Source: Naasia sp. SYSU D00057
GTDB taxonomy: Bacteria; Actinomycetota; Actinomycetes; Actinomycetales; Microbacteriaceae
Direction of reading: 5' to 3'
Assembly: GCF_017916505.1 (NCBI RefSeq)
Contig: NZ_JAFMSZ010000004.1
Coordinates: 1 to 64,000 of the forward strand
DNA length: 64,000 nt
Shown here: positions 1-64,000 of the stretch, piece by piece
How the letters are laid out: each line of letters starts with the position of its first letter
How positions within the stretch are numbered: position 1 is the first letter of the stretch
Notes under the pieces: model-generated
Databases searched by the model: none
What the model saw: only the letters and a program-made list of their open reading frames with translations
What the model was told of the DNA's origin: nothing
Position numbers and translations under genes: made by a program

Positions 1-446
1 AGGGCCGAGAGCCCGTGCACGCCGCTGCCGACGAAGCCGCAGTCGAGCGTCTGCAGGGCGTCGAGCATCCGGCTGATGGAGTCGGGCTCGAGCCACACGT
101 CGTCGTCGAGGAACAGCACGTACTCGGCGCTCGAGGAGTCGAGCAGGAACTGGCGGTGCTCCGCGAGCCCGCGCCGGGGGAGGTGCCGCACCAGCTCGAC
201 GCCGCGCCCCTGGGCCCGCAGAACGCGGGCCATGGCACGGACCGCCGGAGCATCGATCGAGGCGTCGTGCTCCGACTGGTCGCTCACGAGCACGTCGAAC
301 GGCGGGTCGTCCTGGGCGGCCAGCCCGGCCAGGGTGACCGCGAGCTCGGCGGGACGGCCGAAGGTGGGGATGAGGACGTCGACCACGGGCTCGGTCCGCT
401 CCGGCGGGGTGCCCCAGTCGCCCGACCAGCGCCGCGACACGGTCAC
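1..446 (-). CDS. Glycosyltransferase family 2, N-terminal part (runs off the window)
   Basis: About 148 N-terminal residues of a GT-A-fold glycosyltransferase are present; the rest lies beyond the left edge. After a short leader, the segment VVDVLIPTFGRP is the usual first strand and nucleotide-binding loop. The run LFLDDDVWLEP near residue 125 holds the DXD-type metal and sugar-nucleotide motif of GT2. The GTG start at 446 shares four bases (GTGA) with the stop of the heptose kinase gene upstream, so the two are probably translated together. The context with a heptose-activating enzyme and two GT9 enzymes suggests a role in a surface glycan; donor and acceptor are unknown. Confidence 0.82.
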   Translation of the reverse strand, partial: MTVSRRWSGDWGTPPERTEPVVDVLIPTFGRPAELAVTLAGLAAQDDPPFDVLVSDQSEHDASIDAPAVRAMARVLRAQGRGVELVRHLPRRGLAEHRQFLLDSSSAEYVLFLDDDVWLEPDSISRMLDALQTLDCGFVGSGVHGLSA

Positions 447-2011
447 AGGCCGGCCCTCCGCGGGGTCCGCGGCGCCCGCGTGGCACGCGCCGACCGGGGC
501 TCGAGCCGCACCACGTCGTCCGTCGCGGACGCGGGCGTCCGGATGCGGTCGACGACCGCGGTGGTCGAGTAGTCGGCGAGGTAGTCGAGGATGCGCACCT
601 CCCCGCCGTACGACTGCACGACGGGGCTCTCCGGCAGGGTCTCGACCGTGTAGTCGCCGCCCTTCGCGTAGACGTCGGGGCGGATGCGCTCGAGCAGGGG
701 GATCGGGGTGTCGGTCGTGAAGATGGTGACATAGTCGACGCAGCTCAGCGAGGCGAGCACCTCGGCGCGATCGGGGGCCGCGTTGATGGGCCGGCTCTCG
801 CCCTTCAGCCGCCGCACCGAATCGTCGCTGTTGATCGCGACGACGAGGACGTCCCCGAGCCGCTTCGCCTGGTTGAGGTACGCGGTGTGCCCCCGGTGCA
901 GCACGTCGAAGCAGCCGTTGGTGAACACGATGCGCCGTCCGGCCGCTCGCTCCGCCGCGAGGCGGCGGGCGAGATCGTCGGCCGAGAGCGCCGCGTCGGC
1001 GAAGCGGGCGAGGTGGCCGAGCAGGTCGGCGCCCGAGCAGACGGAGGTGCCGGATCTGCCGACGACGACGTCGGCGGCGGCCTGCGCGAAGTCCGCGGAC
1101 ACGGCGAGGGGGAGGCCCGTGGCGCGGGCGAGCGTCAGGGCGGCGGCGAAGGTGTCGCCGGCGCCCGAGGCCTGCTTGTCGCTCGCCGGACGCGCCCACG
1201 TGCGGTGCACGGTGCCGGTGCCGTCGAGCAGCACCGTGCCGTCCCGGTCGAGGGTGACGACGGCCGCGGTCGCCCCGGTCACCGCGAGGAGCCGGTCGGC
1301 CCGGTCGGTGACGGTGGCGACGCGGTCGGTGCCCCGCTTGAGCGGAACACCCATGAGCGCGGCGGTCTCCTCCGCGTTCGGGGTGACGAGGTCGGGGGAC
1401 AGGTCGGCCCAGCCGCCGTCCTCCCGGGCGTCGACGAGGAGCACCGGGGGGCGGGAGGAGCGGGAGGCGAGGGCGTCGTGCACCGGACCGGTCAGCATCC
1501 CGGTCCCGTAGTCGCAGACGATCTCGGCGTCCGCGCCCTCGGACGCGGCGACGGCGGCGGCTGCCAGGCGCCCGAGCGCCTGCGGGGGATAGCCGGAGTC
1601 GTTGCCCTCGTCGAGGCGCACGAGCACCTGGTCGGCGACCACGATGCGCGTCTTCGTGATGGTGCGGAGCTCGCTGTCCGAGAGCAGGAAGGTCACGTCG
1701 ACGCCCGCCTCGGCCAGGGCGGCGCGCACGGAGGCGCCCGCCTCGTCCTCGCCCACGAGACCCACGAAGCGCACCCGCGCCCCGAGCGCGGCGAGGTTCA
1801 TGGCCGTGTTCGCGGCGCCGCCCGGGACCTCGTCCTTGGCGCCGAGCGCGACGATCGGCGCGGGCGCCTCGCGCGCGAGGCGCGTGCTCGTGCCGTGCCA
1901 CCAGCCGTCGAGCATCGGCTCGCCGTACACCGTGACGAGAGGCGCGGCCTGGAGCACCCGGCGCGCGACCTCGAGGGTCAGGGCGGGCGTCGTGGACAGC
2001 ACGTCGTCCAT
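443..2011 (-). CDS. hldE: Bifunctional heptose 7-phosphate kinase / heptose 1-phosphate adenylyltransferase (HldE/RfaE-like)
   Basis: The 522-residue protein has two domains. Residues about 10-340 form a PfkB/ribokinase fold with GGAANTAMNLAALGA early and the anion-hole motif ASGAGDTFAAAL late. Residues about 355-485 form a nucleotidyltransferase with NGCFDVLHRGHT, containing the HxGH signature. This order is that of HldE, which phosphorylates D-glycero-manno-heptose 7-phosphate and later activates heptose 1-phosphate with ATP. A basic tail of about 35 residues is extra. The start is an ATG preceded by AAAGGAGAG. The gene is divergent from two GT9 genes and overlaps the GT2 gene downstream. 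The exact heptose and whether ADP- or another NDP-heptose is made are inferred from the family. Confidence 0.88.
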   Translation of the reverse strand: MDDVLSTTPALTLEVARRVLQAAPLVTVYGEPMLDGWWHGTSTRLAREAPAPIVALGAKDEVPGGAANTAMNLAALGARVRFVGLVGEDEAGASVRAALAEAGVDVTFLLSDSELRTITKTRIVVADQVLVRLDEGNDSGYPPQALGRLAAAAVAASEGADAEIVCDYGTGMLTGPVHDALASRSSRPPVLLVDAREDGGWADLSPDLVTPNAEETAALMGVPLKRGTDRVATVTDRADRLLAVTGATAAVVTLDRDGTVLLDGTGTVHRTWARPASDKQASGAGDTFAAALTLARATGLPLAVSADFAQAAADVVVGRSGTSVCSGADLLGHLARFADAALSADDLARRLAAERAAGRRIVFTNGCFDVLHRGHTAYLNQAKRLGDVLVVAINSDDSVRRLKGESRPINAAPDRAEVLASLSCVDYVTIFTTDTPIPLLERIRPDVYAKGGDYTVETLPESPVVQSYGGEVRILDYLADYSTTAVVDRIRTPASATDDVVRLEPRSARATRAPRTPRRAGL

Positions 2012-2052
2012 CCGCTCTCCTTTCGTCCTCGACCACTCTGAGGCATGGCCGA

Positions 2053-2069
2053 GAAGAAGTCACTTCTTC
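2053..2069. promoter_or_regulatory. 17-bp perfect palindrome between divergent glycan genes (operator candidate)
   Basis: GAAGAAGT-C-ACTTCTTC is an exact 8+1+8 inverted repeat in the 119-base gap between hldE and the first GT9 gene. It is AT-richer than its surroundings and sits where a dimeric regulator could control both directions. No U-tract follows, so it does not look like a terminator. The regulator is unknown. Confidence 0.45.
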
Positions 2070-2130
2070 GAACGGGGGCTCGACTGGAGAGCGGAGGGGG
2101 CGCCATGAGAGAAATAGAGCAGGAGGCTCC

Positions 2131-3267
2131 ATGACCCAGCGCCCGCTCGCCCGCCGCACGGCCGAGGCCGGCACCGCACTCGGACCGATCGGCGAGCCCG
2201 TCGAGGGGGTGGAGCGGATCGCCGTCCTGCGCGCCGGGAATCTCGGCGACCTCCTGTTCGCGATGCCCGCTCTCGACGCCCTCCGCCAGTGCTACCCGGA
2301 CGCCCGCATCACCCTGCTCGGCATGCCGGCCCACGCCGCGCTGCTCCGCGACCGGCCGGGCCCGGTCGACGAGGTCGTCGTGCTGCCGGTGTCGGAGGGC
2401 GTCCGGCTCTCGCCCGGCACCGAGCCGGACCCGAACGAGGTCGCGGAGTTCGCGGCCCGGATGCGCGAGCGGCGGTTCGACCTCGGCGTGCAGGTGCACG
2501 GCGGCGGCCGATACTCGAACCCGTTCCTCACGCGCCTCGGTGCGAGGGTCACCGCCGGGCTGCGGACCCCGGACGCGGACCCGCTCGACCGCACGGTGCC
2601 GTACCGGTACTACCAGCACGAGGTGCTGCGGGCCCTCGAGGTGGTCGGTCTCGTCGGGGCGCGGCCGGCGACCCTCGAGCCGGTGCTCACCGCGACCGAC
2701 GACGACGTCGCGCGCGCTGCCGAGCTGCTCGGGAACGGCCCGCCCGTGCTCGCGATCCACCCGAGCGCGACCGATCCGCGCCGCCGCTGGCCCGCTGACC
2801 GGTTCGGAGCGATCGCCGCCCGCGCCACCGGGCGGGGCGTCCGCGTCGTCGTGCTCGGCGCCGAGGGCGAGGAGGAGCTCGCCGACGCCGTCGTGCAGGC
2901 CGCGATCGCCGACGGCGCGCCGGAGGGCGGCGTCCGCTCACTGGCGGGGCTCGGCGACCTCGGCCAGCTCGTCGGGATCCTCGACCAGGCCGTCGCCCTC
3001 GTCGGGAACGACAGCGGCCCGCGTCACCTCGCGCAGGCCGTCGGCTGCCCGACGGTCGGCCTCTACTGGGCGGGCAACCTGATCAACGCCGGCCCGCTCG
3101 GCCGGACGCTGCATCGGGTGCACCTCGACTGGCGGAGCACCTGCCCGGTGTGCGGCATCGACGTCACCCAGGTCGGCTGGACGGCGGAGCGCTGCGAGCA
3201 CGACCCGTCCTTCCTCACCTCCATCGAGGTGGACGCCGTGTGGGACGACGTGGAGGACCTCCTGTGA
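2131..3267 (+). CDS. Glycosyltransferase family 9 (heptosyltransferase-like)
   Basis: The 378-residue GT-B protein has the GT9 opening RAGNLGDLLFAMPALDAL near residue 34, a C-terminal-domain start LAIHPSATDPRRRWP, and the donor-site signature VGNDSGPRHLAQAVG near residue 290, equivalent to the DTGxxHLA segment of heptosyltransferases. Near the C-terminus CPVCG and a second nearby cysteine could bind metal. The ATG has a strong AGGAGG six bases upstream. The next gene starts inside the stop codon (TGATG). GT9 enzymes usually use ADP-heptose, which fits the hldE gene next door; the acceptor is unknown. Confidence 0.85.
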   Translation: MTQRPLARRTAEAGTALGPIGEPVEGVERIAVLRAGNLGDLLFAMPALDALRQCYPDARITLLGMPAHAALLRDRPGPVDEVVVLPVSEGVRLSPGTEPDPNEVAEFAARMRERRFDLGVQVHGGGRYSNPFLTRLGARVTAGLRTPDADPLDRTVPYRYYQHEVLRALEVVGLVGARPATLEPVLTATDDDVARAAELLGNGPPVLAIHPSATDPRRRWPADRFGAIAARATGRGVRVVVLGAEGEEELADAVVQAAIADGAPEGGVRSLAGLGDLGQLVGILDQAVALVGNDSGPRHLAQAVGCPTVGLYWAGNLINAGPLGRTLHRVHLDWRSTCPVCGIDVTQVGWTAERCEHDPSFLTSIEVDAVWDDVEDLL

Positions 3268-4220
3268 TGCTGCTCGGCGAGCCGGACGGACGTCCCGAGC
3301 TCCTCGCCCTCCGCACCCTCAAGCTCGGCGACCTCCTCGTCGCGGTGCCGGCGATCCACGCGCTGCGCCGCTCGAACCCGGAGCACCGCCTCATCCTGGC
3401 GATGCCGGGCTGGCTCGAGCCGATCGTCGACCTCGTCCCCGGGGTGGACGCGCTCCTCCCCGCACCCGGGCTCGACCGGCCGCTCGAGATCGAGCCCGGC
3501 CGCATCGACATCGCGGTGAACCTGCACGGCAACGGCGGGGAGAGCAAGGGACTGCTGGAGGCGATCCGGCCGCGGCGCCGGGTCGGGCACCGGTCGGAGG
3601 GCTGGGAGGGGCCGGTCTGGCTCGACGGGATTCACGAGCGGCACCGCTGGGCCCGCCTCGTCACCGAGCACGGGATGCCCGCCGACGAGAACGAGGTCGG
3701 CATCGGCGACCCGGGCCCCGCCGAGAACCTCGGCTCGGCCGTCATCCACGTCGGCGCCTTCTACGGCTCGCGCTTCTGGCCGGTGGAGCGCTTCGCCCAG
3801 GTGGCGCGCGCGTTCGAGCGGGACGGCATCCGCGCCGTCGTCACGGGCAGCGAGCGCGAGCGGGATCGGGCGCTCCAGGTCGCCGAGCTCGCCGGCCTCC
3901 GCGACGAGCAGGTGCTCGCCGGCCGCATCGGGCTGCGGGAGATGGCGGCGACGGTCGCGTCGGCCGAGATCGTCGTCTCCGTGGACACCGGCGCCGCCCA
4001 CCTCGCCTCCGCGTACCGGCGGCCGTCGGTCGTGATCTTCGGACCCGCCCCGCCCGAGGAGTGGGGTCCGCCGCCCGGGCCGCACGTCGTGCTCACCGAC
4101 GCGCGGCTGCGCGTGGGCGACACGTTCGGCAGCGAGCCGGACCCGGCGCTGCTCGCGGTGACGGCCGAGGACGTGCTCGCCGCGGCGGCCGGCCTGCTGA
4201 ACCGCGAGGGCCGTGGCTGA
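3267..4220 (+). CDS. Glycosyltransferase family 9, second copy
   Basis: I place the start at the ATG overlapping the stop of the preceding GT9 gene, giving 317 residues. An earlier in-frame start would bury the N-terminus in the upstream gene and adds arginine-rich residues unlike the family. The protein has LRTLKLGDLLVAVPAIHALR at the N-terminus, then VIHVGAFYGSRFWPVERFAQ and the GT9 donor motif VVSVDTGAAHLASAY. It is a shorter paralogue of its neighbour, so the pair may add two successive sugars, probably heptoses, to one glycan. A copy of the GCCTGCTGAA repeat lies in its last codons. Confidence 0.85.
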   Translation: MLLGEPDGRPELLALRTLKLGDLLVAVPAIHALRRSNPEHRLILAMPGWLEPIVDLVPGVDALLPAPGLDRPLEIEPGRIDIAVNLHGNGGESKGLLEAIRPRRRVGHRSEGWEGPVWLDGIHERHRWARLVTEHGMPADENEVGIGDPGPAENLGSAVIHVGAFYGSRFWPVERFAQVARAFERDGIRAVVTGSERERDRALQVAELAGLRDEQVLAGRIGLREMAATVASAEIVVSVDTGAAHLASAYRRPSVVIFGPAPPEEWGPPPGPHVVLTDARLRVGDTFGSEPDPALLAVTAEDVLAAAAGLLNREGRG

Positions 4221-4401
4221 GGTGCCGGCCAGGTGAGCCGGCCCGCTCCATTGGGTGCGCTCGCGGCGGGCGACGGTCGCTCTCCGCCGCTCCCCCCCCC
4301 GCCTCAGCAGGCACAGACCGGGTTCAGCAGGCATACGCGGCCCTGTTTCGCCTGCTGAAGGAGCGGAGTGCCTGCTGAAGGGGCTCGCCGTGCCTGCTGA
4401 A
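4192..4401. repeat. Array of six short repeats, TTCAGCAGGC / GCCTGCTGAA
   Basis: Between the convergent GT9 and hisN genes the motif occurs as CTCAGCAGGC at 4303 and TTCAGCAGGC at 4323, then reversed at 4350, 4370 and 4392; one more reversed copy ends the GT9 gene at 4192. Spacing within each set is about 20 bases, and the opposite orientations can pair into alternative hairpins. It may end transcription from both sides, or be a regulator-binding or mobile repeat cluster. A run of nine C residues lies just before it. Confidence 0.6.
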
Positions 4402-4418
4402 GAACCTCGCCGGACTGG

Positions 4419-5201
4419 CTAGCGGCCGAGCATGGTCAGCACCTGGTCGTGCAGGTGGCTGTTGGTGGCGAGCGCGCTGCCGTGCCATGGGCCGGGGGAG
4501 CCGTCGACCGAGGTGAAGCGGCCGCCCGCCTCCTCGACGATGGGCACGAGGGCCGCCATGTCGTACGGCTTCAGGTCGAACTCGGCGGCGACGTCGAGCG
4601 CGCCCTCCGCCACGAGCAGGTAGGACCAGAACTCGCCGTAGGCGCGCGTGCGCCACACGCAGTCGGCGAGGCGGAGCAGCTCCTCGGTGCGGCCCTCCTC
4701 CTGCCAGCCCTTGAGGCTGTTGTAGCTGAACGACGCATCCGTCAGCTCGCGGACCCCCGACACGGCGAGCCGGCGGGGCGTCCCGCCGATGCGGTCCGCG
4801 GTCCACGCGCCCTCGCCCTCGGCACCCCACCACTGCCGGCCGAGCGCGGGTGCCGCGACGGCGCCGACGACCGGGCGGCCGTCGACCGCGAGCGCGACGA
4901 GCGTGCCCCACACCGGGACGCCGCGCAGGAAGTTGGCGGTCCCGTCGATCGGGTCGACGATCCACTGCCGGCCGGACGCCCGGTCGCCGCCGTACTCCTC
5001 GCCGAGGATGGCGTCGTCGGATCGGGACTCCTGGAGCGCGGCGCGGAGCGCCTGCTCGACCGCCTGGTCGGCGTCGGTGACAGGGGTGCGGTCCGGCTTG
5101 GTCTCGACGCGCAGATCCTGCGCGCGGAACCGGTCCATGGCGACGACGGAGGCCATGTCGGCCAGGTCGCGCGCGAGCCTCAGATCGTCGGCGTAGCTCA
5201 C
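4419..5201 (-). CDS. hisN: Inositol monophosphatase-family phosphatase, probably histidinol-phosphatase HisN
   Basis: The 260-residue protein has the metal-binding motifs of the FIG superfamily: LGEEYGGD near residue 66, WIVDPIDGTANF near residue 80, and a late KPYDMAALVPIVEEAGG. Actinobacteria use a protein of this family, HisN, for the phosphatase step of histidine synthesis, and it commonly lies beside aroA and rsgA as here. An inositol or other sugar phosphatase is the alternative. The GTG start at 5201 has TAGGCT six bases upstream, overlapping the rsgA stop, so a separate leaderless promoter is likely in addition to readthrough. Confidence 0.8.
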   Translation of the reverse strand: MSYADDLRLARDLADMASVVAMDRFRAQDLRVETKPDRTPVTDADQAVEQALRAALQESRSDDAILGEEYGGDRASGRQWIVDPIDGTANFLRGVPVWGTLVALAVDGRPVVGAVAAPALGRQWWGAEGEGAWTADRIGGTPRRLAVSGVRELTDASFSYNSLKGWQEEGRTEELLRLADCVWRTRAYGEFWSYLLVAEGALDVAAEFDLKPYDMAALVPIVEEAGGRFTSVDGSPGPWHGSALATNSHLHDQVLTMLGR

Positions 5202-5207
5202 GCGCCC

Positions 5208-5213
5208 AGCCTA
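5208..5213 (-). promoter_or_regulatory. Candidate -10 (TAGGCT) of leaderless hisN transcript
   Basis: TAGGCT on the minus strand ends six bases before the hisN GTG and includes the rsgA stop codon. The same layout recurs at ten other genes here. No convincing -35 was found. Confidence 0.4.
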
Positions 5214-6314
5214 TGGCGTGACGTCCCCGGTGCGATCGTCCGCCGGGTCGTCGTCCCAGTCCTGCTGGGAGCGCGGATCGAGCGTGGTGAGCAGGCCGAC
5301 GAGCGACTCGAGGCGGCGCCGGCCCGACTCGCCGAGCTCCCCTCCGCGCACCCGGTCGACGATCTCCCAGTCGTGCGCCTCCACGAGCGGCACCTCGCCC
5401 TCCGGTGGCTCGGCGGCGATCGCACGCTGAGCGAAGGAGCGCAGCACGTTCTCGGACTGGACGTGGCCGAGGCCGAAGGAGCGGACGCCCGGGGTGTCGA
5501 TGATCCAGCCGGTGCGACCTTCCGCATCCCGCATCCGCAGCGAGACCGTCGACGAGGAGGTGTGCCTGCCGCGGCCGGTCACCTCGTTGACCGAGCCGAT
5601 GGCGCGATCGGCTCCGGGCACGAGCGCGTTGACGAGCGTCGACTTGCCCACTCCGGAGTGGCCGACGGCGACCGTCGTGCGGCCCACGAGCCGCTCCTGC
5701 AGCTCGGCGAGGGGCACCTCGCCGGCCGCGCTCGTCACGACGTCGAGGTTGAGCACCTCGAACTCGGCGAGGAACGGGGCGGGGTCCGCGAGATCGGCCT
5801 TCGTCACGACGAGGAGCGGATCGAGGCCGGCGTCGAACGCGGCCACCAGGTAGCGGTCGACGAGCCGCGCGCGCGGCTCGGGGTTCGCCGCGGCGACGAC
5901 GATCATCATCTGGTCGGCGTTCGCGACGATGATCCGCTCGACGTCGTCGGTGTCCTCGGCGCTGCGGCGGAGGAGCGTGGTGCGCTCGGCGATCCGGACC
6001 ACGCGCGACAGAGTGCCCTCGGCCCCGGAGGTGTCGCCGACGAGGTCCACGAAGTCGCCGGTGACGATCGAGTTGCGCCCGAGCTCCCGCGCGCGCTTCG
6101 CCGAGACCTCCCGCTCCTTCTCGGTGTCCTCGCCGAGCAGCACGGTCACGCGGCCGCGGTCGACGGTGAGGACGCGGCCGCGCTCGGCGTCCGCGTGCTC
6201 GGGCCGGTGCTTCGAGCGCGGGCGGCTGCCCCGCGGATTCGGGCGGACGCGGGCGGCCGTCTCGTCGTAGTCGGCGTAGGGCGTCTCGTCCTCGTCGCCG
6301 TCGAGCCAGCTCAT
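5211..6314 (-). CDS. rsgA: Small-subunit ribosome biogenesis GTPase RsgA
   Basis: The 367-residue protein has a charged N-terminal tail, an OB-like domain (about 47-110) and a circularly permuted GTPase. G4 (VVTKADL) comes before G1 (GHSGVGKSTLVNAL) and G3 (DTPGVRSFGL), which is diagnostic of RsgA. RsgA helps mature the 30S subunit. The usual C-terminal zinc-binding Cys-His cluster is absent: no cysteine follows G3. The gene starts 13 bases after aroA and ends nine bases before hisN, so the three are probably one operon. Confidence 0.88.
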   Translation of the reverse strand: MSWLDGDEDETPYADYDETAARVRPNPRGSRPRSKHRPEHADAERGRVLTVDRGRVTVLLGEDTEKEREVSAKRARELGRNSIVTGDFVDLVGDTSGAEGTLSRVVRIAERTTLLRRSAEDTDDVERIIVANADQMMIVVAAANPEPRARLVDRYLVAAFDAGLDPLLVVTKADLADPAPFLAEFEVLNLDVVTSAAGEVPLAELQERLVGRTTVAVGHSGVGKSTLVNALVPGADRAIGSVNEVTGRGRHTSSSTVSLRMRDAEGRTGWIIDTPGVRSFGLGHVQSENVLRSFAQRAIAAEPPEGEVPLVEAHDWEIVDRVRGGELGESGRRRLESLVGLLTTLDPRSQQDWDDDPADDRTGDVTP

Positions 6315-6327
6315 CGCGGGGGCCGGG

Positions 6328-7734
6328 TCATGCGGGGACGATGGGCGTCGCGCCGAGCAGCCGGGCCCACAGCTCCGGGAACTGGGGGAGGGTCTTCGCG
6401 GTGGTGCCGATGTCGGCGACCTCGACTCCGGGCACGGCGAGACCCACGAGCGCGCCCGCGGTCGCCATCCGGTGGTCCTCGTAGCTCTGCCACGGCCGGC
6501 CGGGCCGGGCGGAGAGCGGCGCCGGCTCGAGGGAGAGGCCGTCCTCCTCCTCGGTCACCCGGCCGCCGAGCGCGTTCAGCTCGGTCGCGAGGGCGGCGAG
6601 GCGGTCCGTCTCGTGGCCCCGGAGGTGCCCGATGCCGGTGATCCGGCTGGGGCCCGAGGCGAGGGCGGCCAGGGCGACGATCGTCGGCGCCAGCTCGCCG
6701 CCGGCGGAGAGGTCGAGCGTGACGCCGGGAAGCTCGCGGCCGCCGACCAGGCCGGGACCGCCGTCGACGACGAGGTCGTCGCCGTCACGGCTCACCTCGG
6801 CGCCGAACTCGGTCAGCAGCTCGCGGAGCGAGTCGCCGACCTGCGTCGTCGTGCGCGGCCAGTCGGCGATCCGCACGGTGCCGCCGGCGATGAGCGCGGC
6901 CGCCAGGAACGGCGCGGCGTTGGAGAGGTCCGGCTCGAGGGTGACCTCGCCTCCCGCGATCGGCCCGGGAGCGACCCGCCACGAGGCCTCGCCGGTGGCG
7001 CGCGCATCCACTCCGCGGGCCTGCAGGGCCGCGAGCGTCATCTCGATGTGCGGGAGGCTCGGCAGGCGGTCGCCCGTGTGCGTCAGCAGGAGACCCTCGT
7101 CGAAGCGGGGGGCAGCGAGCAGAAGTCCGGACACGAACTGGCTCGACGCCGACGCGTCGATGCCGAGCTCGCCGCCCGGCACGCGTCCCGTGCCGTGCAC
7201 GGTGAACGGCAGGGCCGCGCGACCGTCGTCCACGACGTCCACGCCGAGCCCGCGCAGGGAGTCGATGGTCGTGCGCATCGGGCGGCGGCGGGCGGCCGCG
7301 TCGCCGTCGAAGGTGACCGGGCCGAGCGCGAGAGCGGCGACCGGCGGGCCGAACCGCATGAGGGTTCCGGCCAGACCGCAGTCGATCGGCACCCCGCCGG
7401 AGAGCTCGCCGGGGGTGACGAGCAGGTCCGGCCCGTACGGGCCCCCGCCGGACTCCTCGATGGTCGTGCCGAGGGAGCGGAGCGCGTCGACCATGAGCGC
7501 CGAGTCGCGGGAGTGCAGCGGTGCCCGCAGCAGGGTGGGCTCGTCGGCGAGGGCCGACAGCACCAGCTCGCGGTTGGTGAGGCTCTTGGAGCCGGGCAGA
7601 GCGAGGCGCGCCGACAGCGGCTCGCGTGCCACCGGTGCCGACCAGACGGGGCTGCGCGGCCCGTCCTGGTCGCGTGTGCCGTGGTCGTCGCCCGGCAGCT
7701 CGAAGCGGGGCGAGGAATATCCGAGGATCCCCAT
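6328..7734 (-). CDS. aroA: 3-phosphoshikimate 1-carboxyvinyltransferase (EPSP synthase)
   Basis: AroA joins shikimate 3-phosphate and phosphoenolpyruvate in the pathway to chorismate and aromatic amino acids. The protein shows LPGSKSLTNRELVLSAL near residue 45, SQFVSGLLLAAP in the middle and SYEDHRMATAGALVG near the C-terminus, all family signatures. I use the ATG at 7734 (468 residues); a TTG ten codons earlier is possible but less likely. The gene is divergent from sigR with about 90 bases between starts. Confidence 0.92.
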   Translation of the reverse strand: MGILGYSSPRFELPGDDHGTRDQDGPRSPVWSAPVAREPLSARLALPGSKSLTNRELVLSALADEPTLLRAPLHSRDSALMVDALRSLGTTIEESGGGPYGPDLLVTPGELSGGVPIDCGLAGTLMRFGPPVAALALGPVTFDGDAAARRRPMRTTIDSLRGLGVDVVDDGRAALPFTVHGTGRVPGGELGIDASASSQFVSGLLLAAPRFDEGLLLTHTGDRLPSLPHIEMTLAALQARGVDARATGEASWRVAPGPIAGGEVTLEPDLSNAAPFLAAALIAGGTVRIADWPRTTTQVGDSLRELLTEFGAEVSRDGDDLVVDGGPGLVGGRELPGVTLDLSAGGELAPTIVALAALASGPSRITGIGHLRGHETDRLAALATELNALGGRVTEEEDGLSLEPAPLSARPGRPWQSYEDHRMATAGALVGLAVPGVEVADIGTTAKTLPQFPELWARLLGATPIVPA

Positions 7735-7813
7735 CGGTTCCCACAATAACGGCGGCCGCGACAACCGAAGGGAGGGCCCGTGACTCTCACCATGCCCTCC
7801 CGTGCGCCGGAAC

Positions 7814-7819
7814 TAAGCT
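7814..7819 (+). promoter_or_regulatory. Candidate -10 (TAAGCT) of leaderless sigR transcript
   Basis: TAAGCT lies eight bases before the ATG at 7828, and no ribosome-binding site is visible between them. I looked for a SigR-type promoter (GGAAT with GTT about 18 bases on): GGAAC is present at 7809-7813 but the second element is not. Confidence 0.35.
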
Positions 7820-7827
7820 GGCCTGCG

Positions 7828-8727
7828 ATGAGCAGCGTGACCGATCCGGGCGAGACGCCCCTCGACAGTGACGACACCCTGAGCGAGGGAGTTGACGCCG
7901 GGGGAGCGGACGCGGAGTCGACCGACGCGGAGTCGACCGACCTCGACCAGGAGCTCGACGCCGAGCTCGGGGCGGGGGACGAGGACCTCGCCGCCGACGA
8001 GGATCTGGCCGGCGAGAACGACGAGCCCGTCGACGAGGACGTCCCGGCCGACGAGGACGCCGCGGAGGCGGAGGCGGAGGCGACGATCGTCGAGGCGATC
8101 GAGGAGACCTCCAGCCCGGCCGACCTGCGCGACCTCTTCGAGAGCCAGGCGCTGCCCTACCTCGACCAGCTCTACGCCGCCGGCATGCGGATGACCCGCA
8201 ACCCGGCCGACGCGCAGGACCTCGTCCAGGAGACGTTCGTGAAGGCCTTCAGCGCCTTCCGCCAGTTCCAGCAGGGCACCAACCTGAAGGCCTGGCTGTA
8301 CCGCATCCTGACGAACACGTTCATCAACAACTACCGGAAGAAGCAGCGCGACCCGTACCAGGGCACTCTCGACGACCTCGAGGACTGGCAGCTGGGCAGC
8401 GCCGAGTCGGCGACGACGTCGATGGTCAGCCGGTCCGCCGAGGCGGAGGCGATCGATCACCTGCCCGACTCGGCGGTGAAGGACGCGCTGCAGGCGGTTC
8501 CGGAGGACTTCCGCCTCGCCGTCTACCTCGCGGACGTGGAAGGTTTCTCCTACCAGGAGATCGCGGACATCATGAAGACCCCTGTCGGCACCGTCATGAG
8601 CCGGCTGCATCGAGGCAGGAGGCTCCTGCGGGAGCTGTTGGGCGAATACGCGCGCGAGCGCGGAATCCAGGTCGGGGCGACGTCGCGGCGCCGCTCCCCG
8701 AAGAAGAAGGACGGAGCGCAGGGATGA
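7828..8727 (+). CDS. sigR: ECF RNA polymerase sigma factor SigR/SigH type, with acidic N-terminal extension
   Basis: The conserved part has region 2 (from [15 protein letters not shown], about residue 95, through [14 protein letters not shown] and [11 protein letters not shown]) and region 4 ([19 protein letters not shown] then [18 protein letters not shown]). Disulfide-stress sigma factors of actinobacteria look like this, and the anti-sigma gene follows with an ATGA overlap. Known SigR/SigH proteins are about 215-230 residues; this one is 299 because about 90 residues rich in Asp, Glu and Ala precede region 2. No good internal start removes them. An in-frame ATG at 7792 is an alternative start. 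The C-terminus is basic. Confidence 0.9.
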
Positions 8728-8963
8728 CCGACTGCGGTTGCGAGAAGGCGAAGGCCGAGCTCGAGGAGTATCTCCACAACGAGCTCCGCGGCGAGGATGC
8801 CGCGGACATTCGTGAGCACATGGAGAACTGCCCCGACTGCGCCGCCGAGCTGAAGGTGGGTCTTGTGCTCACCGACGCCGTGAAGCGCGCGTGCAAGGAC
8901 GCCGCGCCCGAAGAACTGCGCGTCCAGGTCCTGGAGCGACTGCGGGTCCTGCAGACCCACTGA
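8724..8963 (+). CDS. rsrA: Zinc-binding redox-sensing anti-sigma factor (RsrA family)
   Basis: This 79-residue protein carries the ZAS-domain signature H32-x3-C36-x2-C39 (HMENCPDC), with extra cysteines at positions 4 and 6 and one near 56. In the family, zinc and reduced thiols keep the sigma factor bound, and oxidation forms a disulfide and releases it. The ATG overlaps the sigR stop (ATGA), giving coupled synthesis of sigma and anti-sigma. A strong terminator follows. Confidence 0.92.
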
Positions 8964-9041
8964 CCTAAAGGCGTGCCCGTGCACGCCCGGTGCTCGGCCG
9001 CTTTCAGAGCCGCCCCGATCCGGGACGCTCGCGCCCGAGCC

Positions 9042-9083
9042 GACGAAAGCCCCGCCGACCTTCCGGTCGGCGGGGCTTTCGTC
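9042..9083. terminator. Strong bidirectional intrinsic terminator between rsrA and kgd
   Basis: A perfect 19-bp inverted repeat (GACGAAAGCCCCGCCGACC and its complement) surrounds the loop TTCC. The stem carries AAAG on one side and CTTT on the other, so it can work for both convergent genes. Confidence 0.85.
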
Positions 9084-9097
9084 GTTGCGGCGGCCTG

Positions 9098-12000
9098 CTA
9101 GCCGAGCGCGCGGCGGACCAGGTCGGCCTGCTCCACCGCGTGGCGCTTCGCGGAGCCGGCGGCCGGGGAGGCCGCGGCCGGGCGGGCGACCACGGAGATC
9201 GACCGGTCCTGCAGCTTCTTGGTCGCGACCAGGCAGACGAGCGGCCAGGCGCCCTGGTTCTCCGGCTCGTCCTGCGCCCACACCAGCTCGGCGTTCGGGT
9301 AGGATGCGATGATCTCGCCGAGCTCGCGCTCGGGCACCGGGTAGTACTGCTCGAGGCGCACCAGCGCGACCGAGTTCGGGTCGTCCCGCTTCGCGAGCTC
9401 CCCGACCAGGTCGTAGTGCAGCTTGCCCGCGTGCAGCACCACGCGCTTCACGGCGGCCTTGTCGGTGATCCTCGCGTCGTCGATCACCGGCTCGAAGCGG
9501 CCCGAGGTGAACGCTGCCACGTCGCTCGTCGCACCGCGGAGGCGGAGCATCGACTTCGGCGTGAACACCACGAGCGGCCGGCGCGGCCTCTGGTAGGCCT
9601 GGCGGCGCAGCAGGTGGAAGTACGACGCGGGCGTCGACGGCTGCGCGACCGTCATGTTGTTCTCGGCGCACATCTGCAGGTAGCGCTCGATGCGGGCGGA
9701 CGAGTGGTCCGGGCCCTGGCCCTCGTAGCCGTGCGGCAGCAGCAGCACGACGGACGAGTGCTGGCCCCACTTCTGCTCGGCCGAGGTCACGAACTCGTCG
9801 ATGACGATCTGGGCGCCGTTCGCGAAGTCGCCGAACTGGGCCTCCCACAGCACGAGCGCGTCCGACCGCTCCACCGAGTAGCCGTACTCGAAGCCCATCG
9901 CGGCGTACTCGCTGAGCAGCGAGTCGTAGATCCAGAACTTCGCCTGGTCCTCCGCGAGATTCGACAGCGGCAGCCACTCCTGGCCGTTGACCCGGTCGTG
10001 GAACACGGCGTGGCGCTGCGTGAACGTGCCGCGGCGGCTGTCCTGACCCGCCATGCGGACCGGCGTGCCCTCGGTGAGGAGGGAGCCGATCGCGAGCAGC
10101 TCGCCGAACGCCCAGTCGATCCCGCCGCTGCGGCTCATCTCGGCGCGCTTCTTGAGCAGCGCCTCGAGCTTCGGGTGCACCGTGAAGCCGGCGGGCCGGT
10201 TCTGGTGGGCGTCGCCGATCAGCTGGATCACCGACTCGTCGACCGCGGTCGAGCGCGGCTCGACGTCGGGATCCGCCTCGCCCTGCTGGGCGTCGGGGAG
10301 GTCGAGGCCCTCGACCTCGTCCGTGCCCTGCGGCACGACCGGCGTCGACGACGTCTGCGCGGCGTGCGTCTCCGCGAAGGCGCGCTCCAGGCGGTCCTGG
10401 AAGTCGCGGTGCGCCCGGTCGTACTCCTCCTGGGTGATGTCGCCGCGGCCGACCAGGGACTCCGTGTAGAGCTTGCGGACGCTGCGCTTCGCCTCGATGA
10501 GGTTGTACATGAGCGGCTGGGTCATCGACGGGTCGTCGCCCTCGTTGTGGCCGCGTCGGCGGTAGCAGACGAGGTCGATGACGACGTCGCGGTGGAACGT
10601 CTGGCGGTACTCGAAGGCGAGCTCCGCGACGCGGGACACCGCCTCCGGGTCGTCGCCGTTCACGTGCAGGATCGGCGCCTGGATCGTCTTCGCGACGTCC
10701 GTCGAGTAGATCGACGAGCGCGACTCCGACGGGGCGGTCGTGAAGCCGACCTGGTTGTTGACGACGATGTGGATCGTGCCGCCGGTCCGGTACGGGCGCA
10801 GCTGCGACATCTGCAGCGTCTCCACCACGACGCCCTGGCCGGCCATCGCGGCGTCGCCGTGGATGAGGATCGGGAGCACGGGGAAGGTGCCCACCGGGAA
10901 GCGGTCCTGCTTCGCGCGGACGATGCCCTCGAGGACGCCGTCGACGGCCTCCAGGTGTGACGGATTCGCGGCGAGGTAGACGGGGATCGTGGTGCCGTCG
11001 ACGCCCTGGTACGTGCCCTCGGTGCCGAGGTGGTACTTGACGTCGCCGGAGCCCTGGACCGTCTTCGGGTCCTGGGTGCCCTCGAACTCGCGGAAGATCT
11101 GCCCGTAGGTCTTCCCCGCGATGTTCGTCAGCACGTTGAGGCGGCCGCGGTGGGCCATGCCGATGCCGACCTCGGAGAGGCCGTCCTCGGCCGCGCCCTG
11201 GATGACGGTGTCGAGCAGCGAGATCAGCGACTCGGAGCCCTCGAGGCTGAAGCGCTTCTGGCCGACGTACTTCGTCTGCAGGAACGTCTCGAACGCCTCG
11301 GCCTCGTTGAGCTTGCTGAGGATGCGCATCTGCTCGTCGTGCGTCGGCTTGACGTACGGCCGCTCGACCTTCTCCTGGATCCACTTGCGCTGCTCGGGCA
11401 CCTGGATGTGCATGTACTCCAGGCCGACCGTGCGGCAGTAGGAGTCGCGGAGGATGCCGAGGATGTCGCGCAGCTTCGCCGAGCGCTTGCCGCCGAAGCC
11501 GCCCACGACGAACTCGCGGTCGAGGTCCCAGAAGGTGAGGCCGTGGCTCTCGATCTCGAGGTCGGGGTGGGAGCGCTGCCGGTACTCGAGCGGGTCGGTG
11601 TCGGCCATCAGGTGGCCGCGGACCCGGTACGAGTTGATGAGCTCCTGGACGCGCGCCGTCTTCGAGACCCGCTCGGAGAGGTCGACGTTGATGTCCGGGT
11701 TCCACCGGATCGGGGCGTACGGGATGCGCAGCGCCGCGAAGATCTCGTCGTAGAAGTCGCGCTTGCCGATCAGCAGCTCGTGCACCAGCTTGAGGAACTC
11801 GCCCGAGCCCGCACCCTGGATGACCCGGTGGTCGTAGGTCGAGGTGAGCGTGATCGTCTTGCCGATGCCGAGCTCGACGAGGGTCTTCTCGCTCGAGCCC
11901 TGGAACTCGGCCGGGTACTCGAGGGCGCCGGCGCCGACGATGGTGCCCTGGCCCTTCATCAGGCGCGGCACCGAGTGCACCGTGCCGATGCCGCCCGGGT

Positions 12001-13093
12001 TCGTCAGCGAGATGGTGGTGCCGGAGAAGTCGGCCGCCTCGAGCTTGTTCGCGCGCGCCTTGCGGACGAGCGCCTCGTAGGCGGCGATGAACTCGCCGAA
12101 GTCCATCGTGTCGGCGCGCTTGATGCTCGGCACGAGCAGGGCGCGGGTGCCGTCGGGCTTCGGCACGTCGATCGCGATGCCGAGTCCGACGTGTGCGGGC
12201 TGGACGACCGACGGCTTGCCGTCGACCTCGGCGTAGTGCACGTTCTGGCTCGGGAAGTCCTTGAGGACCTGCACGATCGCCCAGCCGATGAGGTGCGTGA
12301 ACGAGATCTTGCCGCCGCGCGTGCGCTTCAGGTGGTTGTTGATGACGATCCGGTTGTCGATCATCAGCTTCGCCGGGATCGTCCGGACGCTCGTCGCCGT
12401 CGGGATCGTGAGGCTCTGGTCCATGTTGGCCGAGAGCGTCTTCGCCATCCCGCGGAGGGGAGTGGTGACGTCATCGGCCGCGGCGCCCGCCTGCGCCTTC
12501 ACGGCGGGCGCATCCGCCGGGATCGGCTGCGCGCGCGGCGCCATCGACGTGGTGCGCGCGGCCACCGTCGCCGGCGCGGAGGGAGACACCTGGGCCGGGT
12601 CGACCGTCTGCGCCGCGCTCGCACGGCCCGGGGCGGCGCCGCGCTCCGGCTGCGTCTCCGGCTCCGGCGGCAGCGGGATCGTCGGCTCGCTGGGGTTCGG
12701 TGCCGTCGGCTCCACCGGGTACGCCGGGTTGGGCTCGCTCGGGCCGCCCGGAGCGACGCTCGGGCCCTCCGGCACCCCCGGCGGGTTGATCGACTGCTCG
12801 GGCGCCGATCCCGCCGACGCCTGCGTCTTGGCCGCCTGGCCGTTGCCGGCCGCCCCCTCGGTGCTCGTCGTTGCGGTGCTCGTCGCGTCGGTGCTCGTCG
12901 TCGCGTCCGTGGCGGGAATTCCCTCCACGGCATGCGTCTCTACCGGGTGGTAGCTCTCGAGCACCGGCCACCACGACCGGTCAACGCTGTTCTTGTCCGC
13001 TTGGTAGCGCTCGTACAGCTCATCCACGAGCCATTCGTTGGCGCCGAATTCCGCGGCCGCACCCTCATCAGTTCCGGTCAATTGACTTGACAC
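9098..13093 (-). CDS. kgd: Multifunctional 2-oxoglutarate dehydrogenase, fused E2-type acyltransferase and E1
   Basis: The 1331-residue protein follows the actinobacterial Kgd/OdhA plan. An E1-type N-terminal helix region ([19 protein letters not shown]) comes first, then a Pro/Thr/Ala-rich linker of about 140 residues, a succinyltransferase-like domain ending in [18 protein letters not shown], and a thiamine-diphosphate E1 domain with [14 protein letters not shown] and [13 protein letters not shown]. No lipoyl domain is present, as in other family members, so lipoyl groups come from the E2 of the pyruvate complex. The start is the GTG at 13093; the reading frame stays open further upstream but that would overlap guaB1. 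It makes succinyl-CoA in the citric acid cycle. Confidence 0.93.
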
Positions 13094-13186
13094 GGTGCCT
13101 CGCCCACTCTCACTTTTTCGGGTTCCCCGTCCAGCGCTCAAGCCTAATCGCTCGGCGCCCCCGGCCGGGGCTTTCAGGCTGGGCGT

Positions 13187-13192
13187 TAGCGT
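13187..13192 (+). promoter_or_regulatory. Candidate -10 (TAGCGT) of guaB1
   Basis: TAGCGT ends six bases before the ATG at 13199, consistent with transcription starting at or next to the start codon. A weak GGAG lies in between. Confidence 0.4.
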
Positions 13193-13198
13193 GGAGTC

Positions 13199-14635
13199 AT
13201 GGAGTTCTGCGGCCCCGTGCCGAGTCATGACCTCACCTACTCCGACGTCTTCCTGGTGCCGAGTCGGTCGGATGTGCCGAGCCGGCTCGACGTGTCGCTG
13301 ACGCCGCCGGACGGGAGCGGGGCGACGCTGCCGATCGTCGCGGCCAACATGAACTCCGTGACCGGCCCCCGGCTGGCCGGAGCGCTGGCCCGCCGCGGCG
13401 GTCTCGGCGTGCTGCCGCAGGATCTGCCGCTGCAGGAGCTCGACGCCGCGATCCGCTGGGTGAAGGCCCAGCCGACCGCATACGACAGCGCGCATACGCT
13501 GCCGCCGACCGCGACGGTCGCCGCCGCCCGCGAGCTGCTGCCGCCGCTCGACGGCCACGGCATCGTGGTGGTCGAGGACGGCACCCTGGTCGGGGTGGTG
13601 CCCGCCCCGCGGCTCGGCAGCGCCCTTCCCGACGCGCGCATCGGCGACCTCGTCGCCGGCCGGGCGACGTCGCTGGAGGCCGGCGACCTGGACTCGCCGC
13701 GGGCCACCTTCGACGCGATGGCGACCGCCGGAATCTCGTTCGCCCCCGTTCTGGAGCACGGGCGTGTCGTCGGCTCCCTGAGCCGGACGAGCGCGCTCCG
13801 CGGCGCGATCTACCGGCCCGCGGTCGACTCGTCCGGCCGGCTCCGCGTCGCGGCAGCGGTCGGCGTGAACGGCGATCCCGCCGCGAAGGCGCAGGCCCTC
13901 GCGGCGGCCGGGGTCGACGTGCTCGTCGTCGACACTGCGCACGGCCACCAGGAGGGCATGCTCCGCGCCCTCGCGAAGATCCGGGCGCTGCAGCTCGGCA
14001 TCCCGATCGTCGCGGGGAACGTCGTGACCGCGGAGGGCGTCCGCGATCTCGCCGCGGCCGGCGCGGACATCGTCAAGGTCGGCGTCGGCCCCGGCGCGAT
14101 GTGCACGACGCGCATGATGACCGCGGTCGGCCGGCCCCAGTTCTCGGCGGTGCTGGAGACGGCGGAGGCGGCGCGCGAGGCGGGGGTCACCGTCTGGGCG
14201 GACGGCGGCATCCGCTACCCCCGCGACGTGGCGCTCGCGCTCGCCGCGGGCGCGGCGTCGGTGATGATCGGCTCCTGGTTCGCGGGCACGATCGAGGCGC
14301 CCGGCAAGCTGGAGACGGACGAGGACGGCCGCCTCTACAAGCAGAGCTGGGGCATGGCGTCGACGAAGGCGGTCCGCGAGCGCTTCAACCGCCTCGACCC
14401 CTCCGAGCTGGCGCGCCGCGAGCTCTTCGCGGAGGGCATCTCGGCCTCGAGCATCTACCTCGACCCGCTGCGCCCCTCCGTCGAGGACCTCCTCGACATG
14501 ATCACCTCGGGGGTCCGCTCCTCCCTCACCTACGCGGGCGCCCGCACCGTCGAGGAGTTCCAGCAGCGCGCCCGGGTCGGCATCCAGTCCGCGGCCGGCT
14601 ACGAGGAGGGCAAGGCCCTCCCCGCCAGCTGGTAG
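13199..14635 (+). CDS. guaB1: GuaB1-type GMP reductase with CBS domains (IMP dehydrogenase family)
   Basis: The 478-residue protein has the IMPDH/GMPR barrel split by a CBS pair at about residues 95-205. The catalytic loop reads [17 protein letters not shown] with the nucleophile at Cys302. True IMP dehydrogenases usually have GPGSICTTR. The AMCTTRM form and this length match mycobacterial GuaB1, reported to be a CBS-containing GMP reductase in purine salvage. Early motifs [15 protein letters not shown] and AANMNSVTG fit the family. A second IMP dehydrogenase elsewhere is expected. Confidence 0.85.
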
Positions 14636-14659
14636 TCGCGACTGGACGCAACGTCCGGC

Positions 14660-14693
14660 GCGATTCGCAACGTTCCCCGGTTGCGATTTGCAC
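14660..14693 (-). repeat. Palindromic repeat, left copy, flanking the AbiEi-like gene
   Basis: Read on the minus strand this starts GTGCAAATCGCAAC and continues with a GGGGAAC loop and GTTGCG. It matches the element at 15749-15784 at most positions, in opposite orientation. It lies just past the end of the AbiEi-like gene and can form a hairpin that might act as a terminator. Confidence 0.6.
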
Positions 14694-14708
14694 CTGCGGT
14701 TGCGTTGC

Positions 14709-15629
14709 TCACGCGCGCACTCCAGCAGCGGCGAGCAGCGCGGCGAGGCGTTGGGGCACCTTCAGGTCGTCCCACACCCACCGGACGACCTTCGGGTTCA
14801 CCCCGCGGAGCCGATCCTCCCGAAGCTTCTCCTGCCAGAGCCGGTCCTCCGGCGCCCCGGGTAGACGGGTCCCGTACTTGATCGCTCCGTCGAACTCGCC
14901 GATGACCTGCTGCTCGGGCCACCAGAAGTCGACCCGGCCGATGAACCCGCGACCGTCGCGGAACTCCTGCTGCAGGATCGGCGCCGGAAGCCCGAGCTCG
15001 TGGATCACCACCCGGCTGAGTGACTCACCCGGCGACTCGGCGAGAGGCGTCGCGAACTCGAGTGCACGAGCGACACGGCGCACTGCGCGGTAGCCGGACG
15101 CACCGGCCAGGTGCTGCAGGAATCGCCGATTCGCGCCCGCGCGAAGTCCGGCGTCGAGGACGACGACCGCATCCCGGAACGGAAGAGCTGCTGCGAGGTC
15201 GAACATCGTCCGCGCCAGCGAAGTGACCTTGAGCCCATGGCGAACGTCCTCTCCGCCTCGCCAGGACCCGCCCAGAACGTGCCGGTGCACTCCGTCGTCC
15301 CGGCGCCCGCCGGACCCGGTTCGACCTGCGATGTGGATGGCGGAGGCATCCAATTCGAGGAGCGGCAGGCCGTGGAGGACGGCGGCCGACTGATGACAGA
15401 ACAGCGGCTCGGTGTCGGCGATCGCAGCGAACGCCTGCAGGTGCAGGACTGCGCGCTGCTCCTTAGAGAGCGGCCTCCAGGTCTCGGCGCTGACGTACAC
15501 CCCGCGACGCACGCGGACCAGCCGGCCGTCGTCGACGGCTCGCGACAGCGAGCGCGAGTCACCGCCTCGACGCCGGTACTCAGCGGCCAGCAGAAGTTCG
15601 GCCGGCGGAATCTCCAGGTGCGCAGACAT
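14709..15629 (-). CDS. AbiEi-type antitoxin-domain protein with Vsr/DUF559-like nuclease domain
   Basis: The 306-residue protein starts with a winged-helix region of the AbiEi kind (residues about 9-50, with [17 protein letters not shown]). A middle region follows, with [13 protein letters not shown]. The C-terminal part (about 220-300) resembles Vsr/DUF559-type nucleases: [20 protein letters not shown] then K, which supplies the spaced acidic residues and lysine of a PD-(D/E)XK core. The ATG at 15629 is preceded by GGAAGG. No AbiEii-type toxin lies nearby, so it is an orphan. Inverted copies of one palindromic repeat flank the gene. Its target and function are unknown. Confidence 0.75.
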
Positions 15630-15748
15630 GGCACCACCTTCCAGGCGTAGAACCCGGTGCGCGGCCGCCGTCTCCCATCCGTGGAGAGGCGCGCGTCCCG
15701 CCGAGGGTGCAGGACGGACCCCGGTGCTCGGGCTGACCGCAACGCCAA

Positions 15749-15784
15749 GTGCAAAACGCAACAGGGGAGCGTTGCGTTTTGCAC
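15749..15784 (+). repeat. Palindromic repeat, right copy, upstream of the AbiEi-like gene
   Basis: GTGCAAAACGCAAC and its exact complement GTTGCGTTTTGCAC enclose the loop AGGGGAGC. The 14-bp arms are AT-rich for this genome. It lies 120 bases upstream of the AbiEi-like start and is related to the element at 14660-14693. More GTTGCG fragments follow. Confidence 0.7.
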
Positions 15785-15923
15785 GCGACGTTGCGATTCA
15801 CCCTCGCAAGACCCCGCACGGCGCCGCGGCGGGTGGGCGTCCGTATACTGGTTCGACTTATGGACGACCCTCCGAACGCCCATACCAGTCGCCCCGCACC
15901 TTCGCGGTGGATGGGGCTGACTC

Positions 15924-17249
15924 GTGCTGTTTGACTGGCTGATGTTCGCCGCCGGCGTGGTTCTCACGATCGGCACCGGCTTCTTCGTCGCCTCCGAGTT
16001 CGCGCTCGTCAACCTCGACCGAGGCGACCTCGAGGCGCGTGAGGCGAAGGGGGAGCGGCACCTCGGCGTCATCATCGGCGCGCTCCGCGTCACCTCCACG
16101 CACCTGTCGAGCGCGCAGCTCGGCATCACGATCACGACGCTGCTCACCGGCTACACGATGGAGCCCGCGATCAGCTCGCTGCTGCGCGGGCCGCTCGGCA
16201 CCGCCGGAGTGCCGGAGGCCCTGATCGGGCCCATCGGCACGATCGCCGGCGTGCTGCTCGCGACCCTGCTGTCGATGATCTTCGGTGAGCTCGTGCCGAA
16301 GAACCTCGCACTGTCGGTGCCGCGGATGACCGCGAAGGTCGTGATCCCGTTCCAGGTGCTGTTCACGACCGTGTTCCGGCCCGCCGTCGCACTGCTGAAC
16401 GGCACCGCGAACGCCGTCCTGCGCCTCCTCGGCGTCGAGCCGAAGGAGGAGCTGTCGGGCGCCCGCACCGCGGACGAGCTGAGCTCGCTCGTGCGGCGCT
16501 CGGCGCAGGAGGGCGTCCTCGACCGCGACACCGCGACCCTCCTCACCCGCACCCTCGGCTTCTCCGACCACACGGCGGCGGACGTCATGACGCCGCGCCC
16601 GCGGATCGCGAGCCTCGAGCGCTCCGACAGCGCCACCGACGTGCTCGAGCTCGCCCGGCGCACCGGCTACTCGCGCTTCCCCGTCACCGACGGCGGCCTC
16701 GACGACATCGTCGGCCTCGTGCACATCAAGCAGGCGGTCAGCGTTCCCCGCGACCGGCGCGCGACCGTTCCCGTCGGCGCGCTCGAGACCGAGGCGCTCC
16801 GTGTGCCGGAGACGATGCACCTCGACACCCTGCTCGAGGAGCTGCGCGGACGCGGCTACCAGATGGCTGTCGTCGTCGACGAGTACGGCGGCACCGCGGG
16901 TGTCGCCACCCTCGAGGACCTCGTCGAGGAGCTCGTCGGCGACCTCGTCGACGAGCACGACCGGACGCGGGCCGGCGTCGTCCGCACCAAGACGTCGCTG
17001 TCCTTCCCCGGCAGCCTCCGCCCCGACGAGCTGCTCGACCAGACCGGCATCGAGGTGCCCGAGGAGGGCCCCTACGAGACGGTCGCCGGCTTCGTGCTCA
17101 GCGAGCTCGGCCGCATCGCCGCCGTCGGCGACGAGGTGGCGATCCCCGCGGGAACACTCCGCGTCGTGCGGATGGACGGCCGCCGCATCGACCGGATCCG
17201 ATTCACCCCGAACCCCGACGAGCCGAACGAGGACGGGAGCGCATCGTGA
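15924..17249 (+). CDS. CNNM/CBS/CorC-domain membrane protein (hemolysin C family)
   Basis: The 441-residue protein has a CNNM transmembrane domain (about 1-190; four hydrophobic segments with [29 protein letters not shown] and [12 protein letters not shown]), a CBS pair (about 210-325, including [24 protein letters not shown] split over the second repeat) and a CorC_HlyC domain (about 350-430). Relatives are magnesium or cobalt exporters. The start is a GTG; a possible -10, TATACT, lies at 15844. It overlaps the next gene by GTGA, suggesting the two work as a pair. Confidence 0.88.
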
Positions 17250-18283
17250 GCGACTGGGGCGGCATCGCCGCACTCTTCGTGCTGCTGGCCATCAACGCGT
17301 TCTTCGTGGCGGCCGAGTTCGCCGTCATCTCCGCGCGCCGGTCGCAGATCGAGCCGCTCGCCGAGAAGGGCAAGCGCAGCGCGCGGACCGCGCTGTTCGC
17401 GATGGAGCACGCGACGCTGATGCTCGCGACCACGCAGCTCGGCATCACGATCTGCTCGCTGCTGATCCTCAATGTGTCCGAGCCGGCGATCCACCACCTG
17501 CTCGAGGTCCCGCTGCACTACACCGGGCTGCCGGAGGGCGCCATCGGCGCGATCTCGTTCGTGATCGCCCTGCTCCTCGTGTCGTTCCTGCACGTGGTCT
17601 TCGGCGAGATGGTGCCGAAGAACCTCTCCTTCTCGGTGCCGGATCGCGCCGTGCTGCTGCTCGCGGCGCCGCTCGTGTTCTTCGCGACCGTGTTCCGCCC
17701 GATCATCCGGGCCCTCAACGCGATCGCGAACGCGTTCGTCCGGCTGTTCAAGATCGAGCCGAAGGACGAGGCGAACAGCACGTTCACCCTCGAGGAGGTG
17801 CAGACGATCGTCGACCAGTCGACACGCGAGGGCGTCCTCACCGACCGCACCGGCGCGCTGACGGCCGCGTTCGAGTTCACCGAGAAGCGCGTGTCGGACG
17901 TCGCGATCCCGGTGGGCCAGCTGGTCAGCCTCCCCGAGGACGTGACGCCCGCCGCCCTCGAGCGCGCCGTCAGCCAGCACGGCTTCTCCCGCTACGTGCT
18001 CGTCGACGAGACGGGGGAGCCGACCGGCTACCTGCACCTCAAGGACGTGCTCGAGCTCGACGACGACGAGGCGCACCGGCCGGTGCCGCCGAAGTTCATC
18101 CGCCAGCTGGTGTCCGTCTACGAGGGCACCGAGCTGGAGGACGCCCTGGCCACCATGCGCCGCGCGGGCGCCCACCTGGGCCGTGCCTTCGACCAGCAGG
18201 GGGCGACGGCGGGCGTGCTGTTCCTCGAGGACATCATCGAGGAGCTCGTCGGCGAGGTGCAGGACGCGACCCGTCGCCGCTGA
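17246..18283 (+). CDS. CNNM/CBS-domain membrane protein, second gene
   Basis: The 345-residue paralogue of the preceding protein has the CNNM domain (NAFFVAAEFAVISARR, LATTQLGITICSLLI, FGEMVPKNLSFS) and a CBS pair (about 200-340), but it stops before a CorC_HlyC domain. The GTG start sits in the stop region of the first gene, so they are translationally coupled. Such tandem pairs in actinobacteria may form hetero-oligomeric metal transporters; that is inference. Confidence 0.87.
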   Translation: MSDWGGIAALFVLLAINAFFVAAEFAVISARRSQIEPLAEKGKRSARTALFAMEHATLMLATTQLGITICSLLILNVSEPAIHHLLEVPLHYTGLPEGAIGAISFVIALLLVSFLHVVFGEMVPKNLSFSVPDRAVLLLAAPLVFFATVFRPIIRALNAIANAFVRLFKIEPKDEANSTFTLEEVQTIVDQSTREGVLTDRTGALTAAFEFTEKRVSDVAIPVGQLVSLPEDVTPAALERAVSQHGFSRYVLVDETGEPTGYLHLKDVLELDDDEAHRPVPPKFIRQLVSVYEGTELEDALATMRRAGAHLGRAFDQQGATAGVLFLEDIIEELVGEVQDATRRR

Positions 18284-18319
18284 GCGCGCGCGCGGCCCTT
18301 GGCCGAGGAGTCCCGGCCC

Positions 18320-19402
18320 TCAGCCGCGCCAGCGCGCCCGGAGGTACTGCGGCGGCCAGTAGTCGAGCTGCGCACCGAGCTCGTGCGCGGCGCGGAGCGG
18401 GAAGTGCGGATCGCGCAGCAGCTCGCGGGCGAGCAGGACCACGTCGGCCCGGCCGGAGGCGACGATCTCCTCCGCCTGATGCGGATCGGTGATGAGCCCC
18501 ACCGCGCCGACGGGCGACTCGATCGCCTCGCGCACGTGCTCGGCGAGGTGCACCTGGTAGCCGGGGCCGACGGGGATGTCGACGCCGGGCACGAGACCCG
18601 CGCTCGAGACGTCGAACAGGTCGGCGCCCGCCTCCCGGCACCAGTCGGCGACGGCGGCCGTGTCCTCGACGGTCCAGCCGCCGTGCGCCCAGTCCGTGCC
18701 GCTGAACCGGACGAGCACGGGCGCGTCCGCACCGGCCGCCTCGCGCACCGCCCGCACGACGCGCAGCAGCAGGCGCGCCCGGTTCTCGAGGCTCCCGCCG
18801 TACTCGTCCTCGCGGAAGTTGCTGAGCGGCGACAGGAACTGGTGCAGCAGGTAGCCGTGCGCGGCGTGCACCTCGACGAGGTCGAAGCCCGCCTCGACGG
18901 CCCGCCGGGTCGCGGCCGCGAACGCGTCGACCACGGCGTCGATGCCGGCGGCGTCGAGTGCGCTCGGCTCCGCGTACCCGTCGAACGCGACGGCGGACGG
19001 CGCGACGGTCGGCCAGCCGCCCTGGTCGAGCGGCACCGAGCCGGACACCGGTGCCCAGGGCCGCCAGGTCGACGCCTTCCGCCCGGCGTGGGCCAGCTGG
19101 ATCCCCGCGACAGCGCCCTGGCCGTGCAGGAATCGGACGATGGGTCGCCACGCCTCGGCCTGCTCGTCGTTCCAGAGGCCCGTGTCCTCGGGCGTGATAC
19201 GCCCCTCCGGCACCACGGCCGTCGCCTCGACGATGACGCCCCCTGCTCCGCCCCGCGCGAGGCTGCCGAGGTGCACGAGGTGCCACTCGGTCGGCACGCC
19301 GTCGTGCCGGTCCACCGAGTACTGGCACATCGGCGCGACCCAGATCCGGTTGCGGGCGGTGACGCCGCGGAGCGTGAGCGGGGTGAACAGGACGGACGGC
19401 AT
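18320..19402 (-). CDS. NADH:flavin oxidoreductase, old yellow enzyme family (YqjM class)
   Basis: The 360-residue TIM-barrel flavoprotein begins with LFTPLTLRGVTARNRIWVAPMCQYS, which has the N-terminal cysteine typical of YqjM-like enzymes. It also has QLAHAGRKAS, VEVHAAHGYLLHQFLSP and DEYGGSLENRARLLL, covering the FMN-contacting and substrate-binding segments. Family members reduce the C=C bond of enones using NADPH, often for detoxification. GGAG precedes the ATG. Confidence 0.9.
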   Translation of the reverse strand: MPSVLFTPLTLRGVTARNRIWVAPMCQYSVDRHDGVPTEWHLVHLGSLARGGAGGVIVEATAVVPEGRITPEDTGLWNDEQAEAWRPIVRFLHGQGAVAGIQLAHAGRKASTWRPWAPVSGSVPLDQGGWPTVAPSAVAFDGYAEPSALDAAGIDAVVDAFAAATRRAVEAGFDLVEVHAAHGYLLHQFLSPLSNFREDEYGGSLENRARLLLRVVRAVREAAGADAPVLVRFSGTDWAHGGWTVEDTAAVADWCREAGADLFDVSSAGLVPGVDIPVGPGYQVHLAEHVREAIESPVGAVGLITDPHQAEEIVASGRADVVLLARELLRDPHFPLRAAHELGAQLDYWPPQYLRARWRG

Positions 19403-19530
19403 GCGGCTCCGAGGTCGGCGTGGAAAGGAAGGCCCGACGGCGGGCTCTGTCCACGCTAGCCCCGCGAGGGAGCGGGCCGGGCCGCGCCGCCGGGCCCCGC
19501 ACCGCGCGAGTCCCGGTGCGGGGCCGGAAA

Positions 19531-19536
19531 TAGGGT
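19531..19536 (+). promoter_or_regulatory. Candidate -10 (TAGGGT) of leaderless nnrD
   Basis: TAGGGT ends six bases before the ATG at 19543 with no ribosome-binding site between them. Confidence 0.4.
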
Positions 19537-19542
19537 GTCCCC

Positions 19543-20382
19543 ATGACGGCGATCTCGGGCTGGACGGACGCGGACACTGCGGCGGAGTACCGCGTGCCCG
19601 TCCCGGGCGACGACAAGTACTCGCGCGGCGTCGTCGGCATCCTCACCGGATCGGCCCGGTATCCGGGCGCCGCGGTGCTCGGCGTCGAGGGTGCGGCCCG
19701 CGCGGGGACAGGCATGATCCGCTACCTCGGCGACGAGGGCGCCGCCCGCTTCGTGCTGCAGCGGAGGCCCGAGGCGGTGACCGCGCCCGGCCGGGTTCAG
19801 GCGTGGGTGATCGGCTCGGGCATGGACGCCGAGCAGCGCTCGGGCGAGCTGCGCGAGCAGATCGAGGCAGCCCTGTCGCAGGGGCTGCCCGTCGTGCTCG
19901 ACGCCGGTGCGCTCGACCTCGCCCGCGGCACGGAGGGGCCGACGCTCGTCACCCCGCACGCGGGCGAGCTCGCGAAGCTCCTCGGCGACCGCGGCGTCGA
20001 GGTGGAGCGACGGGCCGTCGAGGCGGACGGCGCGGGTTGGGCCGCGCGCGCGGCGGAGCTGCTCGGCGTCACGGTGCTGCTCAAGGGCAGCACGACCTTC
20101 GTGGTCCGGCCGGACGGCAGCGGCCACCGATTGCAGGCAGGGCCGGCGTGGCTCGCCACCGCCGGCTCCGGGGACGTGCTCGCGGGCATCCTCGGCGCGC
20201 TCGCCGCCGCGCGCTCGGACGACCTCGTCGCGGATCCCGCCCGCTTCGCCCGCGTCGCCGCGGCGGGCGCCTGGCTGCACGGCCGGGCGGGGGAGCGGGC
20301 GTCGGGCGGCGGTCCGCTTGTCGCCCTCGACATCGCCGAGGCCCTGCCGGGCGCCATCGCGGCACTCCTGCACGACTCTTGA
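19543..20382 (+). CDS. nnrD: ADP-dependent NAD(P)H-hydrate dehydratase
   Basis: The 279-residue protein is the ribokinase-like YjeF C-terminal domain on its own. It shows VVGILTGSARYPGAAVLGV, TLVTPHAGELAKLLG, VLLKGSTTFVV and TAGSGDVLAGILGAL, the nucleotide and NADHX-binding motifs. It repairs hydrated NADH and NADPH. The epimerase domain (NnrE) is not fused here and no gene for it is in the window. Confidence 0.9.
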   Translation: MTAISGWTDADTAAEYRVPVPGDDKYSRGVVGILTGSARYPGAAVLGVEGAARAGTGMIRYLGDEGAARFVLQRRPEAVTAPGRVQAWVIGSGMDAEQRSGELREQIEAALSQGLPVVLDAGALDLARGTEGPTLVTPHAGELAKLLGDRGVEVERRAVEADGAGWAARAAELLGVTVLLKGSTTFVVRPDGSGHRLQAGPAWLATAGSGDVLAGILGALAAARSDDLVADPARFARVAAAGAWLHGRAGERASGGGPLVALDIAEALPGAIAALLHDS

Positions 20383-20462
20383 ACGATTCTCAGGCGCACC
20401 TCGTGCTGGGAGAAGGGTCCATCACCTTGAATGGATCCGACACGACGACCGAAGGAGAGCCC

Positions 20463-20933
20463 ATGACCGCCGTGCCCACCATCCGGAGCAGCCGCACCGC
20501 CCTGCTGTCCCTCGCCGGACTCGGACTGATCGGCGCGCTCGCCGGCTGCTCCGGCAACGCCGTCGCGGAGGGCGCCGACACGGGCACCGACGCAGGCAGC
20601 GGCTCGAGCGCGGACACCGGCACGGGCGGAGACGGCACCTACGCGGACGGCACCTATGAGGCGGACGGCAGCTACACCTCGCCCGGCGGGCAGGAGAGCG
20701 TCGGCGTCAGCATCACACTGGAGGACGACGTCGTCACGGCCGTGACCGTGACGCCGCACGCGACGAGCGGCAACGCGAAGCAGTTCCAGACGCAGTTCGC
20801 CGGCGCCATCGCGGGCGAGGTGGTGGGCAAGGACATCGACTCGCTGGAGGTGTCGCGCGTCGCCGGATCGTCGCTCACGAGCGGGGGCTTCAACGACGCG
20901 CTGGAGGCGATCAAGGCCGATGCCGCCTCGTGA
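20463..20933 (+). CDS. FMN-binding-domain lipoprotein (flavinylated electron carrier)
   Basis: The 156-residue exported lipoprotein has a signal peptide and lipobox LAGC with Cys29, then a Gly/Ser/Thr/Asp-rich tether (about 32-60), then an FMN-binding domain. The flavinylation motif is VAGSSLTSGGF with Thr139 the likely acceptor. In this family ApbE attaches FMN through a phosphoester to that threonine, and the apbE gene overlaps this one by 14 bases. The ATG follows AAGGAGAG. The protein should sit on the outer face of the membrane and accept electrons from the membrane reductase two genes down. Confidence 0.85.
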   Translation: MTAVPTIRSSRTALLSLAGLGLIGALAGCSGNAVAEGADTGTDAGSGSSADTGTGGDGTYADGTYEADGSYTSPGGQESVGVSITLEDDVVTAVTVTPHATSGNAKQFQTQFAGAIAGEVVGKDIDSLEVSRVAGSSLTSGGFNDALEAIKADAAS

Positions 20934-21783
20934 GCGGCGCTTCGACGCGATCGGCACGTCCTGGCGCATCGACACCGCCGAGCCGCTGGGCGACGCCGTG
21001 TTCGCGGCGATCCTCGCGCGCATCGACGGGTTCGACCGCGCCTACTCGCGCTTCCGCGCCGACTCGCTCGTCCGCCGCCTGGCCCGGGATGGCGGCACCG
21101 TCGAGTTCCCGGAGGAGGACCGCGCGCTGTTCGAGCTGTACGACGCGCTCCACCGCCTCACCGGCGGCGCCATGACCCCGCTCGTCGGGGCGTCGCTCGA
21201 GCGCCTCGGCTACGACGCGGACTACCGGCTCGGTCCGGCAGGCCCCGCCCTGCCGAGCCCGGCCTGGGCCGACAGCATCACGGTGGACGGCACCCGTGTG
21301 ACGGCGGCGCATCCGGTGCTTCTCGATCTCGGAGCGGCCGGAAAGGGCCGCCTCGTCGATCTCGTGCAGGGGGAGCTCGCCGCGCTCGGCGCAGCGGAGT
21401 CGACGGTCGACGCGAGCGGCGACCTCCGGCACGCAGGCCCGCAGCCGCTGCGCGTCGCGCTCGAGCACCCCTACGACCCGAAGCGGGCCATCGGGGTCGT
21501 CGAGGTTCGGGGAGCGCTCTGCGCCTCGGCGGCGAACCGGCGCGCCTGGGGCGACGGGCTGCACCACGTCCTCGACGCGCGCACGGGCCTCCCGGTCCGG
21601 GAGGTGGCCGCCACCTGGGTGCTCGCCGACACCGCCCTCGTCGCGGACGGCCTCGCCACCGCCCTGTTCCTCGCCGAGCCGGCCGCCCTTCTCGACGACT
21701 TCGACTTCTCCTACGTGCGGATGTTCACCGACGGTGCCGCCGAGTGGTCCGCCGACCTGCCGGGCGAGGTGTTCACGGCGTGA
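20920..21783 (+). CDS. apbE: FAD:protein FMN transferase
   Basis: The 287-residue ApbE-family protein shows FDRAYSRFRADSLVRRL near residue 40, the magnesium/FAD-site motif LDLGAAGKGRLVD near residue 135, VDASGDL near residue 165, and HHVLDARTGLPV with VADGLATALF. No signal peptide is obvious, which is notable because many ApbE proteins are exported. Its likely substrate is the FMN-binding lipoprotein encoded just upstream. It overlaps the next gene by GTGA. Confidence 0.88.
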   Translation: MPPRERRFDAIGTSWRIDTAEPLGDAVFAAILARIDGFDRAYSRFRADSLVRRLARDGGTVEFPEEDRALFELYDALHRLTGGAMTPLVGASLERLGYDADYRLGPAGPALPSPAWADSITVDGTRVTAAHPVLLDLGAAGKGRLVDLVQGELAALGAAESTVDASGDLRHAGPQPLRVALEHPYDPKRAIGVVEVRGALCASAANRRAWGDGLHHVLDARTGLPVREVAATWVLADTALVADGLATALFLAEPAALLDDFDFSYVRMFTDGAAEWSADLPGEVFTA

Positions 21784-23279
21784 GGCTCCTCGACCGCTTC
21801 ACCGGGAGCGTGCCGATGTACCGGCTCGTCACCCTCGCCCTGCTGATGCTCGCCGCCGTGTCCCTCGTGCTGTCGGCGACGGGCGGCATCTTCTACCCGC
21901 CGCTCGCGCTCGTCCTGTCGGGACTGGTGGCGGTCGGGGCCACGTGGGGCGCCAGCCGGCTGCTCGGGATCGCGTTCGGCGTGCGGCCGCACGACGAGTC
22001 CTCGGTCATCACCGGACTCATCCTCTTCTTCCTGTTCCTGCCCACCCTCGAGCCGGTGGGGCTCAGCGTGATCGCCTTCGCGGGCGTCCTGGCCGCCGCG
22101 AGCAAGTTCCTCCTGGTCCGGCACCGCCGGCACCTGTTCAACCCGGCCGCGGGGGCCGCGTTCCTGGTGGGGCTGACCGGACTCGGCGCGGCGGGCTGGT
22201 GGGTGGCGACGCCCGCGCTCGCGCCGCTCACCGCGGTGCTCGCGCTGCTGGTGCTCGCCCGGACCCGGACCCTCGGCACCGGCGCGCTGTTCGCCGGTCT
22301 CGCCTTCGTCCTCGTGGTGGCGCAGCTGCTGCCCTTCACCTCGGGCATCGCGGAGGCCGCGGGACTCGCGCTCGGCTCGTACCCGATCCTCTTCCTCGCG
22401 GGCTTTCTGCTCACCGAGCCGCAGACGCTGCCACCGCGGCGGTGGCAGCGGCTCGTCGTCGCCGCGGTCGTCGCTGTGCTGTTCGCGCTCCCGCTCACCT
22501 TCGGCTTCTCCGTCGGCACCTTCTATCTCAGCTCTGAGTTCGCGGTCGTCGCCGGGAACGCGGTCGCCGCGCTGCTCGCACTGCCGCTCGGCGCGAAGCT
22601 GCGCTTCACGGGGCGGCGGGAGGTCGCGCCGGGCGTCAGCGAGTTCTCGTTCGCGCCCGACCGGCCCGTCCGCGTGCTGCCGGGCCAGTACGTCGAGCTC
22701 GACCTGCCGCACGCGAAGGCGGACCGGCGCGGCCGCCGCCGTCACCTCACCGTCGTCGGGGCCGAGGACGGCGAGCTGCGCGTCGCCGTGCGCACACCGG
22801 AGCCGGGCAGCTCGTTCAAGCGCGCCCTCGCCGCGCTCGACCCGGGCGACGAGGTGCGGCTGACGACGGTCGGCGGCGACTTCCTGCTGCCGGACGATCC
22901 CGCGGTGCCCGTGCTCCTCGTCGCCGGCGGGATCGGCGTGACGCCGTTCGTGCGGCAGCTCGAGGCGGATGCGGTCGCGGGCGTCGACCGCGATGTGGTC
23001 GTGCTCCTCCGGGCGCCCTCGCCGGCCGAGGCGGCCTACCTCGACCGGCTGGCGGCGCTCGCGGACGCCGTGTTCCTCGTCACGCCGGAGCCGCCGGAGC
23101 GCGAGCAGCCCGGCGTGCGCTGGGCGCGGTCGCTCGAGGAGGCGCTCGCGCAGGTCGACCGGCTGGGCGACCGCCGGGTGTACGCGTCCGGCTCCCCGTC
23201 CTTCCTCGACCGCGCGCGGCGGGCGCTCAAGACGGCCGGCGCGGGCCGCGTGCACACGGACCTCTTCTCCGGCTACTGA
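21780..23279 (+). CDS. RnfD/NqrB-like membrane domain fused to ferredoxin-NADP reductase-like domain
   Basis: I use the GTG that overlaps the apbE stop, giving 499 residues. The first 270 or so form roughly ten hydrophobic segments. They resemble RnfD/NqrB-type subunits, including RHRRHLFNPAAGAAFLVG and GFLLTEPQTLPPRRWQR. The rest is a flavin reductase domain: VLPGQYVELDLP, an FAD-binding RRRHLTVVG and the NAD(P)-binding LLVAGGIGVTPFVRQLE. No iron-sulfur motif is present. I infer that it takes electrons from cytosolic NAD(P)H across the membrane to the flavinylated lipoprotein. Confidence 0.8.
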   Translation: MRLLDRFTGSVPMYRLVTLALLMLAAVSLVLSATGGIFYPPLALVLSGLVAVGATWGASRLLGIAFGVRPHDESSVITGLILFFLFLPTLEPVGLSVIAFAGVLAAASKFLLVRHRRHLFNPAAGAAFLVGLTGLGAAGWWVATPALAPLTAVLALLVLARTRTLGTGALFAGLAFVLVVAQLLPFTSGIAEAAGLALGSYPILFLAGFLLTEPQTLPPRRWQRLVVAAVVAVLFALPLTFGFSVGTFYLSSEFAVVAGNAVAALLALPLGAKLRFTGRREVAPGVSEFSFAPDRPVRVLPGQYVELDLPHAKADRRGRRRHLTVVGAEDGELRVAVRTPEPGSSFKRALAALDPGDEVRLTTVGGDFLLPDDPAVPVLLVAGGIGVTPFVRQLEADAVAGVDRDVVVLLRAPSPAEAAYLDRLAALADAVFLVTPEPPEREQPGVRWARSLEEALAQVDRLGDRRVYASGSPSFLDRARRALKTAGAGRVHTDLFSGY

Positions 23280-23307
23280 GCGGGACCGGGCGGCGCGGCG
23301 GCCGGGG

Positions 23308-24072
23308 CTAGGTCTCGGCGGCCGGCGGCAGCCCGGTCCGGCCGCCGACCCGGGCGAGGAACTCACGGGTGCGCGGCTCGCGCGGGCTGCCGAACACCTC
23401 GTCGGGCGTGCCCTCCTCGGCGACGAGACCGCCGTCGAGGAACACGACCCGGTCCGCGACGTCGCGGGCGAACGCCATCTCGTGCGTCGCCATGAGGATC
23501 GTCGTGCCGGCCCGGGCCAGCTCGCGCACGAGCTCGAGCACCTCGCCGACGAGCTCGGGGTCGAGGGCGCTCGTCACCTCGTCGAGCAGCAGCAGGTCCG
23601 GGTCGGTCGCGATCGCCCGGACGATGGCGACTCGCTGCTGCTGGCCGCCGGAGAGCCGGTCGGGATACGAGCGCGCGTGCTCGGCGAGCCCGATGCGCTC
23701 GAGCAGATCCAGGGCGCGCCGCTCCGCGTCTCCGCGGCTGCGGCGCAGCACGTGCCGGGAGGCGAGCGTCACGTTGTCGAGCACGGACAGGTGCGGGAAC
23801 AGGTTGAAGTGCTGGAAGACCACGCCGATCCGCGCCCGGACGGGGTCCGGCTTCACGCGCGGGTCGCTGATGTCCTCGCCGCCCAGCAGGACCTGTCCGT
23901 CATCGATCGGCTCCAGCAGGTTGACCACCCGCAGCAGCGTCGACTTGCCCGACCCGCTCGCCCCGATGAGGGCGACGACGTCGCCCTCGGCCACGGCCAG
24001 GTCGATGCCGCGGAGCACCTCGCGGTCGCCGAACGACTTGCGGATGCCGGAGAGCCTCAGCAGCTCGCTCAT
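23308..24072 (-). CDS. Polar amino-acid ABC transporter ATP-binding protein
   Basis: The 254-residue ATPase has Walker A GASGSGKST, the Q-loop in VVFQHFNLFPHLSV, signature LSGGQQQRVAIVRAI, Walker B LLLLDEVTSALDPE and switch ATHEMAFARD. These forms are typical of the GlnQ/HisP-type amino-acid importer class. The ATG overlaps the permease stop (ATGA), the last step of a substrate-binding protein-permease-ATPase operon. Confidence 0.93.
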   Translation of the reverse strand: MSELLRLSGIRKSFGDREVLRGIDLAVAEGDVVALIGASGSGKSTLLRVVNLLEPIDDGQVLLGGEDISDPRVKPDPVRARIGVVFQHFNLFPHLSVLDNVTLASRHVLRRSRGDAERRALDLLERIGLAEHARSYPDRLSGGQQQRVAIVRAIATDPDLLLLDEVTSALDPELVGEVLELVRELARAGTTILMATHEMAFARDVADRVVFLDGGLVAEEGTPDEVFGSPREPRTREFLARVGGRTGLPPAAET

Positions 24073-24929
24073 ACGACCGCTCCCATCTGCTCCCGGCGCC
24101 GCATCCGCGCGGTGTACCAGTCGGTGAGCCGGATGAGCGGCAGCGCGAGCAGGACGAAGAGCAGCCCGGCGAGGACGTACGGCGTGAAGTTGAAGGCGGC
24201 GGCCGTCTCGATCTGGGCGGCCCGGACCGCGTCCACAGCGCCGAGCACGGAGATGAGACCGACGTCCTTCTGCATCGCGACGAGGTCGTTCATGAGCGCC
24301 GGCGTCACCTTGCGGACGGCCTGGGGCAGGATCACGAGCCGCATCGACTGGGCGTGGCTGAGTCCGAGGGAGCGCGCCGCGAGCCGCTGGGAGGGGTGCA
24401 CCGCCTCGATGCCCGCCCGGAACACCTCCGACACGTAGGCCGAGTAGACGAGCACGAGCGCGACGGTGCCGAGCACCGCAGCCGGCGGGCGCTCGTCGGT
24501 GAAGCCGAGGCCCGGGATCCCGAAGCCGACCAGGTAGAGCACGATGATGAGCGGCATGCCCCGGAAGACGTCGGTGTAGCCCGCCGCGATCGCGCGCAGC
24601 GGGAAGAACACGGGCCCGCGGAGGGTGCGCAGCGTCGCGATCACGATGCTGACGACGAGGACGCCGGCCGCGGCGAACACGAGCACCGTGAGGTTGAGCA
24701 GCAGCCCCTGGAACACGCGCGGCCAGGCGCGGGCGGCGACCGACGGGTCGAAGAACGTCCCCTGGACCGCGGCCCAGCCGGGCGTGTTGACGAGGGTCAG
24801 CCAGACGACGAGCGCGAACACGACCGTGGACGCCGCCGCGACGAGGACGGACCGTGCCGTCTGCCGCCGCCGGTAGCGCCGCCGGCCGAGCTCGAGCTCG
24901 CTCGGGACCGCCGGAGCGGGGGCGGTCAC
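24069..24929 (-). CDS. Amino-acid ABC transporter permease
   Basis: The 286-residue membrane protein has several transmembrane segments and the HisM/GlnP signature region YTDVFRGMPLIIVLYLVGFG, plus the cytoplasmic loop EVFRAGIEAVHPSQRLAARS, which is the ATPase contact. The GTG start shares four bases with the substrate-binding protein gene. The reading frame remains open upstream but that part is a shadow of the binding-protein gene. Confidence 0.92.
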   Translation of the reverse strand: MTAPAPAVPSELELGRRRYRRRQTARSVLVAAASTVVFALVVWLTLVNTPGWAAVQGTFFDPSVAARAWPRVFQGLLLNLTVLVFAAAGVLVVSIVIATLRTLRGPVFFPLRAIAAGYTDVFRGMPLIIVLYLVGFGIPGLGFTDERPPAAVLGTVALVLVYSAYVSEVFRAGIEAVHPSQRLAARSLGLSHAQSMRLVILPQAVRKVTPALMNDLVAMQKDVGLISVLGAVDAVRAAQIETAAAFNFTPYVLAGLLFVLLALPLIRLTDWYTARMRRREQMGAVV

Positions 24930-25777
24930 TCCAGGACGGGCGCGTCGCCCGCGTCGGCGAGCCACTCCTGCGCGAGCTCGTCGAGCGTGCCGTCCTCGCG
25001 CAGCGCGTCGACCGCGGCGCTCACGTCCTCGGTGAGCGGGCTGTCCTTCTCGAGCACGAGGCCGAACCGGTCGCTCTCGCCGCTGCCCTGGGGGAGCTGG
25101 CCGATGAGCACGCCGTCGTCGAGCTCGACGCCGGCGATGAAGAAGGCCGTCGGCAGGTCGACGACGATCGCGTCGACGGTGCCGCTTCGCAGGGCGAGTA
25201 CGGCGTCCTCGTTGGTGTTGAACGCCTGCGCCCCGGCGGTCGGCGCGATCTGCTCCTCGACGGCGGTGAAGCTCGTGGTGCCGGTCTGCGCGCCGACGAG
25301 CAGGTCCTTGAGATCGGCGAGGGACGCGGCGTCGGCCGCCTTGGAGGACCCGGTGGTCACGACCACCTGCGTGGTCTCGTAGTAGGGCGAGGAGAAGTCG
25401 ACGTTCTGCGCACGCTCCTCGGTGATCGAGAACTGCTGCAGGTTCACGTCGAAGTTCTTCGGACCGGGCGCGATCGCCTCGTCGAAGGTGGTGCGGACCC
25501 AGACCACGTCGTCCTCGTCGAAGCCGAGCTGCTCGGCGACGGCGTAGGCGACGGCCGCCTCGTAGCCCTCTCCCGACTCCGGTGCGTCGTCGATGACCCA
25601 CGGATAGTAGGCGGGCTCGCCGGTGGCGACCGTGAACTTGCCCTCGGTCACGTATCCGCTGTCCGACTCACCGCCGGTGCCGCCGGACGAGGCGGGGGAG
25701 GAGGCGCAGCCGCCGAGGACGAGGCCGGCGGCGGCGAGGGCGGCGATCGTGCCGACGCGGCGGAAGGACAGGGTCAT
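24926..25777 (-). CDS. Amino-acid ABC transporter substrate-binding lipoprotein
   Basis: The 283-residue protein has a signal peptide with lipobox LGGC, a Ser/Gly tether, and a family 3 solute-binding domain: YVTEGKFTVATGEPAYYPW, then NVDFSSPYYETTQVVVTT and LVGAQTGTTSF. This family binds polar amino acids; the ligand cannot be read from sequence. The ATG is preceded by GAGGAG. First gene of a three-gene operon linked by 4-base overlaps. Confidence 0.92.
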   Translation of the reverse strand: MTLSFRRVGTIAALAAAGLVLGGCASSPASSGGTGGESDSGYVTEGKFTVATGEPAYYPWVIDDAPESGEGYEAAVAYAVAEQLGFDEDDVVWVRTTFDEAIAPGPKNFDVNLQQFSITEERAQNVDFSSPYYETTQVVVTTGSSKAADAASLADLKDLLVGAQTGTTSFTAVEEQIAPTAGAQAFNTNEDAVLALRSGTVDAIVVDLPTAFFIAGVELDDGVLIGQLPQGSGESDRFGLVLEKDSPLTEDVSAAVDALREDGTLDELAQEWLADAGDAPVLE

Positions 25778-25849
25778 GGCGTCTCCTCGGTGCAGGCGGA
25801 AGGGGGCGCTGCGGTAGCGTGCTGTGGTGCCGCCGCGCCGGGATACAGC

Positions 25850-27115
25850 ATGACCGAACGAGGGGTCTCGGTCAGCAGAGCGCGTCGAATTGTTACAGGG
25901 CCGATCGGCGCCTGGGCGGCGTTCGTCCTGGTGCACTCCGCGCTCGCTCTGATCAACCTGCTCGACACCGTGCACCTGCCCTTCGGCGACGTCGTGCAGG
26001 TGTACCGCTTCTGGATGGACTACGCCGCCGAGAACGGCGTCCTGGTCGGCATCGACACCGGCTGGGTGTACCCGGTGGGGGCCCTGCTGCCGATGGGGAT
26101 CGCCTACCTGTTCGGGCCCGAGCCGTACGGCGTCGTGTGGCTCGGGCTCGTCACGCTGCTCGACGCGGCCGCGTTCGCGGTGCTGCTGCGCCGGCGCCCC
26201 GCCGCCGCGTGGTGGTGGGTCGCGTTCCTCGCCGCGCTCGGCCCGGTCGCGCTCGGCCGCCTCGACTCCGTCACCGCGCCGCTCGCCATCCTCGGCCTGC
26301 TGTGGCTGTCCTCGCGCCCGGTGCTCGCGGGCGCCCTGCTCGGCCTCGGCGCCTGGATCAAGGTGTGGCCGGCCGCCCTGCTCGCCGCCGGGGTGCTGGC
26401 GGTCCGCCGCCGATCCGCCCTCGTCCTCGGCGGGGCCGGCGTGAGCCTCGCGGTGCTCGCGGCCGCGCTCGTCCTCGGCGGCGGCGCGAACATCCTCGGC
26501 TTCATCGCGACGCAGGGGAGCCGCGGCCTGCAGGTGGAGGCGCCGGTCAGCTCGTGGTGGCTGTGGCAGTCGGTGCTCGGCCTCGACGGCGCGCGGATCT
26601 ACTACGACCAGGAGATCCTCACCTATCAGGTGCTCGGCGACGGGGTCGCGACCGCGTCCGCCGCCATGACGCCCCTCCTCGTCGCGGCCGTCGCGGTGCT
26701 GCTGCTGCTCGCGCTGCGCGCGATGCGCCGCGACGTCGGCACCGAGGCGCTGCTCGTTCCGCTGACCCTCGCCCTGGTCGTCGCGATGCTCGTCTTCAAC
26801 AAGGTGGGCTCGCCGCAGTTCGTCGCGTGGCTCGCCGCGCCCGTCCTGCTCGCGCTGGTCCTGCGGCGGCCGGACGCGCTCGTCTGGGCCGGGTCGGTGT
26901 TCGCGATCGCGCTGCTCACGCAGATCGTCTACCCGTGGGCGTACGGCCCGCTCATCCGAGGCGACTCCCTCGCGGCTTCCGTGCTCACGCTGCGGAACCT
27001 CGGGCTCGTCGCGGTGCTCGCCCTCGCGGTCCGCGCGCTGTGGCGGCTCCCCGGATCCTCGCACCCGGACCCGGTAGACCGGACCCCGACGGTCCTGACC
27101 GCCGACCGCACCTGA
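25850..27115 (+). CDS. GT87-family (DUF2029) polyprenol-phosphate sugar transferase
   Basis: The 421-residue protein is almost wholly hydrophobic, with about ten transmembrane segments. It has the early lumenal region YRFWMDYAAENG and the motif LGLGAWIKVWPAALL, both typical of the DUF2029/GT87 mannosyl- or arabinosyl-transferases of actinobacteria. These use polyprenyl-phosphate sugars to extend cell-envelope glycans. I take the ATG at 25850; the frame upstream is open only as a shadow of the ABC operon. A TAGCGT hexamer lies at 25815. Confidence 0.8.
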   Translation: MTERGVSVSRARRIVTGPIGAWAAFVLVHSALALINLLDTVHLPFGDVVQVYRFWMDYAAENGVLVGIDTGWVYPVGALLPMGIAYLFGPEPYGVVWLGLVTLLDAAAFAVLLRRRPAAAWWWVAFLAALGPVALGRLDSVTAPLAILGLLWLSSRPVLAGALLGLGAWIKVWPAALLAAGVLAVRRRSALVLGGAGVSLAVLAAALVLGGGANILGFIATQGSRGLQVEAPVSSWWLWQSVLGLDGARIYYDQEILTYQVLGDGVATASAAMTPLLVAAVAVLLLLALRAMRRDVGTEALLVPLTLALVVAMLVFNKVGSPQFVAWLAAPVLLALVLRRPDALVWAGSVFAIALLTQIVYPWAYGPLIRGDSLAASVLTLRNLGLVAVLALAVRALWRLPGSSHPDPVDRTPTVLTADRT

Positions 27116-27144
27116 ACCGACCCCCGATCCGCCCAGGAGGCATC

Positions 27145-27477
27145 ATGCTCGTCGCATTCTCGGTCGCCCCGAGCGGGAGGGAGGCCGCCGGCGACTCCCT
27201 GCACGACGCCGTCGCGGCGGCGGTCCGCGTGGTCCGCGAGTCGGGGCTGCCGAACTCCACCGACTCCATGTTCACGACTCTCGAGGGCGAGTGGGACGAG
27301 GTCTTCGACGTGATCAAACGGGCCACGGAGGCGGTCGGCGCTTACGGCACGCGCGTGTCCCTCGTGCTGAAGGCCGACATCCGGCCCGGCCGCACCGGCG
27401 AGCTGGAGGGCAAGGTGCAGCGGCTCGAGGAGGCGCTGAATCGGCAGCAGGACTCACCGGGCCCGGCCGGTCGATGA
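27145..27477 (+). CDS. Thiamine-binding/MTH1187 family small protein
   Basis: The 110-residue protein matches the MTH1187/YkoF-like fold: LVAFSVAPSG at the start, AAVRVVRESGLPNSTDSMFTTLEG in the middle and RVSLVLKADIRPGR near the end. Family members are small ferredoxin-like oligomers, some binding thiamine. AGGAGG precedes the ATG. No thiamine riboswitch is visible upstream. The role here is unknown. Confidence 0.8.
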   Translation: MLVAFSVAPSGREAAGDSLHDAVAAAVRVVRESGLPNSTDSMFTTLEGEWDEVFDVIKRATEAVGAYGTRVSLVLKADIRPGRTGELEGKVQRLEEALNRQQDSPGPAGR

Positions 27478-27493
27478 GCGAGGAGGCGGATCC

Positions 27494-27880
27494 ATGAGCG
27501 ACAGGCTGCGCGCGGAGGACGAGCTCGAGCGGCTGCTCCCCGGACATCCGCCCGAGGTGCGCGAGCTCGCCCGGGACGCGGCCGCCGCCATCCTCGACGC
27601 CACCCCGGGGCTCCTGGTGCGGGCCGCGCCGGGCTGGCACTCCCTCAACGTGCGGCATCCGCAGGCGGGACACGTCTGTGCGATCTTCCCGTTCGACGAC
27701 CGCGTCGACATCGCGTTCGAGGAGGGGCACCGGCTGAGCGACCCGTGGGGCGCGCTCGAGGAGGGGACGTCCAGCTCGAGGCGGGTGCGCTACGTGCGGC
27801 TGAGGCCGGGCGACCGCGTGGATCCGGCGATGCTGTCCGCGCTCGTCGAGGAGTCGATCGTGCTCCGGCTCTCCCGCTGA
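27494..27880 (+). CDS. DUF1801-type conserved protein
   Basis: This 128-residue cytosolic protein shows the DUF1801-like pattern: GWHSLNVRHP, VCAIFPFDDRVDIAFEEGHRL split over a strand and loop, then DPWGALEEG and RRVRYVRL. The family has a small alpha/beta fold and includes proteins with a proposed iron-chaperone role, but the function is uncertain. GGAGG precedes the ATG. It follows the thiamine-binding-type gene closely, so they may be co-transcribed. Confidence 0.7.
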   Translation: MSDRLRAEDELERLLPGHPPEVRELARDAAAAILDATPGLLVRAAPGWHSLNVRHPQAGHVCAIFPFDDRVDIAFEEGHRLSDPWGALEEGTSSSRRVRYVRLRPGDRVDPAMLSALVEESIVLRLSR

Positions 27881-27980
27881 TCCGCCCGCTCGCCGGGAAC
27901 GCTCGCGCCGGCGCCGATCGGCACGTAGCCTGGAGGACCGGCGATGGCGCCTCCTTCCTCTTCCCCCTCAGGAGCGCCTC

Positions 27981-29234
27981 GTGCCCTACAGTCCCGCTCG
28001 CGTCCGCTTCGCGCTGCTCGCCCTCGCCCTCGGCGGCTTCGGCATCGGCTGCACCGAGTTCGTCGCGATGGGGCTCCTGCCCGACCTCGCGCGCGACCTG
28101 CTGCCGGACGTGTACGCGGCGTCGCCGGAGCAGGCGAACGGGCAGGCCGGCAACCTGATCGCCGCCTACGCGCTCGGTGTCGTGGTGGGCGCCCCGACGA
28201 TCGCCGCGTTCGCCGCGCGCTTCTCGCGCAAGCGGCTGCTGCTCGTGCTGCTCGCCGTGATCACTGTCGCGACGCTCGCCGCGGCCGTCCTGCCCTCGTT
28301 CGGCCTCGTCTTCGCCGCGCGCTTCGTCGCCGCCCTGCCGCACGGCGCCTACTTCGGTGTCGCCGCCCTCGTCGCCGCCTCCCTGCTCGGCCCCGGCAAG
28401 CGGGGCCAGGGCACCGCGTTCGTCATGGGCGGGCTCACGATCGCGAACGTCGTCGGCGTCCCGGCCATCACCTGGCTCGGTCAGCACGCGGGCTGGCGGC
28501 TCGCGTACGTCGTGGTCGCCGCTCTGTTCGCGCTGACCTTCGTGGCGGTCGCCCTCGTCGTCCCGGCGCAGCCGGGCAATCCGGGTGCCACCGTGCGGGG
28601 GGAGCTCCGCGCGTTCCGCCGGTCGCAGGTCTGGTTCACGCTCGGCGTCGGCTCGATCGGGTTCAGCGGCCTGTTCGCGGTCTACACCTACGTCTCGCCG
28701 ATCGCCACGGACGTCACCGGGCTGCCGCTCGCGACCGTGCCGATCGTGCTCATCGTCTTCGGCCTCGGCATGACGGCCGGCAACTTCTCGGGCGGCTGGT
28801 TCGTGGACCGCGGCGTCCGGCGGGCGCTCTTCACCGCCTTCGGCGGCGTCGTCGCGGCGCTCGTCGTGCTGCTGCTCACCGTGTCGACGGTCGCCGGGCT
28901 GTTCGCGTGCTGCTTCCTCCTCGGCGCCGCGGTCGGCGCGGGCTCGATCGCGCTCCAGGTGCGCCTCATGGACGTGGCGGGCGACAGCCAGACCATCGCC
29001 GCCGCCGTCAACCACTCGGCGCTCAACATCGGCAACACGCTCGGCGCCGCCCTCGGCGGCGCGGTGGTCGCGGCGGGCCTCGGCTACGTCGCCCCGATCA
29101 CGGTCGGCCTCGCGCTCAGCATCGCGGGCCTGCTGCTCGCGGTCGTGAGCTTCACCGTGGACGCCCGGCAGCGCCGCGCCGCGGCCGCCGCACCGGCGGA
29201 GCGGGCGCCCGAGCTGGTCGGCGACCGGGCGTAG
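27981..29234 (+). CDS. MFS exporter of the DHA1 family (AraJ/sugar-drug efflux type)
   Basis: The 417-residue protein has 12 predicted transmembrane segments. Its start, ALALGGFGIGCTEFVAMGLLPDLA, is typical of the AraJ/YdhP/Cml group of efflux proteins, followed by ARFVAALPHGAYFGVAALVAA and a second half beginning GSIGFSGLFAVYTYVSPI. The GTG has AGGAG upstream. The substrate is not predictable. A C-terminal tail is rich in Ala. Confidence 0.88.
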   Translation: MPYSPARVRFALLALALGGFGIGCTEFVAMGLLPDLARDLLPDVYAASPEQANGQAGNLIAAYALGVVVGAPTIAAFAARFSRKRLLLVLLAVITVATLAAAVLPSFGLVFAARFVAALPHGAYFGVAALVAASLLGPGKRGQGTAFVMGGLTIANVVGVPAITWLGQHAGWRLAYVVVAALFALTFVAVALVVPAQPGNPGATVRGELRAFRRSQVWFTLGVGSIGFSGLFAVYTYVSPIATDVTGLPLATVPIVLIVFGLGMTAGNFSGGWFVDRGVRRALFTAFGGVVAALVVLLLTVSTVAGLFACCFLLGAAVGAGSIALQVRLMDVAGDSQTIAAAVNHSALNIGNTLGAALGGAVVAAGLGYVAPITVGLALSIAGLLLAVVSFTVDARQRRAAAAAPAERAPELVGDRA

Positions 29235-29240
29235 CCCGCG

Positions 29241-29322
29241 ACTGAGTGCGCCGAGTGCGCCCCTGCGCACCGAGTGCACCCCGGGCCCAGGGCGCACTCG
29301 GCGTTTCGGGGCGCATTCGACG
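29241..29322. repeat. Intergenic GAGTGCGCC/GGCGCACTC repeat, copy 1
   Basis: The gap after the MFS gene holds repeated GAGTGCGCC and CACCGAGTGC units followed by the inverted GGCGCACTCGGCG. The same order of units, with matching spacing, occurs at 49280-49357. It can fold into a large hairpin. Confidence 0.65.
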
Positions 29323-29359
29323 AGGGACGCGCAGGCGTAGCGGTACCCTCCCGGAAACG

Positions 29360-29406
29360 CCGAAGGCACCGGCGCGGTCGCGCTCGGTGCCTTCGGAGGG
29401 ACGCGG
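29360..29406 (-). terminator. Intrinsic terminator of the response-regulator gene
   Basis: CCGAAGGCACCG and CGGTGCCTTCGG form a perfect 12-bp stem around a GC-rich loop, just past the response-regulator stop. There is no clear U-tract, which is common in high-GC actinobacteria. Confidence 0.65.
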
Positions 29407-29412
29407 GTCGCG

Positions 29413-30069
29413 TCAGTCGGTCTGCAGGAGGATGCCGTCCTGGATGGCGCGGCGACGGAGGGCGACCTTGGTGCCCACGTCGAAGCCGGCGACGCGGTAC
29501 TTCTCGCGGATGCGCTTGAGGTAGCTCTTCGCGGTCTCCTCGGAGATGCCGAGCTCGTAGGCGACCGTCTTCACCGGCTCGCCGCCGCCGTAGAGCGCCA
29601 TGACGCGGCGCTCCTGGGCGCTCAGCTTCGGGGCGCCGCCGACGTCGCCCGCGTGCAGGGCCAGGTCGAGCTCGGCCGAGATGTAGGACTCGCCCCGGTA
29701 GGCGGCGCGGAGGGCGTCGACGATCATCGACGCGTCCTCGCTCTTCACCAGGTAGCCGAGGGCGCCGGCGGCGAGGGCCTCGCGGACCACGTTCGGCTCG
29801 GCGTAGGTGCTCATGATCACGGTCTTCACGCCGGTCGTCTTCAGCGTCGAGAGCTTCAGCGAGACCGGGATGTTGTCCTTCAGGTCCAGGTCGAGCAGCA
29901 CGACGTCCACCGGGAACTCCGGGTGCGTGAGGAGCTCCGGCCAGCTCGCGACCGCGGCGACCATCTCGATGTCGCTGGCGGCGTTGCGGATCCACTCCGT
30001 CAGCGCGCCGAGCAGCATCTTGTGGTCGTCGACGAGGGCGAGTCGGATCGGGGGTCGGGGTTCGATCAC
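29413..30069 (-). CDS. NarL/LuxR-family response regulator (copy 1 of the locus)
   Basis: The 218-residue regulator has a receiver domain with D14/D15 and phospho-acceptor D60 (VVLLDLDLKDN) and a LuxR-type helix-turn-helix (PVKTVAYELGISEETAKSYLKRI, split by the turn). The GTG start at 30069 follows CAGGAGATC. It is a close paralogue of the regulator at 32805-33473: both carry HPEFPVDVV and DNIPVS. It is the last gene of the signalling locus and ends at a terminator. Confidence 0.88.
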   Translation of the reverse strand: MIEPRPPIRLALVDDHKMLLGALTEWIRNAASDIEMVAAVASWPELLTHPEFPVDVVLLDLDLKDNIPVSLKLSTLKTTGVKTVIMSTYAEPNVVREALAAGALGYLVKSEDASMIVDALRAAYRGESYISAELDLALHAGDVGGAPKLSAQERRVMALYGGGEPVKTVAYELGISEETAKSYLKRIREKYRVAGFDVGTKVALRRRAIQDGILLQTD

Positions 30070-30118
30070 TGGATCTCCTGAATACTTCCGGGGGCGGCCG
30101 TCCTCGGGCGAGACGCGG

Positions 30119-31393
30119 TCATGAGTCGCTGGGGCTGTCGACGAGGCACTCGATCTCGAGGCGGAGGCTTCCGTCCCGCACCGAGTCGGTGTGCCGGCCG
30201 ACCTTGCGGATAGCGTCCCATGCAGCCGGGTCGACACGGCCCCGCGCCACGCCGGACGTCTCGATGAGGATCGGCACGCACATGCGGCGGAGGGCGCCCT
30301 CGAGCGGCTGGACGGGGCCGAGCGTGATGCGGGCCTTGCGGACGCCCGCCTCGCGGGGCGCCCGGTCGGCGACGAGCAGCCAGATGGTCGACAGCAGGCC
30401 GTCGCGCTGGCGCGGGTCGAGGAGGCCGGCGAGGCTCGCCGGGTCGCTGAGCGTGACGGCGGGGCCGAGCAGCTCGGACTCCGACACGGCGTGGTACAGC
30501 CACGTCTCACGGCGGCCCTCGATGAGGTGCAGGCGCAGCTCGGTGGCGAGCGAGGCGGCCGTCTGGGCGAGCTTCGGCGTGAGCGGCAGCGGGGTCCGCC
30601 CGCTCGCCACGCCCTCGAGCAGCTGCTCGGCGGCGAGGTCGAGGCGGGCGAGCTCCTCGGAGGCGAGCATGCCGACCGCGAACCGGGGGGCGGACACCGT
30701 GCTCTGCACGAGCACGCGGTCGAGCTCCAGCGTCACCATGCGGCGGAACGTGCGGAGGATGAGCGCCCCGAGCACCGCCGGGGCGACGGCGCGGGCCAGC
30801 ATCGCGATGCCGGGGGCGAGATCGTCCGGGTCCACGACGCCGTCGAGGACGTCGGCGGCGACCAGGATCCCGCCGACCACGGCCGCCGCGGCGAGGATCT
30901 GCCGGGTCGGCCGGACGCCCGCGACCGCGAGCAGCCCGACCCCGGCGGAGATGGACGCGGTCGCGTTGCCGGCGACGTTGCCGAGGGACCACGCCGAGAC
31001 GACGTCGAGCACGATGACGACGGCCAGGCCGCCGAGGAAGCCGAGGAACATCCGGTCGGGGAGGCGGTCGTCGTTCCTGCGGATGACGACGCCGACCGCG
31101 ACGAGCAGCGCCGCGTAGAGCAGCCAGGCGACCGCCGCGGCCGCGGGGATCGGATACGTGTCCCACTGCAGCGTGAAGCGGACGAGGTCGTACGTCGAGA
31201 TGATGACGCACACCGCCATCGCGCCGATGCCGAGGAAGCCGGTGCCGAGGCTGCCCGCGTTCTCGTCGATGATGCGCGAGCTCGCGAAGCTCGGCAGGCG
31301 CAGCGCCGAGCGCTTGCGCTGCTGCTGCCCGGGCACGGCGCCGAGAGTGTTCTCCTCGAGCCCGTTCGGGGCCAGGTCACTGATCGCGGTCAC
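30119..31393 (-). CDS. Membrane protein partner of the sensor kinase, kinase-like but degenerate
   Basis: I do not recognise a named family for this 424-residue protein. About seven hydrophobic segments (residues about 50-215) are followed by a soluble part. That part begins with a helical stretch (LELDRVLVQSTVSAP) and contains LLSTIWLLVADRAPREAG, which looks like an ATPase N-box without the asparagine. No glycine-rich ATP boxes are visible. Its GTG overlaps the kinase stop by GTGA. It may be a pseudokinase that forms a heteromer with the kinase; this is inference. Confidence 0.7.
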   Translation of the reverse strand: MTAISDLAPNGLEENTLGAVPGQQQRKRSALRLPSFASSRIIDENAGSLGTGFLGIGAMAVCVIISTYDLVRFTLQWDTYPIPAAAAVAWLLYAALLVAVGVVIRRNDDRLPDRMFLGFLGGLAVVIVLDVVSAWSLGNVAGNATASISAGVGLLAVAGVRPTRQILAAAAVVGGILVAADVLDGVVDPDDLAPGIAMLARAVAPAVLGALILRTFRRMVTLELDRVLVQSTVSAPRFAVGMLASEELARLDLAAEQLLEGVASGRTPLPLTPKLAQTAASLATELRLHLIEGRRETWLYHAVSESELLGPAVTLSDPASLAGLLDPRQRDGLLSTIWLLVADRAPREAGVRKARITLGPVQPLEGALRRMCVPILIETSGVARGRVDPAAWDAIRKVGRHTDSVRDGSLRLEIECLVDSPSDS

Positions 31394-32595
31394 GGGCGCG
31401 GCACCTCCAGCACGACGGTGGTGCCCGAGCCGGGCGCCGAGAACACGCGGGCGTTGCCGCCCACCTCGCGCAGCCGGGCGAGCACCGATTCCTTGAACCC
31501 GAGACGGCCCTCGCCGATCGCCGACACGTCGAAGCCGACGCCCTGGTCGGTGACGAGGGCGCGGATGGTGGTGTCGTCGTCGGTGATCGTGACGTGCGCC
31601 TCCGACACCCCGGCGTGCCGCCGGACGTTCTCGAGGCACTCGGCGAGCGAGCCGAGGAACGCGTCGAGCACGTCGCTCGGCAGCAGGACCTGACCCGTGC
31701 CGTGCCAGCTGACCCCGAGGCCCATCCGGCCGAAGCGCTGCTTCACGTTCTCGAGCGTGTTGCCGAGCGCGGACTCGGAGGTCGGCTGCAGCGCGTACTG
31801 CCCGCTCGATTTCGGCGTCGGCGTGGTGCCGAGGCGCAGCTGGCGGAGCAGCCGCGCGTCGTCGCCCGCCTGGTGGATGAGCGCGTTCGCCGACACCCCG
31901 ACGCCCGAGTGGGCGAGCAGCGTGAGCGTCGCGAGGACCGTGTCGTGCAGGAGGCGGGCGCCCTGGCGGCGCTGGGCCTCCGTCTCGCTCGCCTGCCGCT
32001 CGGCGCGGTGGGCGCGGCCGATGTTCGAGATGCGGCGGGCCGCGCGCACCACACCCGCGTTGAGCAGCAGGCCGATGACGACCGCGATCGCCCAGCCGCC
32101 GAACAGCACCGCGACCGTGAGCGGCATGGTGGCGCGGCCCGCGAGGGTGACGAGCAGGACGACGAGGGTGGCCGTGAACGCGAGCCCGAGCACGATCATG
32201 CGGCCGAGCGAGATCGTGAGCACGATGCCGACGCTCGCGATCGCCCAGCCGACGAGGATGCGGATCCCGATGATCGCCGCGGTGCTGAGCCCGGTGGGGG
32301 AGGCGGCTACGCCGGTCACCGCCTGGAGGGCGCCGACGTCGGCGAGGTGGATCACGAGCAGCAGCAGGATGCCCGTCCCTGCGGCGAGCGGTGGCCAGAG
32401 CAGCGAGCGGGTGCGGCCGAGCTGGTACAGGAGAGCCGTGAACGCCCCGAACAGCGGCACGAGGAGGACGAGGGTGGCGGGCGCGACGGCGCCGGGCATG
32501 GCGAGGCAGAGGAGGGCGACGACGGCGCCGGTCATGCCGATGAGGCGGGCGCTCCGCGAGACGAGGCGGTCGCGCTCTTTGACGATGCGTTCCAT
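31390..32595 (-). CDS. Membrane sensor histidine kinase (HisKA_3/NarX type)
   Basis: The 401-residue kinase has about seven hydrophobic segments in its first 180 residues and a phospho-acceptor region RRQGARLLHDTVLATLTLL with the histidine in LLHD. Its ATPase domain has the N-box LAECLENVRRHAG, a G1 box DQGVGFD and a late GSGTTVVLEVP. There is no extracytoplasmic sensor domain of any size, so sensing is probably intramembrane. AGGAAG precedes the ATG. The partner regulators flank it. Confidence 0.88.
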   Translation of the reverse strand: MERIVKERDRLVSRSARLIGMTGAVVALLCLAMPGAVAPATLVLLVPLFGAFTALLYQLGRTRSLLWPPLAAGTGILLLLVIHLADVGALQAVTGVAASPTGLSTAAIIGIRILVGWAIASVGIVLTISLGRMIVLGLAFTATLVVLLVTLAGRATMPLTVAVLFGGWAIAVVIGLLLNAGVVRAARRISNIGRAHRAERQASETEAQRRQGARLLHDTVLATLTLLAHSGVGVSANALIHQAGDDARLLRQLRLGTTPTPKSSGQYALQPTSESALGNTLENVKQRFGRMGLGVSWHGTGQVLLPSDVLDAFLGSLAECLENVRRHAGVSEAHVTITDDDTTIRALVTDQGVGFDVSAIGEGRLGFKESVLARLREVGGNARVFSAPGSGTTVVLEVPRP

Positions 32596-32804
32596 GGGCT
32601 TCCTGCGCAGTCGGGGCGGGGGTCCGTGTGGATCCGGGCCCGCGGTGCGGGGCTCCGTGGCCGCCGACGGGTCGGCGGAGCGGACCTCGGGCGGTCCGTG
32701 CGCTCATGCTGACATCGGCCGCGTCCGAAGCTGGGAAGCCACTCCGAGAGCGCGTGGGATGCGCGCCCGAACGGCCGTCCCTGCTGCAGAGGGTGGGGGC
32801 GAGG
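32596..32804. other. 209-base gap upstream of the sensor kinase
   Basis: This gap separates the stop of the upstream regulator from the kinase start. I see only short weak stems such as GCCGACCCGTCGGC near 32669 and no clear promoter or coding frame. A promoter for the kinase and the two genes after it is plausible here. Confidence 0.3.
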
Positions 32805-33473
32805 TTATTCCGGGGTGATCCAGCCCTCGCGGATCGCGTGGCGGCGCAGCAGCACCTTGGTGCCGAGGTCCACGCCGATGGCGCGGTACTTGCGGCGGCC
32901 GCGCTTGATGTACGACTTGATCGTCTCCTCGGTCGTGCTCATGTCGGAGGCGACCTCCTTGATGGAGCGGCCGGAGGCGTAGAGCACGAGGGCGCGCTGC
33001 TCCTGCTTGCCGAGGTTCGGCTCGACGCTGCTCTCGAAGTCGTCGAGTGCCTTGCGCACCGCGTCGCTCGGTTCGGCGCGGCCGTCGGCCGCCGCGTGCA
33101 CGGTGGCGATGAGGGCGTCCGCGGACTCGGTCTTGCCGACGAAGGCGGCGGCGCCGGCCTGGATGGCGCCGTAGATGGAGCCCGAGTCGGCGTGCCGCGA
33201 GATGACGACCGTCTTGCTGCCCGCGGCCGTCAGCACCCGCAGCTTCGTCGAGACGGGGATGTTGTCCTCGAGGTTCAGGTCGAGGATGACGACATCGACC
33301 GGGAACTCCGGGTGCGACACGAGCGCGCCCCACGATGAGACCGCCGCGACGACCTGCAGGCCGGTCCGCGGCGCGCCGAGGCGCGCCTCGAGTCCGTCCA
33401 GGACCAGGCGGTGGTCGTCGACGAGTGCCACTCTCAGCCGAGGAGGGCGGCGGGGCGTCTGGGGGATAGGCAC
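32805..33473 (-). CDS. NarL/LuxR-family response regulator (copy 2 of the locus)
   Basis: The 222-residue regulator starts at a GTG preceded by GAAGGTGA. It has the acidic pair in ALVDDHRLVLDG, phospho-acceptor VVILDLNLEDN, and a LuxR-type helix-turn-helix with IKEVASDMSTTEETIKSYI. It shares HPEFPVDVV, DNIPVS and the C-terminal LGTKV.LRR.AI pattern with the regulator at 29413-30069, so the two arose by duplication around the kinase genes. They may read the same signal on different promoters. Confidence 0.86.
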   Translation of the reverse strand: MPIPQTPRRPPRLRVALVDDHRLVLDGLEARLGAPRTGLQVVAAVSSWGALVSHPEFPVDVVILDLNLEDNIPVSTKLRVLTAAGSKTVVISRHADSGSIYGAIQAGAAAFVGKTESADALIATVHAAADGRAEPSDAVRKALDDFESSVEPNLGKQEQRALVLYASGRSIKEVASDMSTTEETIKSYIKRGRRKYRAIGVDLGTKVLLRRHAIREGWITPE

Positions 33474-33720
33474 AGGGTTGTCACCTTCTAACCTCAGCGA
33501 GCAGTCTAGGGGTCGCGCCCCCGTCCGGCACCCCCGTTCTCGGGCCATGGAACGCGCCTGCGGCGTCCGGACCGGCGCCCCCTCGGCGTGCGCGGACAGC
33601 CCCTCCCGCATCCCGCGCAGCGCTCCCCCCGGACTGGGGAGGCCGCGGCGCGGGTCGGGGCGGGACCGCGCCCCTATCTTGGAGCGACGCCCACGGAAGG
33701 GCGCGCACAGGGGGACCCGG

Positions 33721-33912
33721 ATGGCACTACTCGCCGCGCTTGCCGCGCAGCTCGACAGCACTTCTCTCACCGCGAGCGTCGCGGGCAACCTGGTGCTGAT
33801 CGGTGTTTCCGTCGTCGGCCTGACCGCCGCCGCCGCGCTGCTTGGCACGGCCCGCGAGATCCGCGCAGAGCGCAGCGACCCGCTCAACGAGCGGCACTAC
33901 ATCAACTTCTAG
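33721..33912 (+). CDS. Small single-pass membrane protein, unknown function
   Basis: A 63-residue frame starts at an ATG preceded by AGGGGGA and encodes one transmembrane helix (about 20-43, LVLIGVSVVGLTAAAALLG) followed by a charged tail REIRAERSDPLNERHY. TATCTT at 33674 could be a -10. Its last 11 bases overlap the 3' end of metX on the other strand. I do not recognise a family; coding is judged from composition, start context and membrane-protein pattern. Confidence 0.5.
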   Translation: MALLAALAAQLDSTSLTASVAGNLVLIGVSVVGLTAAAALLGTAREIRAERSDPLNERHYINF

Positions 33913-35119
33913 CCGGCACCTCGAGCAGCCGCGCGAGGGCGCGGCCGACGCCGTCGTTCTCGATGAGGAAGCCGTCGTGGCCGTACTCGCTCTCGAGGAT
34001 CACGGGCTCATCCCCGTCGAGGGCGCCCGGCGCGTGGCGGGCGATGACCCGCTGGTCGGCGACCGGGAACAGGCGGTCGCTGTCGGTGCCGAGCACGAGC
34101 GTCGGGGTGGTGAGCCGGGACAGCGCCGCCTCGACACCGCCGCGATCGCGCCCGACGTCGTGCGAGCTCATCGCCTGCACGAGCCGGATGTAGCTGTTCG
34201 CGTCGAAGCGGCGCGTGAACTTGTTGCCGTGGAAGTCGAGGTACGACTCGACGGCGAAGCGGCCGCCGGAGCCGAGCGGATCGAGGGTGCTCTGCCACGA
34301 CCGCGAGAAGCGGGCGTTGAGCTCGCTCGGGCTGCGGTAGTTGAGCAGCGCCATCCGCCGGGCGAGGGCGAGGCCGGCGTGCGGCCCGTCGCCGTCCGCG
34401 GCGCCGTAGTACCAGCCGGACCGGTAGCGCGGGTCCATCCGGATCGCCTCGAGCTGCACCGAGTTGAGGGCGATCTGGTCCGCGCTCGCGGAGGGCGGTG
34501 CGGCGAGGACCGCGAGCCGCTCCAGGCGCTCCGCATGCATCAGACCCCACTCCAGGGCGTGCATGCCGGCCATGGAGCCGCCGATCACCGCGGCCCACCG
34601 GTCGATGCCGATGGCGTCGGTGAAGAGACGCTGGGCCTCCACCTGGTCGCGGATGGTCACGTGCGGGAACCGCGGCCCCCACTCGCGGAGGTCGGGTGCG
34701 AGGGACGCGGGACCGGTGCTGCCCTGGCATCCGCCGAGCACGTTCGGGGCGACCACGAACCAGCGGTCGGTGTCGACGGCGAGGCCCGGCCCGACGATTC
34801 CGGACCACCAGCCGCCCGTCGGCTGTCCGGGACCGGCGGGACCGGCGACGTGCGGGTCGCCGGTGAGAGCGTGCAGCACGAGCACCGCGTTGTCGCGCGC
34901 GGGGGACAGCTCGCCGAACGTCTCGTAGGCGATGCGCACCCCCGGCAGTGTCGCGCCGCTCTCGAGCTGCATCGTGCCGATGGGGACGAAGCGGCGGCCG
35001 GCGACGGGGTCGCCCTCCCGCCAGGCGCCGGTGGCCGGCGGCTTCCCGAGCACGGCACGCTGATCCGCTTCTGTGATGATCGCGGACGGCACCGCGTCCT
35101 CGGGGATCTGCCAGTCCAT
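33902..35119 (-). CDS. metX: Homoserine O-acetyltransferase
   Basis: The 405-residue alpha/beta-hydrolase protein transfers acetyl from acetyl-CoA to homoserine, the first committed step to methionine. Motifs are ALTGDPHVAGP, GWWSGIVGPG, PNVLGGCQGSTGP, the nucleophile elbow VIGGSMAGMHALEW and the late ESEYGHDGFL carrying the His. Most relatives have GGSMGG at the elbow. It lies 130 bases downstream of metY across a terminator, so it probably has its own promoter. Confidence 0.93.
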   Translation of the reverse strand: MDWQIPEDAVPSAIITEADQRAVLGKPPATGAWREGDPVAGRRFVPIGTMQLESGATLPGVRIAYETFGELSPARDNAVLVLHALTGDPHVAGPAGPGQPTGGWWSGIVGPGLAVDTDRWFVVAPNVLGGCQGSTGPASLAPDLREWGPRFPHVTIRDQVEAQRLFTDAIGIDRWAAVIGGSMAGMHALEWGLMHAERLERLAVLAAPPSASADQIALNSVQLEAIRMDPRYRSGWYYGAADGDGPHAGLALARRMALLNYRSPSELNARFSRSWQSTLDPLGSGGRFAVESYLDFHGNKFTRRFDANSYIRLVQAMSSHDVGRDRGGVEAALSRLTTPTLVLGTDSDRLFPVADQRVIARHAPGALDGDEPVILESEYGHDGFLIENDGVGRALARLLEVPARS

Positions 35120-35182
35120 CGCTCGTTCAGTATGCGGGAGCGCCGGCCGCCGTCCGGACCGTGTTACGCGGGCGGGGAACGC

Positions 35183-35235
35183 GGAACCGCCCGGCCCCCG
35201 CCCGCGCGCGTGCGCGGGACGGGGACCGGGCGGTC
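35183..35235 (-). terminator. GC-rich hairpin terminator between metY and metX
   Basis: GGAACCGCCCGG and CCGGGCGGTCC, with further pairing inside, form a stem of more than 20 bp just after the metY stop. No U-tract follows. Confidence 0.65.
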
Positions 35236-35248
35236 CGGGGGAGGAGTG

Positions 35249-36562
35249 TTACGCCTCGACGGCCGAGAGGGCGCGCGCCGCGGCGAGGCCCGCCTCGAGG
35301 TCGGCCTTCAGGTCGTCGATGTTCTCGAGGCCGACGGAGAGGCGCACCAGGCCGGGCGTGACGCCGCTCGTCAGCTGCTGCTCGGGCGTCAGCTGGGAGT
35401 GGGTGGTCGACGCCGGGTGGATGACGAGCGAGCGCACGTCGCCGATGTTGGCCAGGTGGCTGAACAGCGTGAGGCTCTCGACGAACCGGCGGCCGGCGTC
35501 GACGCCGCCCTTCAGCTCGAACGACACGACGGCGCCGACGCCCTTCGGGGCGTACCTGTTGGCGGCGGCGTACCAGGGGCTCGAGGGCAGGCCGGCGTAG
35601 CTGACGCTCGCGACGTCCGGGTGGTTCTCCAGCCACTCCGCGACCTCCTGGGCGTTCTGCACGTGGCGCTCGATGCGCAGCGAGAGGGTCTCGATGCCCT
35701 GCAGCAGCGTGAAGGCGCTGTCGGCCGAGATCGCGGCGCCGAGGTCGCGCAGCAGCTGCACGCGCGCCTTGATGATGTAGGCGAGCGGGTCGCCGACGGC
35801 CTGCGTGTACACCGCGCCGTGGTACGACGGGTCGGGCGTCGACAGGCCGGGGAACCTCTCCGTGTTCTTCGACCACTCGAACTTGCCGCCGTCGACGATG
35901 ACACCGCCGATGACGACGCCGTGGCCGCCGAGGAACTTCGTCGCCGAGTGCACGACGATGTCGGCGCCGTGCTCGAAGGGGCGGATGAGGTAGGGCGTCG
36001 CGATCGTGTTGTCGACGATCAGCGGCACCCCGCTCTCGTGCGCCACGTCGGCGACGAGCGAGATGTCGAGCAGGTTGATCTTCGGGTTGCCGATCGTCTC
36101 CGCGAAGAACAGCTTCGTGTTGGGGCGGACGGCGCGGCGCCACTCGTCGGCGTCGTCCTGGTCCTCGACGAACGTCGTCTCGATGCCGAGGCGCGCGAGC
36201 GTGTACTTGAAGAGGTTGTACGTGCCGCCGTAGATCGAGCTCGACGAGACGATGTGGTCGCCCGCCTGAGCGATGTTGAGCACCGCGTACGTCTCCGCAG
36301 CCTGGCCGGAGGCGAGGAGGAGAGCGGCGGTGCCGCCCTCGAGCGCGGCGATGCGCTCCTCGACGACCGCCTGGGTCGGGTTCTGGATGCGGCTGTAGAT
36401 GTTGCCGAACTCGGCGAGCGCGAACAGGTTCTTCGCGTGGTCCGCGCTGTTGAAGACGTAGGAGGTCGTCTTGTAGATCGGGGTCGCCCGGGCGTTGGTC
36501 ACCGGGTCGGGAGCGGCGCCGGAGTGGATCTGCCGGGTCTCGAACTTCCAGTCGTTGGTCAT
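35249..36562 (-). CDS. metY: O-acetylhomoserine sulfhydrylase (PLP enzyme)
   Basis: The 437-residue cysteine/methionine-metabolism PLP enzyme makes homocysteine from O-acetylhomoserine and sulfide. It begins [20 protein letters not shown], has [20 protein letters not shown] and the PLP lysine in [14 protein letters not shown]. The length and [15 protein letters not shown] near the end fit MetY and not the shorter gamma-synthases. It pairs with metX downstream. A well-formed promoter sits directly before the ATG. Confidence 0.92.
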
Positions 36563-36568
36563 GGCGCG

Positions 36569-36597
36569 AGCCTAGGGAGGGGGCGGAGGGCCCTCAA
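36569..36597 (-). promoter_or_regulatory. metY promoter, -35 TTGAGG and -10 TAGGCT
   Basis: On the minus strand TTGAGG, a 17-base spacer and TAGGCT end six bases before the ATG. Both boxes and the spacing match a housekeeping promoter and predict a leaderless transcript. Confidence 0.65.
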
Positions 36598-36643
36598 CGC
36601 ATTCCGCAACCCGGCGTAATACGCCCGAGCATCGGGCCCGTGC

Positions 36644-37732
36644 TCATTCCCGCCGAGCGGGGGCGGCAGGCGGCTTCTCGGGCTTCTCGCGGAGGAAGAG
36701 CCGGTCGACCTGGGGCTCGATGAGCGGCCGGAAGAACCTTCCGATCACGGGCGAGGAGAGCAGGAGGGTGATCGCGGCGGCGAGCACGAGCGCGAGGATC
36801 AGGCCGGGCACGGTCGCGTAGTCGGCGAGCGTCCCGGTCTCGCGGAGCGGGTACAGCAGGAACGTGTGCAGCAGGTAGACGTACAGCGTCGCGGTGCCGA
36901 GGGGGGTGAACCACGTCTGGCGGCGGGGGATGAGCGCGAGGACCGCGAGGCAGAGCAGTGCGGACAGGGCGATCACGCCGAGGCGGACGAGTCCCGCCCA
37001 CCACTCGGTGTAGCCGAAGCGCTGGTAGGCCTCGTTGGCGAAGAAGAAGTCCTTGACCGTCTCCTCGCGCCAGAGGGGCAGGCCGGCGACGATCACGATC
37101 GCAACGGCGACGAGGAGCAGCGCCGCGCCCGCCCGCACGAGGGTCACGGTCCGCCGCGACGCCTCCTGCCACCGCTCGCCGGCGCGCTGCTGGCGCAGCT
37201 GCCAGCCGAGCACGAAGAACGGCAGCAGCTGGACGGTCCTGGACAGGGCCAGCGTGTTGTCGAGCTCCTCGGTGTAGCCGGCCGCGACGGCGGCGACGGT
37301 CGACCAGAGGAGCGGGAAGCGCAGGATGGCGATCACCGGCAGCACGAGGCGCCACAGGATGAGGGCAAGGAGGAACCACAGGGTCCACGAGGCGTTGACG
37401 AAGTTGACGGTGTCGTTGCCCTCGACGATCCACTGCACGACCGACCAGATCGTCTCGAAGATCAGGTAGGGGATGAGCAGGTCCGAGATGAGGCGCTTGA
37501 GGTCCTTCGTCTCGAGCCGCGCCTTCGCGAAGTGCCCGCTGACGAGCACGAACAGCGGGATGTGGAACGAGTAGATGAAGAGGTAGACGGCGAGGGCCTC
37601 GTCGAGGCTCCCGGCCATCCGCTGCACGGCGTGGCCGGCGACGACGAGGTAGATGGCGGCGAACCGGGCGTTGTCCCAGAGCGGGACGCGCACCCGCTGC
37701 GGGGCGGACCCCGGGGCGCCGGCGGTGCTCAC
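36644..37732 (-). CDS. Acyltransferase family 3 membrane protein
   Basis: The 362-residue protein has about ten transmembrane segments. It opens with LWDNARFAAIYLVVAGHAVQRM, whose histidine is the conserved one of the family. It also has YSFHIPLFVLVSGHFAKAR and ends in a proline-rich charged tail. Relatives O-acetylate sugars or other surface molecules (fucose 4-O-acetylase-like proteins). The substrate is unknown. TAGGCT lies six bases before the GTG start. Confidence 0.85.
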   Translation of the reverse strand: MSTAGAPGSAPQRVRVPLWDNARFAAIYLVVAGHAVQRMAGSLDEALAVYLFIYSFHIPLFVLVSGHFAKARLETKDLKRLISDLLIPYLIFETIWSVVQWIVEGNDTVNFVNASWTLWFLLALILWRLVLPVIAILRFPLLWSTVAAVAAGYTEELDNTLALSRTVQLLPFFVLGWQLRQQRAGERWQEASRRTVTLVRAGAALLLVAVAIVIVAGLPLWREETVKDFFFANEAYQRFGYTEWWAGLVRLGVIALSALLCLAVLALIPRRQTWFTPLGTATLYVYLLHTFLLYPLRETGTLADYATVPGLILALVLAAAITLLLSSPVIGRFFRPLIEPQVDRLFLREKPEKPPAAPARRE

Positions 37733-37738
37733 CCGCCC

Positions 37739-37744
37739 AGCCTA
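37739..37744 (-). promoter_or_regulatory. Candidate -10 (TAGGCT) of the acyltransferase gene
   Basis: TAGGCT on the minus strand ends six bases before the GTG at 37732, the repeated leaderless layout of this window. A TAGCGT at 37757 on the plus strand may serve the divergent SDR gene. Confidence 0.4.
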
Positions 37745-37813
37745 GGGCGGGCCCGCTAGCGTGGAGCGGCAACGCACGGTCGCGGGCGCTGCGCCCGCAC
37801 GGAAGGGAGTCGC

Positions 37814-38587
37814 GTGTCGGGCAAGCGAGCGGTCGTCACGGGAGCGAGCACGGGGATCGGCTGGGCCACGGTCGCCCTGCTGCGCGAGCACGGGTGGGAG
37901 GTGACCGGCGTCGCCCGGCGCGAGGACCGCCTCTCCGCGCTCGCCGAGGCCACCGGCGCCGACGTGGTCGCCGCCGATCTCACGGACGCCGCGGACGTCG
38001 AGCGGCTCCGCGCGCACCTCGAGGGTCTCGGGCGGCTCGACGCGCTCGTCAACAACGCGGGCGGCGCCCGCGGCATGGACCGCGTCGAGGACGGCGACCC
38101 GGACGACTGGCGGTGGATGTTCGAGGCGAACGTCCTCGCCGTCCAGCGGATCACCGCCGCGCTGCTGCCGCTGCTGCGCTCGACCGCGGCCGAGGCGGGC
38201 AGCGCCGACATCGTCAACGTGACGTCGGTCGCCGCGGCGGAGGTCTACGAGGGCGGCGCCGGCTACAACGCGGCGAAGGCGGGCGAGGCGGCCCTGTCGA
38301 AGGTGCTGCGCCTCGAGCTCGCGGGGGAGCCGCTGCGCGTCATCGAGATCGCCCCGGGGATGGTCAAGACGGAGGAGTTCTCCCTGCGGCGCTTCGGCGG
38401 CGACCAGGAGCGGGCCGACCGGGTGTACGCGGGCGTCGCCGATCCGCTGTCCGCCGAGGACGTGGCCGGCGTGATCGCGTACGCGATCGAGCTGCCCGGT
38501 CACGTGAACCTCGACCACATCACGATCCGTCCGGTCGCGCAGGCGGCCCGGGACAAGGTGGTCCGCGGGCCGCTCGCGCCGCGCTGA
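37814..38587 (+). CDS. Short-chain dehydrogenase/reductase, YdfG-like
   Basis: The 257-residue Rossmann protein has TGASTGIGWAT, the cofactor-binding GVARREDRL suggesting NADP, NNAGGARGMDRV, catalytic Ser in VTSVAAAEVY, and YNAAKAG with the Tyr and Lys. The run KTEEFSLRRFGGD is typical of YdfG-type 3-hydroxy-acid dehydrogenases such as serine dehydrogenases. The GTG follows GGAAGGGAG. Confidence 0.87.
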   Translation: MSGKRAVVTGASTGIGWATVALLREHGWEVTGVARREDRLSALAEATGADVVAADLTDAADVERLRAHLEGLGRLDALVNNAGGARGMDRVEDGDPDDWRWMFEANVLAVQRITAALLPLLRSTAAEAGSADIVNVTSVAAAEVYEGGAGYNAAKAGEAALSKVLRLELAGEPLRVIEIAPGMVKTEEFSLRRFGGDQERADRVYAGVADPLSAEDVAGVIAYAIELPGHVNLDHITIRPVAQAARDKVVRGPLAPR

Positions 38588-38610
38588 CCTGGAGCCGGCG
38601 GCGCCGCCCC

Positions 38611-39300
38611 TCAGCCGGCGAGGGCGAGCGCCAGCCCGCCGGCGAGCACCGCGGCGCCCGCGACCGCGAGTCCGGCCTCGGTGAGCGCGAGGTTCGTCCG
38701 CACGCCGCGCACGGCGAGCATGTTGACCGCGGAGTGCACCGGGATGGTCAGCACGACGAGCCAGGGTGCGGCGAACAGCGCGAGCGTGAAGCCGAGGTGG
38801 AGGGCGATCGCGCTCACCCGCTCGAGGAAGCCCCAGGCCGGGTGATGCGGCGTCATCATGCCCTGCGCGGCGAGCAGCTCGCGGGCCTCCCGCGACTTCT
38901 CGTCGTCGCGGTTCACGAGGCCGGCGATCACGAAGGTGTTGACGGCCACGAGCAGCACCTCGATCGCCGCCCAGCCGAAGCCGGCCCAGAGCGCGTCGGG
39001 CACGGAGCCAATCAGCAGGAGCACGAGGAGCACGCGGACGAGCTCCTCCGCCGGGCCGGAGAACCAGCCGACGACCGCCGCTGCGCGGTCCCGCGGCAGC
39101 CGGCGTGCGGCGAGGAGCGCGACCGGCTGCCGGAGCATCAGCGCGAGCAGCCAGCCGCCGGCGCCGGCGAGCAGGGGCAGCGCCGGGGGCGCGCCGACGA
39201 CGACGAGCAGGACGACAGCGGCGAGAACCGCGGCGGGCAGCACGGCCACAGCATTGAGGCGGAGGCGCGGGGCGAGGCGGGCGTCGACGGTGTCGGTCAT
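38611..39300 (-). CDS. Membrane protein resembling YhfC/CAAX-type glutamic intramembrane proteases
   Basis: The 229-residue protein has about seven hydrophobic segments. Conserved polar residues sit inside them: GPAEELVRVLLV (an EExxR-type motif), GFGWAAIEVLLV about 25 residues on, and ALHLGFTL with a later PVHSAVN. This spacing is like the glutamate and histidine set of YhfC/CPBP-type membrane proteases. Assignment is tentative. The gene shares ATGA with an ArsR-like regulator upstream, so they are a regulator-protease pair. Confidence 0.6.
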   Translation of the reverse strand: MTDTVDARLAPRLRLNAVAVLPAAVLAAVVLLVVVGAPPALPLLAGAGGWLLALMLRQPVALLAARRLPRDRAAAVVGWFSGPAEELVRVLLVLLLIGSVPDALWAGFGWAAIEVLLVAVNTFVIAGLVNRDDEKSREARELLAAQGMMTPHHPAWGFLERVSAIALHLGFTLALFAAPWLVVLTIPVHSAVNMLAVRGVRTNLALTEAGLAVAGAAVLAGGLALALAG

Positions 39301-39842
39301 TCGGGGGCTCCGGAAGAGTCGATGGTGGGCAGGGTGACGGTGGCGAGGAGGCGGGGCGTCCGCCCGGGCTCCGGCGGGCGGTCGCTCCAGCGGGCGATGA
39401 CCTCCCGCAGCTCGGCGAGGAACTCGGGGAGCTCCTCGTCGGAGAGGCGGAGCACGTGCTCGCGGAAGCCGACGCCGTCCGCGGCGAGGTCGACCTCGCC
39501 CTTCTCCAGGTAGCGCCCGTACTCGCCGAGGAGACCGGCGAGGAAGGTGCCGAAGTGGCGGAAGAGGTCGTCCCGGCTCGCGCCCGCGACCTCGTCGGCG
39601 GAGACGACGGCGGACCCGGTGAGGGCGAACGTGCGCTCGAGGGTGCCGCGCACGGCGCGCTCCTCGACGGCGGCGACGAGGCCGGCGGCCGCGAGGACGC
39701 CGAGGTGGCGGTAGAGGGTGGCCTGGGGGATGTCCGGCAGGGCGCGGGCGAGCTTCTTCGCGGTGCCCGGCCCCGCGGCGAGAGCGCGCAGGATGGCGAG
39801 GCGCTGCGGGTGCAGGATGGCGTCCGCCCTGGTCGTTCTCAT
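39297..39842 (-). CDS. ArsR-like helix-turn-helix regulator
   Basis: The protein has a winged helix at residues about 8-75 (HPQRLAILRALAAGPGTAKKL then PQATLYRHLGVLAAAGLV) and a helical acidic C-terminal half of about 100 residues. I take the second ATG (181 residues). The ATG four codons earlier overlaps GATAAT, a good -10 that would place the transcript start just before the chosen ATG. It is translationally coupled to the membrane protease candidate and probably represses that operon. The region ahead also serves the divergent PRTase gene. Confidence 0.78.
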   Translation of the reverse strand: MRTTRADAILHPQRLAILRALAAGPGTAKKLARALPDIPQATLYRHLGVLAAAGLVAAVEERAVRGTLERTFALTGSAVVSADEVAGASRDDLFRHFGTFLAGLLGEYGRYLEKGEVDLAADGVGFREHVLRLSDEELPEFLAELREVIARWSDRPPEPGRTPRLLATVTLPTIDSSGAPE

Positions 39843-39882
39843 GGTTGAGAACATTATCAGAAGTGAGAAGAAAAGGAGCCGC

Positions 39883-39888
39883 TAACGT
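39883..39888 (+). promoter_or_regulatory. Candidate -10 (TAACGT) of the PRTase gene
   Basis: TAACGT ends six bases before the ATG at 39895. A GGAG precedes the hexamer and so cannot serve as a ribosome-binding site if the transcript starts at the ATG. Confidence 0.4.
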
Positions 39889-39894
39889 AGCCGC

Positions 39895-40416
39895 ATGTCG
39901 ATCGAGGGTGCAGAAGCGGGAACGGCGGTCGACGAGGTGCGGCCCGCGCGCGAGGTGCTCGGCTGGCTCGAGTTCGGGGACGCGTCCCGGCAGCTCGCCC
40001 ACTCGGTGGCGGAGTCCGGCTTCTCCCCGGAGATCGTCGTCGCCATCGCGCGCGGCGGGCTCCTGCTAGCCGGGTCGATCGCCTACGCGCTCGGCGTGAA
40101 GAGCTGCGGCAGCCTCAACGTCGAGTTCTACACCGGCGTCGACGAGCGCCTCGCGAAGCCGGAGATCCTGCCCCCGCTCCTCGACGGCGCCTCGCTCGCC
40201 GGCCGGCGCGTGCTGCTCGTCGATGACGTGTCCGACTCCGGCCGCACCCTCGCGCTCGCCGTCGAGCTGCTCCAGGGCCTCGACGCCGACGTCCGCAGCG
40301 TCACCCTCTACACGAAGCCGCGCACGATCCTCGTGCCCGACTACACCTGGCGCACCACCGACCGCTGGATCGTCTTCCCCTGGTCCGCCCTTCCCCCGGT
40401 CACCGAGAGCGCGTAG
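39895..40416 (+). CDS. Phosphoribosyltransferase family protein
   Basis: The 173-residue type I PRTase-fold protein has the PRPP-binding motif VLLVDDVSDSGRTLALA near residue 105 and EIVVAIARGGLLLAG near residue 46. C-terminal TYTKPRTILVPDYTWR-like residues (VTLYTKPRTILVPDYTW) and an aromatic end fit a xanthine/hypoxanthine-type PRTase. The base substrate is not certain. Confidence 0.82.
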   Translation: MSIEGAEAGTAVDEVRPAREVLGWLEFGDASRQLAHSVAESGFSPEIVVAIARGGLLLAGSIAYALGVKSCGSLNVEFYTGVDERLAKPEILPPLLDGASLAGRRVLLVDDVSDSGRTLALAVELLQGLDADVRSVTLYTKPRTILVPDYTWRTTDRWIVFPWSALPPVTESA

Positions 40417-40427
40417 CCCGGTCCGGC

Positions 40428-40433
40428 TAGCCT
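40428..40433 (+). promoter_or_regulatory. Candidate -10 (TAGCCT) of the S51-like peptidase gene
   Basis: TAGCCT ends six bases before the GTG at 40440, with no ribosome-binding site between them. Confidence 0.4.
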
Positions 40434-40439
40434 GGACCG

Positions 40440-41168
40440 GTGAGCGTGCACCTGGTCGGCGGAGGATGGCCCGAGAACGGCGGGGGAGCGGCCTTCCGGG
40501 CCTTCGTCGAGGAGGCCGCCGCCCGGGCACGGGAAGCCGGGGTGCTCGGCGGTCCGCGGATCGCCGTCGTCGTCGTGCGCGACGGCGACCAGCTGGAGCA
40601 CAGCGCGGCGCTGGTGGCGGAGGCCGCGCACGCGGGACCGATCGATGAGCGCGTCATCGCGCTCGCCGAGGGCGAGACCGCGGCTCCCGGGGTCCTCGCC
40701 GACTCGGACGGCATCCTCGTCGGCGGCGGGCTGACCCCCGCCTATCTGCAGAGCCTCGCCCCGCTCTTCGACGAGATCCGGGAGCGCGTCAGCGAGGGGG
40801 TGCCCTACCTCGGCTTCTCCGCGGGAGCGATGATCGCACCGGAGAGGGCGCTCGTCGGCGGCTGGCGGATCGGCGGCATCCCGGTCAGCCCCGAGGAGGC
40901 GGGTGAGGAGCTCGACGAGGTGACGATCGTCAACGGCATCGGGCTCCTCGACGTGACGGTCGAGGTGCACACCGCGCAGTGGGGGACGCTGTCCCGGCTC
41001 GTCGCGGCCACCGCGGCCGGGCTGACCGACGGAGGCGTGGCGATCGACGAGTCGACCGCCCTCATCGTCGGCGCGTCCGGCCTGAGTGTCGCCGGCTCCG
41101 GCAACGTCTGGCGCGTCGCCCCCGCCGAGCGGGGCGTCGTCGTCGACGTCCTCGCTTCCGCCGACTGA
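40440..41168 (+). CDS. Type 1 glutamine amidotransferase-like / peptidase S51 family protein
   Basis: The 242-residue protein begins VHLVGGGWPENGGGAAFRAF. It has a DGILVGGGLTPAYLQ segment and a nucleophile elbow YLGFSAGAMIAPE with Ser in place of the Cys of amidotransferases, as in dipeptidase E and cyanophycinase-like S51 enzymes. A likely acidic/His partner lies in DVTVEVHTAQWG. It probably hydrolyses a small peptide; substrate unknown. Lies 23 bases after the PRTase gene. Confidence 0.75.
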   Translation: MSVHLVGGGWPENGGGAAFRAFVEEAAARAREAGVLGGPRIAVVVVRDGDQLEHSAALVAEAAHAGPIDERVIALAEGETAAPGVLADSDGILVGGGLTPAYLQSLAPLFDEIRERVSEGVPYLGFSAGAMIAPERALVGGWRIGGIPVSPEEAGEELDEVTIVNGIGLLDVTVEVHTAQWGTLSRLVAATAAGLTDGGVAIDESTALIVGASGLSVAGSGNVWRVAPAERGVVVDVLASAD

Positions 41169-41186
41169 CCGGCTTCTCCGCGGACT

Positions 41187-41885
41187 GTGCGCAGGACCCT
41201 CGCCGAGCTGGCGGCCGACGGCGACCTCGACCCCGGCTGGGCGGAGGCGCTCGCCCCCGCCCAGGATCGGCTCACCGCGCTCGGCGATTTCCTCCGCGCC
41301 GAGCACGCCGCCGGCCGCCCCTCGCTGCCCGCGGGCTCCGACGTGCTGCGCGCCTTCCGGACCCCGCTCGACGAGGTGCGCGTGCTCGTCGTGGGGCAGG
41401 ACCCCTATCCGACGCCGGGCCACCCGATCGGGCTCGCGTTCGCGGTCGACCGGCACGTCCGGCCGGTCCCGCGCAGCCTCGCGAACATCTACCGGGAGCT
41501 GCGGGACGACCTCGGCATCCCGCCCGCCGAGCACGGCGACCTGTCGGCCTGGACCCGCTCCGGTGTCCTGCTGCTCAATCGCGTGCTCACCGTCCGGCCG
41601 GGTGCGCCCGGCTCGCACCGCGGCAGGGGCTGGGAGGCGGTCACCGAGCTCGCGATCACCCGGCTCGTCGAGCGCGGCGGCCCCCTCGTCGCCGTGCTCT
41701 GGGGCCGGCACGCGCAGACCCTGCAGCCGCTGCTCGGCGACGTGCCGGTGATCGCGTCCGCGCATCCGAGCCCGCTGTCGGCCTCGAGCGGCTTCTTCGG
41801 CTCGCGGCCGTTCAGCCGCGTCGACGCGGCGCTCGCCGCCCAGGGCGCTGCGCCCGTCGACTGGCGGGTGGACCGCGCCGAGTAG
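41187..41885 (+). CDS. ung: Uracil-DNA glycosylase
   Basis: The 232-residue family 1 enzyme removes uracil from DNA. The water-activating motif is [20 protein letters not shown], the middle [12 protein letters not shown], and the DNA-intercalating loop [20 protein letters not shown], all canonical. The start is a GTG 18 bases after the preceding stop. Confidence 0.94.
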
Positions 41886-41913
41886 GTTGGTGCGGACCGG
41901 AACGGAGGATCAG

Positions 41914-42492
41914 GTGCTCGAAGAGGAATACGAGCAGCGGCGCGTGCTGCCGCGGCACCTGCGCAAGCAGCCCGAGCCGGAGGCCCCGTTCTCGTTCGAG
42001 ATCCGGGCGGCCACCCCGCGCGACCTGCCCGACGTCCGTGAGATCTACAACTACTACGTGACCAACAGCGTCGTCACCTTCGACGAGGACGCGATGTCGC
42101 TCCGGGAGTGGCGGTCGAAGTTCGCCTACCTCGCGAAGCTCGGGATGCCCTTCCTCGTCGCCGTCTCGCCGAGCCAGCAGGTGCTCGGCTACGCCCTCGT
42201 GAGCCCCTGGAAGCAGAAGCGCGCCTACCGCTACACGGTCGAGAGCTCCATCTACCTGCGGCCGGCCGCGACCGGCAAGGGTCTCGGCCGCGCCCTGCTC
42301 GCCGCGCTCATCGAGCGGTCGCGGGAGGCGGGGCTCAAGGAGATGCTCGCCGTCGTCGCCGACAAGGGCGCGGAGGGCTCCCTCCGGCTGCACGAGGCGT
42401 TCGGCTTCACCGAGATCGGCCGGATGGGCCGCGTCGGGTTCAAGTTCGACCGGTGGCTCGGCACGGTGCTGCTGCAGAAGAGCCTCAAGTAG
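41914..42492 (+). CDS. GNAT-family N-acetyltransferase (phosphinothricin-acetyltransferase-like)
   Basis: I take the GTG preceded by GGAGG, giving 192 residues; an earlier TTG at 41887 is possible. The protein has an acidic/basic N-tail, then IRAATPRDLPDVREIYNYYV and DEDAMSLREW like the PAT group, and the acetyl-CoA loop RPAATGKGLGRALLAAL. VVADKGAEGSLRLHEAFGF is typical. Substrates in the group include phosphinothricin and methionine sulfoximine. Confidence 0.85.
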   Translation: MLEEEYEQRRVLPRHLRKQPEPEAPFSFEIRAATPRDLPDVREIYNYYVTNSVVTFDEDAMSLREWRSKFAYLAKLGMPFLVAVSPSQQVLGYALVSPWKQKRAYRYTVESSIYLRPAATGKGLGRALLAALIERSREAGLKEMLAVVADKGAEGSLRLHEAFGFTEIGRMGRVGFKFDRWLGTVLLQKSLK

Positions 42493-43920
42493 GTGTTCGA
42501 GCTCCACCACCTCAGCGCCCAGGACCAGTGGGACTGGCTGCAGCGGGGCGACGTCTCGCCCGTCGAGCTCGCCGAGCACTACCTGCGCCGCATCGAGCGG
42601 CTCAACCCCGAGCTCGGCGCCCTCTCCCGGGTCGACGCCGACGCCGCGCTGCAGCGCGCCCGGGAGGTGGCGGCACTGCCGCACTCGGTCGAGCTGTGGG
42701 GGCTCCCGTTCGCCGAGAAGGAGCTCTCCCGCCGCGCCGGGCACCCGGCCACGGGCGGCTCACGCTTCTTCGCCGGCACCCTCGCGGAGGAGACCGACGC
42801 GATCGTCCGCGTGCTCGACGCGGCGGGAGCCGTGAGCCTCGGGGCCACCACCGCGCCCGAGTTCGGCTTCCCCTCCTACACCGAGCCGATCGGCCGCCCA
42901 CCCGCCCGCAACCCGTACGACGTGCGGCTCGGCGCCGGCGGGTCGAGCGGCGGAGCGGCGGTCGCGGTGGCCGCCGGGCTCCTGCCCTTCGCTCCGGGCA
43001 GCGACGGCGGGGGATCCGTCCGCATCCCCGCCGCCGCCACCGGACTCGTCGGGATCAAGCCCTCGCGCGGCCTGGTGCCCGCGGCGGCCGTCGCCGACAG
43101 CCTCGCCGGGCTCGTCGTGCCCGGCCCCCTCGCCCGGTCCGTCCCCGACGCCGCGATGCTCCTCGACGCGATGACCGCCCGCCGCGGCGAGGCGGTCGAG
43201 TACCCGATGACGCTGCGGGCGCCCGACCCCGGGCGGCTGCTCGGGGTCGCGGTGCGCGGCGAGGGACGCTTCGCGATCGGGCGCACCCTGCAGAGCCCGT
43301 GGGACGACGCCCACGAGATCGTCGTCTCGCCCGAGGCGAGGGACGCGCTCCGGCTCGCGGAGGAGGCGCTCACCGAGCTGGGTCACGGCATCGAGGACGT
43401 GGGCATGCCCGACTCGAGCGACTACCCCGCCGCATTCCGGACGATCTGGCAGGCGGGGGCCGCGACGCTGCCCGTGCCCGACGCCGCGCTCGACGAGGTG
43501 GAGCCGCTCTCGGCGTGGCTCATCCGCGCCGGGCGCGCCCTCACCGCCGCCGACCTCGCCGGCGCCCTCGCCGCCCTCGGCCGCTACGAGCGGGCCGTGC
43601 TCGAGCGGCTCTTCCTCCGGCCCCGCCTCGACGCGGTGCTCACACCGGCCACCGCCCTCCCCCCGCGGCCGATCGGCTGGTGGGACCTCGAGGACGGGGC
43701 GCGCAACTTCGAGCAGCAGGTGCAGTACACCCCGTTCACGTCCTTCGTGAACGCGACCGGCCTGCCCGCCATCGTCCTCCCCGTCGCCACCACCGAGGAG
43801 GGGCTGCCGATGGGGGTCCAGCTCATCGGGCGGCCCGGGGGAGAGGCGGTGCTCGTGTCCATCGGCCGTCAGCTGGAGCGCCGCCTCAGCTGGCAGCGCC
43901 GGCACCCGCCGCACTGGTAG
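42493..43920 (+). CDS. Amidase signature family hydrolase
   Basis: The 475-residue protein has the Ser-Ser-Lys triad region: Lys in LPFAEKELSRRAGH, the Gly/Ser-rich LGAGGSSGGAAVAVAAG and the nucleophile in SDGGGSVRIPAAATG. It resembles GatA-like stand-alone amidases. No gatB or gatC is near, so a catabolic or detoxifying role is more likely than tRNA amidation. It starts one base after the GNAT stop. Confidence 0.87.
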   Translation: MFELHHLSAQDQWDWLQRGDVSPVELAEHYLRRIERLNPELGALSRVDADAALQRAREVAALPHSVELWGLPFAEKELSRRAGHPATGGSRFFAGTLAEETDAIVRVLDAAGAVSLGATTAPEFGFPSYTEPIGRPPARNPYDVRLGAGGSSGGAAVAVAAGLLPFAPGSDGGGSVRIPAAATGLVGIKPSRGLVPAAAVADSLAGLVVPGPLARSVPDAAMLLDAMTARRGEAVEYPMTLRAPDPGRLLGVAVRGEGRFAIGRTLQSPWDDAHEIVVSPEARDALRLAEEALTELGHGIEDVGMPDSSDYPAAFRTIWQAGAATLPVPDAALDEVEPLSAWLIRAGRALTAADLAGALAALGRYERAVLERLFLRPRLDAVLTPATALPPRPIGWWDLEDGARNFEQQVQYTPFTSFVNATGLPAIVLPVATTEEGLPMGVQLIGRPGGEAVLVSIGRQLERRLSWQRRHPPHW

Positions 43921-43969
43921 AGGTCACCGGAAGGTGCGGATCTCCTGTTGCACACGGAGGTGCGCGAGG

Positions 43970-43988
43970 TAAGGTTAGGCAATGCTTA
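43970..43988 (+). promoter_or_regulatory. DtxR/IdeR iron-box candidate over the siderophore-protein start
   Basis: TAAGGTTAGGCAATGCTTA matches about 16 of 19 positions of the IdeR consensus, with GGTAAG and CTTACC as outer inverted half-sites. It covers the ATG at 43982, so iron-bound regulator would block both transcription and access to the start. Confidence 0.75.
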
Positions 43989-44923
43989 CCTCGCTCGCCC
44001 CGGCGCGGCCGCGCCCCGCGTATCGGCCGTTCCGGGTCAGCGTCCGCCGCATCGACCGGCTCACCCCCTCGTTCTTCCGCGTCACGTTCGCGGGCCCGGA
44101 CCTCGTCGACTTCGGCACCGCCGGACTCGACCAGCGCGTCAAGCTGCTGCTGCCTCTGCCCGGCCTCGGCTACGACCACCTCGGCGTCGACGACCCGGAA
44201 GTGCTCGAGAGCGGCGACTGGTACGTGCGCTGGCGGGAGCTCCCCGACTCGCACCGCAACCCGCTGCGCACCTACACGGTGCGCGCCGTCCGCCCCGAGC
44301 AGGGCGAGGTCGACGTCGACTTCGCCGCCCACGGCGACATCGGACCCGCATCCGCCTGGGTCCGCCGCGCCGAGGTGGGGGACGAGCTCGTGATCGTCGG
44401 CCCCGACTCCCGCAGCGAGGACCCGACCGTCGGCATCGAGTGGAAGCCGGGCTCGGCGACGAGCCTGCTCCTCGTCGGCGACGAGACCGCGGTGCCCGCC
44501 ATCTCGGCGATCCTCGAGTCGCTGCCCGCCGGCACCCCCGCGACCGCGATCCTCGAGGTGCCGTGCACCGACGACGCGCTGCTGCTCGACGTGCCGGCCT
44601 CGGTCTCGGTGACCTGGCTGTGCCGGGACGGCGCACCTGTCGGGGCCGTCCTCGAGCCCGCCGTCCGCGAGTGGATCGCCGGGCACCTGGCCGCCGCCGC
44701 GCAGGCCGCCGCACGCGAGGAGCTCGCCGACATCGACATCGACTCGTCGGTGCTGTGGGAGACCCCGGTCGAGCCGCCGACCGCCGCGCTCTACGCCTGG
44801 ATGGCGGGCGAGGCGGGCGTCATCAAGGACCTCCGCCGATTCCTCGTGCGCGAGTGCGGCCTCGACCGCCGCCAGGTCGCGTTCATGGGGTACTGGCGGG
44901 AGGGCCGGGCCGAAGCGGCCTGA
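43982..44923 (+). CDS. Siderophore-interacting protein (FAD-dependent ferric reductase)
   Basis: The 313-residue SIP-family protein has FRVTFAGPDLVDFG, the FAD-binding RTYTVRAVRPEQG near residue 98, DFAAHGDIGPASAWV and LLLVGDETAVPAISAI for the nicotinamide. The family reduces ferric siderophores in the cytosol. An iron box at its start supports iron-dependent repression. Its last 41 bases overlap the 3' end of the opposing SDR gene. Confidence 0.92.
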   Translation: MLTSLAPARPRPAYRPFRVSVRRIDRLTPSFFRVTFAGPDLVDFGTAGLDQRVKLLLPLPGLGYDHLGVDDPEVLESGDWYVRWRELPDSHRNPLRTYTVRAVRPEQGEVDVDFAAHGDIGPASAWVRRAEVGDELVIVGPDSRSEDPTVGIEWKPGSATSLLLVGDETAVPAISAILESLPAGTPATAILEVPCTDDALLLDVPASVSVTWLCRDGAPVGAVLEPAVREWIAGHLAAAAQAAAREELADIDIDSSVLWETPVEPPTAALYAWMAGEAGVIKDLRRFLVRECGLDRRQVAFMGYWREGRAEAA

Positions 44924-45788
44924 GGCCCGTCCGCTCCTCTGCGACCCGCCGGAGACGGCGCGCGACCGTCGCGTCCCGTGCCTGCGGCGAGGTCGGGCCG
45001 TCCGCGGTCAGCCGGGTGAAGTAGGTGCCCGTCGGTGAGCCGACGTCCGGTGCCGTGGCGAGCCGCACCAGAGGCTCGGCGCCCTGCTCGGGACTGATGC
45101 CGTAGCGCCCGCCGGTCAGGGCCGACGCCACCGCGAAGGATCGCGTGTGCTTCCCGAAGCGGGTCCGGACGAGGCCGGGGTGGAACGAGTAGGACGCGAC
45201 CCCGGTGGCCGCGAGCCGGCGGGCCAGGTCGCGGGCGAGCGCGATGTTCGCGAGCTTCGCCTGGTTGTACGCCGTCCAGCCGCCGAGCCAGGGCCGGCGC
45301 TCCACGTCCAGGTCGTCGAACCGGATCCGGCCGCCGAGGTTGGCGGCGCTCGCGGTCGCGACCACCCGCACCGAACCCGCCGGCTCCCCCTCCGCCGTCT
45401 CGAGGAGGCGGGGGAGGAGCAGCTCGGTGAGCAGGAAGCCGCCGAGCACCGACTCCTGCAGGGTGCGCTCGCTGCCGTCGACGGTCCGCTCCCGGCGTGG
45501 GTTGATGCCGCCTGCGTTGTTCGCGAGCACGTGGATGCGCGGGTAGCGCTCGAGCAGCCGCTCCGCGAGGTCCCGCACCTCGTGCAGACGGCCGTAGTCG
45601 GCGGTGAACGCCTCGGCGCCGAGCTGCGCGGCCGTCCGGCGCGTGCGCTCCTCGTTCCGGCCGACGAGCGCGACGGTGCCGCCGAGCGTGGTGATCGCCC
45701 TCGCCGCGGCGGCGCCGATGCCGGAGCTGCCGCCGGTGATCACGACCACCCGGCCGGACGCGTCGCCGGGCGGCGGGAGCCGCCTCAC
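44883..45788 (-). CDS. Short-chain dehydrogenase, retinol-dehydrogenase-like
   Basis: The 301-residue protein has VVVITGGSSGIGAAAARA, LVGRNEERTRR (NADP type), ANNAGGINPRRERTVDG, catalytic Ser in ATASAANLGG, and AYNQAKLANIALARDL with Tyr and Lys. The substrate is unknown. The GTG start overlaps the preceding small gene by GTGA. The C-terminus runs 41 bases into the opposing siderophore-protein gene; this is unusual but the stop is clear. Confidence 0.85.
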   Translation of the reverse strand: MRRLPPPGDASGRVVVITGGSSGIGAAAARAITTLGGTVALVGRNEERTRRTAAQLGAEAFTADYGRLHEVRDLAERLLERYPRIHVLANNAGGINPRRERTVDGSERTLQESVLGGFLLTELLLPRLLETAEGEPAGSVRVVATASAANLGGRIRFDDLDVERRPWLGGWTAYNQAKLANIALARDLARRLAATGVASYSFHPGLVRTRFGKHTRSFAVASALTGGRYGISPEQGAEPLVRLATAPDVGSPTGTYFTRLTADGPTSPQARDATVARRLRRVAEERTGLRPLRPGPPASTP

Positions 45789-46171
45789 GCGCGCCGGCCG
45801 CGACGCACGTAGCCGCCGTCCTCGAGGCCGGCCTCGATCTCGAACCGGTTGCGGAGCGGATCGGTGCCCGCGAGCAGGTAGAGGACCGGCATCCACAGCC
45901 CGAGGCGCCGCCACTGCTCCACATGCACGCGCTCGTGCCGGAGGACGCCGGGGGAGTCGTTGTCGCGAGTGAGGTAGACGCGCCCCACGGTCGTGCCGCC
46001 GCGGCGGAACGCCCAGCGGGGCAGGCCGGTGAGGACGATGAGGTCGCCCTCGACGCGCACGCGCCCGGTGGAGAGGGGCAGGCCCCAGACGAGCGCCACG
46101 AGGGTCGCGTAGCGGAACCCGAGCTCGCGCAGCGGGCGCGGCCGCGGGGGCCGGCCGGTGTCGGTGGTCAT
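45785..46171 (-). CDS. Small conserved HExxH-motif protein, unknown function
   Basis: The 128-residue protein contains LRHERVHVEQW near residue 78, a zinc-protease-like HExxH with a third acidic residue nearby, in otherwise hydrophobic context (WMPVLYLLAGTDPLRNRFEIE). One or two membrane-associated stretches are possible. Similar proteins are sometimes named Fe-S oxidoreductases in actinobacterial annotations, but there are no cysteines here to support that. It overlaps the flanking reductase and SDR genes by 4 bases on each side. Confidence 0.7.
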   Translation of the reverse strand: MTTDTGRPPRPRPLRELGFRYATLVALVWGLPLSTGRVRVEGDLIVLTGLPRWAFRRGGTTVGRVYLTRDNDSPGVLRHERVHVEQWRRLGLWMPVLYLLAGTDPLRNRFEIEAGLEDGGYVRRGRRA

Positions 46172-47604
46172 GCGTCGGGCCTCCCGTACTCCTCCAGCAG
46201 CCGCAGCCACACCTCGCTGATCGTCGGATACGAGGGGACCGCGTGCCACAGCCGCCGCAGCGGCACCTCCCCGACGACGGCGATGGTCGCCGAGTGCAGC
46301 AGCTCGGCGACGTCCTGGCCGGCGAACGTCGCGCCGAGGACGACCTCCCGCTCGGCGTCGACGACGAGCCGGGCGCGGCCGGTGTAGCCGTCCGCCGCGA
46401 GCGACGAGCCGGCGACAGCGCCGAGGTCGTAGTCGACGACGCGGACGGGCAGCCCGGCCTCCCGCGCCGACTTCTCGGTCCTGCCGACGGAGGCGACCTC
46501 GGGGTCGGTGAAGGTGACCTGGGGCACTGCGCCGTCGTCGGCGCTGGCGACGTGCAGGCCGAAGCGTCCGTCGTCGATCCTGCGTCCCCGGGCGCGGGCG
46601 GCGATCGCCTCGCCGGCGGCCCGGCCCTGGTACTTGCCCTGGTGCGTGAGGAGGGCGCGGCGGTTGACGTCGCCCGTGGCGTAGAGCCACGGGTCGCCGT
46701 CGTTCGTTCCCGCCCGGACGAGCAGCGTGTCGTCGACGTCGAGCCAGGAGCCGTCCTCCAGCCCGACGCTTCCGAGGCCCAGGTCGTCGGTGCGCGGGCG
46801 GCGTCCGGTCGCGACCAGCAGCTCGTCCGCGGTGACGGAGGTGCCGTCGTCGAGCTCGAGGGTGACGCCGGAAGCGGTCCGCTCCGCACGCACGGCGCTG
46901 ACGCCGGTCTTCACGGTGGCGCCCGCCGAGCGCAGCTGATCGGTGACCAGCTCTCCCGCGAAGGGCTCCAGCGCGCTGAGGACCGTGCTGCGGGCGAGCA
47001 GGGTCACCTCGCTGCCGAGGGCCGTGTAGGCGGTCGCCATCTCCGCGCCGACGGTGCCGCCACCGAGGATCGCGAGCGAGCGGGGGACCGACTTCGCCTC
47101 CGTCGCCTCGCGGCTCGTCCAGGGGTCCGTCTCGAGCAGTCCCGGCACGTCGGGGAGGAGCGCGGCGCTGCCGGTGGCGACGGCGACCGCGGCGGTCGCG
47201 ACCAGCTCCACCGTCGCGCCGTCCGGGGTGGTCACCTCGACGGTGCGCACCCCGGTGATGCGGCCGTGCCCGCGGACGAGGTCGATGCCCGCGCCCTTCA
47301 GCCAGTCCACCTGGCTGCCGTCGTCCCAGTCGTGCACGAACGAGTCGCGGCGGCGCAGCACCGCGGCGGCGTCGAGCGTGCCGGTCACCGCCTCGGCGGC
47401 GCCCGCAACGCGGCGCGCGCCGTCGAGGGCGAAGCCGGGACGCAGCATCGCCTTGGAGGGGATGCACGCCCAGTACGAGCACTCGCCGCCGACGAGCTCG
47501 CTCTCGACGATCACGGCGGACAGGCCGCGCTTCTGCGCGTAGTCGGCCACGTTCTCGCCGACGGGACCGGCGCCGATCACGATCAGGTCGTAGGTCCTCG
47601 TCAT
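46168..47604 (-). CDS. Pyridine nucleotide-disulfide oxidoreductase (lipoamide dehydrogenase/mercuric reductase family)
   Basis: The 478-residue flavoprotein starts YDLIVIGAGPVGENVADYA (FAD motif), has the redox disulfide in GGECSYWACIPSKAM (CxxxxC), the NAD(P) motif LAILGGGTVGAEMATAY, and the FAD-closing LYATGDVN. The interface ends HAVPSYPTISEVW, with the His-Pro and Glu pattern. It is not near E2 or E3 genes, so a soluble disulfide or quinone reductase role is more likely than lipoamide. GGAGGACGC precedes the ATG. Confidence 0.85.
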   Translation of the reverse strand: MTRTYDLIVIGAGPVGENVADYAQKRGLSAVIVESELVGGECSYWACIPSKAMLRPGFALDGARRVAGAAEAVTGTLDAAAVLRRRDSFVHDWDDGSQVDWLKGAGIDLVRGHGRITGVRTVEVTTPDGATVELVATAAVAVATGSAALLPDVPGLLETDPWTSREATEAKSVPRSLAILGGGTVGAEMATAYTALGSEVTLLARSTVLSALEPFAGELVTDQLRSAGATVKTGVSAVRAERTASGVTLELDDGTSVTADELLVATGRRPRTDDLGLGSVGLEDGSWLDVDDTLLVRAGTNDGDPWLYATGDVNRRALLTHQGKYQGRAAGEAIAARARGRRIDDGRFGLHVASADDGAVPQVTFTDPEVASVGRTEKSAREAGLPVRVVDYDLGAVAGSSLAADGYTGRARLVVDAEREVVLGATFAGQDVAELLHSATIAVVGEVPLRRLWHAVPSYPTISEVWLRLLEEYGRPDA

Positions 47605-47624
47605 GCGTCCTCCTCGCGGGTGGG

Positions 47625-48416
47625 TCAGCGCCCCTGGTAGTTCGGAGCCGTGCGGCTGAGGAAGGCGGCCATGCCGGTGCGCGCATCCTCGGTGGCCGAG
47701 AGCCGGGCCAGCTCGCCCGGCAGCCGCTCGATGGCGGCGCGGTCGCCCTCGCGCACGGCGAGCTTGGCGTTCGCGAGGGTGGCGCGCACGGCGAGCGGCG
47801 CCTGGGCCGCGATGCGCTCGGCCAGCTCCAGGGCGCGGTCGAGCTGCGCGCCGTGCGGCACGACCTCCTGCACGAGACCCATCCGGTGCGCCTCGGCGGC
47901 GTCGAACAGTTCGCCGGTCAGCATCCACCGCATCGCGTCGCCCCAGCCGACGGCGCGCGGGAAGCGGAGGGTCGCGCCGCCGAAGGGCAGGATCGCGCGG
48001 CTCACCTCGATCTGACCGAACCGGGTGGAGTCGGCCGCGATCGTGAGGTCGGACGCGAGGATCAGCTCGACGCCGAGGGTGAGGCACGTGCCCTGCACCG
48101 CGACGAGGACGGGCTTGTCGAGCACAGGTCCGGTCAGCTGCCAGGGGTCGACGCCCCCCTCGGGGATCAGGTCGAGACCGTCCGCGAGGCGAGGGGCCAG
48201 GTCGGCGAGGTCGAGCCCGCCCGTGAAGTGGTCTCCGGCCGCGTGCACGACGGCGACGCGCAGCGCGTCGTCGCGCGCGTACTCGCCGTAGGCCAGCGCG
48301 AGCTCCTGCAGCATCCGCAGGTCGGCCGCGTTGCGCTTGGCGGGCCGGTCGAGGCCGATGAGGAGCACGGCGCCGCGCCGCTCGATGATCACCCGCGGCG
48401 CGGCCTCGTCGTCCAT
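47625..48416 (-). CDS. Enoyl-CoA hydratase/isomerase family protein
   Basis: The 263-residue crotonase-fold protein has LIGLDRPAKRNAADLRML, an oxyanion-hole segment FTGGLDLADLAPRLA and VAVQGTCLTLGVELILASDL. The usual first catalytic glutamate near AGFALGGG is not clearly kept, so isomerase or other crotonase chemistry is possible. GAGGAAG precedes the ATG. It is between the reductase and arginase-like genes. Confidence 0.83.
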   Translation of the reverse strand: MDDEAAPRVIIERRGAVLLIGLDRPAKRNAADLRMLQELALAYGEYARDDALRVAVVHAAGDHFTGGLDLADLAPRLADGLDLIPEGGVDPWQLTGPVLDKPVLVAVQGTCLTLGVELILASDLTIAADSTRFGQIEVSRAILPFGGATLRFPRAVGWGDAMRWMLTGELFDAAEAHRMGLVQEVVPHGAQLDRALELAERIAAQAPLAVRATLANAKLAVREGDRAAIERLPGELARLSATEDARTGMAAFLSRTAPNYQGR

Positions 48417-48427
48417 CGGCTTCTTCC

Positions 48428-49249
48428 TCAGGCGGCCGTCAGTGCGGACAGCAGCCGCAGCACGGTGGGCAGGTCCTCGGAGGCGGCGTCGGGGCCGTCC
48501 GGGGAGAACATGGCGATGCCGGCTCCGGCGAGCGGGAAGCGGGCGACGAGCGCGCGCAGCTCCGCGACGAGCTCGGGGAGTCCGACGCCGAACGGCTGCG
48601 GCTCGGCGACGTTCGCGAGGACGCCGGGGTCGAGCACGTCGAGGTCGATGTGCACGTATACGGAGGTCGCGCCGGTGGCCGCGACCGCGTCCGCGAGGGC
48701 GGTGCCGGTGAGGGCGTCGACCGGAAGGACCGGGATGCCGCGGGCGTCGATCAGCTCGCTCTCGTCGTCGTCGATCGAGCGGGTGCCGGCCAGCACGAGC
48801 CGGTCGGCGGGCAGGGCGGGGTCGGCGGCGAGGCCGTCCGCTCCCTCGCCGAGGATGGCGCGGGCGACGGTGCCGCAGAAGGCGCGGGGACGTGCGGCGT
48901 CCACGGCGCCGAGGTCGGGGTGCGCGTCGAGCCAGACGACGGCCGGTGCATCGCCGTCCCTCCGCAGTGCGTGCTCGACGGCGGCGAGCTCGACCCCGCA
49001 GTCGCCGCCGATGACGATCGCCGGCTCGTCGCTGCCGCTCAGGGTCTCGGCGACGCGGTCGTGCACGAGCCGCAGCGAGCTGAACCGGGCGACCCCGGTG
49101 TCGAGCGCCTCACCGGCGCCGAGCGGCACCTCGACCGAGACGGTGCGGGAGGAGGGCAGGTCGCCCGCGATGGCGGTCGCGCCGTCCGCCAACCTCATGG
49201 CCCGGGCGGAGCCGGACCCCTGCCACTGGGGGACCACGACGAACCTCAC
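48428..49249 (-). CDS. Arginase/agmatinase-family protein with altered metal site
   Basis: The 273-residue protein keeps WLDAHPDLG and VHIDLDVLDPG, the second and third metal motifs, but the first reads IGGDCGVE where arginases have GGDHS, so the metal-binding histidine is a cysteine. It may still bind one or two metals or act on a different guanidino or amide compound. The GTG start has TAGCCT seven bases upstream. Confidence 0.78.
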   Translation of the reverse strand: MRFVVVPQWQGSGSARAMRLADGATAIAGDLPSSRTVSVEVPLGAGEALDTGVARFSSLRLVHDRVAETLSGSDEPAIVIGGDCGVELAAVEHALRRDGDAPAVVWLDAHPDLGAVDAARPRAFCGTVARAILGEGADGLAADPALPADRLVLAGTRSIDDDESELIDARGIPVLPVDALTGTALADAVAATGATSVYVHIDLDVLDPGVLANVAEPQPFGVGLPELVAELRALVARFPLAGAGIAMFSPDGPDAASEDLPTVLRLLSALTAA

Positions 49250-49256
49250 CCTGCCG

Positions 49257-49262
49257 AGGCTA
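49257..49262 (-). promoter_or_regulatory. Candidate -10 (TAGCCT) of the arginase-like gene
   Basis: TAGCCT on the minus strand ends seven bases before the GTG at 49249. The intergenic repeat copy 2 begins about 20 bases further upstream. Confidence 0.4.
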
Positions 49263-49279
49263 TCCGACCCCGACGTCCG

Positions 49280-49357
49280 GCCGAGTGCGCCCGCGAACAC
49301 CGAGTGCGGCCCGTGCACCGGGCGCAGTCGGTGCGCCGGGGCGCACTCGGCGCACCG
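49280..49357. repeat. Intergenic GAGTGCGCC/GGCGCACTC repeat, copy 2
   Basis: GCCGAGTGCGCCC, then CACCGAGTGC, then GGGCGCAGTCGG and a further GGCGCACTCGGCG occur in the same order as at 29241-29322. It lies in the gap between the divergent arginase-like gene and a small membrane-protein gene. Confidence 0.65.
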
Positions 49358-49437
49358 TTCCGCCGGATTCGCGGGGCGTGTCGCTCCGTGACGGGTGCTT
49401 CACCTGCGTGAAACACACTGCCGATACGCTTCGGCAT

Positions 49438-49569
49438 ATGGATCCGCTGTCCGCCGTCACCCGATGGCTCCGCGTGCAGCACGCGGGCATCCCACGCTGG
49501 TTCCTCGGCTTCGTCGCCGTGCTGGTGGGCGTCATCGTCACCGTGCTCATCACCCACTGGGGGCGGTGA
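49438..49569 (+). CDS. Tiny membrane protein, unknown function
   Basis: A 43-residue frame starts at the ATG at 49438 and encodes an amphipathic start followed by one transmembrane helix (WFLGFVAVLVGVIVTVLI). No ribosome-binding site is visible; TTCACC and GATACG about 18 bases apart upstream could be a promoter. It stops two bases before the end of the opposing small gene. Coding is plausible but not proven. Confidence 0.4.
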   Translation: MDPLSAVTRWLRVQHAGIPRWFLGFVAVLVGVIVTVLITHWGR

Positions 49570-49571
49570 GC

Positions 49572-49811
49572 TCAGAGCAGGTCGTCGTCGACGACCGGGC
49601 GCCGGCCGTCGCTTGCGAAACGGGTCGAGTGCGTCTCGCCGATCTCGTGCCGCACGGCGATCAGCTCCTGCTCGAGCTCCGCGATCGCGGTGAGCAGCAC
49701 GCCCGCGACCGCATCCTGCTTCCCGGCGGCCCGGGCGGCGAGCAGTGCGCGCTGTGCCCGGCGGGCGACGGTGAGGTGTTCGGGCAGGTCCGCGCCGAGA
49801 TCCGAGGCCAT
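49572..49811 (-). CDS. Small conserved-type helical protein, unknown function
   Basis: A 79-residue frame with GGAAGG before the ATG encodes a mostly helical, leucine- and alanine-rich protein (AVAGVLLTAIAELEQELIAV) ending in acidic DDDLL. I see no named domain. The start context and codon bias support a real gene. It converges on the tiny membrane-protein gene. Confidence 0.55.
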   Translation of the reverse strand: MASDLGADLPEHLTVARRAQRALLAARAAGKQDAVAGVLLTAIAELEQELIAVRHEIGETHSTRFASDGRRPVVDDDLL

Positions 49812-49875
49812 GGGTCGTCCTTCCGGTAGTCGGGCGCGAGGCCCGGGGTAGCCCGACCCTAGCCGCCCGGGAACG

Positions 49876-49907
49876 CGAGAGGGCCCGGCCGAAGCCGAGC
49901 CCTCTCG
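49876..49907 (-). terminator. Hairpin downstream of tRNA-Arg
   Basis: CGAGAGGGC and GCCCTCTCG form a 9-bp stem 12 bases past the tRNA 3' end. No U-tract is evident. Confidence 0.55.
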
Positions 49908-49918
49908 TGTTCCTTCTG

Positions 49919-49990
49919 CGCCCCCAGCAAGATTCGAACTTGCGCCCCTGCCTCCGGAGGGCAGTGCTCTATCCCCTGAGCTATGGGGGC
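49919..49990 (-). tRNA. tRNA-Arg (anticodon CCG)
   Basis: The minus strand folds into a full cloverleaf: acceptor GCCCCCA/TGGGGGC with discriminator G, D arm GCTC...GAGC, anticodon stem CTGCC/GGCAG with loop CTCCGGA (anticodon CCG, codon CGG) and T arm GCAAG-TTCGAAT-CTTGC. The 3' CCA is not encoded. CGG is expected to be well used in this GC-rich genome. The argS gene lies about 1.6 kb away. Confidence 0.95.
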
Positions 49991-50055
49991 TCGGTGGGAC
50001 CGATCAAGGCTAGCACCCGGCCGGCCCCGGAGCCGACCGGGCGCCCGCCCTGCGG

Positions 50056-50718
50056 TCACATGTCGCGGTAGCGCCGGGCCTGGGCCAGGTGCTCGCGCAG
50101 CTGGTTCGCGTCGTCCCGCTTGACGTAGCCGGGGGTGTCGCGCTGGATGCGCCAGCCCTCGGCGAGGGGACCGAGGTCGACGACGTCGAAGCCGAACTCG
50201 TCGATGATGCCGCCCACGGTGGCTCGGGCCACCGGGTCGTCGCCCGCGACGATGAGCGCCCGGCGGTGCGGCGTGCCGGGGGCGGTGGAGTCGGTGGTCA
50301 GGTCGGGGGCGCCGATGTGGTTGAAGGCCTTCACCACGCGGGAGGTGGGCAGGTGCGCCTGCAGCAGCTCGGCGGTGGTGGTCGACTCGTCGTCGAGCTC
50401 CGGGATGGAGCCGTCGCGCCGCGGGTAGTAGTTGTTCGTGTCGATCACGATCTTGCCGGCGAGCGGCTCGACGGGGACCGTGCCGATGTTCTTCAGGGGG
50501 ATCGTGACGACGACCACGTCGCCCGCGGCGGCCGCCTCCTCCGGCGTCGCCGCCCGGGCGTGCTCACCGAGCTCCGCGACGAGGTCGGCGAGCGTCTCCG
50601 GCCCCCGCGAGTTGGCGATCACCACCTCGTAGCCGCTGCGGACGGCGAGACGGGCGAGCTGGGATCCGATACGGCCGGCCCCGATGAGGCCGATGGTGTG
50701 CACTCCTGCGACGGTCAT
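50056..50718 (-). CDS. NADPH-dependent F420 reductase family protein
   Basis: The 220-residue Rossmann protein opens GVHTIGLIGAGRIGSQLARLA, has VVIANSRGPETLADLV for the NADP phosphate and VVTIPLKNIGTVP, then FNHIGAPDLTTDS. This is the coenzyme F420-dependent NADP oxidoreductase family, which in many actinobacteria includes relatives that do not use F420. No F420 biosynthesis gene is in the window, so cofactor use is uncertain. Confidence 0.82.
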   Translation of the reverse strand: MTVAGVHTIGLIGAGRIGSQLARLAVRSGYEVVIANSRGPETLADLVAELGEHARAATPEEAAAAGDVVVVTIPLKNIGTVPVEPLAGKIVIDTNNYYPRRDGSIPELDDESTTTAELLQAHLPTSRVVKAFNHIGAPDLTTDSTAPGTPHRRALIVAGDDPVARATVGGIIDEFGFDVVDLGPLAEGWRIQRDTPGYVKRDDANQLREHLAQARRYRDM

Positions 50719-50820
50719 GCTCGCGCCAACCGGGCCGCAGGCCGACCTATTCCGGCGGGGGCATTCCGCGGGGAGCGAGCCGGGCTGGGCGGGCGCGCGG
50801 GCGGCAGGCCGGCCCGGGGG

Positions 50821-51417
50821 TCAGCCGAGGTGGGACTTGACCGCGGTGATGAGCGACTCGGCGTCGCCGGGCTCGAAGAACTCCACCGAGCGGGCGACGA
50901 TCCAGTAGTCGCCGGAGAAGACGTTGGCGGTGCCGACGCCGTCCTTGTTCTCGAAGTAGTCGACGCCGCCGTAGGTGGGCACGGGGGGCGTCGTCATGAC
51001 GAGCTCGTTCTGGAGCTTCTCGATGTCCTCGGCGGCGAGGTGGGCGACCGCGATCTCGACGGTGTCGCCGCTCGACAGGTTCACCCAGCCGCACACGGCC
51101 CCGTCGTAGGACGCGATGAGCTCGGCGTCCGAACCGGGCGCGGGCGTGTAGTCGGGATTCGCCGCGTAGTTCGGGTTGAACTCGTAGAGGTCGTCCAGGG
51201 TGACGAGCTCGTCGCACGTCTGGGTGACCGGCGTGGCCGTGGGGCCGGTCGGCGTGGGGGTGGGCGTGGGCTCGGGCTCGGTGCCCGGGGTGTCCACGAC
51301 CGGCGCGGGCGAACCGGAAGCCGACGGGGTCACCGGCTGCACCGGGTTCGACGTGCAGCCCGCGAGGCTCAGCATGCCGAGCACCACCACCGTCGCCGTG
51401 ATCGCGCGTACCGCCAC
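50821..51417 (-). CDS. Secreted lipoprotein with Pro/Thr-rich tether, unknown function
   Basis: The 198-residue protein has a signal peptide with lipobox LAGC, a Pro/Thr/Ser tether (about 22-62) and a compact globular part with two cysteines ([15 protein letters not shown] and [12 protein letters not shown]) that may pair. The start is a GTG after GGAGGGGG. No named domain was recognised; it resembles small actinobacterial surface lipoproteins in layout. Confidence 0.72.
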
Positions 51418-51611
51418 TGTCGGATCCCCCTCCGTGCACCCGCCGGGGCGTCCGCCGGTCGCGCCGGCGAGCCTCCGGCGGCATCCGCAGAAGGGTAGCA
51501 ACGGGCGGCCCCTCCGCCGGGAGGGACGCGCGGCCCGTGCGTCCCGGCGTTCCGTTCGCCGAGGGCGCGTCAGCGGGGTCCGCGCCGCACGCGCCGCTCC
51601 GGCACACGTTC

Positions 51612-51617
51612 TAGGCT
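51612..51617 (+). promoter_or_regulatory. Candidate -10 (TAGGCT) of argS
   Basis: TAGGCT ends eight bases before the GTG at 51626; no ribosome-binding site lies between them. Confidence 0.4.
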
Positions 51618-51625
51618 TGACCCCC

Positions 51626-53302
51626 GTGACTCCCGCCGCCCTCGCCGACACCGTCGCCCGCCTCGTCACCGAAGCCGCGGCCCGACGAGGGGTCGCGGAC
51701 GTCACTCCGAGCCCCGCCGAGGTCGCCCTCGAGCGGCCCCGCAACCGCGAGCACGGCGACTGGGCGAGCAACGTGGCCATGCGTTTCGGCAAGCGGCTCG
51801 GTGTCGCGCCCCGCGAGCTCGCCGCGGAGCTCGCCTCGGGCATCGCCGCCGTCGACGGCGTGCGCGCCGTGGACGTCGCCGGTCCCGGCTTCATCAACAT
51901 CACCCTCGACACGGCCGCCGCGGGCGGGCTCGCGCGCACCATCGTCGACGGGGCGGGGGAGTACGGCCGCGGGGACGCGCTCGCCGGCGTGCGGATGAAC
52001 CTCGAGTTCGTGTCCGCGAACCCGACGGGCCCGATCCACCTCGGCGGCACCCGGTGGGCCGCGGTGGGCGACAGCCTCGCGCGCATCCTGCAGGCGCAGG
52101 GCGCCGACGTGACCCGTGAGTACTACTTCAACGACCACGGCGCCCAGATCGACCGGTTCAGCCGCAGCCTCCTCGCCTCCTTCCTCGGCGAGCCGACGCC
52201 CGAGGACGGCTACGCCGGCGGGTACATCGCCGACATCGCGGCCCGGGTCGTCACCGACTACCCGGGCGACCTCGCCGCACTGCCCCGCGACGAGGCGCAG
52301 GAGGTGTTCCGCGCGGTCGGCGTCGAGCTGATGTTCGGCGACATCCGGGCCCAGCTGCACGACTTCGGCGTCGACTTCGACGTCTACTTCCACGAGAACT
52401 CGCTGCACGAGACCGGAGCCGTCGAGCACGCCGTCGCCCGCCTCCGCGAGCTCGGCCACATCTACGACGCCGACGGCGCCGTGTGGCTGCGCACCACCGA
52501 GTTCGGCGACGACCGCGACAGGGTCGTCATCAAGAGCGACGGGGAGGCCGCGTACATCGCGGGCGACCTCGCCTACTACCTGAACAAGCGCGAGCGCGGG
52601 TTCGAGCGGAACATCATCATGCTCGGCGCCGACCACCACGGCTACATCGGCCGCCTCATGGCGGCGGTCGCCGCGTTCGGCGACACCCCGTGGGTGAACC
52701 TCGAGATCCTCATCGGGCAGCTCGTGAACCTCGTCAAGGACGGTCAGCCGGTCCGGATGAGCAAGCGCGCCGGCAACGTCGTCACCATGGAGGACCTCGT
52801 CGAGGCGGTCGGCGTGGACGCCGCCCGGTACGCGCTCGTGCGCTCCTCCGCCGACTCCCAGCTCGACGTCGACCTCGACCTGCTCGCGAAGCACACCAAC
52901 GACAACCCCGTCTACTACGTGCAGTACGCGCACGCCCGCACGTGCGCGGTGGACCGCAACGCGGCCTCGGCGGGCGTGAACCGCGTCGAGGGCGGCGAGC
53001 CCGCCTTCGACCCGGCGACCCTCGGCCACGAGACGGAGTCGGTGCTGCTCGGGGTGCTGCAGGAGTTCCCGCGCATCCTCGCCCAGGCCGCGGAGCTGCG
53101 CGAGCCGCACCGGGTCGCGCGCTACCTCGAGGAGCTCGCGGGCGCCTACCACCGCTGGTACGACAGCTGCCGCGTCATCCCGCTCGGCGACGCGCCGATC
53201 GAGGACGTGCACCGCAGCCGGCTGTGGCTCAACGACGCCGTCGGCCAGGTCCTGCGCTCCGGCCTCGGCCTGCTCGGCGTCTCGGCGCCGGAGCGGATGT
53301 GA
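51626..53302 (+). CDS. argS: Arginyl-tRNA synthetase
   Basis: The 558-residue class I synthetase has an N-terminal additional domain, the HIGH-type motif [14 protein letters not shown] (HLGG) near residue 125-140, [15 protein letters not shown] and the KMSKS-equivalent [18 protein letters not shown]. The C-terminal helical domain ends [12 protein letters not shown] use the GTG at 51626; the open frame further upstream has no family match. It overlaps the next gene by GTGA. Confidence 0.95.
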
Positions 53303-54087
53303 CCTCCGGCGAGGAGCAGCAGCGGGCGATCCGCTATCGGGACGCGAGCCCGCGCCGTCGCCGCCGTCTCTGGCTGATCGCCCCGCTGGCCGTCCTGGTC
53401 GTCCTCGCGGTCCTCGCCGTCGTGCTCGGCATCGCCGCCCGGGCCTGGGCGGAGGGCTACATCGCCGAGGAGGTGGAGCGGAACCTGCCCGAGGGCGTCG
53501 AGGGCGACGTCGACGCCCGCCTGGGCGGCGTCTCCCTCGTCGCCCAGTACCTGAGCGGCCGCCTGGACGACGTGCGCCTCACCTCCGAGAACCTCGAGGT
53601 GCAGGGGGTTCCCGTCGAGGCGCGGGTGGAGCTCGAGGGAGTGCCGGTGGACCGCTCGCAGCCGGTCGAGCGCGCGACCGGCAGCGTCCGGCTCGACGAG
53701 CGAGCGGTGCAGGCGATCCTCACCGCGCAGGGCTATCCCGGCACCGCCGCCATCGCGGACGGCGGCATCGTGTACACCGACGACGCCCAGCTGTTCGGTG
53801 CGACGGTCGAGTAAGAGATCACCGCGCGGCCCAACCTCGAGGGCGGTCGGCTCGACCTCGTGCCGACCTCGGCCGCCGTCCGCAGCGGCGACGTCGACCT
53901 CGACGCGAGCGCCCTCCTCGACCGGGTGGCGCCGGACGGCCTGTCCGTCTGCCTCGCCGAGTACCTGCCCGACACCATCGTGCTCGACTCGCTGCAGGTC
54001 GGCGACGGCTCCGCCCGCGTCACCTTCTCGGGCGAGGACGTCGTGCTCACCGAGCAGGGGCTCGCTCAGCGCGGGGCCTGCACCTGA
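53299..54087 (+). pseudogene. DUF2993-type membrane-anchored protein interrupted by an in-frame TAA
   Basis: The frame from the GTG overlapping argS encodes a basic N-tail, one transmembrane helix (WLIAPLAVLVVLAVLAVVLG), and a DUF2993/LmeA-like domain. At 53812-53814 an in-frame TAA cuts it after AQLFGATVE. The same frame then continues, without a shift, as EITARPNLEGGRLDLVPTSA up to a TGA at 54087. The joined length would be about 262 codons, usual for the family. A point mutation, a sequencing error, or stop-codon readthrough could explain it. Confidence 0.75.
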
Positions 54088-54111
54088 CGGCGCGCCGCCG
54101 TTCGGTAGGAT
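54084..54111 (+). promoter_or_regulatory. Candidate promoter of the lysA-hom-thrC-thrB operon
   Basis: CTGACG and TAGGAT are separated by 16 bases, starting in the last codons of the DUF2993-type gene. The predicted leader to the lysA GTG is about 65 bases. Confidence 0.4.
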
Positions 54112-54181
54112 CTTCCGCGATCACATCGGCTTCAGGGACCAATCCGGGTTCGCTCGCCTTCCCGACACCACCGGAGCTTTC

Positions 54182-55603
54182 GTGACCTCCCCCACCACCA
54201 ATCCGCTCGCGCCCGCCTGGCTGCGCGTGCCCGCCGACGCGAACTCGCTCGATCCCGCCATCTGGCCGGGCAGCGCGACCCGCCGGGGCGGCGAGCTGAC
54301 CGTCGGCGGCATCCGCGCGAGCGAGCTGGCCGCGACCTACGGCACGCCCGTCTACGTGGTGGACGAGGCGGATGCGCGCCGCCGCGCCGCCGAGATCCTC
54401 GGCGTGTTCACGGACGCGTTCGCCGGCATCGGCACCACCGTGAAGGTGTACTACGCCGCCAAGGCGTTCCTCTCCGTCGGGGTCGCCCGCTGGATGCAGG
54501 AGCTCGGGCTGCGGCTCGACGTCGCGAGCGACGGCGAGTTCGCGGTCGCCCTCGCCGCCGGGTTCGACCCGGCGCGGATCGGCTACCACGGCAACAACAA
54601 GTCGGTGCGCGAGATCGAGGCGGCCGTCGAGGCCGGAGTCGGCAGCATCATCCTCGACAACCGGGCCGAGCTCGACCACGTCCTGCGCGCCGCCCGCGAG
54701 CGCGGGGTGCGCCAGGGCCTGCGGATCCGCGTCAACAGCGGCGTGCACGCCTCGACCCACGAGTTCCTGGCCACCGCGCGCGAGGACCAGAAGTTCGGCC
54801 TGCCCGTGCAGGACATCCCCGAGATCGTCGCCGCGATCCGCGCCGAGCCGAACCTCACGTTCCTCGGCCTGCACTCGCACATCGGCTCGCAGATCTTCGA
54901 CACCGCCGGCTTCGGCGAGGCCGCCCGCCGCCTGCTCGAGCTGCAGGCCGAGCTGCTCGAGGGCGGCCCGGTGCCCGAGCTCAACCTCGGCGGCGGCTTC
55001 GGCATCGCCTACACCGTCGCCGACGACCCGGCTCCGATCGGCGACATCGCCCGGGGGATGGCGGAGATCGTCGGAGCCGAGTGCGCCCGCCTCGGCATCC
55101 CGGTCCCCGTGGTCGCCATCGAGCCCGGCCGCTCGATCATCGGCCCGGCCGGCGTCACGCTCTACGAGGCGGGCACGATCAAGGACGTCCGCGTCGAGAC
55201 GGACGGCGGCTCCGCGGTGCGGCGCTACGTGAGCGTCGACGGCGGGATGAGCGACAACCCCCGGCCCGAGCTGTACGGGGCCGAGTACTCGGTCCGCATC
55301 GCCTCCCGCGAGTCCTCGGCCGAGCCGGCGCTCGTCCGCGTCGCCGGCAAGCACTGCGAGAGCGGCGACATCGTCGTGAACGCCGACTACCTGCCGGGCG
55401 ACGTGCGCACCGGCGACCTGCTCGCCGTGCCGGCGACCGGCGCCTACTGCTGGTCCCTCGCGAGCAACTACAACCACCTCGGCCGTCCGCCTGTCGTCGC
55501 CGTCCGCGACGGCTCGTCCCGCCTCCTCGTGCGGGGCGAGACGATCGCGGATCTGCTCCGCCGTGACGCCGACGCAACCCCCGCCGCCCAGGAGGCTCCG
55601 TGA
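54182..55603 (+). CDS. lysA: Diaminopimelate decarboxylase
   Basis: The 473-residue PLP enzyme makes lysine from meso-diaminopimelate. The PLP lysine is in [18 protein letters not shown], followed by [25 protein letters not shown] and [21 protein letters not shown] supplies the active-site Cys and Glu. The GTG start follows a TTTC run with no strong ribosome-binding site. It overlaps hom by GTGA. Confidence 0.94.
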
Positions 55604-56907
55604 CCCCGTACCGCACCCTGTCCATCGCCCTGCTCGGGGCCGGCTCGGTGGGCGGCCAGGTCGCGTCGCTGCTCCTCCAGCACGGCGACGAGCTCGCCGC
55701 GCGCACCGGTGCACGGCTCGAGCTCGCGGGGATCGCGGTCCGCGACCTCGACGCGGAGCGGGCCGCCGACATCCCGAAGCACCTCTTCACGACGGATGCG
55801 CGCGAGCTGATCCTCCGCTCGAACATCGTCATCGAGCTGATCGGCGGCATCGAGCCGGCGCGGGAGTACATCATCCACGCGCTCACCTCCGGCGCCGACG
55901 TCATCACCGGGAACAAGGCGCTGCTCGCGCTGCACGGCGCCGAGCTGTTCGACCTCGCCGAGCAGGTGGGCGCGCAGCTCTACTACGAGGCCGCGGTCGG
56001 CGGCGCGATCCCGATCATCCGGCCGCTGCGCGACAGCCTCGCCGGCGACCGAGTGGAGCGCATCCTCGGCATCGTCAACGGCACCACCAACTTCATCCTC
56101 GACCGGATGGACACCTCCGGCGAGGACTTCGCGACCGCGCTCGCCGCCGCCCGCCAGCTCGGCTACGCGGAGGCGGACCCGAGCGGCGACGTCGAAGGCC
56201 ACGACGCCGCGCAGAAGGCCGCCATCCTCGCGACGCTCGCCTTCCACACCCGGGTGCCGGTCGAGTCGGTGTACCGGGAGGGCATCACGGGCGTCACGCT
56301 CGCGCAGGTCGAGAGCGCCCGCAAGGCCGGCTACGTCGTCAAGCTGCTCGCCATCTGCGAGCGGCTCTCGGACGGCGACGGCGAGGGGGTCAGCGCGCGC
56401 GTCTACCCCGCCCTCGTGCCCGCCGCGCATCCGCTCGCCGCGGTGCACGGCGCCAACAACGCGGTGTTCGTCCAGGCCGAGGCGGCCGGAAGCCTCATGT
56501 TCTACGGCGCCGGCGCCGGGGGACTGGAGACCGCGTCCGCGGTGCTCGGCGACCTCGTCTCGGCCGCCCGCCGGCACGTCGTCGGCGGGCCGGGCGTCGC
56601 CGAGTCGGTCGGCGCCGACCTGCCCGTCCTCGACATCTCGCGGGTGAGCACGCAGTACAACATCACCCTCGCCGTGGCCGACCGTCCCGGCGTCCTCGCC
56701 GAGATCGCCGGCATCTTCAGCGAGCACGGGGTCAGCGTCGAGACGGTCGAGCAGACCGTCGCCGCGCCCGCCGTCGAGGGCACCGCTACCCTGGTCATCG
56801 GCACGCACACCGCGACGGAGGCCGCGCTCTCCGCGACCGTGGCGGGGCTCAGTGCCTCCGACGCCGTCGTCGCCGTCCAATCCGTCCTCCGAATCGAAGG
56901 GGAGTGA
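55600..56907 (+). CDS. hom: Homoserine dehydrogenase
   Basis: The 435-residue enzyme reduces aspartate semialdehyde to homoserine. It has [18 protein letters not shown] (NAD(P) motif), [13 protein letters not shown], the catalytic [19 protein letters not shown] and [14 protein letters not shown]-terminal ACT domain ([20 protein letters not shown]) suggests threonine feedback inhibition. Coupled to lysA (GTGA); thrC starts three bases after its stop. Confidence 0.95.
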
Positions 56908-56909
56908 GC

Positions 56910-57995
56910 GTGGCGCATCAGTGGCGCGGCGTCATCCGCGAGTACGCCGACCGGCTCGATGTGAGCGAGGCGACCCCGATCGTCACGCTCGGGGAGGGCG
57001 GCACCCCGCTGCTGCCCGCGCCCGCGCTCTCCGCGCGCACCGGCGCCGACGTCTGGGTGAAGTTCGAGGGCATGAACCCGACCGGGTCCTTCAAGGACCG
57101 CGGCATGACGATGGCGATCTCGAAGGCGCTGGAGCACGGCGCGAAGGCCGTGATCTGCGCCTCGACCGGCAACACCTCCGCCTCCGCCGCGGCGTACGCG
57201 ACCCACGCCGGCATCACCGCCGCCGTGCTCGTGCCCGAGGGCAAGATCGCGATGGGCAAGCTGAGCCAGGCGATCGCGCACAACGCCGAGCTGCTGCAGG
57301 TGCAGGGCAACTTCGACGACTGCCTCGACCTCGCCCGCGACCTCGCCGCCAACTACCCGGTGCACCTCGTGAACTCGGTGAACCCGGACCGCATCGAGGG
57401 CCAGAAGACGGCGGCGTTCGAGGTCGTCGAGGCGCTCGGCAAGGCCCCCGACTTCCACTTCATCCCGGTCGGCAACGCGGGCAACTACACCGCCTACCAC
57501 CGCGGCTACCGCGAGGAGCTCGACCGCGGCGAGACGCAGGTCCTGCCCCGCATGTTCGGCTTCCAGGCCGCCGGCAGTGCGCCCATCGTCCTCGGCGAGC
57601 CGGTGCGGCACCCGGAGACCATCGCGAGCGCGATCCGCATCGGCAACCCCGCCTCGTGGGAGCTCGCCCTCGCCGCCCGCGACGACAGCGACGGCTACTT
57701 CGGCGCCATCGAGGACGCCGCGATCCTCGAGGCGCACCGCATCCTCTCCGCCGAGGTCGGCATCTTCGTCGAGCCCGCGTCCGCGATCAGCGTCGCCGGC
57801 CTCCTCGAGCGCGCCGACGCGGGTGTGGTTCCGAAGGGGTCCACCGTCGTCCTCACGGTCACCGGGCACGGCCTCAAGGATCCGCAGTGGGCGCTCCGCG
57901 CCGCCGACGGCTCCGACGTGACCCCGACGAGCGTGCCCGTCGACGCCGCCGCCATCGCCGGCCTCCTCGGCCTCGGCGCGGGAAGCGCCGCATGA
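56910..57995 (+). CDS. thrC: Threonine synthase
   Basis: The 361-residue PLP enzyme converts O-phosphohomoserine to threonine. It has [13 protein letters not shown], the PLP lysine in [31 protein letters not shown] and [19 protein letters not shown] prefer the GTG at 56910, seven bases after AAGGGG; the GTG at 56904 that overlaps hom has poorer spacing. Confidence 0.94.
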
Positions 57996-58936
57996 GCCGC
58001 TACGACGGCAAGACGGTCGGCGTCCGCGTCCCCGCGACCACCGCGAACCTCGGGCCGGGCTTCGACACCCTCGGTCTCGCCCTCTCCCTCTACGACGAGC
58101 TGACCGTCACCGCGGTCGACGAGCCAGGCGTCGAGGTCGAGGTGCACGGCGTCGGCGAGGGCGAGGTGCCGACCGACGAGACGAACCTCGTCGCCCGCTC
58201 CATCGCGCACACGTTCGCCGCCGTCGGCCGCGAGCTGCCGGGCCTCCGCCTCGTGGCGCGCAACGTCATCCCGCACGGGCGCGGCCTCGGCTCGTCCGCC
58301 GCCGCCATCGTCTCGGGCGTCATGGCCGCGAAGGGCCTGCTCGAGGGCGACGTCGACCTCGACGCCGACCAGCTGCTCGCCCTCGCCACCGAGCTCGAGG
58401 GGCACCCCGACAACATCGCGCCCGCCCTCTTCGGCGGCCTGACGATCGCCTGGGTCAGCCAGCAGGGCCCGCAGCACAAGAAGCTCATCGTGCACCGGGG
58501 CGTCTCGCCGCTCGTGATGGTGCCCGAGGCCACCATGTCGACCGCGCTCGCCCGCGGCCTGCAGCCCGAGTCCGTGCCGCACGCTGACGCGATCTTCAAC
58601 GTCTCCCGATCGGCCCTCCTCGTCGCCGCGCTCGTGCAGAGCCCCGAGCTGCTGCTCGCCGCCACCGAGGACCGCCTGCACCAGAGCTACCGCGCCGCCG
58701 CCATGCCCGAGACCGACCGGCTCGTCACGATGCTGCGCTCGCACGGCTACGCCGCCGTCGTCTCCGGCGCCGGCCCGTCCCTCCTCGTGCTCGGCAGCAG
58801 CCCCGGCCAGCGGCTCGAAGCCGCAGAGCTCGTGCGCGCGAACGCCGACACGGCGTGGGAGCCGCTGATGCTGGCCGTCGACTTCAAGGGTGCTACAGTT
58901 GTGCCGCATCCGGTGCGATCGACGCTGTCTTCCTAG
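57992..58936 (+). CDS. thrB: Homoserine kinase
   Basis: The 314-residue GHMP kinase phosphorylates homoserine. Motifs are [20 protein letters not shown], the ATP-binding [18 protein letters not shown] and the late [13 protein letters not shown]. The ATG overlaps the thrC stop (ATGA), so lysA to thrB are one coupled operon. A short extended -10 (TGCTACAGT) near 58894 inside the gene may serve rho. Confidence 0.94.
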
Positions 58937-58937
58937 C

Positions 58938-58960
58938 GCCGCCCGCCTTCCGAGGGCGGC
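58938..58960 (+). terminator. Short hairpin after thrB
   Basis: GCCGCCC and GGGCGGC enclose a nine-base loop directly after the thrB stop. It is short and lacks a U-tract, so it may only partly end transcription. Confidence 0.4.
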
Positions 58961-59062
58961 TCGCCGGATGAGATTCGCAACCCGTGGGTCAGCGAGCGTC
59001 CCGACTGGATAGATCCGGGACGCGGTGCGCAACCCGATCTTGGGACCAAGGAAACCTTCTTC
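58961..59062 (+). promoter_or_regulatory. rho leader with hairpin and 9-bp direct repeat
   Basis: CGCAACCCG occurs at 58976 and 59028, and between them GCGTCCCG (58996) pairs with CGGGACGC (59016). The layout is consistent with a leader that Rho itself could control, but no such mechanism is proven here. CCAAGGAAACC near 59046 is the ribosome-binding site. Confidence 0.4.
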
Positions 59063-61435
59063 GTGACTGATGTCGACATCAGCGCCGCGCCTGCGGCCCC
59101 GCTGACGGCCCTGCGCCTCGCGGAACTGCAGGCCATCGCCGCCGCGCTCGGCATCAGGAACACGACCCGACTCCGAAAGGGAGAACTCGTGGCAGCCATC
59201 TCCGACGCACAGGCCGGCACCGACGTGCAGGCCGAAGATCAGAACACCGCAGAGCAGGACAGCGCCGGGCAGCAGCCGGGCGGCGAGCAGGCCGAGACCC
59301 CGGCCGAGCCGGCGGAGCAGCCGGCCGCCGAGGGCGAGCAGCCCGCCGAGGAGCCCGAGGCGCCCGCCGCCGAGGAGCCCGTCGCTGAGGAGCCCGCGGC
59401 GCCGGCCGACGAGCCGGTCGCCGAGGAGCTCGCCGCGCCCGCCGAGGAGCCGGCCGCTCAGGAGCCCGTCGTCGAGGCGCCCGCCGAGGCCGTCGTCACG
59501 GGCGAGCCCGCCGCCGACGCGGAGGAGCCGGCCGCCGAGCAGGCCCCGGTCGAGCAGACCGCCACCGAGCAGACCGGCACCGAGCAGACCGGCACCGAGC
59601 AGACCGGCACCGAGCAGACCACCGCCGAGCAGCCGGTCGCCGAGGCCGAGCCCGTCGTGTCCGGCGCTCCCGCCGCCGACGAGGCCCCCGCCGCCGAGAA
59701 GGCCCCCGCCCCGCGCCGTCGCGGTCGCCGGGCCACGAGCGCGGACGTCGCCGCCGCGCCGCAGGCCGCGCAGGAGGCCGAGACCTCCGCGCCGAAGAGC
59801 GCCGCCGACCACGTCAACCGCGGCGTGACCGGCATCACCGAGGACATCGAGGCCACCGCCGAGGAGGCGTCGACCGACGACGCCCCGCAGGAGGGCCAGC
59901 ACGACGGGACCCACCCCGAGAGCGCCGACGAGGCGCCCGCCCAGCAGGGCGAGGGACGCGGCCGCCGTGGCCGCAACCGCGACCGCCAGCAGCGGGAGCA
60001 GGGCGACCGCCAGCAGCGCGACCAGGGCGACCGCCAGCAGCAGGGCGACCGCGCCCAGCAGCAGGGCGATCGCGCCCAGCAGAAGGACCAGGGCGACCGC
60101 CAGAGCCTCCAGGGCGACCGCCAGCAGCAGAAGGAGCAGGGCGACCGCGCCCAGCAGGCCCAGAACGGCCAGCAGGACGACCGCCAGGAGCGCTCCGGCC
60201 GCAGCCGCTACCGCGACCGCAAGCGCCGCGGCCAGGGCGGCGACGAGTTCGAGCCGGAGATCAGCGAGGACGACGTCCTCATCCCCGTCGCGGGCATCCT
60301 CGACGTGCTCGACAACTACGCCTTCGTGCGCACCACCGGCTACCTGCCCGGTGCGAGCGACGTGTACGTCTCCCTCGGCCAGGTCAAGAAGTACAACCTG
60401 CGCAAGGGAGACGCGGTCGTCGGCGCCATCCGCCAGCCGCGCGACGGCGAGGCCGGACGCCAGAAGTACAACGCGATCGTCAAGATCGACTCCGTCAACG
60501 GGCTGCCCGTCGACGAGGCCGCGAACCGCGTCGAGTTCGGCAAGCTGACCCCGCTCTACCCGCAGGAGCGCCTGCGCCTCGAGGTCGACCCCGCCAAGCT
60601 GTCCACCCGCATCATCGACCTCGTCGCCCCGATCGGGAAGGGTCAGCGCGGCCTCATCGTCTCGCCGCCGAAGGCCGGCAAGACCCTGATCCTGCAGGCG
60701 ATCGCCGGCGCGATCGCGAAGAACAACCCCGAGGTCCACCTCATGGTCGTGCTCGTCGACGAGCGCCCCGAGGAGGTCACCGACATGCAGCGCACGGTGA
60801 AGGGCGAGGTCATCGCCTCCACCTTCGACCGGCCCGCCGAGGACCACACGACCGTCGCGGAGCTCGCGATCGAGCGCGCCAAGCGCCTCGTCGAGCTGGG
60901 CTACGACGTCGTCGTGCTGCTCGACTCGATCACCCGCCTCGGCCGCGCGTACAACATCACCGCGCCGCCGTCGGGCCGCATCCTCTCGGGCGGCGTCGAC
61001 TCCGCCGCGCTCTACCCGCCGAAGCGCTTCTTCGGCGCCGCGCGCAACATCGAGAACGGCGGCTCGCTCACCATCCTCGCCACCGCGCTCGTCGAGACCG
61101 GCTCGAAGATGGACGAGGTGATCTTCGAGGAGTTCAAGGGCACCGGCAACATGGAGCTCCGACTCTCGCGCCACCTCGCCGACAAGCGGATCTTCCCCGC
61201 CGTCGACGTCAGCGCCTCCGGCACCCGCCGGGAGGAGATGCTGATGGGCGAGGACGAGGTCAAGGTCACCTGGAAGCTGCGCCGCGCCCTCGCGGGCCTC
61301 GAGACCCAGCAGGCCCTCGAGGTCGTCCTGGGCAAGCTGAAGGAGACCTCCTCGAACGTGGAGTTCCTCATGCAGATCCAGAAGTCGCTGCCGGGTGCGG
61401 GCGGGAACGGCAACGGCCACCACCGCGAGAGCTGA
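59063..61435 (+). CDS. rho: Transcription termination factor Rho with long low-complexity insert
   Basis: The 790-residue protein has an N-terminal helical segment (LRLAELQAIAAALGIRNTTR). About 350 residues of insert follow: first Glu/Ala/Pro-rich with GTEQT repeats, then Arg/Gln/Gly/Asp repeats such as QGDRQQ. After that comes the normal Rho core. The core has the RNA-binding domain (GILDVLDNYAFVRTTGYLPG), Walker A PPKAGKTLIL, Walker B VVVLLDSITRLGRAYN, and the secondary site GGSLTILATALVETGSKMDEV split over Q and R loops. Typical Rho is about 420 residues. The GTG follows AAGGAAA. Confidence 0.94.
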   Translation: MTDVDISAAPAAPLTALRLAELQAIAAALGIRNTTRLRKGELVAAISDAQAGTDVQAEDQNTAEQDSAGQQPGGEQAETPAEPAEQPAAEGEQPAEEPEAPAAEEPVAEEPAAPADEPVAEELAAPAEEPAAQEPVVEAPAEAVVTGEPAADAEEPAAEQAPVEQTATEQTGTEQTGTEQTGTEQTTAEQPVAEAEPVVSGAPAADEAPAAEKAPAPRRRGRRATSADVAAAPQAAQEAETSAPKSAADHVNRGVTGITEDIEATAEEASTDDAPQEGQHDGTHPESADEAPAQQGEGRGRRGRNRDRQQREQGDRQQRDQGDRQQQGDRAQQQGDRAQQKDQGDRQSLQGDRQQQKEQGDRAQQAQNGQQDDRQERSGRSRYRDRKRRGQGGDEFEPEISEDDVLIPVAGILDVLDNYAFVRTTGYLPGASDVYVSLGQVKKYNLRKGDAVVGAIRQPRDGEAGRQKYNAIVKIDSVNGLPVDEAANRVEFGKLTPLYPQERLRLEVDPAKLSTRIIDLVAPIGKGQRGLIVSPPKAGKTLILQAIAGAIAKNNPEVHLMVVLVDERPEEVTDMQRTVKGEVIASTFDRPAEDHTTVAELAIERAKRLVELGYDVVVLLDSITRLGRAYNITAPPSGRILSGGVDSAALYPPKRFFGAARNIENGGSLTILATALVETGSKMDEVIFEEFKGTGNMELRLSRHLADKRIFPAVDVSASGTRREEMLMGEDEVKVTWKLRRALAGLETQQALEVVLGKLKETSSNVEFLMQIQKSLPGAGGNGNGHHRES
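59551..59625 (+). repeat. Five 15-bp tandem repeats inside rho
   Basis: CGAGCAGACCGGCAC and close variants repeat five times without gaps, encoding TEQTG-type pentapeptides. Such tracts can change length by slippage without shifting the frame. Confidence 0.85.
59977..60180 (+). repeat. Imperfect GACCGCCAGCAG-type repeats inside rho
   Basis: Units based on CAGGGCGACCGCCAGCAG recur about ten times with small changes, encoding Gln/Gly/Asp/Arg-rich disordered sequence just before the RNA-binding domain. Confidence 0.8.
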
Positions 61436-61438
61436 CGC

Positions 61439-62521
61439 GTGTTCGAGTCGGTAGCCCCGCTGCTCGCCGAGCACGAGCAGCTGCAGGAGCAGCTCGGCGA
61501 CCCCGCGCTGCACGCTGACGCCGCGCGGGCGAAGCGGGTCAACCGCCGCTACGCGGAGGTCAGCCGCATCGTCGCCGCCCACGCGACGTGGCAGGAGCTG
61601 ACCGACGACCTGGCGGCCGCCCGAGACCTCGCCGCCGAGGACGAGTCCTTCGCGGAGGAGATCCCGGAGCTCGAGGAGAGGCTGGCGGCGGCGCAGGAGC
61701 GTCTCCGCCGACTCCTCATCCCGCGCGACCCGGACGACGGGCGCGACGTGATCATGGAGATCAAGGCGGGCGAGGGCGGCGCCGAGTCGGCGCTCTTCGC
61801 GGGCGACCTGCTGCGCATGTACCTGCACTACGCCGAGTCGAAGGGCTGGAAGACCGAGCTCCTCGACCGCACCGAGAGCGACCTCGGCGGCTACAAGGAC
61901 GTGCAGGTCGCCATCAAGGGCGGCTCCTCCGACCCCGCGCAGGGCGTGTGGGCGCACCTCAAGTACGAGGGCGGCGTGCACCGCGTCCAGCGCGTGCCCG
62001 CCACGGAGTCGCAGGGCCGCATCCACACCTCCGCCGCCGGAGTGCTCGTCTTCCCCGAGGTCGACGAGCCCGAGGAGGTCGCGATCAACCAGAACGACCT
62101 CAAGATCGACGTCTTCCGCTCGTCCGGGCCCGGCGGCCAGTCGGTCAACACGACCGACTCCGCGGTCCGGATCACCCACCTGCCGACCGGCATCGTCGTG
62201 TCGATGCAGAACGAGAAGAGCCAGCTGCAGAACCGCGAGGCGGCGATGCGCGTGCTCCGCGCCCGCATCCTCGCCGCCCAGCAGGAGGCCGCCGAGGCCG
62301 AGGCGTCCGCGGCGCGGAAGAGCCAGATCCGCACCGTCGACCGGTCCGAGCGCATCCGCACCTACAACTTCCCGGAGAACCGGATCGCCGACCACCGCAC
62401 CGGCTACAAGGCGTACAACCTCGACCAGGTGATGGACGGGGCGCTCGAGCCGATCGTGCAGTCCGCGATCACGGCCGACGAGGAAGCCCGTCTGGCGGCT
62501 CTCGCCACGACCGATGCCTGA
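61439..62521 (+). CDS. prfA: Peptide chain release factor 1
   Basis: The 360-residue protein has the stop-codon-reading PAT motif ([15 protein letters not shown]) and the GGQ loop [20 protein letters not shown]. These identify RF1, which reads UAA and UAG. It starts three bases after the rho stop, so the two are co-transcribed. Its GGQ glutamine is the substrate of PrmC, encoded next and overlapping by eight bases. Confidence 0.95.
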
Positions 62522-63437
62522 CACCGCCGACCTGCCGGCTTCCGCGGCGAGTGAGCGTCGAGCTGCCGCAGAAGCGGGCAGCTCGGTGGAGGAGCTGCGG
62601 CGCAGCGCCGCCGAGCAGCTCACGCGGGCGCGGGTGCCCTCCGCCGAGGTGGATGCCGACCTGCTGCTCGCGCACGTGCTCGGCGTCACGCGCGGGCGGG
62701 TGCAGGCGCTCGCGCTGACGGGCGGCACCGTGCCGGCCGAGGCGGCGGACGCCTTCGCGCGCCTCGTCGACCGCCGCGCCGCGCGCGAGCCGCTGCAGCA
62801 CCTGACCGGCGTCGCCGCTTTCCGCACCCTCGAGCTCTCGGTCGGGCCCGGCGTGTTCGTGCCCCGTCCGGAGACCGAGCAGGTCGCGCAGGTGGCGATC
62901 GACGCCCTCCGCGCGGACCCGTCGCCCGAGCCGATCGCCGTCGACCTCGGCACCGGCAGCGGCGCGATCGCCCTGTCGCTCGCGGCCGAGGTGCCGCACG
63001 CGTCCGTCGTCGGCGTCGAGAACTCGCCGCAGGCGTTCCTCTGGACGCGCGAGAACCTGCGCCGCACCGGCCTCGGCAACGCACGGCTCGTCTTCACGGA
63101 CCTCGCCGACGCCCTTCCCGAGCTCGACGGCCGCGTCTCCGTCGTCGTCTCGAACCCGCCGTACATCCCGCGCGGCGCCGTCCCGCGCGACCCGGAGGTG
63201 CGGCTGCACGACCCGGAGGCGGCGCTCTACGGCGGCGAGGACGGCCTCGACGTCATCCGCATCGTCTCCCGCACCGGCCTCCGGCTGCTCCGCCCGGGCG
63301 GCACGCTCGTGCTCGAGCACGGCGAGCTGCAGGGCGAGGACGTCCGCGCGCTCCTCACCGCCGACGGCTGGCGCGACGCGGCGACCCTGCCCGACCTGAC
63401 CGGCCGCGACCGCACCACCACCGCGATCCGCCCGTAG
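62514..63437 (+). CDS. prmC: Peptide chain release factor N5-glutamine methyltransferase
   Basis: The 307-residue protein has a helical N-terminal domain, [16 protein letters not shown], the SAM motif [15 protein letters not shown] and the catalytic [14 protein letters not shown]. It methylates the GGQ glutamine of release factors. The ATG overlaps the prfA stop by eight bases, and the adjacency of enzyme and substrate is usual. Confidence 0.94.
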
Positions 63438-63472
63438 CTCTGCGCGGTAGGAACGTCGTCCCCGCGGGTGTT

Positions 63473-63509
63473 GTTTCCGCCGCGGCGAGGACGTTTCCGC
63501 CGCGGCGAG
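63473..63509. repeat. Two 17-bp tandem repeats before the MFS gene
   Basis: GTTTCCGCCGCGGCGAG occurs at 63473 and 63493, with an internal CGCCGCGGCG palindrome. It lies in the 135-base gap after prmC. Confidence 0.5.
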
Positions 63510-63559
63510 CGGATGTCGCGGCAGGGAGCCGGCGCTGACGGAGATGTCGCGCCGCTTCC

Positions 63560-63565
63560 TAGACT
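63560..63565 (+). promoter_or_regulatory. Candidate -10 (TAGACT) of the MFS gene
   Basis: TAGACT ends seven bases before the GTG at 63573. CTGACG lies 19 bases upstream of it. Confidence 0.4.
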
Positions 63566-63572
63566 CCGGACC

Positions 63573-64000
63573 GTGCGCCGATCATTCGCCCTGCTGTGGG
63601 TCTCCCAGGCGGCGTCGGCGCTGGGAACGAGCATCTCGTCGCTCGCGTACCCGCTGCTCGTGCTCGACCTCACCGGGTCCCCGGTGCAGGCGGGGCTCGT
63701 CGGGGGAGTGCAGGCCGCCGCAGCGCTGCTGCTGAAGGTGCCGGGCGGGATCCTCGCCGATCGGCGGCCGCCCCGCGCCCTGATGATCGCCGCGGATGCC
63801 GTCCGCGCCGCCGTCGTCGGCGCGCTGGCGGTGCTGGTGCTGACCGGCGCGGCCACCCTGCCGCTGATCCTCGCCGCGGTCGCGCTCGAGGTCGCGTTCG
63901 GCACGGTATTCGGGCCCGCGGAGTTCTCGCTGGTCCGCTCCGTGGTCCCGGCGGGGGAGCGGGCCCTCGCCGTCGGCCGGATGCAGTCCCGAACTCAGCT
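63573..64000 (+). CDS. MFS transporter, N-terminal part (runs off the window)
   Basis: About 142 residues are present. They open FALLWVSQAASALGTSISSL, followed by YPLLVLDLTGSPVQAG and LKVPGGILADRRPPRALM, the loop between helices 2 and 3. This is the layout of MFS_3/enterobactin-exporter-like efflux proteins. At least four transmembrane segments fall inside the window. The reading frame continues past base 64000. Confidence 0.82.
   Translation, partial: MRRSFALLWVSQAASALGTSISSLAYPLLVLDLTGSPVQAGLVGGVQAAAALLLKVPGGILADRRPPRALMIAADAVRAAVVGALAVLVLTGAATLPLILAAVALEVAFGTVFGPAEFSLVRSVVPAGERALAVGRMQSRTQ

Follow-up and report, generated by a model that had tools for sequence, protein, structure and literature searches.

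The window, a 64,000-nucleotide stretch of DNA from Naasia sp. SYSU D00057, carries a three-gene module that is a divergent copy of the NQR/RNF-like systems. These systems were defined by Meheust et al. 2021 in eLife, mainly from Actinobacteria and the candidate phyla radiation (CPR; PMC8238504), and the same group modelled one of them in mSystems in 2024 (PMC11334425). The original prediction that a fusion with this partner set was undescribed is not supported by these papers. The module probably carries electrons from NAD(P)H through FAD and a membrane flavin to an FMN on a serine of an outer protein, with that protein flavinylated in the cytosol before it is exported. The electron path is a published proposal that fits the anatomy found here; that flavinylation precedes export is what we infer from the present analysis. 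New here are a correction of the predicted acceptor residue to Ser137 and one testable topological puzzle, an ApbE without a leader beside an exported partner.

The three genes occupy positions 20463-23279 of the window on the forward strand. The first (20463..20933) encodes an FMN-binding lipoprotein of the FMN_bind/NqrC/RnfG type with 156 residues. The second (20920..21783) encodes an ApbE (FAD:protein FMN transferase) of 287 residues, and overlaps the first by 14 nt. The third (21780..23279) starts with GTG, overlaps apbE by 4 nt (GTGA), and encodes a 499-residue fusion of an RnfD/NqrB-like membrane domain with an FNR-type domain. The parts of a flavinylation cluster are present: apbE is identified by PF02424 (E 5.2e-36), the lipobox by pattern, and FMN_bind through homologues. 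A three-gene module with overlapping ends had been predicted, and the coordinates, the PF02424 match and the homologue and profile evidence agree with it. The predicted role as a compact, flavin-only route from NAD(P)H to the outside likewise stands, as far as anatomy can indicate a role. The earlier reading was right about this anatomy, but it had missed that an ApbE without a signal peptide sits beside an exported partner.

The membrane domain of the fusion covers about residues 1-270 and has about ten predicted helices; the FNR-type flavin/NAD(P)H domain covers about residues 272-499. The protein has no Pfam match at E 0.001. Its reductase domain is recognized by NCBIfam FNR-type models (best E 3.6e-14, residues 298-492), and matches PF00175 only at E 0.13. 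Homologues were compared in an alignment of 22 membrane domains hand-picked for diversity (A3). PF00175 is matched at E<=0.001 by 10 of the 22 alignment members, and PF03116 (NQR2_RnfD_RnfE) by 13 at E<=1 and only 2 at 0.001. The membrane-domain profile matches RnfD of the Azotobacter RNF complex (8ahx_D) at E 2.7e-8 and E. coli RsxD with an hhalign probability of 94%. The N-terminal NqrB/RnfD domain (PF03116) is thus identified via the family profile and not by a direct Pfam search. The predicted structure, with a mean pLDDT of 87, combines about ten membrane helices with an FNR fold. Flavohaemoglobin, SpNOX and FNR domains, including that of NqrF, lead the best 50 Foldseek matches listed. 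All 50 lie in the reductase half and none supports the membrane half, an observation that we counted against the module being a flavin chain. Comparison of modelled folds adds little to the identity of the fusion or of the lipoprotein.

The fusion contains no cysteine, as is the case for 26 of 73 fusions, the window's included; this set excludes L086, which has an internal stop, and matches of fewer than 380 model positions. The absence of cysteine excludes Fe-S clusters, as expected from the earlier claim that the reductase has no iron-sulfur site. His118 is the only histidine among the invariant columns of the fusion alignment (A1), which makes a bis-His haem unlikely. Flavins remain as the predicted cofactors of the fusion. 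Thr187 of RsxD aligns with Thr144 of the window fusion, which lacks the preceding motif, and compared with RsxD the fusion membrane domain is without long stretches around this residue. The aligned column in the 73 fusions holds T 46, S 16, N 7 and A 4. The flavinylated threonine of NqrB/RnfD is therefore not conserved in the fusions, in agreement with the site loss described in PMC11334425. A second covalent flavin on the membrane domain, at Thr144, was considered and rejected because this column is not conserved.

The lipoprotein has a single cysteine, C29, which lies inside the lipobox LAGC. It too has no Pfam match at E 0.001, but orthologues in the same place reach the FMN_bind cut-off in 11 of 60 genomes (ten with the fusion, plus G005). 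Within an alignment of 36 of 70 lipoproteins, hand-picked for diversity (A2), FMN_bind is matched by 31 at E<=1 and by 22 at 0.001. Since neither the lipoprotein nor the fusion has a Pfam match at E 0.001, a Pfam-based census would miss the window copy, and the low match rates at this cut-off (2/22, 10/22 and 22/36) indicate that surveys with these models undercount this branch. The C-terminal domain is modelled confidently from residue 61 on (pLDDT mostly >90). Its best Foldseek E is 0.03; RnfG and SaFMN3 (E 0.03-0.05) are interspersed with IscU/SufU-type matches, and hhalign against E. coli RsxG gave no significant score. The weak fold match and the RsxG result were counted against the flavin chain as a whole. 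The lipobox pattern is present in 60 of the 70 lipoproteins, and the remainder have an N-terminal hydrophobic segment; three without a fusion (L087, L088, L089) were dropped from these counts. These N-termini predict that the partner lipoprotein is exported or membrane-anchored. Tat export of a folded flavoprotein was considered and rejected, RR-x-hydrophobic being found near the start of only 4 of the 70.

The relevant motif of the lipoprotein is S131-R-V-A-G-S-S137-L-T139-S. The original prediction placed the FMN on Thr139, a residue that exists, but in the MAFFT alignment Thr174 of E. coli RsxG (in TGAT) falls on Ser137 and not on Thr139. We take RsxG Thr174 and RsxD Thr187 to be FMN sites. 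This fits the flavinylation motif given in a review, D-x-x-[ST]-G-A-[ST] with FMN on the last residue (PMC12052999). With a non-significant hhalign comparison to RsxG, the support for this assignment comes from the MAFFT alignment and from the correspondence between GA[TS] and GSS among homologues, and Ser137 is the likely acceptor. The acceptor motif in the 70 lipoproteins is GSS in 61, SSS in 1, GAS in 1 and GAT in 7, so that the acceptor position is serine in 63. The Asp position of the review motif is Ser131 in the window (S-R-V-A-G-S-S). According to the same review, a Thr-to-Ser change of the acceptor reduces flavinylation and the motif Asp matters little (PMC12052999). Ser in place of Thr, and Ser131 in place of Asp, were counted against the proposed flavin chain.

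The GA[TS] form occurs at eight loci (L126, L137, L139, L140, L141, L143, L146 and L147) from Chloroflexota, Patescibacteria or unclassified genomes. Scored with the module profile, the ApbEs beside these lipoproteins reach no more than about 29-47 bits (L140 was left unscored), compared with >300 bits for the scored ApbEs beside GSS/SSS lipoproteins. Acceptor motif and ApbE subtype therefore change together, although the rows compared are related sequences and not independent events. Two Uhrbacteria loci, L130 and L134, have the actinobacterial pair of motif and ApbE. A second subtype can be recognized, comprising the Chloroflexota and most CPR members found here, with [ST]GA[TS], a distant ApbE, and no leader where this was measured.

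Of 60 genomes searched, counting that of the window, 22 have a full-length fusion. The original prediction had proposed a search across the family; of the 37 genomes from the window's family, 20 have the fusion. Among 296 genomes sampled from the class it occurs in 19, in G195 with one internal stop. The three genes had been expected to occur together in relatives, and they do. A lipoprotein gene lies upstream on the same strand at 38 of 38 loci (window + 21 + 16), at L076 about 2.6 kb from apbE, and apbE is present at 37 of 38; the exception, G024, has a close apbE at another genomic site (L095, 210 bits). All 22 genomes with the fusion carry the lipoprotein, as do 3 of 38 without it (G005, G055, G056; E <1e-13), an association with a Fisher p of 1.6e-13 over the 60 genomes, uncorrected for kinship. 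G015 (E 3e-4) and G047 (E 6e-4) were counted as absent, their matches covering only residues 10-97, outside most of the FMN domain.

Among the 36 best loci in named genomes whose upstream DNA extends far enough, 34 have both partners; contig ends truncate L119 and L144. L142 and L117 are the two without both partners nearby. In L117 (Paenarthrobacter) genes that look by eye like argS and an MFS transporter occupy the usual partner position, one weak lipoprotein-like match lies elsewhere in the genome (E 3.5e-16), and a search run without a positive control gave no match to the window ApbE. These two partnerless loci were counted against the flavin chain. Fusion loci also come from Dictyobacter, Ktedonospora and Anaerolineaceae, which belong to the Chloroflexota, and from several Patescibacteria. 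The host range agrees with the distribution of NQR/RNF-like systems given in PMC8238504.

Flanking genes were also considered as functional partners and rejected. An NAD(P)H-hydrate dehydratase gene adjoins the module in 8 of 21 relatives and an OYE-type gene in 7 of 21. When the flanking frames were clustered, most of the 25 largest clusters, which carry no family annotation, tracked lineage. An ABC-ATPase cluster (19 loci, several genera) was read as superfamily similarity and not as part of the module. No iron-transport partner was seen among these 25 unannotated clusters.

The Ser of (C/A)-x-S, H-H and A-D are conserved among the ApbE alignment rows listed (up to L041); a conserved Ser-His-Asp triad is named for ApbE in PMC12052999, and it was mapped on the window ApbE by eye. 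The window enzyme has neither an N-terminal signal peptide nor a lipobox, and no ATG, GTG or TTG other than the ATG at 20920 occurs in its open frame before the conserved core. Leaders were scored with a home-made hydropathy cut-off (12-residue mean of 1.9). None of the 65 module ApbEs measured passes it; two reach 1.48 and 1.53, and the rest at most 0.78. At 32 of these 65 loci the reading frame is closed by a stop no more than 30 codons before the core, which leaves little or no room for a leader. The same cut-off is passed by 54 of the 70 partner lipoproteins, all of which reach at least 1.5, and by 8 of 17 ApbEs of other phyla, with two more Tat-like by eye. It is passed by none of 20 ApbEs picked from relatives out of the ApbE search list, among them L095, the module-type enzyme of G024. 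The feature is therefore wider than the module, and leaderless ApbE may be general in the class. The core was not located at L041, L119 (where the gene runs off the contig), L128, L134 and L147, L146 narrowly missed the score cut, and L039, L117, L140, L142, L144 and L148 had no scored ApbE; for some of the loci outside the count of 65, the starts listed show no obvious leader by eye. The source genome (G000) has one ApbE in all. A PF04205 search of it found no FMN_bind protein, but this model misses the lipoprotein itself, which is likely the only substrate of that ApbE.

These features suggest the following path, the same as that proposed in PMC8238504 and PMC11334425. Cytosolic NAD(P)H would reduce FAD in the C-terminal reductase domain, and electrons would cross the membrane via a non-covalent flavin in the RnfD-like domain. 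The lipoprotein FMN at the outer face, covalently bound at Ser137, would take them up and pass them on, ferric iron and quinone being plausible acceptors. Flow would be one-way, with no ion-pump subunits encoded beside the module; unidirectional flow from NAD(P)H to the outside is also proposed in both papers. Loading of FMN by the dedicated ApbE would most likely take place in the cytosol and precede export of the pre-lipoprotein. We advance a fuller version of this last step tentatively, as a little short of an even chance: that a cytosolic ApbE with its own specificity for the serine motif loads FMN on the pre-lipoprotein, that a Sec-type signal exports it afterwards, that modules of Actinomycetota, Chloroflexota and Patescibacteria share the leaderless arrangement, and that motif (GSS or GA[TS]) and ApbE subtype form a matched pair. 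Loading before export would make an FAD exporter unnecessary. Passages of PMC12052999 state that exported ApbEs serve exported substrates and a cytosolic ApbE a cytosolic one. They also report an early study in which ApbE expressed in the cytosol could not substitute for the exported enzyme, a result that we counted against the main reading.

The same electron chain could operate with ApbE outside, exported by an unrecognised route and using secreted FAD as Listeria FmnB does. The ApbEs studied to date are mostly exported lipoproteins (PMC12052999), the E. coli enzyme, with a hydropathy of 2.68, has a strong leader, and the Listeria system needs extracytosolic FAD (PMC9973259). The leader scores of the 65 module enzymes and of the 20 from relatives, all below the threshold, together with the 32 upstream stops, argue against export, and we consider it rather unlikely. 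In the text passages of the literature searched we found no mention of an ApbE that is leaderless while its substrate is exported, and the phrase cytosolic flavinylation was not found in the main-text passages of PMC8238504. If a leaderless ApbE does load an exported protein from inside, it would be a widespread exception to the rule of exported ApbE and exported FAD.

Two further explanations concern the fusion itself. In the first, its main activity would be that of a transmembrane NAD(P)H oxidase or reductase with oxygen or quinone as acceptor, and the lipoprotein would regulate it or form a minor branch. In favour of this, the bacterial NADPH oxidase SpNOX stands at Foldseek ranks 5 and 6 (for the reductase half), and the L117 fusion is an orphan. 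A single invariant histidine in the membrane domain provides no conserved haem pair, however, and nearly all loci retain the lipoprotein and apbE, which makes this explanation improbable. We consider it very improbable that the module belongs to, or is left over from, an ion-pumping NQR/RNF complex whose other subunits lie elsewhere. One of its subunits is homologous to RnfD and another to the FMN_bind family, which includes RnfG/NqrC, but the stretches around Thr187 are missing relative to RsxD, the aligned column varies among the 73 fusions, and no further Rnf-like subunit was noticed among the 25 largest, unannotated flanking-frame clusters. The preferred reading, a one-way flavin chain, would make the module a minimal all-flavin route across the membrane that Pfam-based censuses easily miss.

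Like the NQR/RNF-like systems described in PMC8238504, the window module has an NqrB/RnfD-type membrane domain fused to a cytosolic NAD-binding domain, an NqrC/RnfG-type outer FMN subunit, a flavinylation gene cluster and an Actinobacteria host, that group being among the main hosts, and in both the FMN-threonine of NqrB/RnfD is not conserved. The window copy differs in lying below Pfam detection, in its acceptor motif (AGSS, with Ser, in place of [ST]GAT), and in its leaderless ApbE, a point not discussed in the published passages. With RNF (RnfD/RnfG) and NQR (NqrB/NqrC) it shares homology of the membrane and FMN domains, but the window cluster has no Fe-S protein, its reductase is fused, and its membrane domain has no conserved site for covalent FMN. 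The Listeria FmnB/PplA pathway has a membrane reductase that differs from the window fusion. In that pathway, too, an ApbE-type enzyme puts FMN on an electron-accepting outer protein, but FmnB is extracytosolic and needs FAD export, whereas the window ApbE is leaderless (PMC9973259). The MsrQ-like systems of Actinobacteria have flavinylation clusters and a transmembrane domain that often carries a C-terminal PF00175; their membrane domain is haem-based, in contrast to the single invariant histidine of the window fusion (PMC8238504). The cytosolic ApbE of Klebsiella, which acts with a soluble fumarate reductase, also lacks a signal peptide, but its substrate is cytosolic, whereas that of the window ApbE is predicted to be exported (PMC12052999).

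Two tandem, overlapping genes for CNNM/CBS (CorC-type) membrane proteins (PF01595; window 15924-18283) are located upstream of the module. Two further genes adjoin the module, one of them OYE-family NADPH dehydrogenase-like (18320-19402, minus strand) and the other for an NAD(P)H-hydrate dehydratase (19543-20382, plus strand); of 21 relatives, 7 have the former close to the module and 8 the latter. Downstream, a minus-strand gene (23308-24072) encodes the ATP-binding component of an ABC transporter of the amino-acid type; by eye, it is followed on the same strand by permease-like and binding-protein-like frames. In Microbacterium-type loci (L077-L082 and several Microbacterium loci), response-regulator-like and sensor-kinase-like frames were seen by eye near the module, and their placement is possibly mere synteny.

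In a Paenarthrobacter locus (L117), the fusion of the RnfD/NqrB-like membrane and reductase domains (4001-5482) has neither the lipoprotein gene nor apbE nearby, and an MFS-like gene separates it from an argS-like gene. FMN_bind lipoproteins with GAS motifs are present at L088 and L089, in two genomes (G055 and G056) in which a search for the fusion found none. The L088 lipoprotein gene adjoins an apbE in the opposite orientation, and that of L089, judged by eye, adjoins MacB-type ABC/permease genes. One internal stop interrupts the fusion at L086 (genome G195); at L087 the apbE match is restricted to residues 3-103, and no fusion was found in that 68%-complete genome (G005). These two modules are possibly decaying or misassembled.

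The leader threshold, a home-made hydropathy cut-off (12-residue mean of 1.9) rather than SignalP, was reached by none of 20 ApbE proteins picked from relatives of the window (L090-L109, including the module-type L095 of genome G024), suggesting that leaderless ApbE may be general in the class to which the window belongs.
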